DNA of 64,000 nt, taken from contig NZ_CP018620.1 in assembly GCF_001908275.1 (NCBI RefSeq), forward strand, positions 2,728,001-2,792,000, given 5' to 3'. This document shows positions 1-64,000 of this stretch, in pieces (within the stretch, counting starts at the first letter, position 1; each line of letters begins with the position of its first letter). The position numbers and the translations under genes were made by a program. The DNA is from Paenibacillus xylanexedens (GTDB lineage Bacteria > Bacillota > Bacilli > Paenibacillales > Paenibacillaceae). The notes below the pieces were generated by a model. The model saw nothing but the letters and a program-made list of their open reading frames with translations, searched no databases and was not told where the DNA came from.

Positions 1-119
1 CGGATGGAACGACTCAACCGCTTGAGAATCCCATGGTGTATTATGTTCACAACGAGCATTTGTTAGGGAAGGATCTGAGTTGGGTTACGGGTGAGAATCT
101 GGAGATCAATAAGGAGTAA
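1..119 (+). CDS. C-terminal fragment of an unidentified protein
   Basis: An open frame runs in from the left edge (codons from base 3) and stops with TAA at 117-119. The last 38 residues are visible and end in GENLEINKE. They carry no motif I recognise. The stop lies just after an AAGGAG that serves the next gene, so the two are probably one transcription unit. The rest of the protein lies outside the window, so no function is proposed. Confidence 0.55.
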   Translation, partial: DGTTQPLENPMVYYVHNEHLLGKDLSWVTGENLEINKE

Positions 120-124
120 TCAGA

Positions 125-667
125 ATGATGAATGTATATGAATCGAATGAAATCACCGTACGTTTCTTGGAAACAGAAGATGAACAACACTTGGTGAAGT
201 GGCTGTCAGACCCGGAAGTTCTTCAATACTATGAAGGGCGTGATCGGCCGCATGATCTGGAACAGGTGAGAGAGCATTTTTACAATCAGAAAGATGGTGC
301 TACTCGTTGTATCGTTGAGTATGGAGGACATCCGATTGGATACATTCAGTTCTATGAGCTTGAGGAAGAAGAGCGAACGGAGTATGGTTATGGAGACACG
401 GATGAGATCATCTATGGAACGGATCAGTTTATTGGTGAGGTAGAATACTGGAATAAAGGCATTGGTACACAGTTGATGCAATCCATGCTGGCTTATCTGA
501 TTAATGAAAAACAAGCCCGTAAAGTGGTTATGGACCCTCAATCCTGGAACTTAAGGGCGATATCCTGTTACGAGAAATGTGGTTTCCAAAAGATTAAGCT
601 GTTGGAGAAACATGAGCAGCACGAAGGACAGATGCGAGACTGTTGGCTTATGGAATATGCCCTGTAG
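125..667 (+). CDS. GNAT acetyltransferase resembling aminoglycoside 6'-N-acetyltransferases
   Basis: Predicted cytoplasmic acetyl-CoA-dependent N-acetyltransferase of 180 residues. The acetyl-CoA-binding motif is visible as WNKGIGTQL near residue 110. It is followed by the VVMDPQ, N-x-RAI-x-CYEKCGF and C-terminal HEGQMRDCWLMEY blocks that I associate with the AAC(6') branch of GNATs. AAGGAG at 111-116 lies 8 bases before the first of two consecutive ATG codons; the second ATG (128) is also possible. The substrate cannot be read from sequence. Chromosomal Firmicute homologues are often annotated as aminoglycoside acetyltransferases without confer-ring resistance, so I call the family with good confidence and the substrate with little. 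Confidence 0.8.
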   Translation: MMNVYESNEITVRFLETEDEQHLVKWLSDPEVLQYYEGRDRPHDLEQVREHFYNQKDGATRCIVEYGGHPIGYIQFYELEEEERTEYGYGDTDEIIYGTDQFIGEVEYWNKGIGTQLMQSMLAYLINEKQARKVVMDPQSWNLRAISCYEKCGFQKIKLLEKHEQHEGQMRDCWLMEYAL

Positions 668-714
668 ATCCTGTGTAAAGTTATTTGAATCATATAAACA
701 AGGAGGAATAATGG

Positions 715-1239
715 ATGGATGAAAGATTTCCGATAGGACCATTTGTACACACGGGTGAAGTTACTTTGGCACAACGGGAGAAGTGGATTCAGGACATTGC
801 TGAGTTGCCTGAACGCGCACGAGAAGCGGTAAAGGGACTGAGTGAAGAGCAATTAAGTCTGCCATATCGAGAAGGTGGATGGATGCTCAAACAGGTTATT
901 CACCACATGGCAGACAGCCATATGAACAGTATGATTCGTTTCAAGTTGGCGCTGACAGAGGATACACCAACGATTCGGCCTTATTATGAAGAGCGCTGGG
1001 CTGAACTGAGTGATTCAAGAGACCTGGATGTCGAATTCTCGCTTCAGATTCTGGATGCCCTCCATCGTCGTTGGGTGTTTCTGTTAAACGCGCTGACAGA
1101 TGCAGATTATGCCAAACAATTTTATCATCCCTCATCGGAAGAAACGACAAGACTGGATTACAATCTGGGCATGTATGCTTGGCATGGCAAACACCATGTT
1201 GCTCACATCACATCGCTTCGGGATAGATTGGGAATATAG
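715..1239 (+). CDS. BstA/YfiT-like DinB-superfamily protein (putative bacillithiol transferase)
   Basis: 174 residues, the usual length of the YfiT/BstA group of DinB-like four-helix bundles. These proteins bind a metal through three histidines and are proposed to transfer bacillithiol to electrophiles. Candidate ligands are visible: an HH pair in VIHHMADSH (residues 63-64) and H160 and H164 in WHGKHHVAHI, the spacing known for B. subtilis YfiT. AGGAGG at 701-706 gives good spacing to the ATG at 715; an ATG at 711 is in another frame. It sits among other small stress or modification enzymes. Family is fairly sure; the bacillithiol role is inferred from the family only. Confidence 0.82.
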   Translation: MDERFPIGPFVHTGEVTLAQREKWIQDIAELPERAREAVKGLSEEQLSLPYREGGWMLKQVIHHMADSHMNSMIRFKLALTEDTPTIRPYYEERWAELSDSRDLDVEFSLQILDALHRRWVFLLNALTDADYAKQFYHPSSEETTRLDYNLGMYAWHGKHHVAHITSLRDRLGI

Positions 1240-1272
1240 CTATTAGAAATATCTTTTAAGGAGGATTCATCA

Positions 1273-1788
1273 ATGAGTGTACATATCAGACTATTAAATG
1301 AGAACGATCCTGTAATCATATCAAAGGCGTTTCAGGAGCAGGGTTGGGGGAGATCCCCTGAGCAGTATCTTCATTACTTGGCTGAACAACAGAATGGGGA
1401 ACGCGTAACCTTGGTAGCCGAGTTGAATGGAGAATTTGCCGGAATCGTGAATGTATTGTGGTATTCCAGCTACCCGTCTTTCAGGGAACAAGGCATTCCC
1501 GAAATTAACGATTTTAATGTGCTGATGAAGTTCCAGCGCCAAGGTATTGGTTCACGGTTGATGGACCGAGCAGAGGAAGTTATTCTGGAACGAACGGATG
1601 TAGCAGGCATTGGTGTAGGTGTGTTTTCCGATTATGGCAAAGCGCAAGTTCTATATGCCCATCGCGGGTACATACCAGACGGTCACGGTGTACACAAACA
1701 TGATCATTACATTCAGCCGGGTGAAGAAACGATTATGGACGACGATGTTGTACTTTATCTTACGAAGAAGTTAAAAGTCACGCAATAA
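1273..1788 (+). CDS. GNAT family N-acetyltransferase
   Basis: 171 residues with a GNAT fold signature. The acetyl-CoA loop is FQRQGIGSRLMDRAEE near residue 90, and the C-terminal strand region GVFSDYGKAQVLYAHRGYIPDG follows it. AAGGAGG at 1258-1264 precedes the ATG. It follows the BstA-like gene by 33 bases and is probably cotranscribed with it. Nothing in the sequence points to a substrate; small molecules, peptides and proteins are all possible in this superfamily. Confidence 0.82.
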   Translation: MSVHIRLLNENDPVIISKAFQEQGWGRSPEQYLHYLAEQQNGERVTLVAELNGEFAGIVNVLWYSSYPSFREQGIPEINDFNVLMKFQRQGIGSRLMDRAEEVILERTDVAGIGVGVFSDYGKAQVLYAHRGYIPDGHGVHKHDHYIQPGEETIMDDDVVLYLTKKLKVTQ

Positions 1789-1919
1789 GTCTAATGTGAA
1801 GTTAGTACTTGCAGAGAAAGATGATAAAAAAAGCTGTCCTGCATGTTATACTCTATTGGAATTTGAGGAATGATAAGCAGGATGTTGAGAGATTAGATGA
1901 TCAGAGGAGTGATTGATCC

Positions 1920-2303
1920 ATGTTTAGCAAAGTCGGCCAGATTATGTTGTATGTCAACAATCAAGATGAATCACTGGCATTTTGGACGGAAGTTGCAGGA
2001 TTCCACATTGTGGATGAAGTAAACCTTGACGAGGGTATGAGATGGATTGAGATTGCGCCTACCCCAAATTCGCAGACAAGCATTATTCTTCATGACAAGG
2101 AGTTTGTGGAGCGGATGTCGGCGGGTGTAAATCTGGGCACACCTTCGTTAATGTTCTTCACCGAAAATCTGGATCAGTTATATGCCGACTTGGCTGGTAA
2201 ACATGTAACGGTTGGAGAGATTGTAGAGATGCCAACCGGGCGTGTTTTCAACTTTGCTGATAATGAAGGAAATTACTTTGCAGTTTTGGAACGGGCGAAG
2301 TAA
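1920..2303 (+). CDS. VOC-family (glyoxalase/bleomycin-resistance fold) protein
   Basis: 127 residues, the length of a single-domain VOC protein with two beta-alpha-beta-beta-beta repeats. The first half has MLYVNNQDESLAFWTEVAGF, the second TENLDQLYADLAGKHVTVGEIVEMPTGRVFNFADNEGNYFAVLE, a typical arrangement for this fold. Such proteins are metal-dependent lyases, dioxygenases or drug-binding proteins; the reaction here is unknown. GAGGAGTG at 1903-1910 precedes the ATG. A strong hairpin terminator follows the gene. Confidence 0.82.
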   Translation: MFSKVGQIMLYVNNQDESLAFWTEVAGFHIVDEVNLDEGMRWIEIAPTPNSQTSIILHDKEFVERMSAGVNLGTPSLMFFTENLDQLYADLAGKHVTVGEIVEMPTGRVFNFADNEGNYFAVLERAK

Positions 2304-2332
2304 GTTACAACTTAAAACAGCACCATTGCAAG

Positions 2333-2361
2333 CGGTCGACATTCATGTCGGTCGTTTTTTT
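2333..2361 (+). terminator. Rho-independent terminator after the VOC gene
   Basis: A stem from 2333 to 2354 (CGGTCGACA against TGTCGGTCG, two G-T pairs) closes a four-base loop and runs into seven T residues at 2355-2361. Confidence 0.8.
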
Positions 2362-2522
2362 GTTGGGAAAAAGCTTATGTTTTGGAGTAGAAAAACGCAA
2401 GAAAAATAGAGAACTACTGGGTAAAAATGTTATAATAAAGTGTGGCTGATTTAACGAAAATGCCGAGGAATGAATAGTCGAAAATGAAGGTTTGAATGGA
2501 GCAGTTAAGGAGGAATGTGGTT

Positions 2523-3242
2523 GTGGAAAAGACGATTAAAAGTGTACAGGATCTATATGATATGCTCGATGCGGATTTCAGATCTGCCAAGCAGTTTTGG
2601 GAACCTTTCTATGAGGATCGGAACAGACCAATCCCCTTTTTCCCAAACAAACCGGATGAGAATCTGGTAGCGCATGTGAACGAAGGTGTGCTGAGCGGCG
2701 GCAAGGCACTGGAACTGGGGTGTGGCCCGGGCAGAAATGCGTTGTATTTAACCCGCCAAGGATATCAGGTAGATGCTTATGATCTTTCGGAGACAGCTAT
2801 TGCTTGGGCTAAAGAGAGGGCGGCAGAAGAGCAACTGGACGTGCATTTTGAATGTCGATCTGTGTTCGAATTGTCCCTAGAACAAGAATATGATCTTGTC
2901 TACGACTCTGGTTGCCTGCACCATCTGTTGCCACATCAGCGCATTCCCTACATAGAGATGATCCACAATGCACTCCGGCCTGGAGGATACTTTGGAATGA
3001 CTTGTTTTGCTCCTGGCTATGGCGATATTGGTGGGCCTGAGATCGTTATGACTGATTGGCAGGTGTATCAAGAGAAGTCGATGCGCGGTGGTCTTGCGTT
3101 CACGGAGGAGAAGCTTCGCTACATGCTGGAAGATGGCTTTGAATGTGTGGAGTTCCGTGCAATGAAGTCGCTGGAGCAACATGAACCGTATTTTGGTGTA
3201 CCTTTTCTCTGGGCCACGTTGTGGAGAAAGAAAAACTCGTAA
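2523..3242 (+). CDS. Class I SAM-dependent methyltransferase
   Basis: About 239 residues. The SAM-binding motif I is plain as ALELGCGPGRNALYLTRQG, followed by an acidic strand end (VDAYDLS) and motif IV/V regions (YDLVYDSGCLHHLLPHQRIPYI, LRPGGYFGMTCFAPG). This is the layout of small-molecule methyltransferases of the TehB/UbiE-like type; the acceptor is unknown. The open frame begins at an ATG at 2496, but AAGGAGG at 2507-2513 lies inside that extension and is 9 bases ahead of the GTG at 2523, which I take as the start. A TATAAT at 2431-2436 may be its -10 box. Confidence 0.82.
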   Translation: MEKTIKSVQDLYDMLDADFRSAKQFWEPFYEDRNRPIPFFPNKPDENLVAHVNEGVLSGGKALELGCGPGRNALYLTRQGYQVDAYDLSETAIAWAKERAAEEQLDVHFECRSVFELSLEQEYDLVYDSGCLHHLLPHQRIPYIEMIHNALRPGGYFGMTCFAPGYGDIGGPEIVMTDWQVYQEKSMRGGLAFTEEKLRYMLEDGFECVEFRAMKSLEQHEPYFGVPFLWATLWRKKNS

Positions 3243-3291
3243 GAATAGTGAAATAAACATGCATTGAAAATAGAGGAGGAGTGGTATCAGA

Positions 3292-4062
3292 ATGGGAACA
3301 GAAACAGAAACAGGAAGAAGACACTTTATCATTACAGGCACATCCAAAGGGATCGGTTTACAACTTGCAGAGTTATTATTGGCTAAGGGGGATTACGTTT
3401 ACGGTATTTCACGCGGGGGTTCGGATCTGTTGGAATCAAGCGAGGAATGGAGCGGGCGTTACCGCCATGTTCAGTATGATCTTGCCGACCTGAATGGGAT
3501 CGATGATTTGATTACACGCATATTGGACCAAATACCTTCTCAGGAAGCTGAATTCATTGGACTCATTAATAATGCAGCGATGCTGGAGCCTCTAAAACCT
3601 ATCGATCAGTGCAGTGCGGAAGAGATAAGTCAAAGTCTCAACATCAGTCTCGCAGCACCAATGATATTGAGTTCATCTTTTATTCAACAAACAAATCACC
3701 TGTCCGCCAGACGTAAAATTGTTAATCTCTCATCGGGTTCGGGAAGTTATCCCGCGCCTTCAATGGCAGTGTACTGTACATCCAAGGCAGGCATGAACAT
3801 GTTCACCCAATGCGTATCTTTGGAACAAACGGGCCAACAGAACCCTGTTGAGATTATTGCTTTTGATCCGGGGATGGTCGATACGGAATTGCAGGCTGTT
3901 GCACGAGGCAAAAGTGCAGAGGAGTTCGCCCTTGCAGGTATGTTCAATCAAGTATATGAAGCAGGACAATTAAGATCGCCACGAGACGTAGCGATGCAGT
4001 TGATCGAGCGGATGGACGAAAACAGTGATGCAAGCCACGTTATACACACTGTTGAGAGCTAA
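3292..4062 (+). CDS. SDR oxidoreductase, (S)-benzoin-forming benzil reductase type
   Basis: 256 residues of the short-chain dehydrogenase family. The NAD(P)-binding glycine motif is TGTSKGIG near the N-terminus, NNAA marks strand 4, and the catalytic Ser and YxxxK are in NLSSGSG and YCTSKAG. The stretch AVYCTSKAGMNMFTQCV and the later PGMVDTELQA match what I remember of Bacillus benzil reductases (YueD group), which reduce 1,2-diketones with NADPH; the physiological substrate is unclear. AGGAGTGG lies upstream of the ATG. It starts 50 bases after the methyltransferase stop and may share its transcript. Confidence 0.82.
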   Translation: MGTETETGRRHFIITGTSKGIGLQLAELLLAKGDYVYGISRGGSDLLESSEEWSGRYRHVQYDLADLNGIDDLITRILDQIPSQEAEFIGLINNAAMLEPLKPIDQCSAEEISQSLNISLAAPMILSSSFIQQTNHLSARRKIVNLSSGSGSYPAPSMAVYCTSKAGMNMFTQCVSLEQTGQQNPVEIIAFDPGMVDTELQAVARGKSAEEFALAGMFNQVYEAGQLRSPRDVAMQLIERMDENSDASHVIHTVES

Positions 4063-4073
4063 TATGATATACG

Positions 4074-4106
4074 ATACTTCTTTCAGCTCGTTTTCTTACG
4101 AAGTAT
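4074..4106. other. Small intergenic inverted repeat
   Basis: ATACTTC (4074-4080) and GAAGTAT (4100-4106) can form a 7-bp stem with a 19-base loop directly after the SDR gene. No T-run follows, so I do not call it a terminator. Confidence 0.3.
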
Positions 4107-4150
4107 GGATACCTTTTGATATAAGCCCAACTTCCCTGTACACTGGAATC

Positions 4151-4177
4151 AGCGATCGGAAATACGATTCGTAACGG
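4151..4177. repeat. Remnant resembling the right arm of repeat family A
   Basis: AGCGATCGGAA followed by TACGATTCGTAACGG resembles the right half of the family-A palindromic repeat copies at 12861, 50897 and especially 61680 (AGCGATCAGAAGAACGATCC then GTAACCGG). No matching left arm is evident upstream, so this is a partial or decayed copy. Confidence 0.35.
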
Positions 4178-4250
4178 TAAAGGTAATCCTGCAACAACGG
4201 AGTCTAATTACCTTATTCAACCTAGAAGATCAGAAACGTGGTGAGGTCTC

Positions 4251-4940
4251 TTGTTTAAAATTATGCTCATTGAAGACGACGAATCGTTATTCAATGAAAT
4301 CAAGGAACGTTTGTCCCAATGGTCGTATGATGTGTATGGTGTGCAAGACTTTGGCAAGGTATTGCAGGAGTACAGCGTAATTCAGCCACAAATGGTCATT
4401 ATTGATATTCAATTACCACAATATGACGGGTTCCATTGGTGCCGGATCATTCGTTCGCACTCCAATGTGCCGATTATCTTTTTGTCCTCACGGGATCATC
4501 CTGCGGATATGGTCATGTCCATGCATTTGGGTGCAGACGATTTTATCCAGAAGCCTTTTCACTTCGAAGTATTGATTGCCAAGATCCAAGCGACTTTACG
4601 GAGGGTGTACAACTATAACACAGATCATACTGAACTCCGAACCTGGCGTGGTGCTGCTATTGAATATGTGAAAAATACACTGACCTGCGGGGATGAATCT
4701 GTTCTGTTAACCAAAAATGAGATGTTCATCCTTAAAGTGCTGGTCGAGCACAAAAATCAGATTGTTACCCGTGAGGAACTCATCCGGAGCTTGTGGGATC
4801 ATGAGCATTTCGTGAGTGACAATACGCTAACAGTTAACGTTAATCGGTTACGGAAGAAACTTGAACCCATCGGCTTGGAGCGGTACATTGAAACCAAAGT
4901 AGGGCAGGGGTACATGGCAACGGAAGAGGCAGAAGCATGA
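4251..4940 (+). CDS. OmpR-family response regulator of the BceR type
   Basis: 229 residues: a receiver domain (about 1-115) and a winged-helix DNA-binding domain (about 130-225). The acidic pocket is in IEDDE, the phospho-acceptor is D52 in IIDIQLP, and the conserved lysine is K101 in FIQKPF. The start is TTG preceded by GGTGAGG; the next ATG (4263) would remove the first beta strand. The kinase gene starts in the overlapping ATGA. With the ABC transporter downstream it forms a Bce-type module, in which the transporter senses antimicrobial peptides and this regulator switches on transporter expression. It probably binds the palindrome at 5937-5954. Confidence 0.9.
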   Translation: MFKIMLIEDDESLFNEIKERLSQWSYDVYGVQDFGKVLQEYSVIQPQMVIIDIQLPQYDGFHWCRIIRSHSNVPIIFLSSRDHPADMVMSMHLGADDFIQKPFHFEVLIAKIQATLRRVYNYNTDHTELRTWRGAAIEYVKNTLTCGDESVLLTKNEMFILKVLVEHKNQIVTREELIRSLWDHEHFVSDNTLTVNVNRLRKKLEPIGLERYIETKVGQGYMATEEAEA

Positions 4941-5941
4941 TCGGAAAGTACATACGAGAAAGGGCTAGTTGGTTATGGCTACTGGTAAGCATGCAACTTA
5001 TTATTTTATTGGTGGCCTACCTGGACTCGTCCATTCCATTCCAATCTGTGGTGTATATCGTAGGACTGAATGTGGTGGTATGCCTTGTTTTTATCTGGGC
5101 GAGATACCTGAAAGAGACCCGTTTCTATAAAAAGTTGAGCATCTGGGATCATACCTATGATCTGGGAGAACTTGATATCGCCGAAAGTCCATATGAGCAG
5201 CTTGTACATGAGGCCGTCAGTTCCCAGACACAGCGGTATCGTAAGGAGTCTTCACATCATTTTATCGCTCTGGAACAGGAGAAGGACGAGATGTTGTCCT
5301 GGATTCATGAGGTGAAGACCCCACTGACTGCGTTGCAACTGATGATCGAGCGCTTGCCAGATGACAAGTTACAGAGCCAAATGACATATGAATGGTTACG
5401 AATTCATCAGTTGCTGGATCAGCAGCTTCATCAGAAGCGTATTCCGTTCATGCATAATGATCTGTTCATCGAAGAGACGGAACTTGAACCGGTATTGAAT
5501 AGTGAGATACGAGCACTGAAATCGTGGTGCATTTCCAAAGGCATTGGCTTTGATGTGTCTTTAATGGTATCGCGCGTGCTCACAGACAGCAAATGGTTAG
5601 GCTTTATCCTCCGGCAGTTGTTGAGCAATGCGGTGAAATATAGCGATTCATCGGACATCCTCATTGAAAGTCGGGAACAGGATGAACACATCATACTCAT
5701 GATTCAGGATCACGGGCGAGGGATTGAGACTCAAGATCTGCCGCGTATATTTGATAAAGGTTTTACGTCCACCCGAGGCAGAATGGATGGAGCGGCTACC
5801 GGAATGGGGCTGTATCTGGTTCGTCAGGTGGTCCAGACGCTTCATATGAACATTCATGTAGAATCTTCTCTTGGCGAGGGCACAACCGTCACACTTACTT
5901 TTCCGCGAAAAAACGACATGGTGCATCTTGCAGGCGTGTGA
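4937..5941 (+). CDS. Bce-type (intramembrane-sensing) sensor histidine kinase
   Basis: 334 residues. Two N-terminal membrane helices (about 12-28 and 36-54) are separated by only a few residues, so no extracellular sensor domain exists; this is the hallmark of kinases that work with a Bce-type transporter. The phosphorylated histidine is H124 in SWIHEVKTPLTAL. The ATPase boxes are visible: N box NAVKYS, G1 DHGRGI, G2 GMGLYL. It overlaps the regulator gene by 4 bases. Its stop codon lies inside the putative BceR operator. The stimulus is probably a cell-wall-active peptide; which one cannot be read here. Confidence 0.9.
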   Translation: MIGKYIRERASWLWLLVSMQLIILLVAYLDSSIPFQSVVYIVGLNVVVCLVFIWARYLKETRFYKKLSIWDHTYDLGELDIAESPYEQLVHEAVSSQTQRYRKESSHHFIALEQEKDEMLSWIHEVKTPLTALQLMIERLPDDKLQSQMTYEWLRIHQLLDQQLHQKRIPFMHNDLFIEETELEPVLNSEIRALKSWCISKGIGFDVSLMVSRVLTDSKWLGFILRQLLSNAVKYSDSSDILIESREQDEHIILMIQDHGRGIETQDLPRIFDKGFTSTRGRMDGAATGMGLYLVRQVVQTLHMNIHVESSLGEGTTVTLTFPRKNDMVHLAGV

Positions 5942-5954
5942 CAACAATGTCACA
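5937..5954. promoter_or_regulatory. Putative BceR-type operator
   Basis: TGTGACA-ACAA-TGTCACA is a perfect 7+7 inverted repeat with a 4-base spacer, 104 bases before the ABC ATPase start. It fits the TnACA-N4-TGTnA pattern I recall for BceR-like regulators, and it overlaps the kinase stop codon (5939-5941). A possible -10 (TATGAT) is at 6006-6011. Confidence 0.75.
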
Positions 5955-6057
5955 TGCTTTTTGGTTTTGTTCGGTGAATCACACGATAACACTGCACATT
6001 CCGCCTATGATATAGACATGAGCATTTTGCAGAAGATCTAAGAGGAGTGAGTGTAAT

Positions 6058-6813
6058 ATGTGGATACTGGAAGCCAAAAAAATTCATAAAGTCTATGGTA
6101 ATAAACTGAATAAACAGGAAGTGCTGAAGGGGATTGATCTTGGGGTAAGTAAGGGAGAGTTTGTAGGTATTATGGGGCCTTCGGGTTCAGGCAAAACGAC
6201 ACTGCTTAACGTACTTTCCTCCATCGATCGGGTGAGCCAGGGCACGATTGATATTGAGGGCAAGGAATTCACCGGAATGAAGGAGAAACAGCTGGCTGAA
6301 TTTCGCAAACATCATCTGGGCTTTATTTTTCAGGAATACAATCTTCTGGATACCCTTACGGTAAAGGAAAATGTATTATTACCGCTCTCGATCACGAGCA
6401 TTCCAAAACAGGAGGCACACCGGAGATTTGAACAGATCGCGCGTGAACTGGGAATCTACGAATTGAAAGACAAGTATCCATCTGAGATTTCAGGGGGTCA
6501 GAAGCAGCGGACTTCGGCAGCACGAGCATTTGTCCACGAGCCGAGTATCATTTTTGCGGATGAGCCGACAGGAGCGCTGGATTCCAAGTCCGCTTCGGAT
6601 CTGCTCGGCAAGTTAAGTGATATGAACAGCGCCCGCAAGGCGACTATTATTATGGTTACCCATGATCCGGTTGCCGCAAGTTATTGCAGCAGAGTGATCT
6701 TCATTCGAGACGGTCAGATCTACACCCAGTTGAATAAAGGAGACGAGTCACGGCAATCGTTCTTCAACGATATTATCAAAACCCAGGGCGTATTGGGTGG
6801 TGTGCAGCAATGA
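6058..6813 (+). CDS. ABC transporter ATP-binding protein, BceA type
   Basis: 251 residues, one ATPase domain of the MacB/BceA (type VII) class. Walker A is GPSGSGKTT at about 40-48, the Q loop is in [13 protein letters not shown], the signature is SGGQKQR, Walker B is [12 protein letters not shown] and the switch histidine is in MVTHDP. AGAGGAGTG precedes the ATG. It overlaps the permease start by 4 bases. Such ATPases power resistance to bacitracin, lantibiotics or related peptides by freeing lipid-linked wall precursors; the exact substrate here is unknown. Confidence 0.92.
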
Positions 6814-8735
6814 GCTTGAATTATATTATCTTCCGCAATCTCAGAAAAAATCTAAAGAATTATTATCTCTATGTATTTGCGCTTGTGTTCAGTGTGGCCT
6901 TGTATTTTTCCTTTGTGACGTTACAGTATGATCCTTCCATGGATGAGGTAGCTGCTTCAACGAAAGGTGCGGCGGCTATAGGCGCGTCTTCGGTACTGTT
7001 AATCGTCATTGTCGGCATCTTTTTGCTCTATGCCAATACGATCTTTATCAAGCGGCGCAGCAAAGAAATTGGATTATTTCAATTGATCGGACTGACGAAA
7101 GGCAGAATTTTTGGTATTTTGAGTGCGGAGAACAGTATCCTTTATTTTGGCTCCATGGCTATCGGTGTGTTAATTGGGTTTCTTGCGTCCAAGCTGGTAT
7201 TGATGATATTGTTCAAAATTCTCGGTGTGGATGCGATTACAAAACTGTACTTCTCTCCGATGGCACTGATGCAAACGGTGATTGTCTTTACGATGATCTA
7301 TTTGCTCATCATGCTGATGAACTACACTTTTATCAAGAGACAGAGCATTCTTTCACTCTTTCGGGTGTCGGCCACTTCGGAGCAGCAGGTGCAGAAGATG
7401 TCTGTCGGACAGATGATTGTTGGCGTCTTGGGCATTGCTCTGATTATGTATGGATACTTCATGTCTGCACGGCTGTTCAGCGGTGAGGAAATGGATATGC
7501 AGAAGTTGATGTATACGATGATTCTGATTCTCTTCTCGGTCATACTGGGGACATACCTGTTCTATAAGGGGTCGGTAAGTTTTATCTTTAATCTGGTTCG
7601 CAAAAGCAAAAACGGATACCTATCCATTCATGAGGTTTTATCGTTATCTTCAATCATGTTCCGCATGAAGTCTAATGCACTGCTGCTCACGATTATTACA
7701 ACCGTGTCGGCGCTTGCTATTGGCATGCTGTCACTTAGTTACATTTCGTATTATTCGGCAGAGGCTCAGGCGAAGGAAAGCTTGCCGGAGGATTTTTCTT
7801 TTGCCCAGGTGGATGTGAAAAATCACTTTGTAGCGGAGTTGGAACACAAACAGATTCCATATGAGGAGAATCATAGAGAGCCTATTTATATTGAAATTGA
7901 TGCTCATGAAGTGATGGATGAGTCCATGACGGAACAGTACCTGTTCAGTAGTGTGTTGAGTGACAAGATGGTAGATAACATTGATCTGCAACCAGGCGAA
8001 GCGGTCTTTATGGGATATGGAAATGTCACTCAGCGGTTGATTTCCATTCAGGAGAAAGGTCCGATCGTTTTGCATGGATTGAAGCGTACACTGGACCACC
8101 AGCTGATCGGAACCTCCAAAAAGGGAGTTCTTCCTGGATACTATACTGGGGGCACGCCTGTAGCGGTAGTAGATGAAACGGTATACCAGCAGCTGCGGCA
8201 GGATCTCGATCCCGAGCTACAAAAATCCGAGTGGGCTGATTACTATGGTGTACGTATTCTGAACGAGGGGCAGGCTGAAGAGGCATATGCCGTATATAAG
8301 GAGCTGCAGTTGGAAGCACCGAGTTTCTCCCAGATTGAGTTCAGAAATAACCAACGTAACAATATGGGACTGATTATGTTCATTGTTGGTTTCCTTGGTT
8401 TGACGTTCTTGATCACATCGGGATGTATCCTGTACTTTAAACAAATGAACGAGAGCGAAGAGGAGAAGGGCAATTATACCATTCTGCGAAAACTTGGATT
8501 TACGCAAGGCAACCTGTTGCGTGGAATTCAGATCAAGCAATTGTTTAACTTTGGTATTCCGCTTGTGGTGGGGTTGAGTCATAGTTACTTTGCCGTGAAG
8601 TCAGGTTGGTTTTTCTTTGGTACGGAGCTGGCGACACCTACGGTCATTGTCATGATAGTCTATACATTGTTATATTCGATTTTTGGTCTGTTGTCTGTGT
8701 GGTACTATAAACGGGTGATTAAGGAAGCTTTGTAG
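6810..8735 (+). CDS. ABC transporter permease, BceB type
   Basis: 641 residues with the BceB layout: one N-terminal helix, a cluster of helices up to about residue 310, a large soluble segment of roughly 200 residues (about 320-520) expected outside the cell, and a C-terminal helix group. Two FtsX-type regions are visible (around [16 protein letters not shown] and [15 protein letters not shown]). In this family the extracellular domain contacts the peptide or lipid II complex, and the permease signals flux to the sensor kinase. It ends just before a strong terminator, closing the module. Confidence 0.9.
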
Positions 8736-8780
8736 AATTGGGATCAGGAGTATGCTGATATAGCAAAATAGGTTGAGTAA

Positions 8781-8815
8781 AGGGCAGCTGTATTGTTTAC
8801 AGACTGCTCTTTTTC
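8781..8815 (+). terminator. Terminator of the Bce module
   Basis: AGGGCAG then CTGTA (8781-8792) pair with TACAG and CTGCTCT (8798-8810, one bulged A) and are followed by a T-run from 8810. It lies inside the longest open frame of the next gene, which argues that the next gene starts later. Confidence 0.82.
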
Positions 8816-8931
8816 TTTTTCTAAGTATAATGCCTCATGAAAAAAGGATGATTATGGAATTGAGTCGAAATGATGATAGAGTCCATGCTTCTGATTCATG
8901 TATACCGGTGAAACAAGAGGAGGGGAGTAGC

Positions 8932-9477
8932 GTGCCTGGAGTTCTATATGCCTCGAAGAAAGAGTTAAGTGAGACGATTCGACGCACCTATGAATTGTTT
9001 GAGGGTGAATTCAATGACATCCATAACAGCGACAAAGATAAGTGGGTTGAAGGTGTAGATAAGACGCCTGCCCAGATGATCGCGTACCAGCTGGGATGGA
9101 TGAACTTGGTGATGGGTTGGGAGCGAAATGAACAGTTGGGACATGAATGTCATATGCCTGCACCGGGGTATAAATGGAACCAACTGGGGCCGTTAAATGA
9201 ATCATTTTACGAAAAGTATTCAGGTTATACCCTGGAGGAGTTACGCTCTTTGTTTCGGGAGACAGAACAACAATGGCAGAACTGGATTGACTCGCTGAGC
9301 GAAGAGGAATTATTTGTACAAGGGATAAGACAGTGGACGGGGACCAAGCCCGGATGGGCTATGGTGAAGTGGATCCAGATTAATTCGGTAGCTCCTTTTA
9401 AATCCTTTCGGACCCGATTACGTAAATGGAAAAAAGGTCACTTAGCCAACATGGATGAGGGGAGTGGAGATATCTAA
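8932..9477 (+). CDS. ClbS/DfsB-family (DUF1706) four-helix bundle protein
   Basis: 181 residues from the GTG at 8932. The frame is open from 8773, but that extension contains the Bce terminator, while AGGAGG at 8918-8923 sits 8 bases before the GTG; I therefore start at VPGVLYASKKELSETI. The tryptophan-rich sequence (DKWVEGVDKTPAQMIAYQLGWMNLVMGWER, then KPGWAMVKWIQINSVAPFKSFRTRLRKWKK near the end) fits DUF1706. Its member ClbS protects cells from the DNA-damaging toxin colibactin; most members have no known role. The stop codon overlaps the start of the pgsA-like gene by one base, so translation is coupled. Confidence 0.82.
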   Translation: MPGVLYASKKELSETIRRTYELFEGEFNDIHNSDKDKWVEGVDKTPAQMIAYQLGWMNLVMGWERNEQLGHECHMPAPGYKWNQLGPLNESFYEKYSGYTLEELRSLFRETEQQWQNWIDSLSEEELFVQGIRQWTGTKPGWAMVKWIQINSVAPFKSFRTRLRKWKKGHLANMDEGSGDI

Positions 9478-10007
9478 TGAATCTGGCAAATAAAATCACG
9501 TTGGCTAGAATGGCGTTGATTCCATTGTTTATGATCTGTTTTCTCAATCAGCAAAGCGTGATGATTGCACTAATTATATTTGCAGTAGCGGCAGGTACGG
9601 ATAAATTAGATGGATATGTGGCGAGGAAATATAACCAAATCACGAATCTGGGAAAGTTGCTTGATCCACTGGCGGATAAACTGTTGATTGCGGTAGCGCT
9701 GATCATGATGGTTCAGGAGAATATGATCAGTTCATGGATTGCAGTAATCATTATAGGACGTGAAATTGTCATTACTGCATTACGAATGGTAGCCACAGAA
9801 CAGGGCATTGCTCTTGCAGCCGACCAGTATGGAAAAATCAAAATGGTGCTTCAGGTGGCAGCGATCATTGCCATTTTGTTGAACAATGTTCCGTTTAGTT
9901 TGCTGACTGATATCAGATTGGATGTGGCATTACTATGGGTTGCAACAGGCGTTACTCTCTTATCCGGAATGAATTACATTATCGTAAATTATAAACTGTT
10001 GAGATAA
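9477..10007 (+). CDS. pgsA: CDP-diacylglycerol-glycerol-3-phosphate 3-phosphatidyltransferase (PgsA-type)
   Basis: 176-residue integral membrane enzyme of the CDP-alcohol phosphotransferase family. The full catalytic motif D-G-x2-A-R-x8-G-x3-D-x3-D is present in DGYVARKYNQ then G, D and D of GKLLDPLAD. Four to six hydrophobic helices are visible. It would make phosphatidylglycerol-phosphate, the first step to phosphatidylglycerol and cardiolipin. The housekeeping pgsA of Firmicutes usually sits near cinA/recA, so this copy, coupled to a ClbS-like gene and beside a peptide-resistance module, is likely a paralogue. That placement argument is inference. Confidence 0.85.
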   Translation: MNLANKITLARMALIPLFMICFLNQQSVMIALIIFAVAAGTDKLDGYVARKYNQITNLGKLLDPLADKLLIAVALIMMVQENMISSWIAVIIIGREIVITALRMVATEQGIALAADQYGKIKMVLQVAAIIAILLNNVPFSLLTDIRLDVALLWVATGVTLLSGMNYIIVNYKLLR

Positions 10008-10023
10008 AAGGAGTGATTAGGAG

Positions 10024-10449
10024 ATGTCTAAAGGAAATATAACCCCAAGTACCGAGCAAGATTCAGAGTATGTTCGCCAGCAACTTATTGCATTTAATGC
10101 TGCACATGTGAGTGAGGAATTAAGGCATCGGTACGAAGAACTGAATTTCAATATCAAAAATGAGACCAGCGAGATTGTCGCAGGAGTGCTCAGTACACTT
10201 TGCTGGAATTGGGTAGAGCTTGATATCCTTTGGGTGGACTCCGATCAGCGGCATCGGGGATATGGTTCCCAGTTGTTGTTTGAAGTTGAGCGCATTGCGC
10301 GAGAGAAATCTTGTGATTTTGTCATATTGAACACCTTCTCCTATCAAGCACCGGAATTTTACAAGAAACATGGCTACCAATTGATCACAACGATCGAGAA
10401 TGCACCGACCGGACACAGTCATTATTATTTTAAAAAGGACTTCTCTTAA
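10024..10449 (+). CDS. GNAT family N-acetyltransferase
   Basis: 141 residues. The core is VELDILWVDSDQRHRGYGSQLLFEVERIA, with the acetyl-CoA loop RHRGYGS, and the C-terminal APEFYKKHGYQ typical of GNATs. AAGGAGTG precedes the ATG by 9 bases, and it follows the pgsA-like gene by only 16 bases, so it is likely in the same operon. Substrate unknown; the related form that modifies small drugs is possible. Confidence 0.82.
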   Translation: MSKGNITPSTEQDSEYVRQQLIAFNAAHVSEELRHRYEELNFNIKNETSEIVAGVLSTLCWNWVELDILWVDSDQRHRGYGSQLLFEVERIAREKSCDFVILNTFSYQAPEFYKKHGYQLITTIENAPTGHSHYYFKKDFS

Positions 10450-10485
10450 GACAAAGCATGCGAAATAGGAAAAATCAGGAGGGTT

Positions 10486-10923
10486 ATGATGGTTACCATT
10501 AAAGGGATCGAACTTGAAGATTTACCGGCACTAAGCCAGCTATACAATGAGTTGATGGGAATGCCTACCAATGAACAGCAGATGAAAAAGATGTTTCATT
10601 ACATACAGCAGAATGGTCATTATCATGTGCTTGGGGCATTTTACAATGGCAAACTGGTTGGGTCTGTTATGGGGATTGAGTGTATGGATCTGGTAGGGCC
10701 ATGCAAACCGTTCATGGTTGTGGAGAATGTGATTGTATCGGATCAGGTACGCAGGCAGGGCATTGGGCAGAGGTTAATGCTCCAGATTGAGCGGATTGCA
10801 AAAGATATGGGTTGTGGTTACATGATTCTGGTGTCTGGCGATCAGCGTAAGGAAGCACATATATTTTATGAGAAGTTAGGTTTCAAGGATGAGAAGGTTC
10901 AGGGTTACCGGAAGCACCTTTAA
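10486..10923 (+). CDS. GNAT family N-acetyltransferase
   Basis: 145 residues of a single GNAT domain: VENVIVSDQVRRQGIGQRLMLQIERIAKDMGC contains the acetyl-CoA loop RRQGIG, and HIFYEKLGF is the C-terminal motif. Two ATGs stand in a row; the second (10489) has the better spacing (6 bases) to AGGAGG at 10477-10482 and may be the real start. It lies 36 bases after another GNAT and probably ends this operon. Substrate unknown. Confidence 0.82.
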   Translation: MMVTIKGIELEDLPALSQLYNELMGMPTNEQQMKKMFHYIQQNGHYHVLGAFYNGKLVGSVMGIECMDLVGPCKPFMVVENVIVSDQVRRQGIGQRLMLQIERIAKDMGCGYMILVSGDQRKEAHIFYEKLGFKDEKVQGYRKHL

Positions 10924-11032
10924 CAGGTACTTTAAGAGAAAATTTTCTTGCACAAGTTGAAGGATTACTTAAGGAACACGGCGAATAAGGCATAGTCTTA
11001 ACAAAAGAAACGAATAAGAGGGAGGCACTCTC

Positions 11033-11455
11033 GTGTTCAAAAAATGGGCTAATGTTTTCATGGTTCTGATCTTGGTATTCGCCGTATGTTCCCCAACCTC
11101 TTATGCTGCCGCCAAAACGGTTAAGGTAACCGTGACGCTGGTGAGCGCAGAACTTGTCGAGAATAACTCTGTCGGTAATGAGTGGGCCATCGGAGCAAGT
11201 GTGAACGGCAAAGATCTGGAAGAGGGTTCGTCAGTCACCTTAAACCTGAAATCCACGGGTACGTTGAAACTGGAGGCCATCGCCGAAGAACAGGACAAAA
11301 TTCCCGATTACGGGGATAAAAGCACCAACGTCAAACTATCTTCGTTCTCCAAATCAACCAACAAGACACTTTCCGTGGTGGTGACCGAGAACAGAGGCCG
11401 ATATTCTGGTAACACAGCGACTTGGGCGTTTAAGTTTAAGATTAGCAAGAAGTGA
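11033..11455 (+). CDS. Secreted protein of unknown function
   Basis: 140 residues starting at GTG with GGGAGG 8 bases upstream. The N-terminus is a classical signal peptide: MFKKW, a hydrophobic core (VFMVLILVFAVCS) and a likely cleavage after SYA-AA near residue 27. The mature part is rich in Thr, Ser, Lys and Val and looks like a beta-sandwich (alternating VKVTVTLVSAELV, SVTLNLKSTGTLKLEA). No catalytic motif is visible. I do not recognise the family. It has its own terminator and is probably monocistronic. Confidence 0.72.
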   Translation: MFKKWANVFMVLILVFAVCSPTSYAAAKTVKVTVTLVSAELVENNSVGNEWAIGASVNGKDLEEGSSVTLNLKSTGTLKLEAIAEEQDKIPDYGDKSTNVKLSSFSKSTNKTLSVVVTENRGRYSGNTATWAFKFKISKK

Positions 11456-11476
11456 ATAGGAACCAACCGTGAGAAA

Positions 11477-11499
11477 AGGGAGCTGAGCTCTCTTTTTTT
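11477..11499 (+). terminator. Rho-independent terminator after the secreted protein
   Basis: AGGGAGC (11477-11483), loop TGA, GCTCTCT (11487-11493) and seven T residues. Confidence 0.85.
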
Positions 11500-11632
11500 A
11501 TGCGTAAATAATTGGTGATCTAAAGTAAGGCGACGTTTCGACCCACGCTAATCTTTGTTAAACTAATGAGAACAACAGTATAGAAATATAAGATGAATTT
11601 TCAAAAAAAGTACATAGGAGGTTAACACAATC

Positions 11633-12853
11633 ATGCGTATCGTAGATAACATTAAAGTCTGGGGGGAGCCGCTGGAGAACGCCGTAAGTCAGGCGGTGAC
11701 TTGCTCGCAATATGGAGATGTATTGGGTGTGGCTCTGATGGCCGACCATCACAAAGGTTACTCGCAACCCATCGGTGGTGTTGTCGCTTATAGGAATATG
11801 ATCAGTCCGTCAGGGGTCGGATATGATATTGCCTGTGGTAACAAGGCTGTGCGTACAGATCTGATGTGGGAAGATATTCGGGATCAGATTGTAACGATCA
11901 TGGATGACATCAATTCGACCATTTCTTTCGGCGTGGGTCGTAACAATCCAACACCCGTGGATCATGAGCTGTTCGACGACGCGAGCTGGAAGCTTTTTGA
12001 TACCATTGAACCGGGATTACAACATAAGCTGAAAACACTTGCACGTAACCAACTCGGAACCGTAGGCAGTGGCAATCATTTCGTGGATATTTTTGTAGAA
12101 GAGGCAACGGGAAAGGTGTGGATTGCAAATCATTTTGGCAGCCGCGGGTTCGGTCATAAAGTGGCGAGTGGATTCCTTAACCTTGCGGCTGGACGTCAGT
12201 TCAGTGGCAAAGCTCCTGGGGAATCGATGGATCAACCGCCTACGTTGTTTGACCTGAATACCGAAATGGGTGATATTTATTGGGATGGAATGATTCTGGC
12301 GGGCCGATACGCCTATGCAGGACGTGACTATGTTATTGAACAGGTGCTCGGAATTCTGGGGGCAAGTGCTGAATATGCCGTTCATAACCATCATAACTTT
12401 GCCTGGAAAGAACAACACATGGGTGAAGAGGTAGTTGTGGTCCGCAAAGGTGCAACGCCATTGGCACCCGGGCAACTCGGTTTTGTCGGAGGCAGTATGG
12501 GGGATATCTCGGTAATTGTGGAAGGGATCCACAGCGAGGAGAACACCGAGTCATTCCGCAGCACCGTACATGGGGCAGGGCGCACGATGAGTCGAACCCA
12601 GGCGGCTGGCAAAATGAATTACAAGCTGCGCACACGCATGGGCGGTGAGATTAGCGAAGCACAGATGCATGAGGCGATTCGTGCCTATGGTGTCGAACTG
12701 CGGGGAGCGGGCACAGACGAAAGTCCGTTTGTGTACAAGAAACTGCAAGACGTGCTGAACGCACATGCGAATACGTTGAAGATCAACCATGTGCTGCGTC
12801 CCGTTGGTGTCGCCATGGCCGGAGGTAATGAATTCGATCCGTATAAGGATTAG
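11633..12853 (+). CDS. rtcB: RtcB-family RNA ligase
   Basis: 406 residues, close to E. coli RtcB. RtcB joins 2',3'-cyclic phosphate or 3'-phosphate RNA ends to 5'-hydroxyl ends through a guanylylated histidine and Mn ions. Visible motifs: DIACGNKAVRT with the metal-binding Cys (usually DIGCG), GSGNHFVDI, NHFGSRGFGHK, the HNHHNFAW histidines, and HGAGRTMSR, which holds the histidine that carries GMP. No archease gene is nearby. AGGAGG lies upstream of the ATG. In bacteria RtcB is tied to RNA repair after stress or toxin cleavage; no dedicated regulator (RtcR) is present. It is followed at once by a structured repeat. Confidence 0.88.
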   Translation: MRIVDNIKVWGEPLENAVSQAVTCSQYGDVLGVALMADHHKGYSQPIGGVVAYRNMISPSGVGYDIACGNKAVRTDLMWEDIRDQIVTIMDDINSTISFGVGRNNPTPVDHELFDDASWKLFDTIEPGLQHKLKTLARNQLGTVGSGNHFVDIFVEEATGKVWIANHFGSRGFGHKVASGFLNLAAGRQFSGKAPGESMDQPPTLFDLNTEMGDIYWDGMILAGRYAYAGRDYVIEQVLGILGASAEYAVHNHHNFAWKEQHMGEEVVVVRKGATPLAPGQLGFVGGSMGDISVIVEGIHSEENTESFRSTVHGAGRTMSRTQAAGKMNYKLRTRMGGEISEAQMHEAIRAYGVELRGAGTDESPFVYKKLQDVLNAHANTLKINHVLRPVGVAMAGGNEFDPYKD

Positions 12854-12860
12854 TCATAAA

Positions 12861-13040
12861 TGTTCAACTGAACATTTACACGATAACGGAGAGGGCAGAA
12901 ATAACTTGAAGAAGCGGAGAGTTCGCCTTTATCACCGGATTTACCATTTCCAAAAAAAGGAATAAAAAAATCTGGGGATAACAGCGATCGGAAAGTTATT
13001 CTGCCATCGGAGTGCCAGTGTAAATATTCATTAGTTGAAC
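12861..13040. repeat. Palindromic intergenic repeat, family A, copy 1
   Basis: About 180 bp between rtcB and the DUF4272 gene. Ends are the inverted pair GTTCAACT (12862-12869) and AGTTGAAC (13033-13040). Inside, GGCAGAAATAACTT (12894-12907) pairs with AAGTTATTCTGCC (12993-13005), a small hairpin GCGGA-GAG-TTCGC follows, and TTATCACCGGATTT (12929-12942) pairs with AAATCTGGGGATAA (12968-12981). The whole can fold as a branched hairpin on either strand. A second full copy is at 50897-51114. Confidence 0.8.
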
Positions 13041-13063
13041 TATATATAGAGAGGGTGAACTTC

Positions 13064-14242
13064 ATGAGAAATTGTGCGATATATAGCTCTCAGTTTGACC
13101 TGGATCAGCTGTTTGAAGTGATTCAATCCATCTATCCCGAGGGTACGATTAAACGCCGGGAAGACAAGACTCATATTCAAGTGACTCAGAAAAAATGGCT
13201 CAGTAAGAAAAACAAAGGCTTTAATATCATGACCAGCCAGACACATCCTGAGGAATTTATGACAATGATTCAGGGGATGCTTGGGTTTTTGAGTCAGATT
13301 GAGGGGCGCAATGCTTCGCTCCAGGAAAAGGTACTGATCAAATGTTCCACACTTAATATGGTGGTTGGTATTGAGACGGAAGAGGATATCTCGGAAGAAT
13401 TCTTCGGCGAGTTATTGCGGTTGGCTGATGCGCTGGATGCTGTTATCTTCTGGGGAGGTGGATCTCTGCTGAACGCACAAGGCCAGCTATTGCTGGATGT
13501 GAATGGAGAATCTGAGGTAGAGGATTACACGGTGACAGCGCACACCAGTTTCCTTGACGGTGACAGCCCCGAGTCGGAGTCGGGCATTCAACGTAAAGCA
13601 CGATCCGAGCAACTGTTGACTGAACAAGGCATTCCGTATAATACGAACTTGCCCGCAAGAGCCGGAGACGAGCACACCACGATTCGGAGTAAAGAGGAAG
13701 TCGCGCGTCGTGCGGTTGCCCTATGTCTTGCCGCGCTTAAGGGAGAGTGTCTGGGAGCTGGTGAAAGTGCGGAAGATACCGCAGCACTGGTCCAGGAAGT
13801 GATCGACAAGTATGAGGCTGAATCCTTTTTCTCACCCATAGAGAAGAGGTTTATCGACCAGCACGGAGCAGAGCACCAGGAGATTATTTCCTTCTCCTGG
13901 GGATATGAAGCCTACCACGTAATGTTGTGGGCGCTTGGTTATGTGAAGGAACTGGGTGCACCAACGGAGTTATGTAACGTAGGGAAGGATGTCGGTTATT
14001 TGCAGCAGAAGGATAGTTTTACCGAATTTCTCTCCTATGCATCTCTGCGTAACAAGAGCGAGATTCTGGATGAAGCAGATCTAATATACCGTTATAACTG
14101 GGTGTGCGTGGATAGTCGGGTGAATGACAGAACACCTCCCGCTGGCCTGAATGGTGGAGTGGCTTATGAACGTCACCGTGCATTGAACTGGCTGATCTGT
14201 TATCTGGATCAGGCGTGGGATGATGTGCGTACAGATACGTAG
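13064..14242 (+). CDS. DUF4272 domain-containing protein
   Basis: About 392 residues. The C-terminal two thirds match what I know of DUF4272: RSKEEVARRAVALC, FSWGYEAYHVMLWALGYV, then ILDEADLIYRYNWVCVDSR and the terminal RHRALNWLICY and WDDVRTDT. The N-terminal 130 residues are a separate alpha/beta region (RNCAIYSSQFDLDQLF, FWGGGSLLNAQG). No enzyme motif and no function are known. The frame is open from a GTG at 13055, but GAGGGTGA overlaps that GTG and favours the ATG at 13064. The upstream region is entirely the family-A repeat, so its leader RNA would contain half of that structure. Confidence 0.8.
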   Translation: MRNCAIYSSQFDLDQLFEVIQSIYPEGTIKRREDKTHIQVTQKKWLSKKNKGFNIMTSQTHPEEFMTMIQGMLGFLSQIEGRNASLQEKVLIKCSTLNMVVGIETEEDISEEFFGELLRLADALDAVIFWGGGSLLNAQGQLLLDVNGESEVEDYTVTAHTSFLDGDSPESESGIQRKARSEQLLTEQGIPYNTNLPARAGDEHTTIRSKEEVARRAVALCLAALKGECLGAGESAEDTAALVQEVIDKYEAESFFSPIEKRFIDQHGAEHQEIISFSWGYEAYHVMLWALGYVKELGAPTELCNVGKDVGYLQQKDSFTEFLSYASLRNKSEILDEADLIYRYNWVCVDSRVNDRTPPAGLNGGVAYERHRALNWLICYLDQAWDDVRTDT

Positions 14243-14303
14243 AACGGGATGATGTTACGGCCTAGTGTAATAAACAATAAACATTACACAACATACAACA
14301 ATG

Positions 14304-14347
14304 CAAATACCCCTATAGCCGCACGAATACGGTTAAAGGGGTATTTG
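14304..14347. terminator. Bidirectional hairpin between convergent genes
   Basis: CAAATACCCC with TATAGCCG pairs with CGGTTAAA and GGGGTATTTG around an 8-base loop. It separates the DUF4272 gene from the convergent LacI-type gene. There is no long T-run on the + strand. Confidence 0.65.
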
Positions 14348-14433
14348 GCGTGCTGTTCTGTGTGGACATAAGCATTATTCCATATATGCTTAATATGTAT
14401 ATCCACACATATTCACCAGCATGTATTATACCT

Positions 14434-15474
14434 TTACCCACTATGCCTACCAAACTGTTCACGAATAATGACGTCAGCAAGAATTGATTTTTTCTCGACG
14501 TTACTTTCTGGATTTGCAATGCGCCATAACATCTGATCCACTGCACGCGCACCGAGCAACTCCTTGTTCACATTAACTGTAGCCAATAATGGGATGTTGT
14601 CGTATAGATTATCAAATCCCGTGACAACACACTGATCGGGTACACGAATACCCATACTCTCAAGGGCTTCTATGGTGTATAGCCCATAGAAATCATTCGC
14701 ACATACAAACACTTCAGGCAGGTTATCCTCACTGATCACCGAAGTGAACGTCTGGCGGAACTCATCCAATGCCTGATTACTCAGCTCGGGAATCTGATGT
14801 ATTTCCATCCCATGACCCATAAGCACAGAAGTATACGCAATCCAGCGTTCATAGAAGCTATGAGCATCCCCGATATTGCCAATGAACTGGAATGTTTTGA
14901 AACCCTTGCGGAGCAAATAGAGCATGATCTCTCGCATGGATGCGAAGTTATCGGTGAATATGCTGTCACTGTGAAAAACAGGGTCCAGATGATCCACCAT
15001 CACAACCGGAATACTGAGACGCTTGATTTCAAGCAGAATCGGGGTCGAGATAGAGCCAACGGTAATGATCCCTCGAATGGCATCCGGGTTGAGTAGGGTA
15101 AATAGCTGGTCTGCTGAGGGTTCCGTTAAGGTCAGAATATTAATCCCTTTTTGGTTCAGCTTGGAAGAGATCCCGTTAAAGACGGGTCCCCAGTATACGG
15201 AGTCTTGATTTTGGTACCGAACATTGGGAAACAAAATCAAGATCGTTCCGCTTGAACGTGTGTTCTTCGGTTCCTGAGATTCATTGTTGTTATACAGTTC
15301 ACCAGACAACATGCTGTTATCTTTGAAATATCCAAGCTTGCCAGCGGCCTTGAGAATGACATCCCTCGTTTGATCGCTAACTCCCGATTTTCCAGACAAA
15401 GCTCGTGACACCGCGAATTTCGACAAACCCGTAAAATGTGCAATCTCCTGAATTGTTACCTTTGTCTTCATCAT
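14434..15474 (-). CDS. LacI-family transcriptional regulator
   Basis: 346 residues. The N-terminal helix-turn-helix is VTIQEIAHFTGLSKFAVSRALSGKSGVSDQTRDVILKAAGKLGY; the rest is a periplasmic-binding-protein-like sensor domain (SSGTILILFPNVRYQNQ through CVVTGFDNLYDNIPLLATVNVNKELLGARAVDQM). Such proteins repress sugar genes until a sugar or sugar phosphate binds. It is divergent from the large carbohydrate operon starting at 16162 and most likely controls it; inverted repeats in between (15840-15872, 16032-16052) are candidate operators. An insert with NNNESQEPKNTRSS lies between the two domains. Confidence 0.88.
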   Translation of the reverse strand: MMKTKVTIQEIAHFTGLSKFAVSRALSGKSGVSDQTRDVILKAAGKLGYFKDNSMLSGELYNNNESQEPKNTRSSGTILILFPNVRYQNQDSVYWGPVFNGISSKLNQKGINILTLTEPSADQLFTLLNPDAIRGIITVGSISTPILLEIKRLSIPVVMVDHLDPVFHSDSIFTDNFASMREIMLYLLRKGFKTFQFIGNIGDAHSFYERWIAYTSVLMGHGMEIHQIPELSNQALDEFRQTFTSVISEDNLPEVFVCANDFYGLYTIEALESMGIRVPDQCVVTGFDNLYDNIPLLATVNVNKELLGARAVDQMLWRIANPESNVEKKSILADVIIREQFGRHSG

Positions 15475-15534
15475 ACCATCCTTACACTCGTAGTTCTGCC
15501 GTATTCCTTATTTGGAGCGATATCCAACTGATCC

Positions 15535-15698
15535 CGGGGCGTATCTTATGACTCCGAAAGGAGCAGATTTTGCCGAATTTTCGTTCCAGGCCAGGAACTT
15601 TTTCGCAGGCGTACCGGGGTACGTCAAGAGAAAGTGACGCAGCAGGGGGCGAAAAGGCGGTGAAAGATGCCCTTAAGTGAGATTTAAGACACGCCCTA
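15535..15698. repeat. Long imperfect palindrome, family C (MITE-like)
   Basis: About 164 bp upstream of the LacI-type gene. The left end GGGCGTATCTTA (15537-15548) is inverted at the right end as TAAGACACGCCC (15685-15696), with one mismatch. Pairing continues inward for at least 40 bases with mismatches (for example GGAGCAGATTTTGCCG against CGGTGAAAGATGCCC). No coding frame is visible. The 140 bases from 15699 to 15839 show nothing I can name. Confidence 0.65.
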
Positions 15699-15839
15699 GT
15701 ATAACATGATGTATTTCTCTTAATCTAATAACGGACAGAGAATTCAAAATGTTAGTGATGCACAGTATTTTAGGATGAACATTCAACGTGAAGGTAAGCA
15801 TACTTTCAGATAGTATGACGAAATTTGTCTGCTTAATTA

Positions 15840-15872
15840 TTATTTTGTTATTTTATAAAAATAACAAAATAA
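15840..15872. promoter_or_regulatory. Perfect 15-bp AT-rich inverted repeat, candidate operator
   Basis: TTATTTTGTTATTTT (15840-15854), spacer ATA, AAAATAACAAAATAA (15858-15872). A further AAAATAACAAA lies at 16054-16064, just before the first operon gene. The position between divergent genes suggests regulator binding; a hairpin role is the alternative. Confidence 0.5.
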
Positions 15873-16002
15873 ACAAAGTTAGAATCATGGTTTAATATGT
15901 TTGTACTTAGAGTCCAGGATATTGAATAAGCTGTTATACAGGTATATCACAGCTTTATCAGCATTTTATCAGAATAATTAGAAAATGTTAACAACAAAAA
16001 TG

Positions 16003-16031
16003 TTGACGCTTACATTTTGCTGTGTTAAATT
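16003..16031 (+). promoter_or_regulatory. Predicted sigma-A promoter of the carbohydrate operon
   Basis: TTGACG (16003-16008) and TAAATT (16026-16031) are separated by 17 bases. A 7-bp inverted repeat begins right after the -10 box, as for a repressible promoter. Confidence 0.55.
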
Positions 16032-16052
16032 TTGTTTGTCAAAAACAAACAA
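16032..16052. promoter_or_regulatory. Candidate LacI-type operator at the transcription start
   Basis: TTGTTTG (16032-16038), spacer TCAAAAA, CAAACAA (16046-16052): a perfect inverted repeat placed where the transcript should begin, so a bound protein would block initiation. Confidence 0.5.
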
Positions 16053-16161
16053 GAAAATAACAAATGGTGGTGGTTATTTATTTTCGATTTGTTGATAATC
16101 GGGGTTAATGATTTAGGGTGAACCATGATTGGTATACACATTCGGGGAGGTTGTTAAAATC

Positions 16162-17544
16162 ATGATGAGAAGATGGAATGTTCTACCTCTGATGTTATTG
16201 GCCGTGATGCTTTTTGTATCCGCTTGCAGTGGTGGGGGGACAGCACAGACGGGAACCGATGCAGAGGGAACGACGAACTCAGGCAACGGCACCGAAGTCG
16301 CTGAGACAGAAAAAGAAGGCGCAGTGGAAGAAGCTGTGGTTGATGTTCCTGATCTGGGTGGACGTATCATCAAGGTCGCGGCCTGGTGGGACTTGAAACC
16401 GGCGGGAGAGACGGCCTCCGATAAGGCCAGACTTGATAAAATTGCAGAGGTTGAGAAGAAATACAACGTGAAACTGGAGTTTGTTAACGTACCTTTTGAA
16501 GAATACATGAACAAATTCACAACGTCTGCACTGGCTGGCGAACCGTTCGCCGACATCGTTCAGATGGAGTACAAATCCGCACTACCCGCCATCCTCAAAG
16601 GGCAACTATTGCCCATCTCCGAATTCACTACACCTGAGAATAACATCAACCAAGAGGCTAACCTGATTGCAAAATTTCCTGCCATTGCAGGCAACGAATA
16701 TGCCTTCGAATCTCCAACCAGCATTGGTCTGGGACTTCACTATAACCGTGACTTGTTCAAAAAATTATCTTTGCCTGATCCTCAAGAACTGTATAACCAA
16801 GGTAAATGGGATTGGGATAAATTCATGGAACTTGCCAAACAGGCAACCAAAGATACCAATAACGACGGCAAAACTGACGTATACGGATTTTCTGGCTGGG
16901 CCCTTGATGTCGTTCGCCATTTTACCGCAGCCAATGGTGGAACGATCGTGGATGATACCAATAGCAAAGAAGGATTGTCCGATCCGAAAACGATTGAAGC
17001 TGCCGAATTCGTCAAACGCCTGTATAACGTGGAAAATGTCGTGAAGGTCAAAACCGGCGACAAAACCAATTGGGAGGAAAGCAATACGTTCAAAGATGGA
17101 GATGTAGCTCTGTTCACCGCTGCTGAATGGCAGTTGGGCGATCTCACCTTTGCTGTTGGTGTTGTGCCGATTCCGAACGGGCCTCAGGGTAGCAAAGAGG
17201 TAACGTATGCAAACAACGCAGCATCAGCGAAGTTCATTCCAAAAGGTGTGGAAGATCCAAAGATCGTCTACCAAATCTATGAAGAGACCTTCGACATCCC
17301 GCAGATTGAAGAGTATCCAGGTCAAGATTATCTGGAGAGTCGTTATACCGACGAGAAGGATATTGCGATCATTCGCGAGCACATCGCTGGAACCGGCCGC
17401 ATCTTGCTGGATGATGCCTACACAGGATACCCTTTCGGGGATTATGTGAACGATATCATCAAAAACAATGCTTCCGTGACAGCAACAGCCGAGAAATACA
17501 AAGCACAGGCACAAGCTGCAATTGATAAACTCGGCAAACAATAA
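16162..17544 (+). CDS. Extracellular solute-binding lipoprotein (carbohydrate ABC importer)
   Basis: About 460 residues. The signal peptide ends in a lipobox (FVSAC) with Cys near residue 23, followed by an acidic, Thr/Gly-rich linker to about residue 75. The rest is a family-1 sugar-binding protein: RLDKIAEVEKKYNVKLEFVNV, SALAGEPFADIVQMEY, DVYGFSGWALDVVRHFTAANGG. It should sit on the outer face of the membrane and deliver a sugar to the permeases downstream. The frame is open from 16129, but GGGGAGG at 16144-16150 favours the ATG at 16162. A terminator-like hairpin follows, so this first gene may be made in excess over the rest, as is usual for binding proteins. Confidence 0.87.
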   Translation: MMRRWNVLPLMLLAVMLFVSACSGGGTAQTGTDAEGTTNSGNGTEVAETEKEGAVEEAVVDVPDLGGRIIKVAAWWDLKPAGETASDKARLDKIAEVEKKYNVKLEFVNVPFEEYMNKFTTSALAGEPFADIVQMEYKSALPAILKGQLLPISEFTTPENNINQEANLIAKFPAIAGNEYAFESPTSIGLGLHYNRDLFKKLSLPDPQELYNQGKWDWDKFMELAKQATKDTNNDGKTDVYGFSGWALDVVRHFTAANGGTIVDDTNSKEGLSDPKTIEAAEFVKRLYNVENVVKVKTGDKTNWEESNTFKDGDVALFTAAEWQLGDLTFAVGVVPIPNGPQGSKEVTYANNAASAKFIPKGVEDPKIVYQIYEETFDIPQIEEYPGQDYLESRYTDEKDIAIIREHIAGTGRILLDDAYTGYPFGDYVNDIIKNNASVTATAEKYKAQAQAAIDKLGKQ

Positions 17545-17567
17545 CAACACTTATCACCAGCAAACGA

Positions 17568-17614
17568 TTCAGGCAGGGGGGCTCGTGTCGGCAATGTTGC
17601 ACGGAGCCCCTTTT
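17568..17614 (+). terminator. Intra-operon hairpin, probable attenuating terminator
   Basis: GGGGCTC (17578-17584) pairs with GAGCCCC (17604-17610), extended by GTG/CAC, and TTTT follows at 17611-17614. An outer TTCAGG/CCTGAA pair (17568-17573 with 17615-17620) can also close. It lies between the two binding-protein genes. Confidence 0.65.
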
Positions 17615-17670
17615 CCTGAACCACCAAATCGGCATTGCTGGCATCAGCCTTGATGAGGAGGACTCGTAGG

Positions 17671-20598
17671 ATGGCTGGAATTCTACAACGTAAGACATGG
17701 ATATTGTCCACAGTAATCATCGTGGCGGCAGCCTGCATCATTCTATATATAACTTCCGGCGCTGATGGAAAGAGTGCAAACATTCCACCTGGCAGTCTGC
17801 CTGCCATTGAAGTGGATGCAGTCTTGCAGCAGACCCGGCAGAAAAAGGGATACGAACAGTATCGATCCGGAACGGATCAGGCTACACAGCCGAATGTGGA
17901 CATCACCATTGAAGCAGGAGATTACATAAAAGCCGAAGGTGAAGACGTCCGCAAACTGACTAATTATGAAGGAATGGATGGTGTATCTCTCCATACCGGA
18001 GAGACCGGACAAGTCGATTGGACGATTAATGTGCCGGAGACCGGGCTGTATAACCTGTCCACGATCTATTTTCCCGTTGAAGGCAAGAGTTCGGCCATTG
18101 AGCGTGCATTGTACATTGATGGTGAACTTCCTTTTGCGGAAGCCGCCTATTTGCAGTTTGACCGGGTATGGGCGAATGAGAAAGATGTCGTTGAACAGGA
18201 TAACCAAGGCAATGACCTTCGCCCGAGACAAGTGGAGCAACCACGCTGGCTGGAAGAAACGTTTCAGGACTCCGACGGGTACGAACAGACTCCATTCAAG
18301 TTTTATTTGGAAAAAGGGGAACACACGCTAACGCTAAAATCATCGCGTGAACCCATGGTGATTCGGTCCATTCGTCTTTTCAATGAGAAGACAGCTGTTC
18401 CTTACACAGAGACTGCAGGGGCACAACAATCGGACTCCTCTGGGCAGCCGAAGGATGTACTGATTCGCATTGAAGGAGAAGCCGCGATTGCCAAATCTTC
18501 ACCTACGTTATACCCGACCAGCGAAAGGTCAAGTTCTGCTGTATCTCCTTATAGCGCTTCCCAGGTACGCATCAATACGATTGGCGGCTTTAACTGGCGT
18601 CTGCCAGGACAATGGATTGAATGGGAAGTGGATGTGCCGGAAAGTGGACTGTATCATATCGGTTTTACCGCTCAGCAGAATTTTGTCAAAGGCATCTATT
18701 CTACACGCAAACTGACCATCGATGGTGAAGTTCCGTTTGCAGAGATGGCGAAAGCACCTTTCCGTTATCAAAGTGACTATCGTATTGACGTGATGGGCGG
18801 CAAGGAAGCATACAAGTTTCACATGGAAAAAGGAAAACATGTGCTGCGGCTGGAGAACAGCCTCGGGGATTTTGCACCGCTTATCCGCAATGTGGAGGAC
18901 AGTCTGTACAACTTGAACTCCATGTACCGACGTATTCTGATGATTACAGGCACCAAGCCTGATGAATTCCGTGATTACCGGGTGGAAAAACAGATTCCGA
19001 ACCTGCTGGAAGTATTCAGCGGAGAAAGTAAACGTCTTAAGGACGTGGCCGCACAGCTTCGTCTTCTGTCAGGACAGTCCAGCGATCAGGAAGCACTGAT
19101 TAAGACGATGGCGCTGCAACTGGACGAGATGATTGACAAGCCAGATACCATTCCAAGACGGCTTGCGGCTTATAAAACCAATACAGGCGGTCTCGGCACA
19201 TGGGTGCAGCAGGCACGAGAGCAGCCCCTTGAAATCGATGCACTGTACGTCACTTCGATTGACCGCGATATTCCTGGAACAGGTATGGGGCCACTTGCCA
19301 AGCTTGGTCATGAAGCGAAGATATTCTATCATTCGTTCTTCATTGATTATAACCAGATTGGTAATGTGGCTACATCTGAAGATCAGCGTACGGTAACCGT
19401 CTGGATTGGTAGTGGACGTGATCAGGCGAATACGATGAAAGCGATGATTGACAAGACCTTCACACCAGACAGTGGTATCAATGTCAATCTGAAGCTGGTG
19501 AATATGGGAACCTTGCTGCCAGCGACTTTGTCCGGTGAAGGACCGGATGTAGCGATGCAGATCGGCAATGATCTGCCGGTGAACTTTGCGATGCGGAACT
19601 CGGCTGTAGATCTGACGCAATTCAGTGATTATAGCACCGTGGAACAGGAGTTCAGGGAAAGTGCAATCGTGCCGTATGCCTATGATTCAGGCGTATATGC
19701 CCTGCCGGAAACGCAAACTTTTAACATGCTGTTTTATCGTAAAGACGTGCTCGAAGAACTCGGACTTGAAGTGCCTCAGAACTGGGAAGATGTCGAAGCT
19801 CTGCTCGCGATTCTGAGCAAAAATCATATGGAATTTGGTATGCCGATTGTGACCCAAGCGAATATGCAGGGTGTCAATATTCCGCCGAACTCTCAGTATG
19901 CCACGATGCTGCTTCAGAACGGCGGCGCCTTCTATCGTAACGATGACAAGGAGTCGGATCTGGATTCAAGGATCGGAATTGAGACGTTCAAGCAGTGGAC
20001 GGAGTTCTATACCGATTACAAGTTAGAGCGGGAATATGATTTTGCCAACCGTTTCCGGACAGGACAGATGCCTATCGGACTAACGGATTACACCATGTAC
20101 AACCAATTGTCCGTATTTGCACCGGAGATTCGCGGACTATGGGGATTCGTTCCTGTCCCGGGAACCGTTCAAGCAGATGGTACCTTGAATCGGGACGTAC
20201 CGGGTGGAGGTAGCGCAGTCATGATGCTGGAGGGTGCCAAGGATCAGGATGCGGCGTGGGAGTTCATGAAGTGGTGGACCAGTACACCGATTCAAGCTGA
20301 ATTCGGGCGGGAGATGGAAGGGCTGATGGGTGCCGCTGCCCGGTATCCAACGGCCAACATCAAGGCGCTGGATTCCCTGCCGTGGCCTGCGGAGGATTAC
20401 GCCAATCTCAAGGCACAATTCGAAACGGTGAAGGGCATTCCTGAAGTACCCGGTGGTTATTTTACAGGCCGCCATCTATTCAATGCATTTTACAAAACCG
20501 TTGTTGGCCAAGTGGAAGCCAGGGAATCCATCATGGATTATACCCAATATATTCAGGACGAGATTCGCGTCAAACGTAATGAATTTGGTCTTCCGTAA
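17671..20598 (+). CDS. Large membrane-anchored solute-binding protein with two beta-sandwich modules
   Basis: 975 residues. An N-terminal helix (TWILSTVIIVAAACIILYI) without a lipobox probably anchors it. Two related modules follow (about 75-255 and 280-420): LYIDGELPFAEA and FKFYLEKGEHTLTL in the first correspond to LTIDGEVPFAEM and YKFHMEKGKHVLRL in the second, so this is an internal duplication resembling carbohydrate-binding beta-sandwiches. A helical linker comes next, and from about 590 a family-1 solute-binding domain (TVTVWIGSGRDQANTMKAMID, EGPDVAMQIGNDLP, VPGGGSAVMMLEGAKDQDAAWEFMKWW). It is twice the normal length. AGGAGG at 17656-17661 sets the ATG at 17671 rather than the longer frame from 17635. 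The role is probably capture of a polymer or long oligosaccharide. Confidence 0.85.
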   Translation: MAGILQRKTWILSTVIIVAAACIILYITSGADGKSANIPPGSLPAIEVDAVLQQTRQKKGYEQYRSGTDQATQPNVDITIEAGDYIKAEGEDVRKLTNYEGMDGVSLHTGETGQVDWTINVPETGLYNLSTIYFPVEGKSSAIERALYIDGELPFAEAAYLQFDRVWANEKDVVEQDNQGNDLRPRQVEQPRWLEETFQDSDGYEQTPFKFYLEKGEHTLTLKSSREPMVIRSIRLFNEKTAVPYTETAGAQQSDSSGQPKDVLIRIEGEAAIAKSSPTLYPTSERSSSAVSPYSASQVRINTIGGFNWRLPGQWIEWEVDVPESGLYHIGFTAQQNFVKGIYSTRKLTIDGEVPFAEMAKAPFRYQSDYRIDVMGGKEAYKFHMEKGKHVLRLENSLGDFAPLIRNVEDSLYNLNSMYRRILMITGTKPDEFRDYRVEKQIPNLLEVFSGESKRLKDVAAQLRLLSGQSSDQEALIKTMALQLDEMIDKPDTIPRRLAAYKTNTGGLGTWVQQAREQPLEIDALYVTSIDRDIPGTGMGPLAKLGHEAKIFYHSFFIDYNQIGNVATSEDQRTVTVWIGSGRDQANTMKAMIDKTFTPDSGINVNLKLVNMGTLLPATLSGEGPDVAMQIGNDLPVNFAMRNSAVDLTQFSDYSTVEQEFRESAIVPYAYDSGVYALPETQTFNMLFYRKDVLEELGLEVPQNWEDVEALLAILSKNHMEFGMPIVTQANMQGVNIPPNSQYATMLLQNGGAFYRNDDKESDLDSRIGIETFKQWTEFYTDYKLEREYDFANRFRTGQMPIGLTDYTMYNQLSVFAPEIRGLWGFVPVPGTVQADGTLNRDVPGGGSAVMMLEGAKDQDAAWEFMKWWTSTPIQAEFGREMEGLMGAAARYPTANIKALDSLPWPAEDYANLKAQFETVKGIPEVPGGYFTGRHLFNAFYKTVVGQVEARESIMDYTQYIQDEIRVKRNEFGLP

Positions 20599-20616
20599 GC
20601 AGAGGGAGGGTTAATC

Positions 20617-21585
20617 GTGCCACAAATATCACTCCGAGACGGACAAAACAGTCCTCCTGAGAAAGCGTCAAGGATGGGCATGAAATCGTGGTGGAGCTGG
20701 AAGCTCCAGGAAATGAAGGCCAGCAAACATTCCTATGTTCTGCTTGCACCTTATATGCTCCTGTTCCTCATGTTTACCGTGATTCCGGTTGTCATCTCGA
20801 TCATACTCAGCTTCACCTACTTTAACATGCTGGAATTCCCGCGTTTTATTGGCTGGCAGAACTATACTCGCCTGTTTCTGGAGGATGATGTATTCCTGAT
20901 TGCAATCAAGAATACGCTGTTGTTTGCCATCATTACCGGACCGATCAGTTATATTGCTTGTTTTGTCTTCGCATGGATCATTAATGAGTTAACACCGAAA
21001 TGGAGAGCGTTCATGACGCTGATCTTCTACGCGCCCTCCATCTCGGGCAATGTATATTTTATCTGGCTGATGATTTTCTCGGGAGATCGTTATGGTATTG
21101 CCAATGGGCTGTTGATCAAATGGGGTTTTCTGTTGGAGCCGATCCAATGGCTGAAGACGGAAGCCTACATTATGCCGATCCTCATTCTCGTGCAGCTATG
21201 GCTGAGTCTCGGAACCGGATTTCTGGCGTTTATCGCTGGTTTGCAGACGGTGGACCGGACATTGTACGAAGCGGGAGCGGTGGATGGGATCAAGAATCGC
21301 TGGCAGGAGCTGTGGTACATTACGTTGCCTTCGATGCGTCCACAGCTCATGTTCGGCGCAGTCATTCAGCTCACAACCTCGTTTGCCGTGGCCGATGTGT
21401 CGATCGCACTGGCCGGGTTCCCAAGCGTGAACTATGCGGCAGAGACGGTGGTCACCCACTTGATCGACTTTGGTACTACGCGGTTTGAGATGGGCTACGC
21501 ATCGGCGATTGCCACCGTACTGTTCATGATTATGGTGGGCACCAACTTGCTGGTACAGAAACTGCTTCGAAGGGTGGGAGAATAG
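20617..21585 (+). CDS. Sugar ABC transporter permease (MalF/UgpA type)
   Basis: 322 residues with six predicted membrane helices. The first follows a 40-residue cytoplasmic N-terminus (HSYVLLAPYMLLFLMFTVIPVVISIIL). The EAA loop that contacts the ATPase is EAGAVDGIKNRWQELWYITLPSMRP. GTG start with GAGGGAGGG upstream. It pairs with the next gene to form a heterodimeric channel for the binding proteins upstream. The gene for the ATPase is not in this operon. Confidence 0.9.
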   Translation: MPQISLRDGQNSPPEKASRMGMKSWWSWKLQEMKASKHSYVLLAPYMLLFLMFTVIPVVISIILSFTYFNMLEFPRFIGWQNYTRLFLEDDVFLIAIKNTLLFAIITGPISYIACFVFAWIINELTPKWRAFMTLIFYAPSISGNVYFIWLMIFSGDRYGIANGLLIKWGFLLEPIQWLKTEAYIMPILILVQLWLSLGTGFLAFIAGLQTVDRTLYEAGAVDGIKNRWQELWYITLPSMRPQLMFGAVIQLTTSFAVADVSIALAGFPSVNYAAETVVTHLIDFGTTRFEMGYASAIATVLFMIMVGTNLLVQKLLRRVGE

Positions 21586-21587
21586 CT

Positions 21588-22451
21588 ATGGCTGCAATTG
21601 CGACAGGCAAAAAGCGGGTGAATCGCTCGCTATCGGGAAGCCTCTCCCTGTTTGCCCTTCTGCTCGTATTTGGTGCCTTCATGGTGCTGCCGCTGATCTA
21701 TGCAATCAACAATGCATTCAAACCATTGGATGAGATTTTCACCTTTCCACCAACGCTGTTTGTCAAAAATCCGACGTTCAGCAACTTTACAGATCTGCTG
21801 AACCTGCTGAGTGACTCGTGGGTGCCGTTCTCACGTTATATATTCAACACAGTGTTTATAACAGGCATCGGTATCGTAGGCCATGTGCTGCTGGCTTCCG
21901 CAGCTGCCTACCCGCTTGCCAAACACAAGTTTCCGGGCAAAGTATTCATGTTCCAAGTGGTCGTACTATCACTGATGTTCACACCTGCGGTAACGGCCAT
22001 TCCGAACTATATGATCATGTCATGGCTCGGATGGATCGATACGTACTGGGCTGTTATCATTCCGGCATTTGCCTATTCACTCGGGTTGTATCTGATGAAA
22101 CAGTTCATGGAGCAAATCCCGGATGCGCTACTGGAAGCAGCCAAGATTGATGGTGCCAGTGAATACCGGATCTTCTGGTCCATTGTTATGCCCAATGTGA
22201 AGCCAGCCTGGCTTACATTGATCATTCTGCTGTTCCAGATGTTATGGGGCAGCGATGGCAATGGATACATCTACAGCGAGCAGCTCAAGACTCTGCATTA
22301 TGCAGCAGGTCAGATTATTCAGGGCGGAATATCCCGGGCAGGAGCGGGTGCTGCGGTAGCACTAATTTTGATGAGTGTGCCGATCACGCTATTTATTTTC
22401 TCTCAGAGCCGAATCATTGAGACGATGGCGAGCTCGGGCATGAAGGATTAA
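21588..22451 (+). CDS. Sugar ABC transporter permease (MalG type)
   Basis: 287 residues and six helices. The EAA loop reads EAAKIDGASEYRIFWSIVMPNVKP. It begins 3 bases after the MalF-type permease stop, with a ribosome-binding site inside the preceding gene (GGGTGGGAG). It is the second half of the first channel in this operon. The sugar is unknown, but the operon ends in a GH26 mannanase, so beta-mannooligosaccharides are a reasonable guess. Confidence 0.9.
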   Translation: MAAIATGKKRVNRSLSGSLSLFALLLVFGAFMVLPLIYAINNAFKPLDEIFTFPPTLFVKNPTFSNFTDLLNLLSDSWVPFSRYIFNTVFITGIGIVGHVLLASAAAYPLAKHKFPGKVFMFQVVVLSLMFTPAVTAIPNYMIMSWLGWIDTYWAVIIPAFAYSLGLYLMKQFMEQIPDALLEAAKIDGASEYRIFWSIVMPNVKPAWLTLIILLFQMLWGSDGNGYIYSEQLKTLHYAAGQIIQGGISRAGAGAAVALILMSVPITLFIFSQSRIIETMASSGMKD

Positions 22452-22462
22452 GGGGGAACGAT

Positions 22463-23929
22463 ATGGCACGCACAGTGAAAAGATGGCTTGTTCTCCTGGC
22501 GGCAGTATCTCTGCTGCTGGTGAATGCCGTGCCTGCGGCGGCCTCCCCGGCGCCGTATGAGAGCTATAACTACAACTACTGGAAAGAGGCTGTTCCTTCA
22601 CCAGATGCCTATCTGCCCGAGCGTACCATATCAGGCCGTGATCTCGGGATTAGTGAGTTTAAAGACCCTGGTGATGTGAATGTTTCACCTTCCGGGTTGA
22701 TCTATATTTTGGATAGTGGCAACAGCCGAATTGTTGTATTGGACCCAGACTTTAAGCTGCTGCGCGTCATTGATGGATTCATGATGGATGGTAGCAAGGA
22801 GACCTTTAACCTTCCGGGCGGATTATTCGTGGATGAGCAAGAACGCATATACGTCGCCGATACGGGCAACGGTCGTGTGATTGTCCTGGATGGAGAGGGG
22901 ACGCTGATTCAAACCATCACGAAGCCCGAGTCGGATATCCTATCGACCCAATTCCAGTTTCAGCCCTTGAAGCTGACGGTTGACCATGTAGGCCGAGTGT
23001 ACGTTGTGGCGCAAGGGGTCTACGAAGGTATCATGCAGTTTGACGAGAGTGGGAAATTTATCGGATACGTCGGTACGAACAAAGTGGAGCGGGACTACGG
23101 CGAATATATCTGGCGCATGTTATCCACCAAAGCACAGCGTGCACAGATGGTCCTGTTTGTCCCGACGGAGTTCTCCAATGCGGATATTGACCACAAAGGA
23201 TTTGTGTATGCAACGAATATTGATCCCGGCTCGAATGAACCGATCAAGCGGCTTAACCCGTCTGGTGAAGATGTACTGAAACGGTTTGGTTATTACGATG
23301 TCAAAGGCGATATCCGGTTCCGCAACAATCCGGGTCCATCCAAACTGATCGATGTGAAAGTGCTGGGCGACGGCATGTACAGTGTATTGGATGCGACACA
23401 GAACCGGGTGTTCACGTACGACGATGAAGGTCATCTGCTCTACATATACGGTGGCAAAGGAAATCAGGTGGGCACGCTCAAAACACCTGTCGCGATTGAA
23501 CAATCGGGTGAGCATCACTTGGTTCTGGATCGGGGCAAGAACAACCTTGTCGTTTATGCGCCAACCCGTTTTGGTGCCCGTGTGAATGAAGCGGTGGTAC
23601 TCCACTATCGGGGCGAGGACACGGAGGCCGTGAATATATGGAGAGAAGTGCTGAAGCTGAATGCCAACTATGACATCGCTTATATCGGTATCGGCAAGTC
23701 CTTATTAATGGAGAAGAAAAACGAGGAAGCGCTAGGTTACTTCGAACTTGGAATGGACCGCAAGAGTTATTCTGTCGCGTTCAAGAGGCATCGGCGGGAG
23801 ATGATGAAGGAACATTTTGGTACATTCCTGACCGCTGCAATCGCGCTGATTGTCATTCTGATCCTGACCCGGGTAGCAGTTAAATGGAGACGGAGGAGGC
23901 AGGTTGATCGTGAAGCAGGATTTCATTAA
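22463..23929 (+). CDS. Secreted NHL-repeat/TPR protein with C-terminal membrane anchor
   Basis: 488 residues. A signal peptide (MARTVKRWLVLLAAVSLLLVNAVPAAA) is followed by NHL-type beta-propeller repeats: PGDVNVSPSGLIYILDSGNSRIVVLD, LPGGLFVDEQERIYVADTGNGRVIVLD and further copies to about residue 370. Then comes a short TPR-like helical part (AVNIWREVLKLNANYDIAYIGIGKSLLMEKKNEEALGYFELG), a single membrane helix (FLTAAIALIVILILTRVAV) and a basic tail. It should stand on the outside of the cell, held by the C-terminal helix. The gene overlaps the Yip1-type gene. The association with sugar transport is by context only. Confidence 0.8.
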   Translation: MARTVKRWLVLLAAVSLLLVNAVPAAASPAPYESYNYNYWKEAVPSPDAYLPERTISGRDLGISEFKDPGDVNVSPSGLIYILDSGNSRIVVLDPDFKLLRVIDGFMMDGSKETFNLPGGLFVDEQERIYVADTGNGRVIVLDGEGTLIQTITKPESDILSTQFQFQPLKLTVDHVGRVYVVAQGVYEGIMQFDESGKFIGYVGTNKVERDYGEYIWRMLSTKAQRAQMVLFVPTEFSNADIDHKGFVYATNIDPGSNEPIKRLNPSGEDVLKRFGYYDVKGDIRFRNNPGPSKLIDVKVLGDGMYSVLDATQNRVFTYDDEGHLLYIYGGKGNQVGTLKTPVAIEQSGEHHLVLDRGKNNLVVYAPTRFGARVNEAVVLHYRGEDTEAVNIWREVLKLNANYDIAYIGIGKSLLMEKKNEEALGYFELGMDRKSYSVAFKRHRREMMKEHFGTFLTAAIALIVILILTRVAVKWRRRRQVDREAGFH

Positions 23930-24530
23930 GTTTCCGCTGCATCTCATTTTTCACCCCATTGATGCATTCTGGGACCTCAAGTCGGATAACCGGGGACGGC
24001 TGTTTGTTGCTTTTGCAGCATTGGCGCTTACCATTGTTATGATGGTTTTGCAAAAGCAGTACGCAGGGTTTCTCGTTAATTACATCGATCCTCGTACGAT
24101 TAATAGCATCATCGAAATCGCCACGGTTGCAGTACCTTTCTTTCTATGGTGCATGGCCAACTGGGCGGTAACAACTTTGATGGAAGGGGAAGGCAAGTTC
24201 AAGGAAATCGTTCTGGCGACAGGTTACTCGCTCATTCCGGTTATTCTGATCTATGCCCCAATGATCGTGATCAGCCGTTTTATGGTGCAGGAGGAGACTG
24301 CTTTTTATTATCTGTTCAATAGTATCGCGTTCTTCTGGTTTGTACTGCTTCTGTTCATTGGCATGATGACGGTACACCAGTACACGGTGATTAGAACAAT
24401 CATTACGATGGTGCTGACGCTCATTGTGATGGGCATTATCGTATTCCTTGGCGCGCTGGTCTTCAGCATGTTGCAACAGTTGTACGAATTCGGTTATAAC
24501 ATTTACCGCGAGTTGATTTTTCGGACCTAA
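23910..24530 (+). CDS. Yip1-family integral membrane protein
   Basis: About 206 residues with five hydrophobic helices, fitting the Yip1 domain: FHPIDAFWDLKSDNRGRLFVAFAALALTIV, ATVAVPFFLWCMANWAVTTLMEGEGKFKEI, ATGYSLIPVILIYAPM. The frame is open from a TTG at 23904, but AGGAGG at 23894-23899 has better spacing to the GTG at 23910. It overlaps the NHL gene by 20 bases and precedes the DUF5696 gene by 14. Bacterial Yip1 proteins have no settled function; here it may hold or regulate the surface proteins encoded around it. Confidence 0.78.
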   Translation: MKQDFIKFPLHLIFHPIDAFWDLKSDNRGRLFVAFAALALTIVMMVLQKQYAGFLVNYIDPRTINSIIEIATVAVPFFLWCMANWAVTTLMEGEGKFKEIVLATGYSLIPVILIYAPMIVISRFMVQEETAFYYLFNSIAFFWFVLLLFIGMMTVHQYTVIRTIITMVLTLIVMGIIVFLGALVFSMLQQLYEFGYNIYRELIFRT

Positions 24531-24544
24531 AGGAGGCGGCATCC

Positions 24545-27130
24545 GTGAACAAAAGGCAACGATTATATACGGTGCTGGCTGGTGGTACAGCTGTAATCAT
24601 GATTGCAGCCGGGCTGCTGTATATAAACAACAGGGGAGTTCCTGCCGTAGAAGCCGCGGCTTATCTGGATACGACAACCAAAGCCATGCTCGTCACGGAA
24701 GAACCGTTACAGTTCCTTAGTGACTCCTCGCAGGGTGTGCCTGGTATGCAGCTGGTCGCCGAGGATCAGGGACTCGCCCTGTATTATAACGAGGAGACAA
24801 CGGAAATTGCAGTACGTGACGGGAAAAGTGGAGAGATCTGGTATAGCAACCCGAAAGAACGGGCTGAGGATGGTCTTGCTTCTGCATATGAAAAAGAAGT
24901 GCTGTCCTCCCAGTTGAACGTGTCTTTCCGGGATTCGATGGGCACACTGGAGAACTTTCCAAATTTCAGTTCCAGTATTAGCAACAAACAATTCACAGTG
25001 GGTCAGATCGATCAAGGGATTCGGGTTAACTATACACTTGGTGATACATCACTTGGTATTGATGCACTGCCGAAGTTGATTAGCAAGCAGCGACTGGAAG
25101 AGAAGGTTCTTTCCAAGCTGGATGCTACTGTCGCTAGATACACGTCTGCCCGATATTATCCAACCAAGAGCAATCCGGATATTTTGGAACGGCTGGATGG
25201 ACAGATTTCGAAGCAGCTAGTACTGAACAAGATGCTGGGTGCTTTTGAGACGGCGGGTTATACCGCGGACGATTTGGCTTTTGACAATCAGGAGAACGGG
25301 GTTGAAGGTGGGGGCGTATCCGATAAGCCCAGCTTTGTCATTTCAGTGGAATACCGACTGGAGCAGGGAGCACTTGTTGTGACCGTGCCTCTGAGCCAGA
25401 TAGAGGAAAGTGGGCAATACCGCATTCGGAATATTGATTTGCTCGCTTATTTTGGTGCTGCGGATACAAAGGGTGAGGGTTATATGCTCGTGCCTGATGG
25501 TTCCGGCAGCCTGATCCATCTGAACAACGGAAAAACCCAAGAAGAGCAGTATGTACAGCGCGTATACGGCACAGACCCAAATGATAATTCACTCAGTCGT
25601 CCTCAGGTTAGTGAATCCGCGTATATGCCTGTGTTTGGTCTGAAAAACGGGGAGAATGCCTGGTTTGCGGTGATTGAAAAAGGGGACGGGATTGCCAGTA
25701 TCTCCGCAGATATTGGAGGCAGGCAGAACAGTTACAACCACGTGCATGCAACCTTCTCCCTGCGGGGTGAGGATGAACTGGAGATGTACACCTCGCAGAA
25801 AATGCAGGAGATTCAGCTGCTTAGCGAAGAGCCTTACCGTGGGGATATTCAGGTCCGTTATCATTTTCTTCATGGAGAAGATGCCAGTTACTCAGGTATG
25901 GCCAGCCTGTATCAACAGCAGTTAATAGAGCAGGATGTACTGAAGCCGCTCGCAGAACAGACGGAGTTGCCGTTTTATGTAGATGTGCTTGGTGCAGTGG
26001 ACAAAAAGGCTTCGTTCCTGAGTGTGCCCTATCGGACCACCTTAGCCATGACGACGTACGAACAGGCCACCGAAATGGCGGCGAAGTTACAGCAGGAAGG
26101 TGTGAACCGCGTACAAATGCGGTATCAGGGATGGTTCGGTGGTGGCTTCAGCCATCATACGCCAACCCGGGTGAAATTGGATAGTGAAGTAGGTAGTCGT
26201 TCCGAGATACAAGCATTGTCAGCTAAGCTGGAGCAGTCGGGTGGAGCTCTGTTCCCGGATGTGGCTTTCCAGCACATGTATCACGATGATTTGCGCTTTG
26301 CTCCTTCCTCGGATGCAGCTCGGTTTGTAACAAAGGAGACAGCGGAACTGTATCCATACAATCCTGCCCTTAATCGCATGGATCAGAGTAAGGACAGCTA
26401 TTATTTGCTCTCAGCGGCCAAGCTTCCTTATGTGGTGAGTGAGTTTGCTGACAAATTCAATCAACTGGGCCTTGGTGGATTATCCCTTCGTGATCTCGGG
26501 CAGGTCCTGACTTCAGATTATCGGGATAGTCGGGTGATTCATCGGGAGACGGCGAAGAACATTGTGAAGGAGCAACTGGGCAAGCTGGAACAGTCCTATC
26601 CGAACCTGATGGTATCCGCAGCAAATAGCTACGCTTGGGGAAGTGCACAACATGTTGTGAATGCACCTGCAGGGTCGAGTCGGTTCAATATTACCGATGA
26701 AGAAGTTCCTTTTTATGCGATGGTCATTCATGGATACATGAACTATGCGGCATCTCCAATGAACACGTCGGGGGATCAGGATCTCCGCAAACAGTTGCTG
26801 CGCAGTCTGGAGCTTGGGGCAGCTCCATATTTTCAATGGACCTATGAACCATCATCCAGGCTGAAGCTGACGAATTATGATTCTGCTTACGCAACGGAGT
26901 ATGCATATTGGGTGGATGATGCCGTTGCCTTGTATAAGCAGGCCAATGAAGTGCTGGGAAATCTGGCGAATGAGCAGATTCTTAAGCATGAACGCATTCA
27001 GGATGGCGTTGTCCGGATCACCTATACTGGAGGTACATCCATCCTTGTGAATTACAATGCGGATGCAGTAACCGTGGATGGAACAACGGTTGGCGGGACG
27101 GACTATGTGGTGGGAGGAGTGAACCGATGA
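24545..27130 (+). CDS. DUF5696 domain-containing surface protein
   Basis: 861 residues from a GTG with AAAGGAGG upstream. An N-terminal helix (TVLAGGTAVIMIAAGLLYI) anchors or exports it. A beta-rich region follows (LVAEDQGLALYYNEETTEIAVRDGKSGEIWYSNP), then from about 470 a region with the feel of a TIM-barrel glycosidase: NRVQMRYQGWFGGGFSHHTP, PDVAFQHMYHD, LGGLSLRDLGQVLTSDYRD, then FNITDEEVPFYAMVIHGYMNYA and a C-terminal beta domain. I recognise DUF5696 from Paenibacillus-type genomes next to Yip1 and sugar permeases. No proven activity is known to me; a glycoside hydrolase role is inference. It overlaps the next permease by 4 bases. Confidence 0.78.
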   Translation: MNKRQRLYTVLAGGTAVIMIAAGLLYINNRGVPAVEAAAYLDTTTKAMLVTEEPLQFLSDSSQGVPGMQLVAEDQGLALYYNEETTEIAVRDGKSGEIWYSNPKERAEDGLASAYEKEVLSSQLNVSFRDSMGTLENFPNFSSSISNKQFTVGQIDQGIRVNYTLGDTSLGIDALPKLISKQRLEEKVLSKLDATVARYTSARYYPTKSNPDILERLDGQISKQLVLNKMLGAFETAGYTADDLAFDNQENGVEGGGVSDKPSFVISVEYRLEQGALVVTVPLSQIEESGQYRIRNIDLLAYFGAADTKGEGYMLVPDGSGSLIHLNNGKTQEEQYVQRVYGTDPNDNSLSRPQVSESAYMPVFGLKNGENAWFAVIEKGDGIASISADIGGRQNSYNHVHATFSLRGEDELEMYTSQKMQEIQLLSEEPYRGDIQVRYHFLHGEDASYSGMASLYQQQLIEQDVLKPLAEQTELPFYVDVLGAVDKKASFLSVPYRTTLAMTTYEQATEMAAKLQQEGVNRVQMRYQGWFGGGFSHHTPTRVKLDSEVGSRSEIQALSAKLEQSGGALFPDVAFQHMYHDDLRFAPSSDAARFVTKETAELYPYNPALNRMDQSKDSYYLLSAAKLPYVVSEFADKFNQLGLGGLSLRDLGQVLTSDYRDSRVIHRETAKNIVKEQLGKLEQSYPNLMVSAANSYAWGSAQHVVNAPAGSSRFNITDEEVPFYAMVIHGYMNYAASPMNTSGDQDLRKQLLRSLELGAAPYFQWTYEPSSRLKLTNYDSAYATEYAYWVDDAVALYKQANEVLGNLANEQILKHERIQDGVVRITYTGGTSILVNYNADAVTVDGTTVGGTDYVVGGVNR

Positions 27131-28026
27131 GAACCATTCGATTATCGCTGAAGTCACGGAGAGCGCTGCTTGGACTTGCATTCATTTCCCCGTGGCTGGT
27201 CGGTTTCGTCTTCCTCTTTGCCACACCGCTCCTGCAATCGATTCGGTTCAGTCTGAGTAATCTATCCGTTGCTCCGGGCGGGTATGTTCTGGACTTCGTT
27301 GGATTTAAAAATTTCAAGGATGCGCTTCTGGTTGACGCTACATTCAACCGGATTCTGGTGGATTCAGTTGGAGCGATGGTACTGAACGTGCCGATGATTT
27401 TGTTCTTCAGTTTGTTCACGGCGACACTGCTTAACCAGAAGTTCAGAGGCAGAACAATGGCACGTGCAATCTTTTTCCTGCCGGTTATTCTGGCTTCCAG
27501 TGCAGTCGCAGCAGCTGAGTCTGCGGGATTAATCAATCTGATGGGGGATGCGAGTGCGGTGGATGCATCAGCCGATGGCGGTGCTTCGTTCAACGTGGTA
27601 TCCATTGTGCGGATGCTGGCGGATGTGGGATTGCCGATGGCCTATGTGGATTACATTGTAGAAGCCATCATGCGGATCTATGAGATTATTAGCAGCTCTG
27701 GCGTCCAGATTCTGATCTTCCTCGCTGCACTGCAATCGGTACCGGGATCGATGTATGAGGTTGCAAAGATCGAAGGGGCGACAGCTTATGAATCATTCTG
27801 GAAAATTACATTTCCCATGGTCAGTCCGTTGATTCTGACAAATGTCATCTACACGATCATTGATTCATTTGCCGGGAGTCCAGTCACACAGGCCATCTAC
27901 CAAACCGCATTCAAAACCCAGAACTTTGGCTTAAGCTCGGCGATGTCCTGGCTGTACACACTGGTGATTGGTCTTGTATTGATCGTAGTGGGATGGGTCT
28001 TGTCACGGCGGGTTCACTACAACTGA
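27127..28026 (+). CDS. Sugar ABC transporter permease (second MalF-type)
   Basis: 299 residues with six helices; LLGLAFISPWLVGFVFLFATPLLQSI is the first. The EAA loop is EVAKIEGATAYESFWKITFPMVSP. A cytoplasm- or exterior-facing insertion of about 50 residues (SAGLINLMGDASAVDASADGG to DYIVEAIMRIYE) lies between helices and is longer than in the first permease of the operon. It is translationally coupled to the DUF5696 gene and forms a second channel pair with the next gene. Confidence 0.88.
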   Translation: MRTIRLSLKSRRALLGLAFISPWLVGFVFLFATPLLQSIRFSLSNLSVAPGGYVLDFVGFKNFKDALLVDATFNRILVDSVGAMVLNVPMILFFSLFTATLLNQKFRGRTMARAIFFLPVILASSAVAAAESAGLINLMGDASAVDASADGGASFNVVSIVRMLADVGLPMAYVDYIVEAIMRIYEIISSSGVQILIFLAALQSVPGSMYEVAKIEGATAYESFWKITFPMVSPLILTNVIYTIIDSFAGSPVTQAIYQTAFKTQNFGLSSAMSWLYTLVIGLVLIVVGWVLSRRVHYN

Positions 28027-28054
28027 CGGTTAACATTAAGGGAGGCTTCAGATT

Positions 28055-29065
28055 ATGGCTGCATCAGGGACAGATCGCATGGTGGTAGTTCCGAAGCAGA
28101 ATTATCACATGCATCGGGTGCGAAACAAAACATCGGACCTTCTCTATTCCATATTCAGATATGCACTGGTCATCGGCATTTCATTTATTATTTTGTACCC
28201 GTTATTTCTCAAAGTGTCAGTTGCGTTTAAGGATAAACAGGATATCTACAATCCAACGATCTATATGATTCCCCAGCACTTTACATTGGATAATATCCGG
28301 CTAGCGGCGCAAGTGATGGATTACCTGCCTCTGCTGGCGAACACGTTATTGTTTGTTACCATCACAACGCTTCTGACAGCGATATCCTGTGCACTTGCCG
28401 GATATGGCTTTGCCCGGTTTTCGTTTCCGGGTAGTAATGTACTCTTCATCCTTGTGATTCTGACGATTCTGGTGCCGACAAGCACACTTATGGTGCCGAT
28501 GTATCTGCATTTCCGCAGCTTTGACTTTCTGGGCATCATCCAGTTGTTCTCTGGAAAAAATGGCATCAATCTGCTGAATACGTATTGGCCTTCCATGATC
28601 ACGGCTGCTACAGCGGGAGGGCTGAAGGCGGGGCTGTTCATCTATATTTTCCGTCAGTTCTTCAAGGGCATGCCAAAGGAAATCGAGGAGGCTGCATTGA
28701 TTGACGGTGCAGGTGGATTCAAAACGTTTGCCCGAATCATGCTGCCCAATGCAATCTCGCCGTTGATTACGGTTATTCTGTTTTCGTTTGTATGGCAGTA
28801 TAACGATACCTTCTATTCGGCATTATTCATGAGTGAAAGTCCACTGATCTCACTGAAGGTGGCTTCCTTGCCTGCACAGGCGAACCAGTTGATTCCGCAA
28901 CTGATGGGCTTTGGTTCGAACTCGGGCATCAAGGCCGATCCGAACTATGTGGCCATGATCGTGGATACAGGCATTTTGCTGGCGATTGCACCGCTGATTA
29001 TTTTGTATCTGTTTGTACAGCGCTATTTCGTGGAGAGTATTGAACGTTCCGGTGTCGTTGGTTAA
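28055..29065 (+). CDS. Sugar ABC transporter permease (second MalG-type)
   Basis: 336 residues. A 35-residue cytoplasmic N-terminus precedes six helices. The EAA loop is EAALIDGAGGFKTFARIMLPNAIS. GGGAGG stands upstream of the ATG. With the preceding permease it forms the second membrane pair of the operon. It probably works with one of the two upstream binding proteins, since no third one is present. ATP hydrolysis must again come from an ATPase encoded elsewhere. Confidence 0.88.
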   Translation: MAASGTDRMVVVPKQNYHMHRVRNKTSDLLYSIFRYALVIGISFIILYPLFLKVSVAFKDKQDIYNPTIYMIPQHFTLDNIRLAAQVMDYLPLLANTLLFVTITTLLTAISCALAGYGFARFSFPGSNVLFILVILTILVPTSTLMVPMYLHFRSFDFLGIIQLFSGKNGINLLNTYWPSMITAATAGGLKAGLFIYIFRQFFKGMPKEIEEAALIDGAGGFKTFARIMLPNAISPLITVILFSFVWQYNDTFYSALFMSESPLISLKVASLPAQANQLIPQLMGFGSNSGIKADPNYVAMIVDTGILLAIAPLIILYLFVQRYFVESIERSGVVG

Positions 29066-29094
29066 CATGGTAAACCCAATTGGAGGTGTTAGTG

Positions 29095-30057
29095 ATGACG
29101 GTGCGTACGATCAACAGTGCTCCGGTGAATGAAGCAGCGACATCTGAAGCGAGAGAACTAATGGCGTTTCTGATCGAGCGTTATGGGAAAGGGATGTTGT
29201 CAGGTCAGCAGGATTACAGCAATCTGAACTGGATTAATGAAAACACAGGCCGCAAACCAGCTGTGATTGGCTTTGATCTCATGGAATATTCGCCATCAAG
29301 AACAGAGCGCGGTGCGGTCTCCCAGGAGATTCGCGATGCGATAGACTGGCACAAACAAGGCGGGATCGTGACGCTATGCTGGCACTGGAACGCACCGACG
29401 GATCTGATCGATGAACCGGGTAAAGAGTGGTGGCGGGGGTTCTATACGGACGCGACAACCTATGATCTTGCCTCCGCGCTAGCTGATACTGAATTGGAAG
29501 CATATCAGTTATTGATTCGGGATATCGATGTTATTGCTACACATTTACAGGAGCTGAAGGATGCTGGTGTGCCTGTATTATTCCGACCACTTCATGAAGC
29601 GGAGGGTGGCTGGTTCTGGTGGGGAGCGAAAGGCCCCGAACCTGCCAAACAGTTATATCGTTTGTTGTATGATCGATTGGTTCAAGAACATCAGCTGCAC
29701 AATCTCATCTGGGTCTGGAACTCGGAAAAACCGGAATGGTATCCGGGTGATGATGTCGTGGATATTATCAGTGTGGATGTATACCCTGAAGCAGGAGATC
29801 ACAGCCCGTTGGCTGCACGTTACACCAACCTGCGAGAGCTCGTACAGAACGGCAAAATCATCGCACTGGCCGAGAACGGCTCCATCCCTGACCCTAAGCA
29901 GATGAAGGAACAGGATGTACACTGGAGTTGGTTCTGTACCTGGACAGGTGGATTCCTGAGAGACGGGACGCATAATGATGTGGCGTTTTTGAAGGAATTG
30001 TACCATAGCAAAGAGGTCATTACGCTCGATCAGTTACCCAAGTGGAGTTGGTTATAA
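29095..30057 (+). CDS. Glycoside hydrolase family 26 beta-mannanase, intracellular
   Basis: About 320 residues. GH26 enzymes cut beta-1,4-mannosidic bonds with retention. The proton donor lies in VLFRPLHEAEGGWFWWG and the nucleophile in IIALAENGSIPDP; both glutamates are present. HWHW-type aromatic motifs (TLCWHWNAP, GFDLMEYSP) are also typical. There is no signal peptide, so it acts in the cytoplasm, presumably on oligosaccharides brought in by the transporter above. The frame opens at 29080, but GGAGGTG at 29082-29088 sets the ATG at 29095. A strong terminator follows, ending the operon. Confidence 0.87.
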   Translation: MTVRTINSAPVNEAATSEARELMAFLIERYGKGMLSGQQDYSNLNWINENTGRKPAVIGFDLMEYSPSRTERGAVSQEIRDAIDWHKQGGIVTLCWHWNAPTDLIDEPGKEWWRGFYTDATTYDLASALADTELEAYQLLIRDIDVIATHLQELKDAGVPVLFRPLHEAEGGWFWWGAKGPEPAKQLYRLLYDRLVQEHQLHNLIWVWNSEKPEWYPGDDVVDIISVDVYPEAGDHSPLAARYTNLRELVQNGKIIALAENGSIPDPKQMKEQDVHWSWFCTWTGGFLRDGTHNDVAFLKELYHSKEVITLDQLPKWSWL

Positions 30058-30092
30058 GAATCCCACGTCCAACTTGAATTGGAATCAATGAA

Positions 30093-30140
30093 GCATTAGT
30101 ATTCGCTGTAAGAAATAATGCGAATACTAATGCTTTTTTT
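30093..30140 (+). terminator. Strong terminator of the carbohydrate operon
   Basis: A perfect 14-bp stem, GCATTAGTATTCGC (30093-30106) with GCGAATACTAATGC (30120-30133), is followed by seven T residues. Confidence 0.92.
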
Positions 30141-30204
30141 GGGCGTACATATGTAAATGGAACCCCTCTTCCGAGAAACATGGGAATCCGGTTCGAAAAA
30201 CAAT

Positions 30205-30471
30205 CTAGTTTGACGGGTGTAACATAGCTTGGATATTGGTATGTAATGTCACGCTGGAAGTGAATAAAATATACGATTGATTCACTGTGCGGATCAGAAT
30301 CCTCTCGCTTGTGCCATTGACTGGACCGATCCGAATGGCGGATGGTTCGCTGCCACCGTACGTATCATCCAGGGTGACCGATGTGATATGTGTGATGGGA
30401 ATTTCAATTTTGGAAAACTGCCACCGGATGACCAGTTGATCTTCTACTTTTTTCACGTTAACACCAAACAT
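30205..30471 (-). CDS. SunI/YnzG-family PH-like protein
   Basis: 88 residues. The sequence MFGVNVKKVEDQLVIRWQFSKIEIP, then ITSVTLDDTYGG and the later RILIRTVNQSYILFTSS follow the pattern of SunI-like proteins (YnzG group, a small PH-like domain). SunI itself protects B. subtilis from the glycopeptide sublancin, but there it has a membrane segment that I do not see here. GGGAGG lies upstream of the ATG on the minus strand. No bacteriocin gene is nearby, so immunity is not implied. Confidence 0.72.
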   Translation of the reverse strand: MFGVNVKKVEDQLVIRWQFSKIEIPITHITSVTLDDTYGGSEPSAIRIGPVNGTSERILIRTVNQSYILFTSSVTLHTNIQAMLHPSN

Positions 30472-30704
30472 AATACGACCTCCCTTTAAGCCCTCTGAAG
30501 ATAAATATCTTTTATTAGTCTACCACTTATTGGTTAATATTTCCTTAATAATAGTGGATTTCCCCCGTTGCAATTGAAGTGCCCAAGTGTAACTTTATCC
30601 ACGAGTAATATGTTGCACAGATATTTCCATAAATGATGGCATGATGTACACTATGACTAACGAATATGGATACGGAACGATTTGTTGGAGGTGGTGAGAT
30701 TCCT

Positions 30705-31241
30705 ATGACGGATTTGAAGGCGTATCATTATTTTGAACAAAGTCTTGGACCTTTCCGCAATCTCTCCAGTCTGTCTAATGAAGAAGCCGAAACAGTTACT
30801 CAACAAATCCGTGATCAAGGCCGGAATTTTGCCAGTCAGCGATCAGCTGATTATATGACCATCCGAAGAGCGCTTGAACATAAAGCGTATGAGCAGTTTA
30901 AGGGCAAAGGCGGAACCCCCACCAATCCATATCCCCACTATCTGACCCTTGGTGCATGTGAATGGCTGTCATCCTGGTATACCGAACCGGATCAAGTGAT
31001 CATTCCGTGGGAAGATCTGCCTGCCGAAGCTGTGAGCTTCACGTATGGAGACCTCTTTCCAACCATGCGTTATTCGGATGATAAGCCTTACCGTAAGCAG
31101 ATCTACACCAAGGATGAAATCCTGGGAGTTATTCAGGCCTATGGTTGGCCTCAAGAATGGAACCGTCAAGGTGATCAAGGTCCCGAACGATATATTGAAG
31201 TACAAGTATGGGATGAGCGCATTATCAGACCTTATCGTTGA
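30705..31241 (+). CDS. Conserved protein of unknown function
   Basis: About 178 residues from the ATG at 30705, which has GGAGG and GGTGAG sequences upstream; the frame is open from 30666. It is rich in aromatic residues (HYFEQSLGPFRNLS, TNPYPHYLTLGACEWLSSWYTEP, IQAYGWPQEWNRQGDQGPERYIEVQVWD). The charged N-terminal half looks helical, the C-terminal half mixed. No signal peptide, membrane helix or catalytic motif is visible and I do not recognise the family. It is followed by its own terminator, so it is monocistronic. Confidence 0.68.
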   Translation: MTDLKAYHYFEQSLGPFRNLSSLSNEEAETVTQQIRDQGRNFASQRSADYMTIRRALEHKAYEQFKGKGGTPTNPYPHYLTLGACEWLSSWYTEPDQVIIPWEDLPAEAVSFTYGDLFPTMRYSDDKPYRKQIYTKDEILGVIQAYGWPQEWNRQGDQGPERYIEVQVWDERIIRPYR

Positions 31242-31334
31242 AGCGAAGGGGTTTAGGGCACATTTCTACCGTTTCTAACAGGTGCAAAAAAGTGCAATTG
31301 CAGGAAATACGGGTGTTCGTTATAGTGAGTGAAA

Positions 31335-31388
31335 GCTTTGACCGGTCAGGAAGAATCTTCTTCAAGAGCCTGTCAAAGCCCCTTTTTT
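31335..31388 (+). terminator. Terminator upstream of the LplA-type gene
   Basis: GCTTTGAC (31335-31342) pairs with GTCAAAGC (31372-31379) and six T residues follow at 31383-31388. It lies 93 bases after the previous gene and 58 before the next start, so an attenuator role for the next operon is an alternative. Confidence 0.75.
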
Positions 31389-31445
31389 AATCGTTAATCC
31401 GATTAAGACTATAGGTTTAAGAGACTAAGGAGGATGGGAAAGCCT

Positions 31446-33023
31446 ATGCAAAAAGTGGAGAAACGCAATACCCGTAATCTGGCCTGGATCATATCGGTTG
31501 TCATGGTCATGTCCGTGGTGCTTAGTGCATGCGGAAGTAAAGAAGAAGGACAGGTAAGTGGCAGCAGCGGCAATGCCGACGATCCGTTGGAAGTCAGCAT
31601 TATGACCATCACGCCGAGTGCCGTCCCCGCTGCTGATGATAATGTAATCAAACGCGCCATTGAAGAAGCGACTAACTCCAAAATGAATATCCAGTGGGTC
31701 TCCAACAATATCTACGGTGACAAGCTCAATCTGACCCTGGCTTCCGGGGATATACCTGATCTCATCATGATTAATGATCCATTTGGAAGTACCTTCACCA
31801 AGATGGTCAAACAAGGTGCTTTCTGGGATATCACCCCTTATATCAAGGACTATACCAACCTTAGCGGAGGCATTCCTGATATTGCATGGGATACGACCAA
31901 GGCAGCAGATGGTAACAATTATGGTATCCCGCGGCCTCGTCCAGTCACTGGAGATTCTTTTTTCATCATCCGCAAGGATTGGCTTGACCGATTGAATTTG
32001 CAGGTGCCAGAGACCACGGATGAGTTGTTCAACGTGATGGAGGCTTTTGTGGAGCAGGACCCCGATGGTAACGGAACTAAAGATACCACTGCACTTGCCG
32101 CTTATATCAGTCCCGATGATCTCGGTTGGGGAGGTAATCTGGGCCCAGTACTCGGTGCCATTGAGAATTCTTTTATCGGAACCAATAGCAGTTGGAAATG
32201 GGATGAGTCGCAGGGGAAGTTGATCTACAGGGAGCTGTTGCCTGAGGTGAAAGAATCTCTTCAATATCTAACCAAAGCCTATAGCAGAGGCATGATGCCG
32301 GAAGATCTGCTTTCGCTCAAGCTGACGCAGGCCAGGGAACTGTTCAAGCGCAATCAGGCGGGCATTATCGTGGACAAGACAGGTACGATGCGCAAAATCT
32401 ATGCCGATGACCTGAAGAAGGTCGATCCTTCTTTTAAATATACGGATTTCTATCCTTTGACCAATCTGAATGGATATAATCCGAAGGGTTCGGGATACAA
32501 CGGTATTCTGGCGATCCCTGCTAGTGTGCCGGAAGAGAAGATGAAACGAATTCTCCAACTCGTCGATACCTGGATGAATCCGGAAGTATTTGAAATCCAG
32601 CAGTTCGGGATTGAAGGTACACATTATGAAGTGGTCGATGGCAAAAAGGTAGCAAGTAGTGAAAAGTTGACGGCGGATAACGCGTCGGATTTCAATCATA
32701 TCGTTAACGTCATCGACCTGCCTTGGGATACCACGGGTGAAACGGATGAAGAGACACAGGCCAATGAACTGTTCAAAAAAGTGGAGGCAGAGCGAGACAA
32801 AACGAGCGTGGCGGATCTGGCTGCTGGCCTTCAATCCGAGACCGGGCAGAAGGTGCTGCCTGAACTTAACAAGAAGATCCAGGATCTGAAAGCAAAGATT
32901 ATTCTGGGCCGGGAGCCGATTGAAGCTTGGGATGCCTTTGTGGAAACCCTACGGAATGATCCGAATTTCCAGGCGATGAGTGATGAGATGACCGAAGCTT
33001 ACAAGAAAAGAAATGGACAGTGA
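31446..33023 (+). CDS. Extracellular solute-binding lipoprotein (LplA type)
   Basis: About 525 residues. The signal peptide ends in lipobox LSAC (Cys near residue 29), then a Ser/Gly linker. The length and the motifs DNVIKRAIEEATNSKMNIQWV, FFIIRKDWLDRLNLQVPETTDELFNVMEAF and DPDGNGTKDT are those of the large LplA-like binding proteins that serve LplBC permeases for complex oligosaccharides. DPDGNGTKD is a calcium-binding-like loop common in this group. AAGGAGG at 31427-31433 is 12 bases from the ATG at 31446; the earlier ATG (31434) abuts it. It is the first gene of the sulfated-polysaccharide locus. Confidence 0.88.
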   Translation: MQKVEKRNTRNLAWIISVVMVMSVVLSACGSKEEGQVSGSSGNADDPLEVSIMTITPSAVPAADDNVIKRAIEEATNSKMNIQWVSNNIYGDKLNLTLASGDIPDLIMINDPFGSTFTKMVKQGAFWDITPYIKDYTNLSGGIPDIAWDTTKAADGNNYGIPRPRPVTGDSFFIIRKDWLDRLNLQVPETTDELFNVMEAFVEQDPDGNGTKDTTALAAYISPDDLGWGGNLGPVLGAIENSFIGTNSSWKWDESQGKLIYRELLPEVKESLQYLTKAYSRGMMPEDLLSLKLTQARELFKRNQAGIIVDKTGTMRKIYADDLKKVDPSFKYTDFYPLTNLNGYNPKGSGYNGILAIPASVPEEKMKRILQLVDTWMNPEVFEIQQFGIEGTHYEVVDGKKVASSEKLTADNASDFNHIVNVIDLPWDTTGETDEETQANELFKKVEAERDKTSVADLAAGLQSETGQKVLPELNKKIQDLKAKIILGREPIEAWDAFVETLRNDPNFQAMSDEMTEAYKKRNGQ

Positions 33024-33047
33024 ATCTGAGGGAAGGAGCTGCAAACC

Positions 33048-34016
33048 ATGAGCACCCATGAGCAACGAATGAGTACGGTTAAGGGGAAGCAGACTTCATC
33101 CAAAAAGAAAGGGTTAAACCTGCTGTCCGCACTTCGGCGTGACCGTTCGTTATATTTGCTGGCACTGCCGGGCGTATTGTTCTTCCTCATTTTCAAATAC
33201 ATCCCGATGTGGGGCATCATCATTGCGTTTCAGGATTACTCTCCCTTTCGGGGGATTCAGGGCAGTGAGTGGGTTGGCTTGCAGCACTTTACAGCACTAT
33301 TTGGTAATCCGGACTTTGCCTTGTTGTTCCGAAATACGCTTGCGATCAGCCTGCTCAATCTGATATTGTTCTTTCCTTTTCCGATTCTGATTTCCCTGGG
33401 ACTCAACGAACTGCGAAGTGTGGCGTATAAGAGACTGATTCAAACGATTATCTACATGCCGCATTTCCTCTCCTGGGTGATCATTGCCGGGTTAACACTG
33501 CTGCTGTTCGCCAAAGGAACGGGACTGGTTAACGAGTTATTCACTTTATGGGGATGGCCCCGCGTGGATATATTGACGAACCCGGACAGCTTCTGGATTA
33601 TGGTCACCTTGCAAGCGATGTGGAAGGAAGCTGGTTGGGGCACGATTGTGTTCCTGGCTGCCATGGCGAGTGTGGATACTCAGCTGTATGAGGCGGCACG
33701 CATGGATGGAGCGGGACGATTGCGTCAGATCTGGCATATTACGTTGCCTGCCATCCGCAGTGTCATCATCGTGCTTTTGATTTTAAGACTCGGAGACATC
33801 ATGGAGGTGGGGTTTGAGCAAATCTTCCTTATGTACAACGGCGCTGTATCTGAAGTGGCCGAAGTGTTCGACACCTATGTATACCGCACAGGGATCGAGC
33901 AGGGCGATTTTAGCTACAGTACAGCGGTTGGGCTGTTCAAATCCGTGATTGGCCTGGTGCTCGTGGTTGTTGCAAATCGCTTGGTTAAGCGCATGGGTCA
34001 GGAAGGTGTCTACTAG
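33048..34016 (+). CDS. ABC transporter permease, LplB/YteP type
   Basis: 322 residues, a 35-residue basic N-terminus and six helices. The EAA loop is EAARMDGAGRLRQIWHITLPAIRS. The opening IPMWGIIIAFQDYSPFRGIQGSEWVG is typical of the LplB/YteP group, whose B. subtilis member imports rhamnogalacturonan oligosaccharides. It starts 24 bases after the binding-protein gene. Its partner is the next gene. Confidence 0.9.
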   Translation: MSTHEQRMSTVKGKQTSSKKKGLNLLSALRRDRSLYLLALPGVLFFLIFKYIPMWGIIIAFQDYSPFRGIQGSEWVGLQHFTALFGNPDFALLFRNTLAISLLNLILFFPFPILISLGLNELRSVAYKRLIQTIIYMPHFLSWVIIAGLTLLLFAKGTGLVNELFTLWGWPRVDILTNPDSFWIMVTLQAMWKEAGWGTIVFLAAMASVDTQLYEAARMDGAGRLRQIWHITLPAIRSVIIVLLILRLGDIMEVGFEQIFLMYNGAVSEVAEVFDTYVYRTGIEQGDFSYSTAVGLFKSVIGLVLVVVANRLVKRMGQEGVY

Positions 34017-34076
34017 TTCATTCCGGTACCTACCCATACCCGGGCCAGCCATTAATCAATGGAGAGGAGGTTTCGA

Positions 34077-34949
34077 ATGCATCGCATGAAATGGAGTGAG
34101 CGAATTGGACAGTCCCTGAATGTGGTTACGCTTGGACTACTGGCTGTGGTTATGTTTTTCCCGCTATATTATGTTTTCGTCGTTTCATTCACGGACCCCG
34201 GAGAGTATTTGCAAAAGAAAATCGTACTCTTTCCGGAACGCTGGTCTGTTGAAGCCTATACGTATTTGTTATCCACGCCTGCCTTTGCACGCTCGCTGGG
34301 GAACAGTGCATTTCTGGCAACTGTTGGCACGGTGTGCAGCCTGGCTGTATCATCCTCTCTGGCTTATGCGCTGTCCCAGAAGCGATTTCACTTCAGAAAA
34401 ATACTGATGTTCCTGATTGTACTAACCATTTTGTTTAGCCCGGGGATTATTCCGAATTACCTGCTGGTGAGGGAACTGGGGCTGATCAATAATATCTGGG
34501 CATTAATTCTGCCTGCGCTCGCCAATGGCTGGACGGTGTTGTTGATGAAAAATTTCTTCGACAGCCTGCCCGCAGAGATCAGCGAAGCGGCATCCATTGA
34601 TGGCTGTAGTGCCATCCGAACCTGGTACACGATTGTGTTGCCCTTGTCGATGCCTGCGCTTGCTGCCTTTGGATTGTTTTTCGCTGTAGGGTACTGGAAT
34701 CAATTCTTCGCGGCACTGTTATACCTGAATGATTCTGCCAAATGGCCCATCCAAGTATTACTGCAAAACATGTTGCTGAACGCATCCAATATCGATCTGG
34801 TTGCGCCTGGACAGCAGGTGGAGACACCGCCGACAGAAATGTTGAAGATGGCCGCGATCATTGTAGCCATATTGCCAGTACTGGTGGTGTATCCGTTTAT
34901 ACAAAAGCATTTTGCCAAAGGAGCACTGATCGGCTCGGTCAAAGGATGA
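34077..34949 (+). CDS. ABC transporter permease, LplC/YtcP type
   Basis: About 290 residues with six helices. The EAA loop is EAASIDGCSAIRTWYTIVLPLSMP. GAGGAGG at 34064-34070 places the start at the ATG at 34077 (the frame opens at 34059). The FPLYYVFVVSFTDPGEYLQKKIVLFPERWS stretch is typical of LplC/YtcP-type proteins. It completes the channel; no ATPase gene is present, as is common in LplABC loci, which share MsmX-type ATPases. Confidence 0.9.
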   Translation: MHRMKWSERIGQSLNVVTLGLLAVVMFFPLYYVFVVSFTDPGEYLQKKIVLFPERWSVEAYTYLLSTPAFARSLGNSAFLATVGTVCSLAVSSSLAYALSQKRFHFRKILMFLIVLTILFSPGIIPNYLLVRELGLINNIWALILPALANGWTVLLMKNFFDSLPAEISEAASIDGCSAIRTWYTIVLPLSMPALAAFGLFFAVGYWNQFFAALLYLNDSAKWPIQVLLQNMLLNASNIDLVAPGQQVETPPTEMLKMAAIIVAILPVLVVYPFIQKHFAKGALIGSVKG

Positions 34950-34992
34950 ATCTGCATTCAGGCGGGTATTCCCGGGAAGGAGGTCCATACAG

Positions 34993-37410
34993 ATGATATT
35001 CAAGCGCACAGCAGACCCATTACCCAAAGGGCGTTATTTCAGGCGCAGCCTGATGATGATTCTGTTTATCGCCTGCATTCCGGGAGTCATTACAGGGGTG
35101 CTGCTGTATGGCTGGGTCACCGTCAAAATGGAAAAGATTTTGCAGCAAACCCATCTGCATCAGTTTGAACAACGTACCGTGTGGGTTGGCGATCAATTGG
35201 ATGCGCTTGAATTGACCTTCTCGCAGTGGGCCTTCGATCCGGTTTTCGATAACCGTCTGAAAGAGCTTGATTTTGTATTCAAGTATAAACAGGTGCATGA
35301 ACTGTACCGATTGCTGCTGCTGATTCAGAATTCCAATACATTGATCGGTAAAGTTCAATTGTATCTGGGGGAACCCCAGGCCGTGAAGATGGATTCTGAA
35401 CGATATGATTTTGTTAAAGACGCTGGGGAGATTGAGAAGTATGAACTGCTAACTCACCAGCCCCAGGCCACATATTGGTCCCGCTCCATGGATGGCATGT
35501 CCATGATGATGGTAAATCGACTTCCCGGTGGAAGCGACGATGCACTGGGTGCACTAACGATCACGCTGGATAACAAGCAACTGGGTAACATGTTACAGAC
35601 CTTGTCTCCGTATAATGGAGGGACGACATTCCTGCTGGATGAGCAGGGCAAGCCCATGCTTCCACAAGACCAGGCGCTTGGTGGATTACAGCATACTGTC
35701 CGTGAACATCTGTTGAACCTGGAAGGGAATCTGTCTTCATTTCTAATGGAATATGAAGGACTGACCTACTCGGTTCAATCGGGCACCTTCCGCAGATTAG
35801 GTACCGATTGGACTTATGTGTCTGCGGTTCCCCTCAATGAAATTGTAGCTCCGATTGTGTCTGTACCCCGAATCGTTCTTCTCATCAACGGATCTGGACT
35901 CTTGCTGGCTCTGATCCTGTCGTGGGTCGGTTCGCTCCAGCTCTATAAACCGTTTACGAAATTACTGCGAATATTTACCGTGACTGGAGCACCAGTCGAT
36001 GCTATAGCGCCAGAAGTGTCATCCTCTCCTCAATTGTCGTACGCAGCTTCTACTCGTTCAAATGGGTCTGTGCAACTGGATGAAATCAAGCATATTGAAC
36101 AGCGCTGGATTGGTGTTAATCAGGAGAGAGAATCGTTGCAGCAACGGTTGGAAGAGCAACTTCCACTCGCCCGGGAGAGCTTGTTGATTCAGCTCACGTT
36201 GGGTCATCTGTTACTGTCATCCGACCATGAATGGAAGCAACGTCTGGCACAGCTGGGTTGGGTTCTTAGGGATGAGCGGTTTATCATCCTGTTTGCTCAC
36301 ATTCGTCCGAGTGCAGTTCTTCTATATGGGGCTAAGGAGCGAAATCGGAGTGAATCTCAGGAGTGGATCAGTTTTGCTGCAACCGATATTCTGAACAGGC
36401 AGTTGGAGGAACTTCCTTACCGGGCCGAAACGATCAATTACCATGACATGTCCATTGCGCTGTTGCTCGCTGTCCCTCCAGAGATTCAGCCAGAAACGCC
36501 TGAATTCAGAGAAGAATTATCTCGGATGGCCCAACATTGGATTGAAACTGTGCAGTCGGAATGGAACGTTCGCATGACAGTTTCGATCAGTAAACTCACA
36601 TCAGATGCTTCCCATATCCCACAGCTGGTCAGAGAATCGAGGGCTGTATTGAGGAAAAGACAGTTCTCTTCCAATGCGACCATCATTGATATGAATGAGG
36701 AGGCAGAGCAGGATGTGAATGAACATGGAGTATATCCGCTTGAGCTGGAGCAGGCCATCATCTCGGCATTACGTAGTGGTGAACAGGACTCTGCCCTGGA
36801 ACAGTTCAGCATATTTATTGGCACGTATGCTGGATCTGAAGTGCCGGAGAAGCATGTTCGTCAAGCTTTATTCCAACTGCTGGCACGCATACAATATACC
36901 CTTTTGCAATTAGGGGAAGATCCAGTCGAACTGTTTGGGGTAGGGATGTATGAAGAGGTGCTGCAACTGCATGATTTGGATGAACTGTTCCTGTGGTTCA
37001 GGGAACGGATTGTGCACGTATGTGTAGAGGAATTCACAGGCAAGGAAGAGAAGCAGATACAGATGGCTGTTCATCAGATGAAGGAACATGCGCAGCAGCA
37101 GTATGCAGAAGCATTATCGCTGGATGAATTGGCAGATCTTCACGGGATTCATTCTTACACATTAAGCCGGGCATTCAAGCAGTCATTCGGGCAAAATTTT
37201 GTGGACTATTTGACTGAGGTGAGGCTCCATCGGGCCAAAGAGCTGCTTGAATCAACAGATGTCAAGATCAGTGAAATTGCGGAGCAGGTGGGCTATCAGC
37301 CCAGTTACTTCAATCGTTTGTTCAAAAAAAGTGAGGGAACGACGCCAAGTCGTTATCGGGAAGACATTCACAAGCATACCGGGCACAATCGGGGTAACCG
37401 CTCCGTTTAA
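34993..37410 (+). CDS. Membrane-bound AraC-family regulator (YesN/cache type)
   Basis: 805 residues. A first membrane helix (about 17-37), an extracellular cache-like sensor region to about 295, a second helix (VSVPRIVLLINGSGLLLALIL), a cytoplasmic linker and a C-terminal pair of AraC helix-turn-helix motifs (LDELADLHGIHSYTLSRAFKQSFGQNFVDYL and KISEIAEQVGYQPSYFNRLFKKSEGTTPSRYR). There is no receiver domain. This one-protein design senses a carbohydrate outside the cell and activates the adjacent importer genes. It lies directly downstream of the LplABC-type genes, as these regulators usually do. Confidence 0.88.
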   Translation: MIFKRTADPLPKGRYFRRSLMMILFIACIPGVITGVLLYGWVTVKMEKILQQTHLHQFEQRTVWVGDQLDALELTFSQWAFDPVFDNRLKELDFVFKYKQVHELYRLLLLIQNSNTLIGKVQLYLGEPQAVKMDSERYDFVKDAGEIEKYELLTHQPQATYWSRSMDGMSMMMVNRLPGGSDDALGALTITLDNKQLGNMLQTLSPYNGGTTFLLDEQGKPMLPQDQALGGLQHTVREHLLNLEGNLSSFLMEYEGLTYSVQSGTFRRLGTDWTYVSAVPLNEIVAPIVSVPRIVLLINGSGLLLALILSWVGSLQLYKPFTKLLRIFTVTGAPVDAIAPEVSSSPQLSYAASTRSNGSVQLDEIKHIEQRWIGVNQERESLQQRLEEQLPLARESLLIQLTLGHLLLSSDHEWKQRLAQLGWVLRDERFIILFAHIRPSAVLLYGAKERNRSESQEWISFAATDILNRQLEELPYRAETINYHDMSIALLLAVPPEIQPETPEFREELSRMAQHWIETVQSEWNVRMTVSISKLTSDASHIPQLVRESRAVLRKRQFSSNATIIDMNEEAEQDVNEHGVYPLELEQAIISALRSGEQDSALEQFSIFIGTYAGSEVPEKHVRQALFQLLARIQYTLLQLGEDPVELFGVGMYEEVLQLHDLDELFLWFRERIVHVCVEEFTGKEEKQIQMAVHQMKEHAQQQYAEALSLDELADLHGIHSYTLSRAFKQSFGQNFVDYLTEVRLHRAKELLESTDVKISEIAEQVGYQPSYFNRLFKKSEGTTPSRYREDIHKHTGHNRGNRSV

Positions 37411-37452
37411 ATCACGCCTTAGTTTTCAGCCCAAAGGAGAGTGGGATGTGAC

Positions 37453-38970
37453 GTGTCACAGGACAAGCCAAATATTATTTTTCTCATGACAGATCAGCAA
37501 CGATGGGACTGTATTGGAACGTTCAATGAACATATTCATACACCGAATCTCGATAAACTTGCAGCCGAGGGAATCACTTTCCGCGATGCAGTTTGCCAAT
37601 CGCCAATGTGTGCGCCAAGTCGAAGCTCCATGATGATGGGGTATTATCCGTCACAGCTTGGGGTTCGAACGAATTATGGCGGATTGTTTGAGGAAGACAA
37701 GTTGCCCTCCGAACCTTTGCCGGAGTTGATGCACCGCGCAGGGTATCAGACAGCCGGATTCGGGAAAACGCATTGGAACCATAGCGAGAGCGTAGATGAG
37801 CCTTCCACGCGAGGGTTTGAAGTAAGATCCATCGGACTTTCCCGTCAAAGTGGTCATTATGAACAGGGAGCGACAATGATGGGTGACACCCATCCCGAAG
37901 CACTGGAAGCCTACCATCAGGAGACCAAGGATTTTGGTAGCGGTGAGGAAAATGTCAATGGTTATACAGGGCTTACGAGTCAGATTCCGATGAATCAGCA
38001 CAGGGATGGCTGGGTAGCCGAACAGGCGCTGCAATTTTTGGATGAAGGGGTAGACCCGGAGCGGCCGTTATTTTTTTATCTGTCTTTCCTGAAGCCTCAT
38101 GCCGGGTTCAATGTACCGAAAACATTCGAAGACTTGTATAGGCTGGAAGATATCCCGGATATCCCGCAACCGCCTTGGGAGGATGAAATGCACACTCACC
38201 TGGCAGCTTCCGATGAATTGAATTCGAATAGTCGACAGTCGTATCTCGACAAGAAGAAGGTATGGGACCAGCGCAGTTCGGAGGAGCGAAGGTGGACTAC
38301 GTTAAGGTACTGGGCGAATTGCTCCTGGCTCGATCATTACTTTGGACTCGCTTTGGAGAAGTTGGAGAACCTGGGAAGGCTGGAGAACGCGCTGATTGTA
38401 TTTGTCTCGGATCATGGAGAGATGCTGGGGGAACGACAGTTTCGCTTCACCAAATATAATCTGTATGACAGCAGCGTGAGGGTGCCGCTTATCTTGTCTG
38501 GTACCCACATTAAGGAGCAGAAGCGCGGAACGATCGACCAGGGGCCTGCGGAGTTGGTGGATCTGGTGCCCACTTTGACGCGTGCAGCCGGACTTCAAGC
38601 GAATCCGATGCTGCCTGGTGTCGATCTGCTGGGCGATCTCCGGCATCGCGGAACGTTCTGTGAATTCCATGGGAAGGGAGTAACGGCACCTCATTCGGCT
38701 CCGGCCTATATGTGGCGAACTGCGGAGTGGAAGCTCATTCTGTACCTGGAAGGTTCTGTCGCAGAGTCTGCATCCAGAGTGCATGAAACGAAGGGGGAAT
38801 TGTATCACCTGACGGTTGACCCTCATGAGTGGACGAACCTGTATGATGAGGAGCAGCATGCTGTAATTCGGGAGCAACTAAAGACCGAACTGCTGATGCA
38901 TCTGGCTGTCAGTTGGGCGAAAGGCCCCTTTTTCTATGATCGTGGAGGAACCAAGCCGTTAGAGCGGTAG
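37453..38970 (+). CDS. Formylglycine-dependent sulfatase, cytoplasmic
   Basis: About 505 residues. The sulfatase signature is CAPSRSSMMMG with C53 as the residue to be converted to formylglycine (C-x-P-x-R). Metal ligands are seen in NIIFLMTDQQR (D14) and in VSDHGEMLGE. There is no signal peptide, so it removes sulfate inside the cell, from imported oligosaccharides. The start is either the GTG at 37453 or the GTG at 37441; AAAGGAG at 37433-37439 is slightly far from the first and too near the second. A matching formylglycine-generating enzyme is encoded two genes downstream. Substrate unknown. Confidence 0.87.
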   Translation: MSQDKPNIIFLMTDQQRWDCIGTFNEHIHTPNLDKLAAEGITFRDAVCQSPMCAPSRSSMMMGYYPSQLGVRTNYGGLFEEDKLPSEPLPELMHRAGYQTAGFGKTHWNHSESVDEPSTRGFEVRSIGLSRQSGHYEQGATMMGDTHPEALEAYHQETKDFGSGEENVNGYTGLTSQIPMNQHRDGWVAEQALQFLDEGVDPERPLFFYLSFLKPHAGFNVPKTFEDLYRLEDIPDIPQPPWEDEMHTHLAASDELNSNSRQSYLDKKKVWDQRSSEERRWTTLRYWANCSWLDHYFGLALEKLENLGRLENALIVFVSDHGEMLGERQFRFTKYNLYDSSVRVPLILSGTHIKEQKRGTIDQGPAELVDLVPTLTRAAGLQANPMLPGVDLLGDLRHRGTFCEFHGKGVTAPHSAPAYMWRTAEWKLILYLEGSVAESASRVHETKGELYHLTVDPHEWTNLYDEEQHAVIREQLKTELLMHLAVSWAKGPFFYDRGGTKPLER

Positions 38971-39120
38971 ATAGACCCTGTTGACCGGGCATCCGGAGGC
39001 AAAGCAGTTATTGCTGATCCAGATCAGTCGATCTCATTAGATTGGCTCGTGGGGACAGAGATAACCGACTTTGCTCTTTTTGTAAGCATATACTAACCAA
39101 TCGACGGAGGGGAATTGTAA

Positions 39121-41019
39121 ATGAAAACCAAATCAACTGTGGTCAAAGGAACAAAAGTACTATTCACATTGCTGTTAAGTGGCGTTATTGGATGGACAGG
39201 CCTTGTTTCACCGGGAGGGGGAGTACTTCAGGCAGATGCCGCAGAAGGGTCTGCACCACGTCTGGTTGAAAATCTGGGACGCGGCCTTACTGCGATATAT
39301 CTGGGAGAGAACAAGGTATATCTGAGCTGGCGTCTGCTTGGGACCGAACCGCAGCAGGTTACATTTGATATCTATCGTCGGACGGGTACAGAAGAGGTGA
39401 AGCTGAATGACCAGCCTTTGACACAGGGAACCAATTATACGGACACCAATGTAGATGTAACCCAGAGCCATACGTATATCGTGAAGTCTTATGTGGAGGA
39501 TAGCTTACAGGATGCGAGTGACGAGGTCGTATTGGCAGCCAATCCCGAGATCCGCAATTACTTCAGTATTCCATTGCAAAATATAACATCCAATCCGTCC
39601 GATTATTTTGTGCAGCATGGCTGGCCTGGGGATCTGGACGGTGATGGGGAATATGAATACGTGGTCACCCGCATTCCGGTGAACGGAGGCAATAAATATG
39701 TGGAGGCCTACAGTCTGACCGAAGGTTTCCTGTGGCGGATTGATCTGGGGCCATACAGTGTCACAACGATAGATACATATAATGCGCCGCCTGCTTCCGT
39801 CAGTGAATTTGGAGTGCCGGGACTTGGCGGCTGGCGGGACAACGACAATATAACGGTATTTGATCTGGACAGTGACGGGAAGGCTGAAGTGCTGCTGCGT
39901 ACCTTTGAAGGGGTAACGTTTGCAGATGGTCAGGTCGTTCCTGCGACAACGGAGCGTGCTCAATATGTGTCCGTCGTGGATGGACTGACCGGAACAGAAG
40001 CGGCACGCACAGCGATAACCAATGATTATGCAGCCGATGGTCCCCTCAGTGGGCACTTTGGCATTGCTTATCTGGATGGTGAACATCCAAGCCTGATTAC
40101 GGCGCTTAAGAATCGTGCGCTCAGCCGCAACTTTCAGTATGTGACGTCAGCCTATGACTATGCAGGCGGTGCCCTGACCGAGCGTTGGAGACATGCGGGA
40201 GCGGACGGTGAGTTTTTCCACCAGATTCGTATACTGGATCTTGACGGGGATGGGAAGGATGAGGTGTCATTCGGAGGCTGGGCGCTGGATGATAACGGAG
40301 AGACCTTATACAGTCTGCCGGGTGTAGTCCATGGCGATCGTTTTCACATTACAGACATTGATCCGGATCGACCGGGGCTGGAGCAATTCGGGATTCAGCA
40401 GGCGGAGAACGGAAACGTCAATCAATTCCCTTGGTTTTATGCCGATGCGGCGACGGGCGAGATCATTCGTACAGGGGAAATCCCGCAGGACGTCGCACGG
40501 GGAACACTGGCGGATATTGATCCAACGCACCATGGGCTTGAGATGTGGTCCAGTTCAGGCAATATCTACAATGTGCACGGTGAGGTGATCAGCTCAGTTC
40601 AGCCCTCAACCAATTTCAGAATTTGGTGGGATGGTGATGTGCTCGGCGAGCTGCTGGATAAGAATTTTGTGGAAAAGTGGGATTGGGAGCAGAACACAAC
40701 AACACGTCTGTTTACAGCCGATGATGTTCGCGTGAATTCCAGAAACGCCCCTGTGCTCTATGGTGATCTGCTCGGGGATTGGAGAGAGGAAATTCTCTAT
40801 GAAACGAGTGATTTCACAGCATTGCGTCTGTATACAACAACGATACCATCCGATGTTCGCATCTACACGTTGCCGCATAACCCGGCCTACCGCAATGGGC
40901 TAGCGGTGAAAGGATATATGCAATCCTTGTTGACGGATTATTATCTGGGTGAAGGAATGACAACACCAACCGTTCCGGACATTCTTCCCGTCGTGTACAA
41001 TGAGGATCAGGAATCTTAA
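39121..41019 (+). CDS. Secreted polysaccharide lyase family 11, rhamnogalacturonan lyase
   Basis: 632 residues. The signal peptide ends near residue 38 (LQADA-AEGS). The mature enzyme starts with the PL11 pattern PRLVENLGRGLTAIYLGENKVYLSWRLLGTEP and shows calcium-binding D-x-D-x-D-G loops of the beta-propeller: GDLDGDGEYEYV, FDLDSDGKAEV, LDLDGDGKDEV. PL11 enzymes (YesW/YesX) cut the rhamnose-galacturonic acid backbone of pectin by beta-elimination. Here it should act outside the cell and feed the LplABC-type importer. GGAGGGGAATTG precedes the ATG. Confidence 0.9.
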   Translation: MKTKSTVVKGTKVLFTLLLSGVIGWTGLVSPGGGVLQADAAEGSAPRLVENLGRGLTAIYLGENKVYLSWRLLGTEPQQVTFDIYRRTGTEEVKLNDQPLTQGTNYTDTNVDVTQSHTYIVKSYVEDSLQDASDEVVLAANPEIRNYFSIPLQNITSNPSDYFVQHGWPGDLDGDGEYEYVVTRIPVNGGNKYVEAYSLTEGFLWRIDLGPYSVTTIDTYNAPPASVSEFGVPGLGGWRDNDNITVFDLDSDGKAEVLLRTFEGVTFADGQVVPATTERAQYVSVVDGLTGTEAARTAITNDYAADGPLSGHFGIAYLDGEHPSLITALKNRALSRNFQYVTSAYDYAGGALTERWRHAGADGEFFHQIRILDLDGDGKDEVSFGGWALDDNGETLYSLPGVVHGDRFHITDIDPDRPGLEQFGIQQAENGNVNQFPWFYADAATGEIIRTGEIPQDVARGTLADIDPTHHGLEMWSSSGNIYNVHGEVISSVQPSTNFRIWWDGDVLGELLDKNFVEKWDWEQNTTTRLFTADDVRVNSRNAPVLYGDLLGDWREEILYETSDFTALRLYTTTIPSDVRIYTLPHNPAYRNGLAVKGYMQSLLTDYYLGEGMTTPTVPDILPVVYNEDQES

Positions 41020-41042
41020 ATCAGGGGAAGGGGATGCTTCAG

Positions 41043-42116
41043 ATGCATGGTCAGATATCCAAAAAGGAAACTTCCTGCTGTTGTTCTGCGAGTCGGAGCG
41101 GCAGGATGGAAGTGAAAATTCAATCAGAGGACAAGCCCGAATTGACGGCTACCCGTGACATGAGTGTAGCGTCTGACAATGCATCTCCACTTTCCGTTGA
41201 CCGCCTACCGCTTAGTGCGCTGGGAGGAGATGATGGATACATCGCTGGGCGAAACGACAGGGACCGCATATGGATTGAAGGTGGAAGGTTCCTTATGGGC
41301 ACCAATGATCCGGAAGCTTTTGCAAGTGATGGGGAAGGGCCAGTCCGGGAAACCCAGGTAGACTCCTTTTATCTGGATGAATGCACGGTGACCAATGCGC
41401 AGTTTGGACAGTTTGTGAGGGAGACAGGTTATCGAACGGAGGCCGAGCGATTCGGCTGGTCCTTTGTTTTTCATTTATTCGTTTCTTCGCAAACGGCTGC
41501 TCATGTTCGTACTGTGGTGCAGTCAACGCCCTGGTGGTGGGTTGTTGAAGGTGCGGACTGGTCTCATCCCGAAGGACCTGACTCTGATGCAAATGACAGG
41601 GCTGACCATCCCGTTATCCATGTCTCCTGGAACGATGCCAATGCGTATTGTGACTGGGCGGGTAAGCGCCTGCCCTCAGAAGCCGAGTGGGAATATGCAG
41701 CCCGAGGTGGATTAATCCAGAAGAAATATCCCTGGGGTGACGTTCTGCGGCCGGATGGACAGCACCAGTGCAATATCTGGCAAGGAACCTTTCCAACTCA
41801 AAATAATGCCGCAGATGGTTATGCGGGTACAGCTCCATCCCGATCCTTTACTGCGAACGGATATGGATTGTACAACATGTCAGGTAATGTATGGGAATGG
41901 TGCGCTGACAACTATGTTACGGATCATGAGAAGTCTATACTTACTGAGATTGTTGCTTCTCCCGATGAAGTTCGCAAGGTGTTAAAAGGCGGTTCCTACC
42001 TTTGCCACCGTTCCTATTGCAACCGGTACAGAGTGGCAGCACGGATTCCCAATACGTCGGATACATCCACCGGACATATCGGTTTTAGATGTGCATCCGA
42101 TGTATTGTCGGTATAG
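41043..42116 (+). CDS. Formylglycine-generating enzyme (SUMF1 family)
   Basis: About 357 residues. The enzyme oxidises the sulfatase cysteine to formylglycine using oxygen and copper. The C-terminal active-site block GGSYLCHRSYCNRYRVAARIPNT with two cysteines, followed by GHIGFRCAS, is nearly that of human SUMF1, so this is a true FGE rather than a distant SUMF1-fold protein. IWIEGGRFLMGTN and VNLSW-like PVIHVSWNDANAYCDWAGKRLPSEAEWEYAARGG are also typical. The start is ATG 41034 or 41043; AAGGGG at 41028-41033 favours 41043. From there the N-terminus carries C12-C13-C14 and the motif C14-S-A-S-R18, which resembles its own substrate motif. No signal peptide. Confidence 0.88.
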   Translation: MHGQISKKETSCCCSASRSGRMEVKIQSEDKPELTATRDMSVASDNASPLSVDRLPLSALGGDDGYIAGRNDRDRIWIEGGRFLMGTNDPEAFASDGEGPVRETQVDSFYLDECTVTNAQFGQFVRETGYRTEAERFGWSFVFHLFVSSQTAAHVRTVVQSTPWWWVVEGADWSHPEGPDSDANDRADHPVIHVSWNDANAYCDWAGKRLPSEAEWEYAARGGLIQKKYPWGDVLRPDGQHQCNIWQGTFPTQNNAADGYAGTAPSRSFTANGYGLYNMSGNVWEWCADNYVTDHEKSILTEIVASPDEVRKVLKGGSYLCHRSYCNRYRVAARIPNTSDTSTGHIGFRCASDVLSV

Positions 42117-42167
42117 CGTGCTATTGATATGAAATACCGAATACGATTATGTATATATAAGGATTAC

Positions 42168-42193
42168 AAGCGACTCATGTGAGTCGCTTTTTT
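42168..42193 (+). terminator. Terminator after the FGE gene
   Basis: AAGCGACTCA (42168-42177) pairs perfectly with TGAGTCGCTT (42180-42189) and T residues run to 42193. Confidence 0.88.
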
Positions 42194-42284
42194 CCTTTTA
42201 CTGATCCAAAAGGATAATTCCGTTATTTCACGAATACAACAGAGAACTCAGCGAATTCAAAATCACAGACAAAGGGTGTGCCAC

Positions 42285-42893
42285 ATGACGAATCTATTCG
42301 AACATTGTTCAGGTCAAACATTATCTGCCAACCTGGGATGGCTGAACGAGCCAGCAGATTGGTCCATTGAAGACGGCAAAGTAACGATAACCGTTTCGCC
42401 AATCAGTGACTTTTTCATTGATCCGGGAGGTGAGCCGGTGAAAGCTTCAGCTCCATTTTTACATACGATAGTAAAGGGAGATTTCAGCATCGTCGCTCAA
42501 GTACAGGTGGACATGAAAGAACAGTATGACTCGGGTTGCCTGATGGTGAGGGTGGACGATACGAATTGGGCTAAAGTTTGCTTTGAGTATTTTGAAGAAC
42601 AGCCGTCTATTCTTAGTGTTGTTACTCGTGGTAACTCGGATGATTGTGTATCCGCACCTGTAGACGTTAACAAGCCTTATTTACGTGTAGCCCGGGCAGG
42701 CAACAGCTTTGCTTTCCATTATTCTCAAGATGGAGAGAAGTGGAAGCTGGTTCGTTATTTCGGACTCGACTGCCCGGAAGAGATCAAAGTTGGCATTGTG
42801 GCCCAATCCCCCATTGGGCAGGGGACAACGGTTACTTTTACAAATGTACAGCTTCAACATGGGGCGACCGGAAGTGTTCGCCGAGTAGAATAA
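42285..42893 (+). CDS. DUF1349 (YesU-like) protein
   Basis: About 202 residues with a concanavalin-like beta-sandwich pattern: LGWLNEPADWSIEDGKVTITV, KASAPFLHTIVKGDFSIVAQVQVDMKEQYDSGCLMVRVDDTNWAKVCFEY, KPYLRVARAGNSFAFHYSQDGEKW. This is DUF1349, to which B. subtilis YesU of the rhamnogalacturonan cluster belongs, so its place here is fitting. AAAGGG sets the ATG at 42285 ahead of the GTG at 42276. The biochemical role is not known; carbohydrate binding is likely. A terminator separates it from the FGE gene, so it may have its own promoter. Confidence 0.84.
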   Translation: MTNLFEHCSGQTLSANLGWLNEPADWSIEDGKVTITVSPISDFFIDPGGEPVKASAPFLHTIVKGDFSIVAQVQVDMKEQYDSGCLMVRVDDTNWAKVCFEYFEEQPSILSVVTRGNSDDCVSAPVDVNKPYLRVARAGNSFAFHYSQDGEKWKLVRYFGLDCPEEIKVGIVAQSPIGQGTTVTFTNVQLQHGATGSVRRVE

Positions 42894-42919
42894 CAGTGAT
42901 CAGAAGGTCGTTCTGTCAT
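42892..42919. repeat. Fragment of repeat family A (right arm)
   Basis: AACAGTGATCAGAAGG then TCGTTCTGTCATTT follows the right arm of the full copies (AACAGCGATCGGAAGG then TTGTTCTGTCATCG). It fills the gap between the convergent DUF1349 and MFS genes. A left arm is not evident. Confidence 0.55.
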
Positions 42920-44026
42920 TTATTTCACCCGAATTAGCAATCCGAACAGGCCGAGTACAGCAAAGGCCAGAAATGCCGTTGTATTGGAAAACACTTCAAT
43001 CGTGTAACCTGCCATGGATGAGCCAAGGAATTGCCCAACACCCAGCGCGAGAAAGGCGAGACTAATTCCGATGGATACATTCGGACTGAATAGTCTCGTG
43101 GCCCAAACGATAAATACACTGGTCAGGAAAATATACGTGCTGCCAAACATGATCGCAGAGATGAGGCTGGCAGTCATCGATGGCAGAAGGATAACCCCGA
43201 GCGAAATAGCCAATAACAGTATGCCTATTCGGTAGGACCACCCAATCTCGATCCGTTCAATAATGCGACCAGCGCATCCACCGAGTATCCCCATAACCCC
43301 CATCACAATCCAGAACAACACGGCTTCCGAATCGGAGGCCCCTTTCTCGTCTGTGAGGAAGTTCCGGGCAAAGGTCCAGTAGATTGCAGAACTGAAACCT
43401 GTCAACAGACAAGCCATGAGCAGAGCAGACCCTGGTCTGGTAGGTTTCATACATGTCCAGAGAGACTTGGTACAAGGCAGTGTCTTGGTTGCCGGAATAA
43501 CACGTCTGTTCCACAAAAGAACCACAACACCGATTACAGCAAACAGGATGTAGGTTAGACGCCAGTAATCCGTGAACAGCCAGTAGAGTGGACCCGATAT
43601 TACAATCCCGAAGCTGGTTCCGGTGTTAATCCAACTGTTGCCTCTTGCTTGAAGATCGGGAGCAAGCTCGGCATTAACCGTGTTACCGAGGGCTGGAGAG
43701 GCCCAGCCTGTACTCAAACCGGCTAGAAATATACTAAATGTAAGAACCCAGGCATTCTGAGCCAGGGCAATGCCGGTTAATCCGAGCACTGCGCTGATCC
43801 CTGCCAATTGAATGACATAATGATGTCCCTTGCGATTAATCAACAGTGGTGCAGTTAGAAGGGACAGACAGTAGGCAATATACGTTCCTGAGTTAATCGC
43901 GCCAGAGGCTGCATCATTCAATTGTAAGGCTTCCGAAATTTCCGGCATAAACAATCCATAACTGAATCGCCCGAATGCATAACATACAGCGATAAGTGCA
44001 ATGCCTGGAAAGATAATTTTTTTCAT
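42920..44026 (-). CDS. MFS transporter, YbfB/YjiJ type
   Basis: About 368 residues with 11-12 predicted helices. The start FPGIALIAVCYAFGRFSYGLFMPEISEALQL and SGTYIAYCLSLLTAPLLI fit the YbfB/YjiJ group of major facilitator proteins, which are thought to be exporters; substrates are unknown. The frame opens at a GTG at 44035 inside the ribosome-binding site, so the ATG at 44026 is preferred. A TetR-type operator copy lies at 44044-44062 with a TATAAT -10 box inside it (minus strand), so the gene should be repressed by the adjacent TetR protein. Confidence 0.86.
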   Translation of the reverse strand: MKKIIFPGIALIAVCYAFGRFSYGLFMPEISEALQLNDAASGAINSGTYIAYCLSLLTAPLLINRKGHHYVIQLAGISAVLGLTGIALAQNAWVLTFSIFLAGLSTGWASPALGNTVNAELAPDLQARGNSWINTGTSFGIVISGPLYWLFTDYWRLTYILFAVIGVVVLLWNRRVIPATKTLPCTKSLWTCMKPTRPGSALLMACLLTGFSSAIYWTFARNFLTDEKGASDSEAVLFWIVMGVMGILGGCAGRIIERIEIGWSYRIGILLLAISLGVILLPSMTASLISAIMFGSTYIFLTSVFIVWATRLFSPNVSIGISLAFLALGVGQFLGSSMAGYTIEVFSNTTAFLAFAVLGLFGLLIRVK

Positions 44027-44043
44027 TAAATCCACCGCCTTTT

Positions 44044-44062
44044 AGATAGAACGATCATTATA
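44044..44062. promoter_or_regulatory. TetR-type operator, copy at the MFS gene
   Basis: AGATAGAACGATCATTATA, identical over 19 bases to the site upstream of the tetR-type gene. It is a GATC-centred imperfect palindrome, and its complement supplies TATAAT. Confidence 0.8.
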
Positions 44063-44074
44063 TTTCTTATTAAA

Positions 44075-44103
44075 TAAAAAAGTGAGTTGAACTACTAACT
44101 CAC
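44075..44103 (-). terminator. Terminator of the TetR-type gene
   Basis: On the minus strand GTGAGTT (44103-44097) pairs with AACTCAC (44088-44082) around an 8-base loop and runs into a T-rich stretch, so the MFS gene has its own promoter. Confidence 0.75.
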
Positions 44104-44114
44104 CCGGAATCGCA

Positions 44115-44651
44115 TTACTTGAAACTGGTCTGCGTCATATGGATCAGTTCACGGCAGACGTCATTTACATTTTCTGTCTCAGCAAGTGCCGTGGAACCCT
44201 CCAGCAGCAGGGAGAATCGCAATAGATCTCGATCACTTGCAACAGGCGCCAATGTTTGGATTAACGTTCGCATATGTCTTTTATGCGCATTTACTGTCTG
44301 CACGATGATATGGTCTGTATGACCTCCGAATTCTTCTTTGGCGCGTAAAAATAAGCAACCTCTTGATTCGTGTTCCTTCAACCAGTTCGCATGTCCTTCA
44401 GCCAGATTGAGAAACATAGGTTGTGCTTTATTGTCTGCATATTGCCTGAGCTGTTCTAAATAACGCTGTTCGCGTCGCAAGAGTACCTGGACAATGAGAT
44501 CATCCTTGGACTCAAAATGATTATATAACGTCATGATGGCAATCCCGGCATCCGTGATAATCCGCTTCAAGCCGATGGAATGGAAGCCGTGAAGGTAGAA
44601 CAATTCTTCAGCCACGTTCAAAAGTATTTCTTTTTTGCTGCTCATATTCAA
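44115..44651 (-). CDS. TetR-family regulator
   Basis: About 178 residues from a TTG at 44651, 6 bases after AAGGGAG; the frame is open to 44687 and an ATG at 44645 is possible. The helix-turn-helix is KKEILLNVAEELFYLHGFHSIGLKRIITDAGIAIMTLYNHFESKDDLI, which is clearly TetR. The rest is a ligand-binding helical domain of unknown specificity. A 19-base sequence found before its own start is repeated before the MFS gene, so it very likely represses both and is released by a compound the exporter removes. Confidence 0.87.
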   Translation of the reverse strand: MNMSSKKEILLNVAEELFYLHGFHSIGLKRIITDAGIAIMTLYNHFESKDDLIVQVLLRREQRYLEQLRQYADNKAQPMFLNLAEGHANWLKEHESRGCLFLRAKEEFGGHTDHIIVQTVNAHKRHMRTLIQTLAPVASDRDLLRFSLLLEGSTALAETENVNDVCRELIHMTQTSFK

Positions 44652-44672
44652 TGATACTCTCCCTTCAAAATA

Positions 44673-44691
44673 AGATAGAACGATCATTATA
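44673..44691. promoter_or_regulatory. TetR-type operator, copy at the regulator gene
   Basis: The same 19 bases as at 44044-44062, 22 bases upstream of the TTG start. A TTGACA-TTGTCAA palindrome lies a further 20 bases upstream. Confidence 0.8.
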
Positions 44692-44880
44692 CTTGTAGGC
44701 TATAATAATTCGTTGACATTGTCAAATTTTGTGACTCCCCTTGTCTTTGGTTAGTTCAAAGCCTGGGCAGGGCGTTATATGAACAACGTCTTTGCACATT
44801 AACCGGACATATGAGAGCACAACATGACAGGTTTTTGGGTGGTTTATCCGTTATATTAGACATCAAGGAGTGATTATTAC

Positions 44881-45726
44881 ATGAACTGGATCAACGCATT
44901 ACAGGTCGCTATTCAATATATGGAAGACCACTTGCTCGAAAATATGACGATGGAGCAGATTGCAGCGCAGGCCCATATCTCTCCTTTTCATTTTCAACGT
45001 ACCTTTGCCTTATTAACTGATGTTACTGTAGCTGAGTACATAAAACGCAGACGATTGACACTGGCGGCACATGAGCTGCTTCAAAGTGATCACAAAATCA
45101 TTGATCTGGCGTTTAAATACGGTTACGACACACCGGAATCTTTCTCCAAAGCATTTCGTAGACAACATGGGATCGCACCCAGTGAGGCTCGTAAGAATAG
45201 TAAAGCTGTCCAATCGTATAATCGTCTGGTGATTCAAGTGAGTCTTAAAGGAGCAGAGCCGATGAAATATAAAATCGTTGAACATCCCGAATTTACGTTG
45301 GTCGGAGTAAAGCAGACTTTCTCATATGCAGATGGAGAACATCTGCAAGGCATCGGGAAGATGTGGCAGGAAGCGTGGACAAGCGGTACAGAGGATCGTT
45401 TATTTGAATTGAACAATGGGGATATTCCAGGGTTACTCGGTGTCGTTGTGGATCAGAGTGAAATTCAGGAGAAACAGATGCAATACTGGATTGCTACAAC
45501 TTACGATGGTGAAGTACCGGAAGGATTATCAAGCTTCACCATGCCTGCTTCCAAATGGAGTGTATTTGAAGTAGAAGGCCCGATGCCGGAAAGTATGCAG
45601 CTTCTGTGGAAACGGATTATTTCGGAATGGTTTCCATCCAATCCTTATGAGCACGCATATATGCCGGAACTGGAAGTATACCCGGGGCCCAATCAACCGC
45701 CGCAAATCTGGATACCGATTAAATAA
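44881..45726 (+). CDS. AraC-family regulator with GyrI-like effector domain
   Basis: 281 residues. Residues 1-105 are two AraC helix-turn-helix units (LLENMTMEQIAAQAHISPFHFQRTFALLTDVTVAEYIKRRR and KIIDLAFKYGYDTPESFSKAFRRQHGIAPSEARK). Residues 120-281 form a GyrI-like small-molecule-binding domain (MKYKIVEHPEFTLVGVKQTFSY to YPGPNQPPQIWIPIK). This is the Rob/BmrR-like layout used to sense hydrophobic or cationic compounds. AAGGAGTG precedes the ATG. It is monocistronic, with a terminator behind it. Targets unknown. Confidence 0.87.
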   Translation: MNWINALQVAIQYMEDHLLENMTMEQIAAQAHISPFHFQRTFALLTDVTVAEYIKRRRLTLAAHELLQSDHKIIDLAFKYGYDTPESFSKAFRRQHGIAPSEARKNSKAVQSYNRLVIQVSLKGAEPMKYKIVEHPEFTLVGVKQTFSYADGEHLQGIGKMWQEAWTSGTEDRLFELNNGDIPGLLGVVVDQSEIQEKQMQYWIATTYDGEVPEGLSSFTMPASKWSVFEVEGPMPESMQLLWKRIISEWFPSNPYEHAYMPELEVYPGPNQPPQIWIPIK

Positions 45727-45757
45727 ATTTTAACCGTTTCAAACTCGATCATTGTAG

Positions 45758-45800
45758 CCCATAAACACTCGGATAACCGAAGCTGTTTATGGGTTATTTG
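45758..45800 (+). terminator. Terminator after the AraC/GyrI gene
   Basis: CCCATAAACA (45758-45767) pairs with TGTTTATGGG (45784-45793), followed by a T-rich stretch. Confidence 0.78.
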
Positions 45801-45940
45801 GTTGTGATTAATCAGGGATTCGAAGTTGTACAGAGGATGTTCAAGCGTTGTTCATTTTATTGCAGATAGGTAAACATGATATATTGGAATGAAGGTTAAC
45901 AGCTATAAGAGGACAATGAGGTAAACCGCAGGAGGCAGAT

Positions 45941-46492
45941 ATGTTATATGAGGACCCATTCATTCAGACGATCATTAAACACGAGCATTTAATGCATGAC
46001 CTGCGGCGAGTTCGTAGTCTCCATTTGCCTCAAAGTTACATAGGTGCAGGATATATTCGTAATTACATCTGGGATGTTCTGCATGGATATGATCTTCGTG
46101 AACTTCACAGCGATATTGATGTTGTCTATTATGATGCACAAGACTTGAGTGAGGAGCGAGACATACAGCTCGAACAACAGCTTTGTGAGGAGACGGGCAA
46201 TTCAAAGTGGTCGGTCAAAAATCAGGCGAGAATGCATCTGCGCAATGGCACAGTTCCTAATCATTCTACTGAAGATGCTCTTCGCTACTGGCCAGAAGTT
46301 GTGACTGCTATAGCAGTACAGTTGGATGAAGAGGATCGGGTGAACATCTGTGCTCCGCATGGTTTGCATGATCTGTATCATCTTATAGTCCGCAAAAGTC
46401 CATTCTTCACGGATGCTGACTATTATAATCAGAGAGTACAGAAGAAGCGCTGGCAGGAACAATGGCCGAAACTAACGATAATAACAGCTTGA
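45941..46492 (+). CDS. Nucleotidyltransferase-fold protein (NTP_transf_6 type)
   Basis: 183 residues. IGAGYIRNYIWDVLHG and SDIDVVYYD are the conserved blocks of this family (G-A-G-x2-R-N-x-V/I-W-D and D-x-D), which belongs to the DNA polymerase beta-like nucleotidyltransferase fold. The later APHGLHDLYHLIVRKSP is also typical. The two aspartates could bind metal. No substrate is known for the family. AGGAGG is present upstream of the ATG. It is followed by a YdcF-type gene after 50 bases. Confidence 0.82.
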   Translation: MLYEDPFIQTIIKHEHLMHDLRRVRSLHLPQSYIGAGYIRNYIWDVLHGYDLRELHSDIDVVYYDAQDLSEERDIQLEQQLCEETGNSKWSVKNQARMHLRNGTVPNHSTEDALRYWPEVVTAIAVQLDEEDRVNICAPHGLHDLYHLIVRKSPFFTDADYYNQRVQKKRWQEQWPKLTIITA

Positions 46493-46542
46493 ATAATAAA
46501 TGATTTGCTGAATAGCGGGTACAAGAAGGAGTGTCTACGGAT

Positions 46543-47277
46543 TTGATAAAAAAGTTCTTACAAAAAAATGGACTGATCATTGATCTTGTCCTGTTGGCAT
46601 GTTTTGTGGCATTTCTGATCTTCTGGGGCCAAAGATTCCCAGTCATGTTATTCGGAATGATTACGGTGGCTTTTATCGTTCTAAGACGGATCGACTATCA
46701 GAAGCATGTTATTCTGAAACGGATTATCCTTACCGGATTTGGCGTGGTTGCCGTCTCTTTTGTTATTATCGAAGCACTTTTATTCACACAGCTTGGTGCG
46801 AATGATCCGGAAGAAGCGGACTATGTCATTATTCTGGGTTCAGGCATCCGTGGAACGGAATTGTCATTGACCCTAAAACAAAGGTTGGATGCCAGTCTGG
46901 ACTACATTCGCAGTCACCCTCAGACACCGGTCATTGTATCGGGTGGACAGGGACCCGGGGAATCGATTCCTGAAGCGCTTGCCATGAAAAACTATCTGAT
47001 TGAACAGGGGGTTAACCCCGCCCAAGTGATTATGGAAGATCGCTCCACAAGTACACAGGAGAATTTGGCCTTTTCCAAAAAAATCATTCTTGAATCCGGG
47101 TTAGAGCATCCCGAGATCATGATTGTCACCAGTGACTATCATATGTTCCGCTCCAAATATATTGCTGCCAAGAACGGTTATGCGGCAGAATATGGCATAT
47201 CGGCCCCGTCACCGGGTTATCTGAAACCCGTCAACATGATCCGTGAATATTTTGCTACGATCAAAACATTTATTTAA
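46543..47277 (+). CDS. YdcF-family (DUF218) membrane-anchored protein
   Basis: About 244 residues. Two to three N-terminal helices (LIIDLVLLACFVAFLIFW, VAVSFVIIEALLF) anchor a soluble DUF218 domain: EADYVIILGSGIRGTELSLTLKQRLDAS, TPVIVSGGQGPGESIPEALAMKNYLIEQG, DRSTSTQENLAFSKKI, MIVTSDYHMFRSKYIA. Members include SanA/ElyC-like envelope proteins; the activity is not settled. AGAAGGAG at 46525-46531 makes the TTG at 46543 a better start than the GTG at 46531, which overlaps it. Confidence 0.84.
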   Translation: MIKKFLQKNGLIIDLVLLACFVAFLIFWGQRFPVMLFGMITVAFIVLRRIDYQKHVILKRIILTGFGVVAVSFVIIEALLFTQLGANDPEEADYVIILGSGIRGTELSLTLKQRLDASLDYIRSHPQTPVIVSGGQGPGESIPEALAMKNYLIEQGVNPAQVIMEDRSTSTQENLAFSKKIILESGLEHPEIMIVTSDYHMFRSKYIAAKNGYAAEYGISAPSPGYLKPVNMIREYFATIKTFI

Positions 47278-47303
47278 TGCACATGACAGAAAAACGGAAA
47301 CAG

Positions 47304-47337
47304 GACGAAGCTGGAGATCTATGATCTATGCTTCGTC
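47304..47337. terminator. Bidirectional hairpin between convergent genes
   Basis: GACGAAGC (47304-47311) pairs with GCTTCGTC (47330-47337). It separates the YdcF-type gene from the convergent M56 gene; T or A runs are short. Confidence 0.6.
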
Positions 47338-47377
47338 TTGTTTGCATATAAGGATGTTATTGATCCTTAACGATAGG

Positions 47378-48697
47378 TTATTTTTCTGAAGGAGCAGGTA
47401 CAGCTTTGGTGACCTGGGCCTCGGAAGGGACGGATACGATTTCAGGAGATCCACCCATAGAAGGAACAGTTGCTGCTTCTACAACTTTAGCCTCAGAAGG
47501 TTTAGTAGTAGAAGGTACAGTAGCAGACGGAACTGGCACAGCTTCGGAAACTTCATCCTCAGGGAGAGCCACGATTTCAGGAGTTTCGGAAGTGGAAGGA
47601 GCAGTTACAGCTTCGGAAATTCCGACCTTGTTGGGAGAAGCTACGATTTCAGAAGATCCATCAGTAGAAGGAACAGGCACAGCTTCAGTAGCATGGGCCT
47701 CTACTTTAACTGTGTGGTTTGATGCCCATACGGCAGTGGACGTACTTACACCTGTAATAAGCAGGAGGGCTCCCATACTTAACATCCAATGTTTCTTTTT
47801 CAGTTTCTTTACATTAAACATAATCATCAATCTCCTTTTTAATTGTTTGCCTTCACCCGATAGGGACGAACAAAATTGAGCAGGTATTTTCTTGGTTCCC
47901 GCCATCACATTTAAAATTGTCTCACCATATCGTCTTCGTTCTTCGTGGGACATCTCTTTCACCACATCTTCATCACAGGCCAACTCGCTCCAAGTATGAA
48001 TGTCAAGACGAATCATATGAATCAGGGGATTGAACCAGTGCAGTGCACTAACCCCCAAGGTCACAGCCTTGACCCACAGATCTTTATGTTTTAGATGTAC
48101 CAACTCATGATGAATTACCATGCTGATGTCCATTTTCACCGTATTTTCGGGTGGCAGATATATCGTTGGTTTAAACAAGCCAACCAGTATAGGGCTACGT
48201 ACTAGAGTGCTGTGAGCAAGCGTGATATTGCGTTTGAGACCCAAAGCCTCTTTGATTAATGGTAGCTGTATAGCTGCCTCACTATTACAGAGGACTGACG
48301 TACGTGTACGAGATAATTCATTCAAAAATCTCCGATAACAGTACACCTGCCATGCAGAAAAACCTATGACTCCAATGCCCCATACGAATAACAAGAACCA
48401 GGCTGTAGTTACCGAAATGGTTTGTTCCGGGATAAACGTTCCTGCGAGTAAGAGCGAAGCTGTTGCATTCTCCGTACCCTGTGTAGTTGATGTCGTTTGG
48501 AATGCCATATCCAAAAGCCATGAAAGGCCAAGAGATACCGGGAACAGATAAAACAAGATAGCCATTTTACCGAGTCTGTAGAGCCACTTGGTCGGAAAAA
48601 CAGATACGGGTATAAGTCGTAGTGCCAAAATACAAACAGAAACGATACTTCCCGCCACGGTCAGGCTGCACAGAATTTCAAAAAAGATGTTCATCAT
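47378..48697 (-). CDS. M56-family (BlaR1/MecR1-like) membrane metallopeptidase with repetitive tail
   Basis: About 439 residues. Several N-terminal helices and the zinc protease motif HELVH in MVIHHELVHLKHKDLWVK, with the downstream ELACDEDVV, define the M56 domain. Canonical BlaR1 continues after its last helix (WMLSMGALLLITGVSTSTAVWA) with a penicillin-binding sensor; here only about 110 residues of Pro/Ser/Val/Glu repeats follow. The ATG at 48697 or 48694 is preferred to the GTG at 48703, which touches the preceding stop codon. The BlaI-type repressor gene lies directly upstream, so the pair should form an inducible protease-repressor switch with an unknown signal. Confidence 0.84.
   Translation of the reverse strand: MMNIFFEILCSLTVAGSIVSVCILALRLIPVSVFPTKWLYRLGKMAILFYLFPVSLGLSWLLDMAFQTTSTTQGTENATASLLLAGTFIPEQTISVTTAWFLLFVWGIGVIGFSAWQVYCYRRFLNELSRTRTSVLCNSEAAIQLPLIKEALGLKRNITLAHSTLVRSPILVGLFKPTIYLPPENTVKMDISMVIHHELVHLKHKDLWVKAVTLGVSALHWFNPLIHMIRLDIHTWSELACDEDVVKEMSHEERRRYGETILNVMAGTKKIPAQFCSSLSGEGKQLKRRLMIMFNVKKLKKKHWMLSMGALLLITGVSTSTAVWASNHTVKVEAHATEAVPVPSTDGSSEIVASPNKVGISEAVTAPSTSETPEIVALPEDEVSEAVPVPSATVPSTTKPSEAKVVEAATVPSMGGSPEIVSVPSEAQVTKAVPAPSEK
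47381..47686. repeat. Tandem degenerate repeat encoding the M56 tail
   Basis: About four degenerate units of 20-25 codons, each built on A-V-P-V-P-S then E-I-V-x-x-P (for example SEAVPVPSTDG, SEAVTAPSTS, SEAVPVPSATV, TKAVPAPSEK), encode the C-terminal 102 residues. Confidence 0.75.
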
Positions 48698-48703
48698 CTG
48701 CAC

Positions 48704-49078
48704 CTACTTTTCCGAAAGCCATTTTTTCAGTTCTGAAATGTCATCGTCTGAAAGCTTGTCGCCATCATACATGGCCGAAACCAAATTTTTAACTGAACCT
48801 TGGTAGAGTCCATCAATAACGTGCTGCGTTTCCTGTAGTTTGTAATCTTCGGGTTGTAGAAGAGGTACATAATCATTGGTTCGTCCACGTCTCGTGACGG
48901 TAAGTGCGCCTTTATCCACCAACCGTGATAGAAAGGTAGACATGGTCTGCGCTTTCCACGCTTTCCCCTTCTCAGCGAATATGTCTAATAGTTCTGTCGA
49001 GGTGACCGGTGGGGCGCATGACCATATAACGACCATTAACTCCATTTCTGTTTCGGATAATTTTTGAATCTGGTTCAC
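48704..49078 (-). CDS. BlaI/MecI/CopY-family repressor
   Basis: About 124 residues. The winged helix LSETEMELMVVIWSCAPPVTSTELLDIFAEKGKAWKAQTMSTFLSRLVDKGALTVTRRGRTNDYVPLL is typical of BlaI/MecI, with a short C-terminal dimerisation tail. AAGGAG lies 8 bases before the GTG at 49078, which I prefer to the GTG at 49087. The stop codon is adjacent to the M56 gene. Upstream, two palindromes of the ACTAC-type expected for BlaI operators lie over the promoter region. No beta-lactamase or PBP gene is close by. Confidence 0.86.
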   Translation of the reverse strand: MNQIQKLSETEMELMVVIWSCAPPVTSTELLDIFAEKGKAWKAQTMSTFLSRLVDKGALTVTRRGRTNDYVPLLQPEDYKLQETQHVIDGLYQGSVKNLVSAMYDGDKLSDDDISELKKWLSEK

Positions 49079-49122
49079 AGTGAACACTCCTTAACATCGT
49101 TATGCGCCCATAACGATTGTAT

Positions 49123-49139
49123 TACTACACTACGTAGTA
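49123..49139. promoter_or_regulatory. BlaI-type operator 1
   Basis: TACTAC (49123-49128) and GTAGTA (49134-49139) flank a 5-base spacer; the perfect palindrome ACTACGTAGT (49129-49138) is inside. Similar to the TACTACA/TGTAGTA operator of BlaI/MecI. Confidence 0.7.
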
Positions 49140-49149
49140 CGCATAAACT

Positions 49150-49164
49150 ACTACAACTTGTAGT
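49150..49164. promoter_or_regulatory. BlaI-type operator 2
   Basis: ACTACAA-C-TTGTAGT is a perfect inverted repeat. On the minus strand a TTGACT (-35-like, 49174-49169) lies just upstream, so a bound repressor would cover the promoter. Confidence 0.72.
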
Positions 49165-49245
49165 GGATAGTCAAGTTATCCTGATAGATGATTGCCAAAC
49201 CATGTTATAATATAGGTCATTAATAGAAGAACGATGTAGGAGTGA

Positions 49246-49767
49246 ATGATCATTACAGCATATCAATTACCTGCTCTCTATGAGCAGAAGCGAGTTTCAA
49301 TGCACGAGATGGAAGAGATTGTACGCCTGTTAGCCCAGGCACCGCTATTATACGATGATGGACAGAGCATTCAGGTTCAGGATTACATGGGAGGCTTGGA
49401 GGTCGAACTTGAGCATGAGGTACGCCGTGCAGTGACCGAGTTGTATGAACTGGCTGTTCAGGCCTGCCGCGTCTTCGCTGATCCATTGGCGTACGAACAA
49501 CTTCAGGATGCGCTTGGGTTACAGGCTGAGTTATGGCAGGAGGAAGTGCTTACTCTTGCAAAGTGGATGGACTGGCTGAAGCAGATCAGCGAAGGAAAGA
49601 AAACACTGCCAGAGTACAACTTTACAGCGATGCTTGGGAACTTGCCGGACGGATTCATGATCCATGATTTTTATGATGAACTCCGATATCAACTGGAACA
49701 AAACCCTGCAAACGAATGGGCAATCAAAGAGCGGGATCGTTTGTACGCAGCCCTGGGTGCGAAATAA
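49246..49767 (+). CDS. Protein of unknown function, helical
   Basis: 173 residues, rich in Glu, Leu and Ala and mostly helical by eye (ELEHEVRRAVTELYELAVQACRVFADPLAYEQLQDALGLQAELWQEEVL). No membrane helix, signal or catalytic motif is visible. I do not recognise the family. A TATAAT at 49205-49210 is a likely -10 box and GTAGGAG lies just before the ATG. It is divergent from the BlaI-type gene across the operator region and could respond to the same repressor. That link is inference from position. Confidence 0.65.
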   Translation: MIITAYQLPALYEQKRVSMHEMEEIVRLLAQAPLLYDDGQSIQVQDYMGGLEVELEHEVRRAVTELYELAVQACRVFADPLAYEQLQDALGLQAELWQEEVLTLAKWMDWLKQISEGKKTLPEYNFTAMLGNLPDGFMIHDFYDELRYQLEQNPANEWAIKERDRLYAALGAK

Positions 49768-49883
49768 ATCAAACCAACGGGTCACCGGCGGTGTTAATCT
49801 AATATCTGCATTTTGCATGTATAGAAACATTTTGATCTATTTCTTGCGAAATCTTTACCCAGTATGGGAAATGAGGGGATACC

Positions 49884-50774
49884 GTGAAGAAGGTTGTATT
49901 AGCTGGTGGAACGGGATTTGTCGGACAGGATTTTGCCCAAAGATTCAAGAAACTAGGTTATGAGGTGTTAATTATCTCGCGTCAGCCCGGTCATATTGCT
50001 TGGGAGGATCGTGCAGGAATCATAGAGGTACTGGAAGAAGCAGAGATGTTAATTAACCTGGCAGGTAAATCGGTGAACTGCCGTTATACGGAGGAGAATC
50101 GCAAAGCCATTCTGGAATCCAGAACCCGTACCACGCGTATTCTCGGCGAAGCCGTTCTGGCTTGTAATCATCCTCCCGAACTATGGATTAATTCGAGTAC
50201 AGCGACCATATACAGACATGCTGAAGATCGTCCCATGACGGAAAAAGAGGGCGAGATTGGCTCTGGCTTCTCGGTCGACGTTGCCAAGGCATGGGAACAG
50301 GCTTTCTTTGAATTCAGTCTGCCGTCTACGCGTCAGATTGCACTGCGAATTGCGATTGTGCTGGGCGAGGGTGGCGTGATGGTGCCCATGACGAACCTCG
50401 TCCGTTTTGGATTGGGAGGATCTCAAGGTGCAGGAACACAGCAGTTCAGCTGGATTCATATCGAGGATCTCTTCCGCATGGTGATCTATCTGCAAGAGCA
50501 TCCACACTTGAATGGTGTGTTCAATGCGTCCTCTCCGCATCCGGTGACGAATCGGGAGCTAATGGCGCGTCTGAGAGAACAGATGGGTGTGCGGATTGGA
50601 CTGCCTTCTCCTCGCTGGATGCTTGAACTGGGCGCATGTTTCATACAGACCGAGACGGAACTGGTTCTCAAAAGTCGTTGGGTGATTCCAGAGCGATTGG
50701 AGAGGGAAGGCTTCACGTTCACATACGGTACACTAGATGCAGCTCTTGCCGAGATTTTGAATAAGAAGAAATGA
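49884..50774 (+). CDS. TIGR01777-family NAD-dependent epimerase (YfcH/SulA-like)
   Basis: 296 residues. The Rossmann motif is VVLAGGTGFVGQ. LINLAGKSVNCRYTEENRKAILESRTRTTRILGEAV and the C-terminal DUF1731 part (PSPRWMLELGACFIQTETELVLKSRWVIPERLEREGFTF) mark the TIGR01777 group. These proteins are related to extended SDR epimerases, but their substrate is unknown. In this copy the usual YxxxK is altered around VDVAKAWEQAFF. Start GTG with GAGGGG upstream. A clear terminator follows. Confidence 0.85.
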   Translation: MKKVVLAGGTGFVGQDFAQRFKKLGYEVLIISRQPGHIAWEDRAGIIEVLEEAEMLINLAGKSVNCRYTEENRKAILESRTRTTRILGEAVLACNHPPELWINSSTATIYRHAEDRPMTEKEGEIGSGFSVDVAKAWEQAFFEFSLPSTRQIALRIAIVLGEGGVMVPMTNLVRFGLGGSQGAGTQQFSWIHIEDLFRMVIYLQEHPHLNGVFNASSPHPVTNRELMARLREQMGVRIGLPSPRWMLELGACFIQTETELVLKSRWVIPERLEREGFTFTYGTLDAALAEILNKKK

Positions 50775-50803
50775 CACTTCATAACAAAAGAAAACACAAC
50801 AGG

Positions 50804-50826
50804 AAGGGCAGAGGCATCTGCCCTTT
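50804..50826 (+). terminator. Terminator after the epimerase gene
   Basis: AAGGGCAGA (50804-50812), loop GGCA, TCTGCCCTT (50817-50825), then T/A-rich sequence. Confidence 0.82.
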
Positions 50827-50896
50827 ATTATATATTTTAAGGTTTACGTCATGGCGTTTCGCCATTTGAGGTGGAGGATTCATTTCATTTATATAT

Positions 50897-51114
50897 GTTC
50901 AACTAAACATTTACACGATAACGGAGAGGACAGAAATAACTTGAAGAAGCGAAGCGTTCGCCTACAAGCTTTCTGAAAGAAAGCTGCATCGGAAGCATAT
51001 GCTTATCCCCGGATTTTCCCTTTTTAAGAAGGGAATCAAAAAAATCTGGGGATAACAGCGATCGGAAGGTTGTTCTGTCATCGGAGTGTCTGTGTAAATA
51101 CTAATTAGCTGAAC
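50897..51114. repeat. Palindromic intergenic repeat, family A, copy 2
   Basis: About 218 bp. Ends GTTCAACT (50897-50904) and AGCTGAAC (51107-51114) are inverted. GACAGAAATAACTT (50929-50942) pairs with AAGGTTGTTCTGTC (51066-51079), GCGAA-GCG-TTCGC forms a small hairpin, and a TTATCCCCGGATTTT arm pairs with AAAATCTGGGGATAA. It has the architecture of copy 1 (12861-13040) but with an extra small hairpin (AAGCTTTCTGAAAGAAAGCTGC region, partial). Its 70 bases of left flank (50826-50896) show only a short ATGGCG-TTT-CGCCAT hairpin. Confidence 0.8.
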
Positions 51115-51124
51115 TTATAGAGGT

Positions 51125-51292
51125 TTTTCAAAAAGTCCGCTTTTGATTACGAAGGATGCCTATCGGCATCATCAGCATCGAATATGGAATTCAGCCGAAA
51201 TGTCCGTTGCTCACGTAGTTTTCCTACGCTCCGCTACTCCATTTCTAGCTTCATCCCATCTTCTCGGTACTGAAAACCGGTCTTTTTGAATA
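51125..51292. repeat. Long imperfect palindrome, family B (MITE-like)
   Basis: About 168 bp abutting repeat A. TTCAAAAAGTCCG (51127-51139) is inverted as CGGTCTTTTTGAA (51278-51290) with one mismatch, and the pairing continues inward (CTTTTGATTAC against GTACTGAAAACC). No coding frame is visible. The right end is 45 bases before the ketoacyl synthase start, so the promoter of that operon lies within or before the repeats. Confidence 0.75.
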
Positions 51293-51335
51293 CGAACTTA
51301 TATATCAGTCAGATGAACAGAAAGAGGTTGGGGAA

Positions 51336-52337
51336 ATGCAACTTAGAAGAGTAAGGATCGCGGGAACAGGGAAGTACCTGCCTGAACAGGAAGTCACCGA
51401 TGAGGAACTGGATCGCCGCTTAGACGTGCCTGCGGGCTGGGTCAGCAAAGCCACAGGTGTAGGTGTGCGCCATTATGCTTCGGGTGAAGAAACCTCCTCT
51501 TTCATGGGCGCGCGGGCTGCGCAAGCTGCACTGGCGGATGCAGGATTACAATTCAGTGATATCGACTGTCTGGTGTGTACCAGTGGCACGAAGGAACAAC
51601 CGCTGCCAAGTACGGCGGTATTTATCCAGCAGGCTATGGGGCAGGAAGATTCTGGCGTACCTGCTTTTGATATGGATGCAACCTGCCTGAGTTTCCTGAA
51701 CGGACTCGATGTGATCTCCTATATGGTAGATGCTGGACGTTACCGGCGAGTACTGCTCGTAGCCACCGAGATTGCCTCAGCCGGACTAAATTGGTCTGAT
51801 AAAGAAAGTGCGGCCCTGTTCGGAGATGGAGCGGCCGCTGTTATTATTGAGCGTTCGCCTGAAGGGTCATCCTCTCAGATTGTACATGCTTCCCTTCAAA
51901 CCTACAGCCGAGGTGCTCGCTTCTCGGAGATTGCCGGTGGAGGTACACGGCTGCATGCTTCGAATTATAAGGCAGATCAGCCTGAACCCTACCTATTTCA
52001 TATGGATGGACAGGCGATCTTCCGCATGGCTTCCAGACTTTTGCCTGGCTTCATCAGCGATATGCTGCAGGCTACCGGGAATCGAATGGAGGATTTCCAA
52101 TTGGTCATTCCCCATCAGGGAAGTGCCATGGCGATGAGACTGATCCGTAAGAAGCTTGGCATTGCTGAAGATCGATTTATGGACATCACACGAAATCACG
52201 GCAATACGATCGCGGCATCTATCCCGATGGGTCTGCATGAAGCGATTAGACAACAGCGTATTCAGCGTGGAGATCGGGTGTTGATGATTGGCACGGCTGC
52301 CGGATTATCATTGGGAGGACTCATTTTTGACTACTAG
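51336..52337 (+). CDS. 3-oxoacyl-ACP synthase III family protein (FabH/OleA-like)
   Basis: 333 residues of the thiolase fold. The catalytic triad is visible: Cys in DMDATCLSFLNGL, His in LVIPHQGSAMAM and Asn in ITRNHGNTIAASIP. The end IGTAAGLSLGGLIFDY is typical. FabH starts fatty acid synthesis, while relatives (OleA, PqsD, CerJ-like) condense or transfer acyl groups in secondary metabolism. Its place as first gene of a tight operon of tailoring enzymes, away from fatty acid genes, favours a secondary role. The ATP-grasp gene starts inside its last codons. Confidence 0.88.
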   Translation: MQLRRVRIAGTGKYLPEQEVTDEELDRRLDVPAGWVSKATGVGVRHYASGEETSSFMGARAAQAALADAGLQFSDIDCLVCTSGTKEQPLPSTAVFIQQAMGQEDSGVPAFDMDATCLSFLNGLDVISYMVDAGRYRRVLLVATEIASAGLNWSDKESAALFGDGAAAVIIERSPEGSSSQIVHASLQTYSRGARFSEIAGGGTRLHASNYKADQPEPYLFHMDGQAIFRMASRLLPGFISDMLQATGNRMEDFQLVIPHQGSAMAMRLIRKKLGIAEDRFMDITRNHGNTIAASIPMGLHEAIRQQRIQRGDRVLMIGTAAGLSLGGLIFDY

Positions 52338-53619
52338 ATCTGGGGAAACCGGACATCGTACATCTGCTTCTCTCCGTGTGTTGCTTACAGGCGGAAGGGC
52401 TCCTGTAACGCTTGATCTGGCACGCATGCTTCATCGAGCAGGCCATCGGGTCTATGTTGCGGAGAGTGCCGTACGGCATCTGACCAGATTATCTCGTGCA
52501 GTGGAACAGTGTGCTGTGGTCCCGTCGCCACGTCATGAGACACATGCTTATCTGGCGGAGCTGGAAAGGTTGATTCAGGATTGGCAGATTGACCTGTTGA
52601 TTCCGATGTGTGAAGAAGTCTTCTATGTTGCTCAAGGGGCAGACAGACTGCGTGTACATTGCCGTGTCCTGGTTACAACTCTGGAGCAATTACATGAGCT
52701 GCACCATAAATATAATTTTATCAAGCTTGCAGGGTCACTCGGTCTTTCGGTTCCGGATACACGCCTGATCACCAGTCGGGAGGAATGGATGGGAGCTCAG
52801 TCTGTTCTGGGAAAAGTAGGAGATTGGGTGTGGAAACCGGTGTATTCCCGCTTTGCAGCCAAAGTTCGCATGCCAACACTCATGACCGATGACACTGGGG
52901 TAGGGACGGATCAGGAAGGAAACGTAAGCGAAAAGAAACGTCGACATTTCTGTAACGACCCTCCGGAAGAAGGGCAGTTATCCGTTGCTTCCCCTTGGGT
53001 TGCACAGGCCTACATTCCTGGTCAGATGTTATGTACATACAGCATAGCGCATGAAGGGCAACTGGTTGCACATGCCACTTACGACAGTCGCTATCGTACA
53101 GGAAGCGTGGGAGCCAGTGTCTTTTTTGAACAGGTGGAACATGATGATGCCCTTGCGTGGGTGAGACAATTTGTTGAGGCAACGGGTTTTAGTGGACAGA
53201 TTGGGTTTGATTTTATAGAAGGTCCGGATGGGCAAGTATATGCAATTGAGTGTAATCCGAGGGCAACGAGTGGGATTCATCTGTTTCACCCCGGAGATGA
53301 CTTGGTGCGTGCACTGACTGAACCGGAGACGTTGGTCAAAGAAAGAAGAATGATCACGCCCGCACGGGGCAGCAAAGCCATGCTCATGCTTCCCATGCTG
53401 GGAAGCGGGGTTCAGCAGATCTTCGGCAAAGGAAAGTTCCGGGCATGGATAGCAGCGTGGCGTGGCACCAGGGATGTGGTCTATGCACGACAGGATCTTC
53501 AACCTTTAATGGAACAATTCGGAGTGGTGCTGGCCGCATGGCGTCTGGCAAGATCGCAGAAGTGCTCGCTGACTGAAGCTTTGACTCACGACATAGAATG
53601 GAACGGTGAACAACAATGA
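52327..53619 (+). CDS. ATP-grasp superfamily ligase
   Basis: About 430 residues. The frame is open from 52288, but GGGAGGAC just upstream and the 11-base overlap with the ketoacyl synthase point to the TTG at 52327. An N-terminal Rossmann-like preATP-grasp part (LRVLLTGGRAPVTLDLARMLHRAGHRVYVAES) precedes the ATP-grasp core (NFIKLAGSLGLSVPDTRLI, VWKPVYSRFAAKV, GQIGFDFIEGPDGQVYAIECNPRATSGIHLF). The last motif has the Mg-binding Glu and Asn. Such enzymes join a carboxylate to an amine or thiol through an acyl phosphate. Substrates are unknown; a role in the pathway of this operon is inferred from coupling. Confidence 0.86.
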   Translation: MTTRSGETGHRTSASLRVLLTGGRAPVTLDLARMLHRAGHRVYVAESAVRHLTRLSRAVEQCAVVPSPRHETHAYLAELERLIQDWQIDLLIPMCEEVFYVAQGADRLRVHCRVLVTTLEQLHELHHKYNFIKLAGSLGLSVPDTRLITSREEWMGAQSVLGKVGDWVWKPVYSRFAAKVRMPTLMTDDTGVGTDQEGNVSEKKRRHFCNDPPEEGQLSVASPWVAQAYIPGQMLCTYSIAHEGQLVAHATYDSRYRTGSVGASVFFEQVEHDDALAWVRQFVEATGFSGQIGFDFIEGPDGQVYAIECNPRATSGIHLFHPGDDLVRALTEPETLVKERRMITPARGSKAMLMLPMLGSGVQQIFGKGKFRAWIAAWRGTRDVVYARQDLQPLMEQFGVVLAAWRLARSQKCSLTEALTHDIEWNGEQQ

Positions 53620-54611
53620 ACAGAGCATTGGTTACAGGAGCTACGGGATGTCTGGGCAGGCATCTCGCGATACGACTTGCACAAGAGGGATGGGAAGTCA
53701 CTGGCATGGGCCGACAGCCCAAAGTTGGGGCAGAACTTGAGTTGGCAGGAATCCGATTCCTGAATGGAGATATACGGGATGAGGCTGTCGTGAACGAAGC
53801 GTGTACGGGACAGGATGTGGTGTTTCACTGTGCAGCTCTATCCTCGCCATGGGGCCGTTATCGTGACTTTTATAGCAGTAATGTAGAAGGCACACAAAAC
53901 CTCATTGATGTCTGCCTGCATCATGAGGTACAGCGATTCATACATGTCTCAACTCCAAGTATATATTTTAACTACATACCGCGATTTAACGTACATGAGA
54001 ATGACCCGTTGCCATCCAAATCAGCCAATCATTATGCAGCCACGAAGCTTCTCGCTGAGCAGGTTGTAATGGAGGGGCATGCGAAGGGACTTCCGTCGAT
54101 CATGATTCGACCGCGAGCGATCTTTGGTCCGTATGATCAGACGTTATTTCCCAGAATTGTCGCAGCAAACGCAAAATCGGGCGTGCCCATGATCGGTGGT
54201 GGACAGGCATTAATCGATCTGACATGTGTGGATAACGTGGTGGATGCCCTATTATTGTGCCGAGATGTTGATGCCACAGCACTCGGCAGAGCCTACAATA
54301 TCTCCAATGGCGATCCGAGGGCGTTCAGTGAGTTGGTGAGCAGCCTGTTTGGCATGCTGGATATGCCCTTGCATCGTCGAAACATTCCTTATCGGATGGC
54401 ATATGGTGTGGCAGCGTTGCTGGAGCGAGTTCATGGCTATATTCCTGCGTTGGGTGAGCCTGCGTTAACAAGGTATACAGTCGGCTCCTTATCCATCCCA
54501 CAGACGTTGGATATTACGGATGCACAGGAGCAATTGGGATACATCCCTCGGGTGTCCATTGAAGAGGGATTGCAACAATTTGCAGACTGGTGGAGGGCTG
54601 AATCATGCTGA
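53616..54611 (+). CDS. NAD-dependent epimerase/dehydratase (3-beta-HSD/OleD-like)
   Basis: 331 residues of an extended SDR. The cofactor motif is VTGATGCLGRHLA, the active-site region is VSTPSIYFNYIPR with YAATK (YxxxK), and the second half has SNGDPRAFSELVSSLFGML. The closest group I can name is the 3-beta-HSD/OleD-like reductases that act on beta-keto acids or alkanoates. That would fit a product of the ketoacyl synthase, but no OleB/OleC partners are present. It overlaps both neighbours (4 and 7 bases). Confidence 0.85.
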   Translation: MNRALVTGATGCLGRHLAIRLAQEGWEVTGMGRQPKVGAELELAGIRFLNGDIRDEAVVNEACTGQDVVFHCAALSSPWGRYRDFYSSNVEGTQNLIDVCLHHEVQRFIHVSTPSIYFNYIPRFNVHENDPLPSKSANHYAATKLLAEQVVMEGHAKGLPSIMIRPRAIFGPYDQTLFPRIVAANAKSGVPMIGGGQALIDLTCVDNVVDALLLCRDVDATALGRAYNISNGDPRAFSELVSSLFGMLDMPLHRRNIPYRMAYGVAALLERVHGYIPALGEPALTRYTVGSLSIPQTLDITDAQEQLGYIPRVSIEEGLQQFADWWRAESC

Positions 54612-55465
54612 CGACAACTCCGGTAAAACTATATTTGGGTGCGGCGGGTTACTGTACACATCCAGAGTTTCTGACGCTGCGTGGTGGTCGATGGAGCCCA
54701 GTACCTTTCCCGGCAGGATTTGCCTGCATCATTCATCCCGTACATGGACCGATCCTGCTGGATACGGGATATAGTTCCCGCTTTTTCGAGGAGACGGCTC
54801 ATTTGCCTAACGCACTGTATCGTCATATTACACCAGTGGTCTATCGTGAGGAGGATAGTGCCGTTCATTTTCTGGCTGGGCTTGGACTGAAAGCTTCCGA
54901 TATTCGGTATATCATCCTCTCTCATTTTCACGGCGATCACATCGCGGGTGTGCGAGATTTCCCGGAGGCACAATTCATCTATCTGCCAAGAGCCTATGAT
55001 GCTGTGCGCTCACTTGGTCCGATTGCGGCTGTAAAAGCAGGCTTTCTTGCCGGGCTGTTACCCGAGAATTTTATGGCCAGATCATGGCCTGTTACGCGTC
55101 AGCCTGAGCGATGGACAAGAGCGGGGGAAGCTTTCCCTTTTGATGAGGTCTACGATATCTTTGGCGATGGCAGTCTGCTGGGGGTGGATGTATCCGGTCA
55201 TGCAGAAGGCATGATGGGACTCCTGCTGCGTACGGAAGAACATGACTATTTTCTCTGCGCGGACGCGGTGTGGTCGAGTCGGGCTTTTCGTGAACAGCGC
55301 AGACCGAACATTCTTGCTGGAATCATTATGTCGGATCGACAGCAGTATGGACGGAACTTTGATCGACTGGTTCAGCTGCATCAGCAGTTTCCCCACATTC
55401 GGATTGTGCCGAGTCATTGTCGAGATGCACTGGACGCTTGGGGTGAAGGAGGGCCAGCACGATGA
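54605..55465 (+). CDS. MBL-fold metallo-hydrolase
   Basis: 286 residues. The metal motif H-x-H-x-D-H is ILSHFHGDHIAGVRDF; further ligands are in GVDVSGHAEGMMG, FLCADAVW and the terminal RIVPSHCRDALDAW. This set fits the lactonase or thioesterase-like branch of metallo-beta-lactamase-fold hydrolases. In this operon it might release or hydrolyse an acyl thioester or lactone. It overlaps the upstream epimerase by 7 and the next gene by 4 bases. Confidence 0.87.
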   Translation: MLTTTPVKLYLGAAGYCTHPEFLTLRGGRWSPVPFPAGFACIIHPVHGPILLDTGYSSRFFEETAHLPNALYRHITPVVYREEDSAVHFLAGLGLKASDIRYIILSHFHGDHIAGVRDFPEAQFIYLPRAYDAVRSLGPIAAVKAGFLAGLLPENFMARSWPVTRQPERWTRAGEAFPFDEVYDIFGDGSLLGVDVSGHAEGMMGLLLRTEEHDYFLCADAVWSSRAFREQRRPNILAGIIMSDRQQYGRNFDRLVQLHQQFPHIRIVPSHCRDALDAWGEGGPAR

Positions 55466-56790
55466 GTAATACCTTTCGTATTGTGGTTCATTATGCACTC
55501 GCACGTGGGCTGCGAACATGGAAGGCACGAGAACAACTGGAGCGCTGGCAAGAACGCCGGATTATTCGGCATGTTCATCAGATTCGTGCCCGATCTCCAT
55601 TTTACGAGAAGTGGTGGGGGAGATTGGACGCATCCGACTGGAGAAGCTTTCCCTTGATTGACAAATCAATCATGATGGAGCACTTCGATACACTGAACAC
55701 GGTGGGCATTACCAAGGACGAAGCGCTGGTTCTTGCGGGTGAAAGTGAAGAAACACGCGATTTCAAACCTTCCATTCAAGGTGTGACGGTTGGACTGTCT
55801 TCGGGGACGTCAGGGAATCGGGGGATATTTTTGGTGAGTGATCGGGAGCAGGATGCGTGGACGGGCACAGTGCTGGCTAAGTTGCTTCCTGGTGGACTGT
55901 GGAAACCTGCGAAGATTGCGTTTTTCCTGCGGGCCAACAGTAATCTGTATGAATCGGTGCAACGTGGCAAATTGCAGTTTGAGTACTTTGATCTGCTGGA
56001 GCGTGTGGAGACCTTGGTGAATCGGCTGGAAACCTACCAACCTACCGTGTGGGTGGCTCCTCCATCCATGCTGCGTCTGTTGGCGGATGCCTATGTGGCA
56101 GGCCACCTGACCGCTGTACCGGATAAAATCATCTCTGTTGCCGAGGTGCTGGACCCCCTGGATCGCAAGGTGTTGGAGCAGGTCTTCGGACAGACCGTTC
56201 ATCAAGTCTATCAGTGTACGGAAGGATTTCTGGGTGCGACCTGTCGTTATGGCACACTGCATTTGAATGAAGATATCGTGCATATTGAAAAAGAGTTCAT
56301 TGATCCCGCCACCCTGCGGTTCGTGCCCATTATTACGGACTTCTCCAGAACATCACAGCCGATCATCCGGTATCGGTTGAATGATATTCTGACCGAGGCG
56401 GCGCTGCCATGTGCCTGTGGTTCCCCGTTTACCGCCATTGAGCGGATTGAAGGCCGCTGTGATGACACGCTTTATTTTTCAAACATGCATACGGATGAGG
56501 CGGTACCGGTCTTTCCGGATTTCGTTACCCGTTCGGTCATTGCGGCTTCGCCGGATATTGAACATTATCGTGTGGTGCAGCAAGGAGACGGAACAATGGA
56601 AGTATCTCTTCGACTTGGCGGGAGCGCAGTGATGGAGCAGGTCGAGACGGATGTACGGGGTGAACTGATGAAGCTGGGAGAGCGTCTGGAATGTACCCTA
56701 CCTGAGATCAGATTTGTTCCGTATACGTTTGAACCGGGACTTACGAAGCTGCGCAGGGTGGAGAGACGAGATAACGGAGTGGCGGATTAA
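55462..56790 (+). CDS. PaaK/F390-synthetase-like adenylate-forming enzyme
   Basis: 442 residues. The N-terminal RIIRHVHQIRARSPFYEKWWG is the start seen in PaaK/COG1541 proteins. The adenylation motif VGLSSGTSGNRGIFLVS contains the SSGTSG phosphate loop, and YQCTEGFLGATC and YRLNDILTEAALPCACGSPFTAIERIEGR are later core motifs with a Cys pair. These enzymes activate a carboxylate as an acyl adenylate and transfer it to CoA or another acceptor. I associate this subgroup with the label F390 synthetase-related; members have no firm substrate. It probably loads the acid that the operon works on. Confidence 0.84.
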   Translation: MSNTFRIVVHYALARGLRTWKAREQLERWQERRIIRHVHQIRARSPFYEKWWGRLDASDWRSFPLIDKSIMMEHFDTLNTVGITKDEALVLAGESEETRDFKPSIQGVTVGLSSGTSGNRGIFLVSDREQDAWTGTVLAKLLPGGLWKPAKIAFFLRANSNLYESVQRGKLQFEYFDLLERVETLVNRLETYQPTVWVAPPSMLRLLADAYVAGHLTAVPDKIISVAEVLDPLDRKVLEQVFGQTVHQVYQCTEGFLGATCRYGTLHLNEDIVHIEKEFIDPATLRFVPIITDFSRTSQPIIRYRLNDILTEAALPCACGSPFTAIERIEGRCDDTLYFSNMHTDEAVPVFPDFVTRSVIAASPDIEHYRVVQQGDGTMEVSLRLGGSAVMEQVETDVRGELMKLGERLECTLPEIRFVPYTFEPGLTKLRRVERRDNGVAD

Positions 56791-56858
56791 GCAACAGGGG
56801 TCGTGCGGTATAGGTAGGAACGGAAGTAAGTAATTTACCGAGGAAAGAAGGACACACC

Positions 56859-57779
56859 GTGACAGCAGAGGAACACTTAACAAAGGACGGCCAGGGGCGC
56901 ATTAACACGGGTCTTGGTGCAGTGAAGAAGACAAAGGAGAGAGCGAACGCTCCGGTGGCCTTAATTACGGGTACATCCAGTGGTTTTGGTATGCTCACCG
57001 CAATCACCCTTGCTAAGCAGGGGTATCTTGTTGTTGCTACAATGCGTGATCTGAGTCGAAGAGAAGAATTGGTGAAACTGGCTGAACAGGCGGGGTTAGC
57101 TGAACGTTTGCAATATGTGCAACTGGACGTGACCGATGCTGAATCCGTGCAGAAAGCTGTGCGGTCCGTACTTCATAATAATGGCCGAATCGACATGCTG
57201 GTGAACAATGCAGGATTTGCGGTGGGCGGGTTCATTGAGGAAGTATCGATGGAGGATTGGCGGCGCCAGATGGAAACGAATCTATTTGGATTAATCGCCG
57301 TGACACGTGCGGTCCTGCCTGTGATGCGTGAACAGAAGCAGGGGCTGATTATTAACTTGTCCAGTGTAAGTGGGTTGTCCGGTTTTCCAGGGTATGCGCC
57401 CTATGCTGCCTCCAAATTCGCTGTGGAAGGATTCACGGAAAGTTTGCGTCATGAGATATCTTCGTTCGGTGTTCGGGTGGTATTAGTTGAGCCTGGATCT
57501 TATCGCACGCCGATCTGGAATAAAGGTTTGGGTGAGATTCATCGGAGCGAGGACTCTCCGTATAAACATAAACTGGATGCGGTTCTTCGTTATTCCCAAC
57601 ATGCAAGCGAGACGGCACCTGATCCACAGGAGGTAGCTGATCTGATTGGCCGAATTGCACGGATGCGTGCACCAAGGCTTCGATATGCGCTGGGAAAAGG
57701 TTCGCGTGTGCTCATCATAGGCAAAGCCGTGCTACCCTGGAAGTGGCTGGAGCGGATTATCGCCCGTGGTTTAAAATAG
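56859..57779 (+). CDS. SDR-family oxidoreductase
   Basis: 306 residues from a GTG. After a 30-residue polar leader (TAEEHLTKDGQGR to TKERANAP) the classical SDR pattern begins: VALITGTSSGFGMLTAI, the NNAG motif in MLVNNAGFAVGG, Ser in INLSSVSGLSG and the YAASK catalytic motif. The C-terminus has a hydrophobic basic end (KAVLPWKWLERIIARGLK) that may touch the membrane. It starts 68 bases after the adenylating enzyme with AGAAGGA upstream and is probably the last gene of the biosynthetic operon. Confidence 0.85.
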   Translation: MTAEEHLTKDGQGRINTGLGAVKKTKERANAPVALITGTSSGFGMLTAITLAKQGYLVVATMRDLSRREELVKLAEQAGLAERLQYVQLDVTDAESVQKAVRSVLHNNGRIDMLVNNAGFAVGGFIEEVSMEDWRRQMETNLFGLIAVTRAVLPVMREQKQGLIINLSSVSGLSGFPGYAPYAASKFAVEGFTESLRHEISSFGVRVVLVEPGSYRTPIWNKGLGEIHRSEDSPYKHKLDAVLRYSQHASETAPDPQEVADLIGRIARMRAPRLRYALGKGSRVLIIGKAVLPWKWLERIIARGLK

Positions 57780-57830
57780 AGATTAGGTAGGAGCCAAAAT
57801 TGTACAGTTTGCGAATAGGAGGGGTTAGCC

Positions 57831-57974
57831 ATATTCGAATTCATCGTCATTATTTTACTTCTTGCGATTGTGGGTCTGCTCTTTCATATCAATAGCAAGC
57901 TGCCAGCGCGTGACCGGGTGAAGGAAGCAATGGAACGTGATCGGAATCAGAAACATAATCAGGATGCTCCAAAT
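57831..57974 (+). CDS. Small single-span membrane protein with apparent ATA start
   Basis: 47 residues. AGGAGG at 57817-57822 lies 8 bases before an ATA codon; an in-frame stop at 57816 excludes anything longer, and the next standard start is inside the membrane helix. The protein is one hydrophobic helix (FEFIVIILLLAIVGLLFHI) followed by a basic, acidic, polar tail (KLPARDRVKEAMERDRNQ). The stop is 16 bases before the PfpI-type gene. An isoleucine start codon is rare, so either this is a real non-standard start or a base differs in the assembly. Function unknown. Confidence 0.55.
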
Positions 57975-57990
57975 TAAAACGCGGAGGTTA

Positions 57991-58575
57991 CCAATGAAAA
58001 TTGCATTCGTTTTGTTTGATGGACTGACTTTCCTTGATTTTGCAGGGTTTTATGATGTGATCAATCGGTTGAATTTCTTTGAACCAACCAAAGGAACGAC
58101 GTGGGAAACCTGTGCCATGACAGATCAGGTTACGGATGAGTCTGGTTTAACGATGAAGGTGGATCGAGTGAAGCCTGACCTCTCGGAATATGATCTCGTG
58201 TTCATCCCCGGGGGCATGGGAACGCGCAAGCTTCGATATGACGAGGCATTTGTAGGTTGGCTGAGACAGGCTGCGTCTGTACCATTGAAGGTTTCGGTGT
58301 GCACAGGCTCTCTGCTGCTGGGTGCAGCTGGTTTTTTATCCGGCAAAAAAGCAACAACACATCCCCGTGCATATAATTTGCTTGAGCCGTATGTCACCGA
58401 GGTGATTCAGAAGCGGATTGTAAAAGATGGAAATGTAATTACGGCTGGTGGAGTAGCCACGTCCATTGACCTTGGGATTTATGTTGTTGGGTTGCTTGCA
58501 GGACAGGAAGCGGCAGCGAATGTAAAACTTCAGATCGATTATCCTTATGAGATGCAGGGAGTGGTCGAAGAATGA
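57991..58575 (+). CDS. DJ-1/PfpI-family protein
   Basis: 194 residues from the ATG at 57991, set by CGGAGG 6 bases upstream; the frame is open from 57937. The fold is shown by MKIAFVLFDGLTFLDFAGFYDVINRL, DLVFIPGGMGTRKL and the nucleophile elbow KVSVCTGSLLLGAAGFLSGKKATTH with the reactive cysteine. Members include isonitrile hydratases, glyoxalases and chaperones; the sequence is closest to the group near isonitrile hydratase and AraC N-terminal domains. It overlaps the next GNAT by 4 bases. Confidence 0.86.
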   Translation, partial: PMKIAFVLFDGLTFLDFAGFYDVINRLNFFEPTKGTTWETCAMTDQVTDESGLTMKVDRVKPDLSEYDLVFIPGGMGTRKLRYDEAFVGWLRQAASVPLKVSVCTGSLLLGAAGFLSGKKATTHPRAYNLLEPYVTEVIQKRIVKDGNVITAGGVATSIDLGIYVVGLLAGQEAAANVKLQIDYPYEMQGVVEE

Positions 58576-59150
58576 ACGAAGGTCGAAAGCAAGAGACCTA
58601 TATCATTCGCAATATTCAGCGGGATGAAGCAGACATCTACTGGCCTTTGCGACTGGAAGCACTGAAAACACATCCTGAAGCCTTTGGGGCTTCGTTTGAA
58701 TTGTCCATTCAGATCCCTATGAATGAAGTGCAGGAACGCATACATAATGAGCCCGATGATTATATTCTAGGCGCATATACAACAGAAGGAACACTGGCGG
58801 GAATGATGGGTTTCAAAAGGGAACACGGCCTGAAGCTCAGGCACAAAGGCATGATCTGGGGCGTCTATGTTGCTCCGCCATATCGGGGAAGTGGGCTGGC
58901 TTCGCGTTTGCTCCGCGAGGTGCTGGATCGGGGAAGACATCTGGAAGGTATCAAGCAGATTAATCTGAGTGTAGTGACAACCAATGAATCAGCCCGACGT
59001 TTATACGAGCGATATGGATTTGAAGTTTATGGCATCGAGCGTAACGCGTTGGAAGTCCATGGCCGGGGATATGATGAGGCGCATATGAATTACTTTTATG
59101 CGGTGCACTCAACATTGGATGATGATATCACAACAGGAGGAGCCCTATGA
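58572..59150 (+). CDS. GNAT family N-acetyltransferase
   Basis: 192 residues. The acetyl-CoA site is GMIWGVYVAPPYRGSGLASRLLREVL (loop YRGSGLA), and LSVVTTNESARRLYERYGFEVYGIER is the C-terminal GNAT motif. The N-terminal DEADIYWPLRLEALKTHPEAFGASFE is frequent in the group acting on small amines or peptides. It is coupled to the PfpI gene upstream and to the kinase-like gene downstream (both by ATGA overlaps). Substrate unknown. Confidence 0.85.
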   Translation: MNEGRKQETYIIRNIQRDEADIYWPLRLEALKTHPEAFGASFELSIQIPMNEVQERIHNEPDDYILGAYTTEGTLAGMMGFKREHGLKLRHKGMIWGVYVAPPYRGSGLASRLLREVLDRGRHLEGIKQINLSVVTTNESARRLYERYGFEVYGIERNALEVHGRGYDEAHMNYFYAVHSTLDDDITTGGAL

Positions 59151-60022
59151 CAGATCAAGTTGAACTTGAGATCGATGGTATTTCCTTTGTCTTAAAAGAG
59201 TCTCATTCTTTTGATTGGTTACGGCCCATGGGTAAGATCTTTCGCGTATTCGATCAGCAGGATTCAGGGAACCTGAGCTTCGGGATTGTGCGAGAGGATG
59301 GAAAGAAATTGTTCGTTAAATATGCGGGAGCACATACAATTCATGCGAATCATACGGGAAGTCCCCCGGAAGCCATTCGTAATCTGAAATCATCTGTTTC
59401 CGTCTATAAAGATTTGGCACATGACACGTTGATTCGACTAACGGATCATTTTGCAACGGATGAGGGCTATGCCTGTGTCTTCGACTGGGTAGATGGGGAA
59501 TGTCTGCATTCCCACTGGTATTTTCCGCCTCCAGCCAAGTATGAAGATCCGCGTTCACCTTATTATCGGTTCAGACAGCTTCCAGTGGAGACACGCATTC
59601 GGGCGATGGAACAGATTCTGGATTTTCATATCGAGGTGGAACGAAGAGGGTATGTGGCTGTTGATCTGTATGATGGCAGTCTGATCTATGATTTTGACAG
59701 AAACTTTATGAGAATTTGTGATATTGATCTGTATCGCAAGGGCTCTTTTACCAATACCATGGGGCGTATGTGGGGTTCTTCCCGCTTTATGTCTCCCGAA
59801 GAGTTTGAGCTAGGCGCACCCATAGATGTGGTTACCAATGTATTCAACATGGGGGCAATGGCGTTTGGGTTGCTTGGCGGGGAGAAAGATCGTTCCTATG
59901 CCAGATGGGATGCCGGAGAAGCGTTGTATCAGGTTGTGATGCGTGCAGTGAGCGCCGATCGGTCCGAGCGGTATGCAACGATTGCGGAACTCGGTGAGGC
60001 ATGGAAAGAAGCTACCTTGTAA
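59147..60022 (+). CDS. Atypical serine/threonine-kinase-like protein
   Basis: 291 residues with a kinase-fold pattern. Phosphate-binding strand region: FGIVREDGKKLFVKYAG, with K near residue 63 in the position of the catalytic lysine. The catalytic loop is changed to YVAVDLYDGSLIYD (HRD replaced by AVD, the Asn by Ser). The DFG position reads CDID, and SSRFMSPEEF corresponds to the APE segment. Residues for metal binding are partly kept, so weak activity or a substrate other than protein is possible. It is the third gene in a coupled chain after the PfpI and GNAT genes. Confidence 0.75.
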   Translation: MTDQVELEIDGISFVLKESHSFDWLRPMGKIFRVFDQQDSGNLSFGIVREDGKKLFVKYAGAHTIHANHTGSPPEAIRNLKSSVSVYKDLAHDTLIRLTDHFATDEGYACVFDWVDGECLHSHWYFPPPAKYEDPRSPYYRFRQLPVETRIRAMEQILDFHIEVERRGYVAVDLYDGSLIYDFDRNFMRICDIDLYRKGSFTNTMGRMWGSSRFMSPEEFELGAPIDVVTNVFNMGAMAFGLLGGEKDRSYARWDAGEALYQVVMRAVSADRSERYATIAELGEAWKEATL

Positions 60023-60123
60023 GGTCAATGAGTGAGTGGGCGGAATTTTCGCAAATATGCAAAATCCATTCGTATGTGTGTGTGAAATCCCGTATAATGG
60101 AAATTATTAAGGGGGTGCAGATG

Positions 60124-60246
60124 ATGTGCAGATATGCCTTGTCAGGACCATATAAAGACATCTATGCATGTTTCATTTGTTTGGAGCGGCAGGAAGCTGG
60201 TAAAGGCAGTGAAGGCAAACGATTATTGCAAAGGTTAACTTCTTAG
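60124..60246 (+). CDS. Short Cys-containing protein, probably truncated
   Basis: 40 residues. The start MCRYALSGPYKDIYACFIC resembles the N-terminus of a conserved family that I remember as MCRYxxxxYKxHYACFxC and that continues with a CPxCG zinc-binding half. Here the second half is missing, and a polar tail LERQEAGKGSEGK follows. AAGGGGG at 60109-60115 and a TATAAT at 60093-60098 are appropriately placed; ATG 60121 is an alternative start. It may be a degraded gene. The family resemblance is from memory and not certain. Confidence 0.45.
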   Translation: MCRYALSGPYKDIYACFICLERQEAGKGSEGKRLLQRLTS

Positions 60247-60248
60247 TT

Positions 60249-60965
60249 ATGGTTCCAAAATCCAACCTGTCGTCTATGGAAATGTTGAAAATACAGGTGA
60301 GCACGTTGTATACAATCAATGAGCAGCAGCGTCTCATAAGCATTAACGAGCCAGGTGGTGGGCAAGCTCCAGCCATTTTTATCGGCATGACTTCTGCTGA
60401 TTCACTGATCTATTACCATGAGCAGTTACCGCCGGATCTAATGGATGAGTTGGGGAAGGATTGCGAGCTTCCGTTGGATATTCCGAAACTGATTCGCAAG
60501 GTGGAAACCTTTGAGCCAGTTAACCGTGTGTGGATGGGACCCGCCTATGCTTTTCCTGAGATATCTCACGAGTGGAATCAGAAGGTTCAGTTGATTGGTC
60601 AGGAGCAGCGTTATTCGCTGGCAGAGCATTTCCCTGAATTAACAGACTACTTGTATGAAAAAAGCCCTGTTGCCGCTTATGTTATTGGGGATTCTGCTGT
60701 GGCAGTGTGCTGCTCCGCGAGGCTCTCCAATCATGGGGCGGAAGCGAGCCTATATACGGCACCCGGTTATAGAGGACATGGATATGCAGCGGAAACGGTA
60801 AAGTGCTGGCAGTATTATGTCAAGGAGCGTGGACGCATGCCAATCTACAGTACATCTTGGGATAATCTCGCTTCACAGCATGTTGCCCGTAAACTCGGAT
60901 TAATCCAGTTCGGTGTGGATTTCAGTATCACAACTGTGGATTTGAGGAAGGGCTGTGATGTCTGA
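60249..60965 (+). CDS. GNAT-type acetyltransferase (two-domain form)
   Basis: 238 residues. The C-terminal half is a GNAT domain: LYTAPGYRGHGYAAETVKCWQYYV contains the acetyl-CoA loop YRGHGYAA, and STSWDNLASQHVARKLGLIQFG is the following motif. The N-terminal half (residues 1-120) is a less conserved partner domain with ERVWMGPAYAFPE-like sequence. This is the layout of the larger GNAT proteins seen in Firmicutes. The ribosome-binding site of the ATG at 60249 is weak; an ATG at 60276 is an alternative. Its stop overlaps the next ORF. Confidence 0.75.
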   Translation: MVPKSNLSSMEMLKIQVSTLYTINEQQRLISINEPGGGQAPAIFIGMTSADSLIYYHEQLPPDLMDELGKDCELPLDIPKLIRKVETFEPVNRVWMGPAYAFPEISHEWNQKVQLIGQEQRYSLAEHFPELTDYLYEKSPVAAYVIGDSAVAVCCSARLSNHGAEASLYTAPGYRGHGYAAETVKCWQYYVKERGRMPIYSTSWDNLASQHVARKLGLIQFGVDFSITTVDLRKGCDV

Positions 60966-61183
60966 TGATCCGCACTTTCGTACAAAAGGATCTGCAGTAT
61001 GTCATTGAAGCGCATATCCGAATTTATCGAAACGAGTATAATTATGATCATAGCTTTGCTGAATTTATCACCCATGGCGCGCGTAGATTATATCAATCTG
61101 TGGGCTTTGAAGTGAAGGAAGTCCGCAAGCAGATGTTGTCAGGTCAGGGGCTTACCGAAGAACAATGGGAACTTGTTCTGTAG
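60965..61183 (+). pseudogene. GNAT remnant with an internal in-frame deletion
   Basis: 72 residues. MIRTFVQKDLQYVIEAHIRIYRNEYNYDHSFAEFI is the start of a GNAT of about 160 residues, and ARRLYQSVGFEVKEVRKQMLSGQGLTEEQWELVL is its end. The acetyl-CoA-binding middle (about 85-95 residues) is missing, with the junction near base 61073 (ITHGARR). The reading frame is kept. Without the cofactor loop it cannot be a working acetyltransferase. Overlap with the upstream GNAT stop suggests it was once a coupled second gene. Confidence 0.75.
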
Positions 61184-61250
61184 TTGGCCGAGGGCTTGAG
61201 CATGAAAGTCGAATCTGTTGCGTTAACTCGTTGTTGAAAGGAGTGGTACA

Positions 61251-61637
61251 GTGAATCGGAGAAGACTGATTCTGGGTTTGTTATCCGTATGCACAGCATT
61301 GACGGTAGCAGCATGTTCGATTCGGACAGAAGACCAAGCATTAACAGCATCGATTGAAAGCAACCTGCAGCAGATGGTTAGCGACCCTGTCCTCCTGACC
61401 AGCAGCAATCCGAATGATTATATTGCTGGTAACCGGGAGGCTTACGACGACATCTTGAATACGGGTGAGGAAGGATTGCATCTGCTGCTACAGCAGCTCG
61501 AATCCAGTCCGGATAATGGTCTTAAGGAATGGATCATGGCTCAGGCAAGTACTGAAATGCTCGGAGAGCTTAACCCTGTAGAGGCGTGGCATAGTGGCAA
61601 GGACTGGCTCAGACAGTATAAAATGAGCGTAGAATAA
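61251..61637 (+). CDS. Small lipoprotein of unknown function
   Basis: 128 residues from a GTG with AAAGGAGTGG upstream. The signal peptide MNRRRLILGLLSVCTALTVAAC ends in a lipobox (VAAC) with the acylated Cys at residue 22. The mature part is helical (ALTASIESNLQQMVSD, GLHLLLQQLESSPDNGLKEWIMAQASTEML). No known domain is recognised. It should be attached to the outer face of the membrane. A family-A repeat variant follows. Confidence 0.7.
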   Translation: MNRRRLILGLLSVCTALTVAACSIRTEDQALTASIESNLQQMVSDPVLLTSSNPNDYIAGNREAYDDILNTGEEGLHLLLQQLESSPDNGLKEWIMAQASTEMLGELNPVEAWHSGKDWLRQYKMSVE

Positions 61638-61679
61638 TGGTTTATCTTCTCTATAGTACCTGACTTAGCGGAAGTAATG

Positions 61680-61760
61680 GAGGGGGCGGAATCGATTCTG
61701 AAGAAGCGATAGCGTTCGCCTTTGTTAGCGATCAGAAGAACGATCCGTAACCGGAATGGT
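61680..61760. repeat. Short variant of repeat family A (copy 3)
   Basis: The core GAAGAAGCGATAGCGTTCGCC matches GAAGAAGCGAAGCGTTCGCC of copies 1 and 2 closely (differs by one inserted base). The flanking arms CGGAATCGATTCTG (61687-61700) and CAGAAGAACGATCCG (61733-61747) differ in sequence from the other copies yet still pair. The inner CCGGAT hairpin of the full copies is missing. Confidence 0.6.
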
Positions 61761-61884
61761 TCCCGCAAGCCGTCAAGCACTGTAGTGTGTGATGAGCCGG
61801 AAGTACAAACCTCACCTCCAGTCAGCATGAGCAGCATTGAGAGGTTCTTGGAACCCGAAAGAATACATTATAGAGGTGAAATCC

Positions 61885-62667
61885 TTGAATAAGAAAATTG
61901 CTTTTTTTGATTCAGGCATCGGTGGTTTAACCGTTTTGCATAAGGCATTACAACAGTTTCCTGAAGAAAAATTTCTGTATTACGCGGATACCCTGCATGT
62001 CCCGTATGGAACCAAGTCTGCGGATGAGGTTAGAGGACATATTTTTGATTGTGTGGAAGCCATCGTTCAGGAGGATGTTCAAGCCATCGTGATTGCTTGT
62101 AATACAGCAACAAGTCTGGCTGTGAAGGATCTGCGCGCCAAGTATGATATCCCGATCATTGGCATGGAGCCTGCGGTGAAACCAGCCGTGGAGATGAATC
62201 GCAACAGTGGGAAGAGGGTGCTTGTATTTGCTACGGCCCTCACCTTGAGCCAAACCAAGTATAACGAACTGGTATCACGTGTTGATGATCACCACAGTGT
62301 GGATTCCATTGCGCTGCCGGAACTTGTGGAGTGGTGTGAACAGCTGGATTTTGAACCGGACAAAATCGCTGATTATTTCCGGTTGAAGCTGGCAGATCTC
62401 GATCTTCATGGGTATGGCACAGTGGTGCTTGGTTGCACGCATTATCCATTCTATACGTCCATTCTGCGCACGGTTCTGCCCGATCATATACAGATTATTG
62501 ATGGCAGTACAGGCACGGTGAACCATCTGAAGCAGCGGCTTGGACTGGTGGCTCAACATGGAGACAGAACAGGGAAACAAGTCACTTTCCTCAGTTCATC
62601 AGGCCGACCGGAAGAGCAGGAGAAGATGTACAGTGCACTTCAATATCTTGAGATGAACTCTATGTAG
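61885..62667 (+). CDS. murI: Glutamate racemase
   Basis: 260 residues. The enzyme turns L-glutamate into D-glutamate for peptidoglycan. The two catalytic cysteines are in VIACNTATS and VLGCTHYPF, and the N-terminal Asp-Ser pair is in FFDSGIGGLTVL. ADTLHVPYGTKS and the terminal FLSSSGRPEEQ also match what I know of the family (the ADxxxxPYG block). GAGGTGA 5 bases before a TTG at 61885 sets the start; the frame is open from 61837. Firmicutes may have one or two racemases (RacE/MurI), so I cannot say whether this is the only one. Confidence 0.87.
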   Translation: MNKKIAFFDSGIGGLTVLHKALQQFPEEKFLYYADTLHVPYGTKSADEVRGHIFDCVEAIVQEDVQAIVIACNTATSLAVKDLRAKYDIPIIGMEPAVKPAVEMNRNSGKRVLVFATALTLSQTKYNELVSRVDDHHSVDSIALPELVEWCEQLDFEPDKIADYFRLKLADLDLHGYGTVVLGCTHYPFYTSILRTVLPDHIQIIDGSTGTVNHLKQRLGLVAQHGDRTGKQVTFLSSSGRPEEQEKMYSALQYLEMNSM

Positions 62668-62691
62668 GTTACACCATAGGAGGTAATAGCT

Positions 62692-63243
62692 ATGCAGTCC
62701 ATTTATCTTATCCGTCACGCCAAGGCCACAGGGCAGGAACCCCATGCAGAGCTTACAGATGAAGGGATCAGGCAGGCTGAAAAACTTGCCAATATCTTGG
62801 CTCATCACTCCATAACGTACATTGTCTCCAGTCCATGGGAAAGGGCCGTTCAGACGGCTATGCCACTGGGCATAGCAACGCTGCAACATATACATACGGA
62901 TGAACGTCTCCAGGAGAGGATACTTAGCTCACTTGATCTGCCTAACTGGATAGATGTACTGAAACGTACATACGATGATGTGGATTGGGTGGAAGAAGGC
63001 GGGGAATCTTCGAGAAACGCGGCTGCAAGGGGTCTGGCACTACTGGAAGAGTTATGGAGCAGACCAGAACAGCACGGGGCCGTGGTTACACATGGAAACT
63101 TGTTATCACTGCTTATTCATGAGTATGAACCATCCTTTGGTTATGAAGAGTGGAGCAAACTTTCTAACCCGGATGTGTATGTGCTGGAGCGACAACGGTC
63201 AGATGCAGGGCTATCCACCATTCGAAGAATTTGGACAGATTAA
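62692..63243 (+). CDS. Histidine phosphatase family protein
   Basis: 183 residues. The catalytic histidine lies in IYLIRHAKATG (RHA in place of the common RHG), the second conserved histidine in VVTHGNLLSLLI, and SSPWERAVQTA supplies the conserved arginine. The family includes phosphoglycerate mutase-like phosphatases such as AlpP/PhoE. The true substrate is unknown. AGGAGG precedes the ATG. It follows glutamate racemase by 24 bases and is probably cotranscribed. Confidence 0.87.
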   Translation: MQSIYLIRHAKATGQEPHAELTDEGIRQAEKLANILAHHSITYIVSSPWERAVQTAMPLGIATLQHIHTDERLQERILSSLDLPNWIDVLKRTYDDVDWVEEGGESSRNAAARGLALLEELWSRPEQHGAVVTHGNLLSLLIHEYEPSFGYEEWSKLSNPDVYVLERQRSDAGLSTIRRIWTD

Positions 63244-63248
63244 ACAGT

Positions 63249-63292
63249 AAAAGAGTGCTCCAGCGATATTATATCAGCGAGAACACTCTTTT
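63249..63292. terminator. Bidirectional terminator between convergent genes
   Basis: AAAAGAGTG (63249-63257) pairs with CACTCTTTT (63284-63292); short inner CTC/GAG pairing extends it. T residues follow on the plus strand and A residues precede, so it can work both ways. Confidence 0.75.
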
Positions 63293-63312
63293 CGTTTATC
63301 CACGGGGCATAT

Positions 63313-63675
63313 TTACAATGCGGCAATCATGATCATAACCCATCCAGCCAAAAATGCGACTCCGCCAAGTGGGGTAATGGCTCCCAATCTGCGAACACCC
63401 GTTACACTTAAAACGTACAGGCTGCCAGAGAACAGGATGATTCCGGCGAACATCAGCCATCCGGCAAGCATGACGAGTGAAGAGGATTCAAGACGGTCTG
63501 CCAGCAGTCCGATCAGGATGATGCCAAGTCCGTGGATGAGGTGATATTGAACACCGGTTTCATAGATTTTGATCATGTCAGCTGATAATTTGCGCTTGAG
63601 CGCGTGTGCGCCAAAGGCACCCAAAGCAACAGCCAGGAACATCATAATACTGCCGAGTATAATCAGGGTTTGCAA
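63313..63675 (-). CDS. DUF423-family membrane protein (YwdK-like)
   Basis: 120 residues with four hydrophobic helices. MMFLAVALGAFGAHALKRKLSADMIKIYETGVQYHLIHGLGIILIGLL is the conserved DUF423 start (GAFGAH and the YHxxH region), and LSVTGVRRLGAITPLGGVAFLAGWVMI is the end. The start is TTG with AAGGAGAG upstream on the minus strand. The function of DUF423 proteins is not known. It follows a coaA-type gene. Confidence 0.88.
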   Translation of the reverse strand: MQTLIILGSIMMFLAVALGAFGAHALKRKLSADMIKIYETGVQYHLIHGLGIILIGLLADRLESSSLVMLAGWLMFAGIILFSGSLYVLSVTGVRRLGAITPLGGVAFLAGWVMIMIAAL

Positions 63676-63739
63676 TGTGTTTTTCTCTCCTTTTAGGGGT
63701 AATTAGATATAACATCAAAGTGTACTGCACGAGTGTTGT

Positions 63740-64000
63740 CTACAGTTTGCGCAATTGAATCTGCCCAATGGAGTGATCGGCTTCCTTTTTCAGAATCAGT
63801 CTGGCACGTCCTTTGGTTGGCAAAATGTTTTCATGCAAGTTTTTGGCATTGATATCTTGCCAGATCTGATTGGCCGTACGCACGGTTTCTTCTTCATCAA
63901 TATTGGCGAATCGTTGATGGAAAAAGGAATCCGTGTTCTGGAACGCTGTATTGCGGAGTAGCTTGAAACGCTCAACGTACCAGTGTCGTATATGCTCTTC
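63740..64000 (-). CDS. coaA: C-terminal part of type I pantothenate kinase
   Basis: The last 86 residues of a minus-strand gene that enters at the right edge and stops with TAG at 63742-63740. The sequence RHWYVERFKLLRNTAFQNTD, then ANQIWQDINAKNLHENILPTKGRARLILKKEADHS and the end QLRKL matches the C-terminus of CoaA-type pantothenate kinase, which phosphorylates pantothenate in the first step of coenzyme A synthesis. The catalytic P-loop half lies outside the window. Confidence 0.85.
   Translation of the reverse strand, partial: EEHIRHWYVERFKLLRNTAFQNTDSFFHQRFANIDEEETVRTANQIWQDINAKNLHENILPTKGRARLILKKEADHSIGQIQLRKL

What the first reader, a model, noticed from the sequence alone, without database searches (positions are those of the whole stretch)
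51336..57779. Uncharacterised, tightly coupled biosynthetic operon: KAS III, ATP-grasp, OleD-like SDR, MBL hydrolase, PaaK/F390-like ligase, SDR
Five genes overlap in series (11, 4, 7 and 4 bases) and a sixth follows after 68 bases, so they are translated together. The set contains a carbon-chain condensing enzyme, two kinds of acid-activating ligase, two reductases and a hydrolase, all with catalytic residues in place. It is not a known olefin, resorcinol or fatty acid cluster: no OleB/OleC, no aromatase, no ACP and no NRPS/PKS. A small amidated or ester-linked acyl product is a plausible guess.
Basis: partly seen in the sequence, partly recalled or inferred. Interest (0 to 1): 0.75.

Follow-up and report, generated by a model that had tools for sequence, protein, structure and literature searches.

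The report
Conserved lipid-like operon, modular, product unknown
Five side-by-side Paenibacillus genes form a conserved but uncharacterised pathway whose four-gene core also sits in E. coli, Streptococcus, Fusobacterium and soil bacteria, usually beside different finishing enzymes, so it probably makes an undescribed family of lipids.

Summary
In detail: six genes at 51336-57779 overlap by 11, 4, 7 and 4 bases, then a 68-base gap. The real unit differs. KAS III, ATP-grasp, OleD-like SDR, MBL and F390-like ligase keep this order in 77 of 80 loci (best 80 of 557 relatives). In 60 genus genomes, KAS III, ATP-grasp and F390 occur in the same 35. The SDR is looser: 4 genomes have it without the block. 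A GNAT acyltransferase gene follows F390 in 47 of 80 loci; here it lies 3.1 Mb away. It occurs in 31 of 35 operon carriers and 0 of 25 others.

The core KAS3-OleD-MBL-F390 recurs in Pseudomonadota, Fusobacteriota and other Bacillota, beside exchangeable partners: PAP2, hydroxylase and desaturase (E. coli, 672 of 5426 genomes), glycosyltransferases, sulfotransferase, DUF3419, or ATP-grasp plus GNAT. I infer a hydroxy-acyl lipid core with a swappable head group, here probably amide- or ester-linked. It is not an Ole cluster: the OleA glutamate is absent in 23 of 23 and there is no OleB-type hydrolase in the window. The product is unproven. My literature searches found no description.

The parts
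51336..52337 (+). KAS III (beta-ketoacyl synthase III-type condensing enzyme); C117, H260, N290; no OleA-type Glu (L90)
   Evidence: NF005541 452 bits, cut-off 402; best solved relatives MxnB 4v2p and CorB 4yuc; clade with MxnB/CorB apart from FabH
52327..53619 (+). ATP-grasp ligase, 430 aa from TTG 52327 (mechanical ORF from 52288); possibly a carboxylate-amine ligase
   Evidence: NF005315 381 bits, cut-off 406; PF02655; model pLDDT 87; 2pn1, PylC, L-amino acid ligase 3vot, PurK/PurD, biotin carboxylase
53616..54611 (+). OleD-like extended SDR (3-oxoacyl reductase type by resemblance), Y140/K144
   Evidence: (NF042422 258 bits, cut-off 580)
54605..55465 (+). MBL-fold hydrolase, AttM/AiiA lactonase-like, complete dinuclear metal site H107/H109/D111/H112/H199/D220/H271
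55462..56790 (+). F390 synthetase-related / PaaK-like adenylate-forming enzyme (TIGR02304), K429
   Evidence: (511 bits, cut-off 251.9)
56859..57779 (+). classical SDR; linked neighbour, not an obligatory member (kept at the site in 4 genus genomes that lack the other five genes)
   Evidence: (NF005372 385 bits, cut-off 320)
50775..51335 (.). upstream intergenic region of the operon; holds a repeat element (51115-51310, 44 matches in the genome, itself included) and a terminator-like hairpin after the preceding gene (50803-50826)

Best explanation
A modular lipid (acyl) biosynthesis pathway. Shown here: a four-enzyme core, KAS III, OleD-like reductase, MBL hydrolase and F390/PaaK-like adenylating enzyme, is conserved as a unit and sits beside different partner enzymes in different bacteria. 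In this Paenibacillus the partners are the ATP-grasp ligase in the operon and a GNAT-type acyltransferase encoded 3.1 Mb away. Inferred steps: (1) KAS III joins a fatty acyl thioester to a malonyl- or beta-ketoacyl carrier thioester. (2) The OleD-like SDR reduces the beta-keto group to a hydroxyl. (3) The MBL enzyme releases the acid from its carrier (thioesterase) or opens a lactone. (4) The F390-like enzyme re-activates the carboxylate as an acyl adenylate. (5) The ATP-grasp ligase and the GNAT enzyme attach an amino acid or amine and/or a second acyl chain, giving an aminoacyl or acyl-amide lipid. Elsewhere the hydroxyl or acid would be capped by sugar, sulfate, a phospho head group or an aminocarboxypropyl group instead.
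For: The five-gene order is kept in 77 of 80 loci. KAS3, ATP-grasp and F390 occur in the same 35 of 60 genus genomes. GNAT occurs in 31 of those 35 and 0 of the other 25, though unlinked in this genome (relatedness not corrected for). In four genomes the block is missing between conserved flanks, one of them with a decayed KAS III fragment. The core is complete and adjacent in 17 of 20 Bacillota regions that I chose from the hits and in 16 of 18 plasmid or E. coli regions that I chose. Partners: UGT in Streptococcus-type genomes and Enterococcus; GT21 in Enterococcus and Fusobacterium; PAP2, FA_hydroxylase and FA_desaturase in E. coli; divergent sulfotransferase in Ketogulonicigenium and two Paracoccus; DUF3419 and GNAT in Rhizobium; GNAT, Rieske and ATP-grasp in Rhizobiaceae and Roseateles. 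Catalytic residues are intact. Release from a carrier followed by re-adenylation of the acid has a proposed precedent in chalkophomycin biosynthesis (ChmF/ChmK, PMC10849742, passage).
Against: No product, substrate or enzyme activity was tested. All loci were gathered through the F390 gene and partly chosen by me, so the linkage counts are conditional on it. ATP-grasp fold matches are tied among amino acid ligases, PurD, PurK and biotin carboxylase, so 'amide ligase' is not proved. The GNAT model was poor (pLDDT 57) and was not searched. Four F390-positive genus genomes lack GNAT, so GNAT is not strictly needed. Some partners say nothing about lipids: Rieske proteins, a 530-aa protein without Pfam match in Pseudomonas FeN3W, and no added partner seen in some Bacillota regions (L164, L167, L173 have only ATP-grasp). 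In Thermoflavimicrobium an alpha/beta-hydrolase follows F390, which suits the Ole-like rival. In the Pseudomonas megaplasmids the core is scattered (pBASL58) or only F390 and an ATP-grasp relative are present (pMPPla107).
Confidence: 0.48

Rival explanations
1. An Ole-like beta-lactone pathway by convergence: KAS III gives a beta-keto acid, the OleD-like SDR a beta-hydroxy acid, the F390-like adenylating enzyme closes a beta-lactone as OleC does, and the MBL enzyme is a matching lactonase.
For: Same order of chemistries as OleA-OleD-OleC; OleD models are the best NCBIfam matches of the SDR and lactonases those of the MBL. An alpha/beta-hydrolase (the OleB fold, recalled) follows F390 in Thermoflavimicrobium. 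OleACD clusters without OleB are linked to beta-lactones, and one with a glycosyltransferase is described (PMC7064751, passages).
Against: KAS III lacks the OleA glutamate (23 of 23) and the OleA pattern (0 of 23). The seven NCBIfam hits of the F390-like protein include no OleC model (whether the library holds one was not checked). PMC7158056 detected no ole clusters in Firmicutes (passage). Head-group-type partners are hard to fit with a closed lactone.
Confidence: 0.17
2. A pyrone- or butenolide-forming pathway: KAS III fuses two beta-ketoacyl chains as MxnB and CorB do, and the other enzymes tailor or open the ring.
For: The closest solved relatives are MxnB (38.9% identity) and CorB (37.1%). 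The operon KAS IIIs and MxnB/CorB form one clade apart from FabH (100/100). MxnB also lacks the Glu (V94, PMC4578411, parts 1 and 2 of 3 read).
Against: No PKS or carrier protein among the six window genes. A reductase that removes the beta-keto group works against pyrone closure. Clade membership does not fix the reaction, and the branching order inside the clade is open.
Confidence: 0.1
3. A secreted small molecule (signal or antibiotic) rather than a structural lipid; the MBL lactonase-like enzyme serves turnover or self-protection.
For: MBL resembles N-acyl homoserine lactonases (AttM 80 bits, cut-off 390). The operon is present in only 35 of 60 genus genomes and can be lost as a block, as accessory metabolite clusters are. 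A TetR regulator adjoins the core in Ketogulonicigenium and both Paracoccus, an ArsR-type one in Paraburkholderia.
Against: No transporter or regulator lies inside the block in the window; flanking genes of most relatives were not annotated. Desaturase, hydroxylase, PAP2 and GT21 partners elsewhere belong to lipid enzyme families.
Confidence: 0.2

Closest known systems
OleABCD head-to-head olefin / OleACD beta-lactone pathway
   Same: A thiolase-fold condensing enzyme, a reductase of the same SDR subfamily, an ATP-dependent adenylate-forming enzyme and a hydrolase, encoded together
   Different: KAS III without the OleA glutamate and on the FabH/MxnB side; F390/PaaK-type ligase in place of OleC; MBL in place of the alpha/beta-hydrolase OleB; added ATP-grasp and GNAT
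MxnB / CorB ketosynthases (myxopyronin, corallopyronin)
   Same: Closest solved relatives of the KAS III; CHN triad, no OleA-type Glu; one clade apart from FabH
   Different: MxnB condenses two carrier-bound chains from a type I PKS (PMC5724707, passages); here no PKS, and a ketoreductase follows
Coenzyme F390 synthetase (FtsA) and phenylacetate-CoA ligase PaaK
   Same: Same superfamily; the protein scores over the cut-off of the 'F390 synthetase-related' model TIGR02304
   Different: Far below the cut-offs of FtsA (30.4 of 458.7 bits) and PaaK (28.6 of 646.3 bits)
Amino-lipid, betaine-lipid and ceramide-type head-group pathways (recalled: OlsB/OlsE ornithine lipids, BtaA betaine lipids, bacterial ceramide GNAT/reductase)
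   Same: Partners of the core elsewhere include a hydroxylase whose only NCBIfam hit is OlsE (66.6 bits, cut-off 475), a DUF3419 protein (BtaA-type, recalled), GT21 and GNAT enzymes
   Different: No serine palmitoyltransferase among the six window genes; the backbone would be made by KAS III

Membership tests
Ole (olefin / beta-lactone) pathway | OleA catalytic glutamate followed by Pro (pattern EPxx[AS]x(14,18)DxxNACL, PMC7158056) | tested here: not met
   0 of 23 operon KAS IIIs match; the equivalent residue is L or I in 23 of 23
Ole (olefin / beta-lactone) pathway | OleD equivalog (2-alkyl-3-oxoalkanoate reductase) | tested here: not met
   258.4 bits, curated cut-off 580
Ole (olefin / beta-lactone) pathway | OleB, an alpha/beta-hydrolase, encoded in the cluster | tested here: not met
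   No alpha/beta-hydrolase Pfam match among the six window proteins; one does follow F390 in Thermoflavimicrobium
Ole (olefin / beta-lactone) pathway | OleC beta-lactone synthetase encoded in the cluster | tested here: inconclusive
   No OleC model among the F390-like protein's seven NCBIfam hits, but I did not check that the library holds one; PF00501 scores 24.2 of 29.9 bits
TIGR02304, F390 synthetase-related protein | Score above the curated cut-off | tested here: met
   511.2 bits, cut-off 251.9
Coenzyme F390 synthetase (TIGR03335) | Score above the curated cut-off | tested here: not met
   30.4 bits, cut-off 458.7
NF005541 beta-ketoacyl-ACP synthase III | Score above the curated cut-off | tested here: met
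   452 bits, cut-off 402
MxnB/CorB-type chain-fusing ketosynthases | CHN triad, no OleA Glu, clade apart from FabH | tested here: met
   23 operon enzymes and MxnB/CorB group at 100/100 against four FabH sequences
MxnB/CorB-type chain-fusing ketosynthases | Condenses two beta-ketoacyl-carrier thioesters | not testable with these tools
   needs purified enzyme
N-acyl homoserine lactonases (AttM/AiiA) | Equivalog score | tested here: not met
   AttM 80.2 bits, cut-off 390; AiiA 41.8 bits, cut-off 375; metal ligands are present in 13 of 13
ATP-grasp L-amino acid ligases / PylC | ATP-grasp fold close to these enzymes | tested here: inconclusive

The most novel reading that the evidence does not exclude
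A previously undescribed, cross-phylum class of bacterial envelope lipids. Its backbone is not glycerol- or serine-derived but is built by a four-enzyme core (KAS III, SDR, MBL, F390-like ligase) and capped by whichever head-group enzyme a lineage carries: amino acid in Paenibacillus, sugar in oral streptococci and fusobacteria, sulfate in Rhodobacterales, phospho head group with hydroxylation and desaturation in about one in eight complete E. coli genomes.
Probability: 0.35. Interest if true: 0.88.

Novelty: new variant of a known kind. Interest (0 to 1): 0.66.

Why it matters
If the reading is right, an unrecognised lipid pathway is present in common human-associated bacteria (672 of 5426 complete E. 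coli genomes; F390 relatives named Streptococcus oralis, S. infantis, S. salivarius and Fusobacterium nucleatum) as well as in soil Paenibacillaceae. It would also give a likely function to a family that databases name only 'F390 synthetase-related', and hint at where MxnB/CorB-type ketosynthases came from. One deletion plus lipidomics would test it.

Tried and rejected
Ole membership: rejected by the missing glutamate and missing OleB. Simple fatty-acid synthesis: the genome has a separate FabH-like gene (G000:C1:3314239-3315204, 231 bits to NF005541) that groups with FabH in the tree, not with the operon enzyme. Loss of GNAT in the window's clade: first assumed from the missing gene, then corrected when one search found it 3.1 Mb away; its neighbours there (alkaline phosphatase, glyoxalase, MCP, pectate lyase) give no pathway clue. 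SDR as pathway member: weakened. Phage carriage: only 2 weak matches (23.8% and 28.4% identity) in the phage collection. GNAT structure: model too poor to search. Rfam and tRNA: no match in the window. Promoter-like sites: 9 found, 8.2 in shuffles. I saw no paper describing the operon, but some listings were partial (20 of 122) and most subscription journals are not held, so absence is weak evidence. Papers: PMC4578411 parts 1 and 2 of 3; passages only of PMC7158056, PMC7064751, PMC5724707, PMC2649909, PMC9823363, PMC5467263, PMC5501837, PMC10849742; the rest listings only. PMC9823363, PMC5467263 and PMC5501837 each name a 'coenzyme F390 synthetase' in a table or gene list, without operon context in the passages shown; whether those are TIGR02304 members was not checked. 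Links to ornithine, betaine and ceramide lipid enzymes, the OleB fold, and DUF3419 = BtaA-type are recalled, apart from the family hits cited.
Full report
What is there. The 11-base overlap rests on an ATP-grasp start at TTG 52327, which gives 430 aa, the length of the twelve nearest homologues. Family scores: KAS III is over the NF005541 cut-off (452 of 402 bits), F390 over TIGR02304 (511 of 251.9), SDR over NF005372 (385 of 320); ATP-grasp is just under NF005315 (381 of 406); the OleD-like SDR is far under NF042422 (258 of 580). dN/dS against five relatives is 0.03-0.24 in 28 of 30 comparisons; two could not be estimated. By protein identity the genome belongs to the Paenibacillus amylolyticus/xylanexedens group; no name was given by the tools.

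What the unit is. Of these 80, 77 keep KAS3-ATPG-OleD-MBL-F390 in this order. Of the other three, L101 has no detected MBL, L134 lacks ATP-grasp and L127 is cut by a contig start. Among 60 genus genomes, F390 is over cut-off in 35, KAS III over cut-off in 35 and the ATP-grasp found in 35, the same genomes. In the class, 49 of 299 genomes hold F390 over cut-off; in the phylum sample 6 of 299. The SDR is found in 39 of 60: the 35 plus G309, G310, G342 and G353. In those four the flanks keep the window's order (YfcH-type gene, SDR, the gene at window 58572-59150, MurI) and the five genes are absent. In G309 a KAS III fragment with frame breaks remains between YfcH and SDR. So the block of five comes and goes as a unit and the SDR is a resident neighbour, although SDR is linked in 62 of 80 loci.

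The missing member. In 47 of 80 loci a GNAT-type protein is the next gene sought after F390; the five aligned are 381-427 aa. Its PF13480 match is weak: 4 of 5 scanned hit at E 0.1 or better, one over the cut-off; the window genome's own copy scores 34.6 bits against a cut-off of 22. It is not next to the operon here. A search of the 60 genus genomes found it in 31, all among the 35 F390 carriers, and in none of the 25 others (Fisher p 4.6e-13, uncorrected for relatedness). In the window's genome it lies at G000:C1:5886523-5887668 on the minus strand, 3.1 Mb away. Co-retention without linkage is good evidence for a shared pathway. G300, G325, G328 and G333 have the operon without it.

The core and its partners in Bacillota. 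Outside Paenibacillaceae the ATP-grasp is not always there. I took regions from 20 genomes: 18 of the 49 hits and two further hits. The adjacent core KAS3/OleD/MBL/F390 is complete in 17; L175 is degraded, L181 has only a distant F390, and L182 is a contig end. Streptococcus-type genomes (F390 relatives named S. oralis, S. infantis and S. salivarius) and an Enterococcus (its 2622437-base contig is named E. saccharolyticus) carry a UDP-glycosyltransferase, and no ATP-grasp or GNAT in the region. The Enterococcus adds a GT21 and an SDR. In Thermoflavimicrobium an alpha/beta-hydrolase follows F390.

The core and its partners elsewhere. I opened 17 plasmid records, chosen from the matches (77 records; 61 records, largely the same), and one E. 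coli chromosome. Unopened ones include duplicates and many phenylacetate-CoA-ligase-type matches. Of the 18 regions, 16 have the complete adjacent core; L184 and L200 are the same E. coli locus in two records, so 15 are distinct. Partners: PAP2, FA_hydroxylase and FA_desaturase in E. coli between narI and purU; divergent TetR and sulfotransferase in Ketogulonicigenium and two Paracoccus; DUF3419 and GNAT in Rhizobium NIBRBAC000502774; GNAT, Rieske protein and ATP-grasp in Rhizobium BT03, Shinella and Roseateles; ATP-grasp and Rieske in Novosphingobium; ATP-grasp and GNAT in Paraburkholderia; ATP-grasp in Pontibacillus; GT21 in Fusobacterium; a 530-aa protein without Pfam match in Pseudomonas FeN3W; the full set with GNAT and SDR on a Paenibacillus urinalis plasmid. 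The two exceptions are Pseudomonas megaplasmids. In E. coli, 672 of 5426 complete genomes match the 6.9-kb locus, 671 of them over at least 80% of it; 671 of 673 places are on chromosomes. Several partner types (desaturase, hydroxylase, PAP2, GT21, UGT, sulfotransferase, DUF3419) belong to families that act on lipids or on hydroxyl groups, the main reason to read the core as maker of a hydroxy-acyl backbone. This step is inference.

Enzymes. KAS III keeps C-H-N in 23 of 23 operon sequences. The residue that is Glu in OleA and PpyS and Val in MxnB is L or I in 23 of 23, and the OleA pattern is absent in 23 of 23. In a tree with MxnB, CorB, three FabH structures and the genome's own FabH, the 23 operon enzymes join MxnB/CorB apart from FabH with 100/100 support; the order inside is open. 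MBL metal ligands, OleD YxxxK and the F390 C-terminal lysine are kept in 13 of 13. The ATP-grasp model (pLDDT 87) resembles 2pn1, PylC, PurD/PurK, biotin carboxylase and L-amino acid ligase 3vot, with ties.

Mechanism and limits. The most likely reading is condensation, reduction to a hydroxyl, release, re-activation, and attachment of a head group by the ATP-grasp and GNAT enzymes. Release followed by re-adenylation is proposed for ChmF and ChmK in chalkophomycin biosynthesis (PMC10849742, passage). Only the gene facts are shown; each chemical step is inferred from family chemistry. Convergent beta-lactone, pyrone and secreted-signal readings remain open. Loci were collected through F390, so linkage counts are conditional on it. 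I found no description of this operon family in 10 full-text searches of open-licence papers.

Novelty. The proteins have family models, so the parts are known by name. The pathway, its modular partners and its spread were not described in what I could search. The chemistry logic is like Ole with other enzyme types in two places, hence 'new variant of a known kind'; a new lipid class would move it higher.

Noticed in passing
window 51115-51310: Repeat element just upstream of the operon with 44 matches in the genome (itself included), a dozen of them over most of its length at 91% identity or more; MITE-like.
   Followed up: partly
L212 7888-8124 (G309): Decayed 5' fragment of the KAS III gene between the YfcH-type gene and the SDR, the trace of a deleted operon.
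   Followed up: yes
G000:C1:5886523-5887668: GNAT-type gene that accompanies the operon in relatives is relocated 3.1 Mb away in this genome.
   Followed up: yes
L184 (NZ_CP141085.1) and L192 (NZ_CP084075.1): Records labelled plasmids look chromosomal: the first carries narX to adhE of E. coli, the second is 2.1 Mb of Fusobacterium vincentii.
   Followed up: no
L186 and L187: Pseudomonas megaplasmids pMPPla107 (lone F390 plus an ATP-grasp relative) and pBASL58 (core genes interspersed with other genes) keep scattered pieces of the pathway.
   Followed up: partly
G337, G355, G336 operon genes: Possible decay or sequence errors: ATP-grasp with an internal TAG (G337) and matched over only 226 of 389 profile positions (G355); F390 in two pieces (G336)..
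   Followed up: no
window 47378-49087: Minus-strand M56/BlaR-like protein with a repetitive Pro-Val-Pro-Ser-rich C-terminal tail, next to a BlaI-like regulator (recognised by eye in the translations; not searched).
   Followed up: no
L195 9313-10905: A 530-aa protein without any Pfam match follows the core in Pseudomonas sp. FeN3W; a candidate further finishing enzyme.
   Followed up: partly
L062: Record labelled Paenibacillus polymyxa is 92% identical to the window's F390 protein, near-amylolyticus level; possibly mislabelled.
   Followed up: no
L102 11353-12225: In Thermoflavimicrobium dichotomicum an alpha/beta-hydrolase gene follows F390 35 bases downstream, where many relatives carry GNAT; could be an OleB-like step.
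   Followed up: partly
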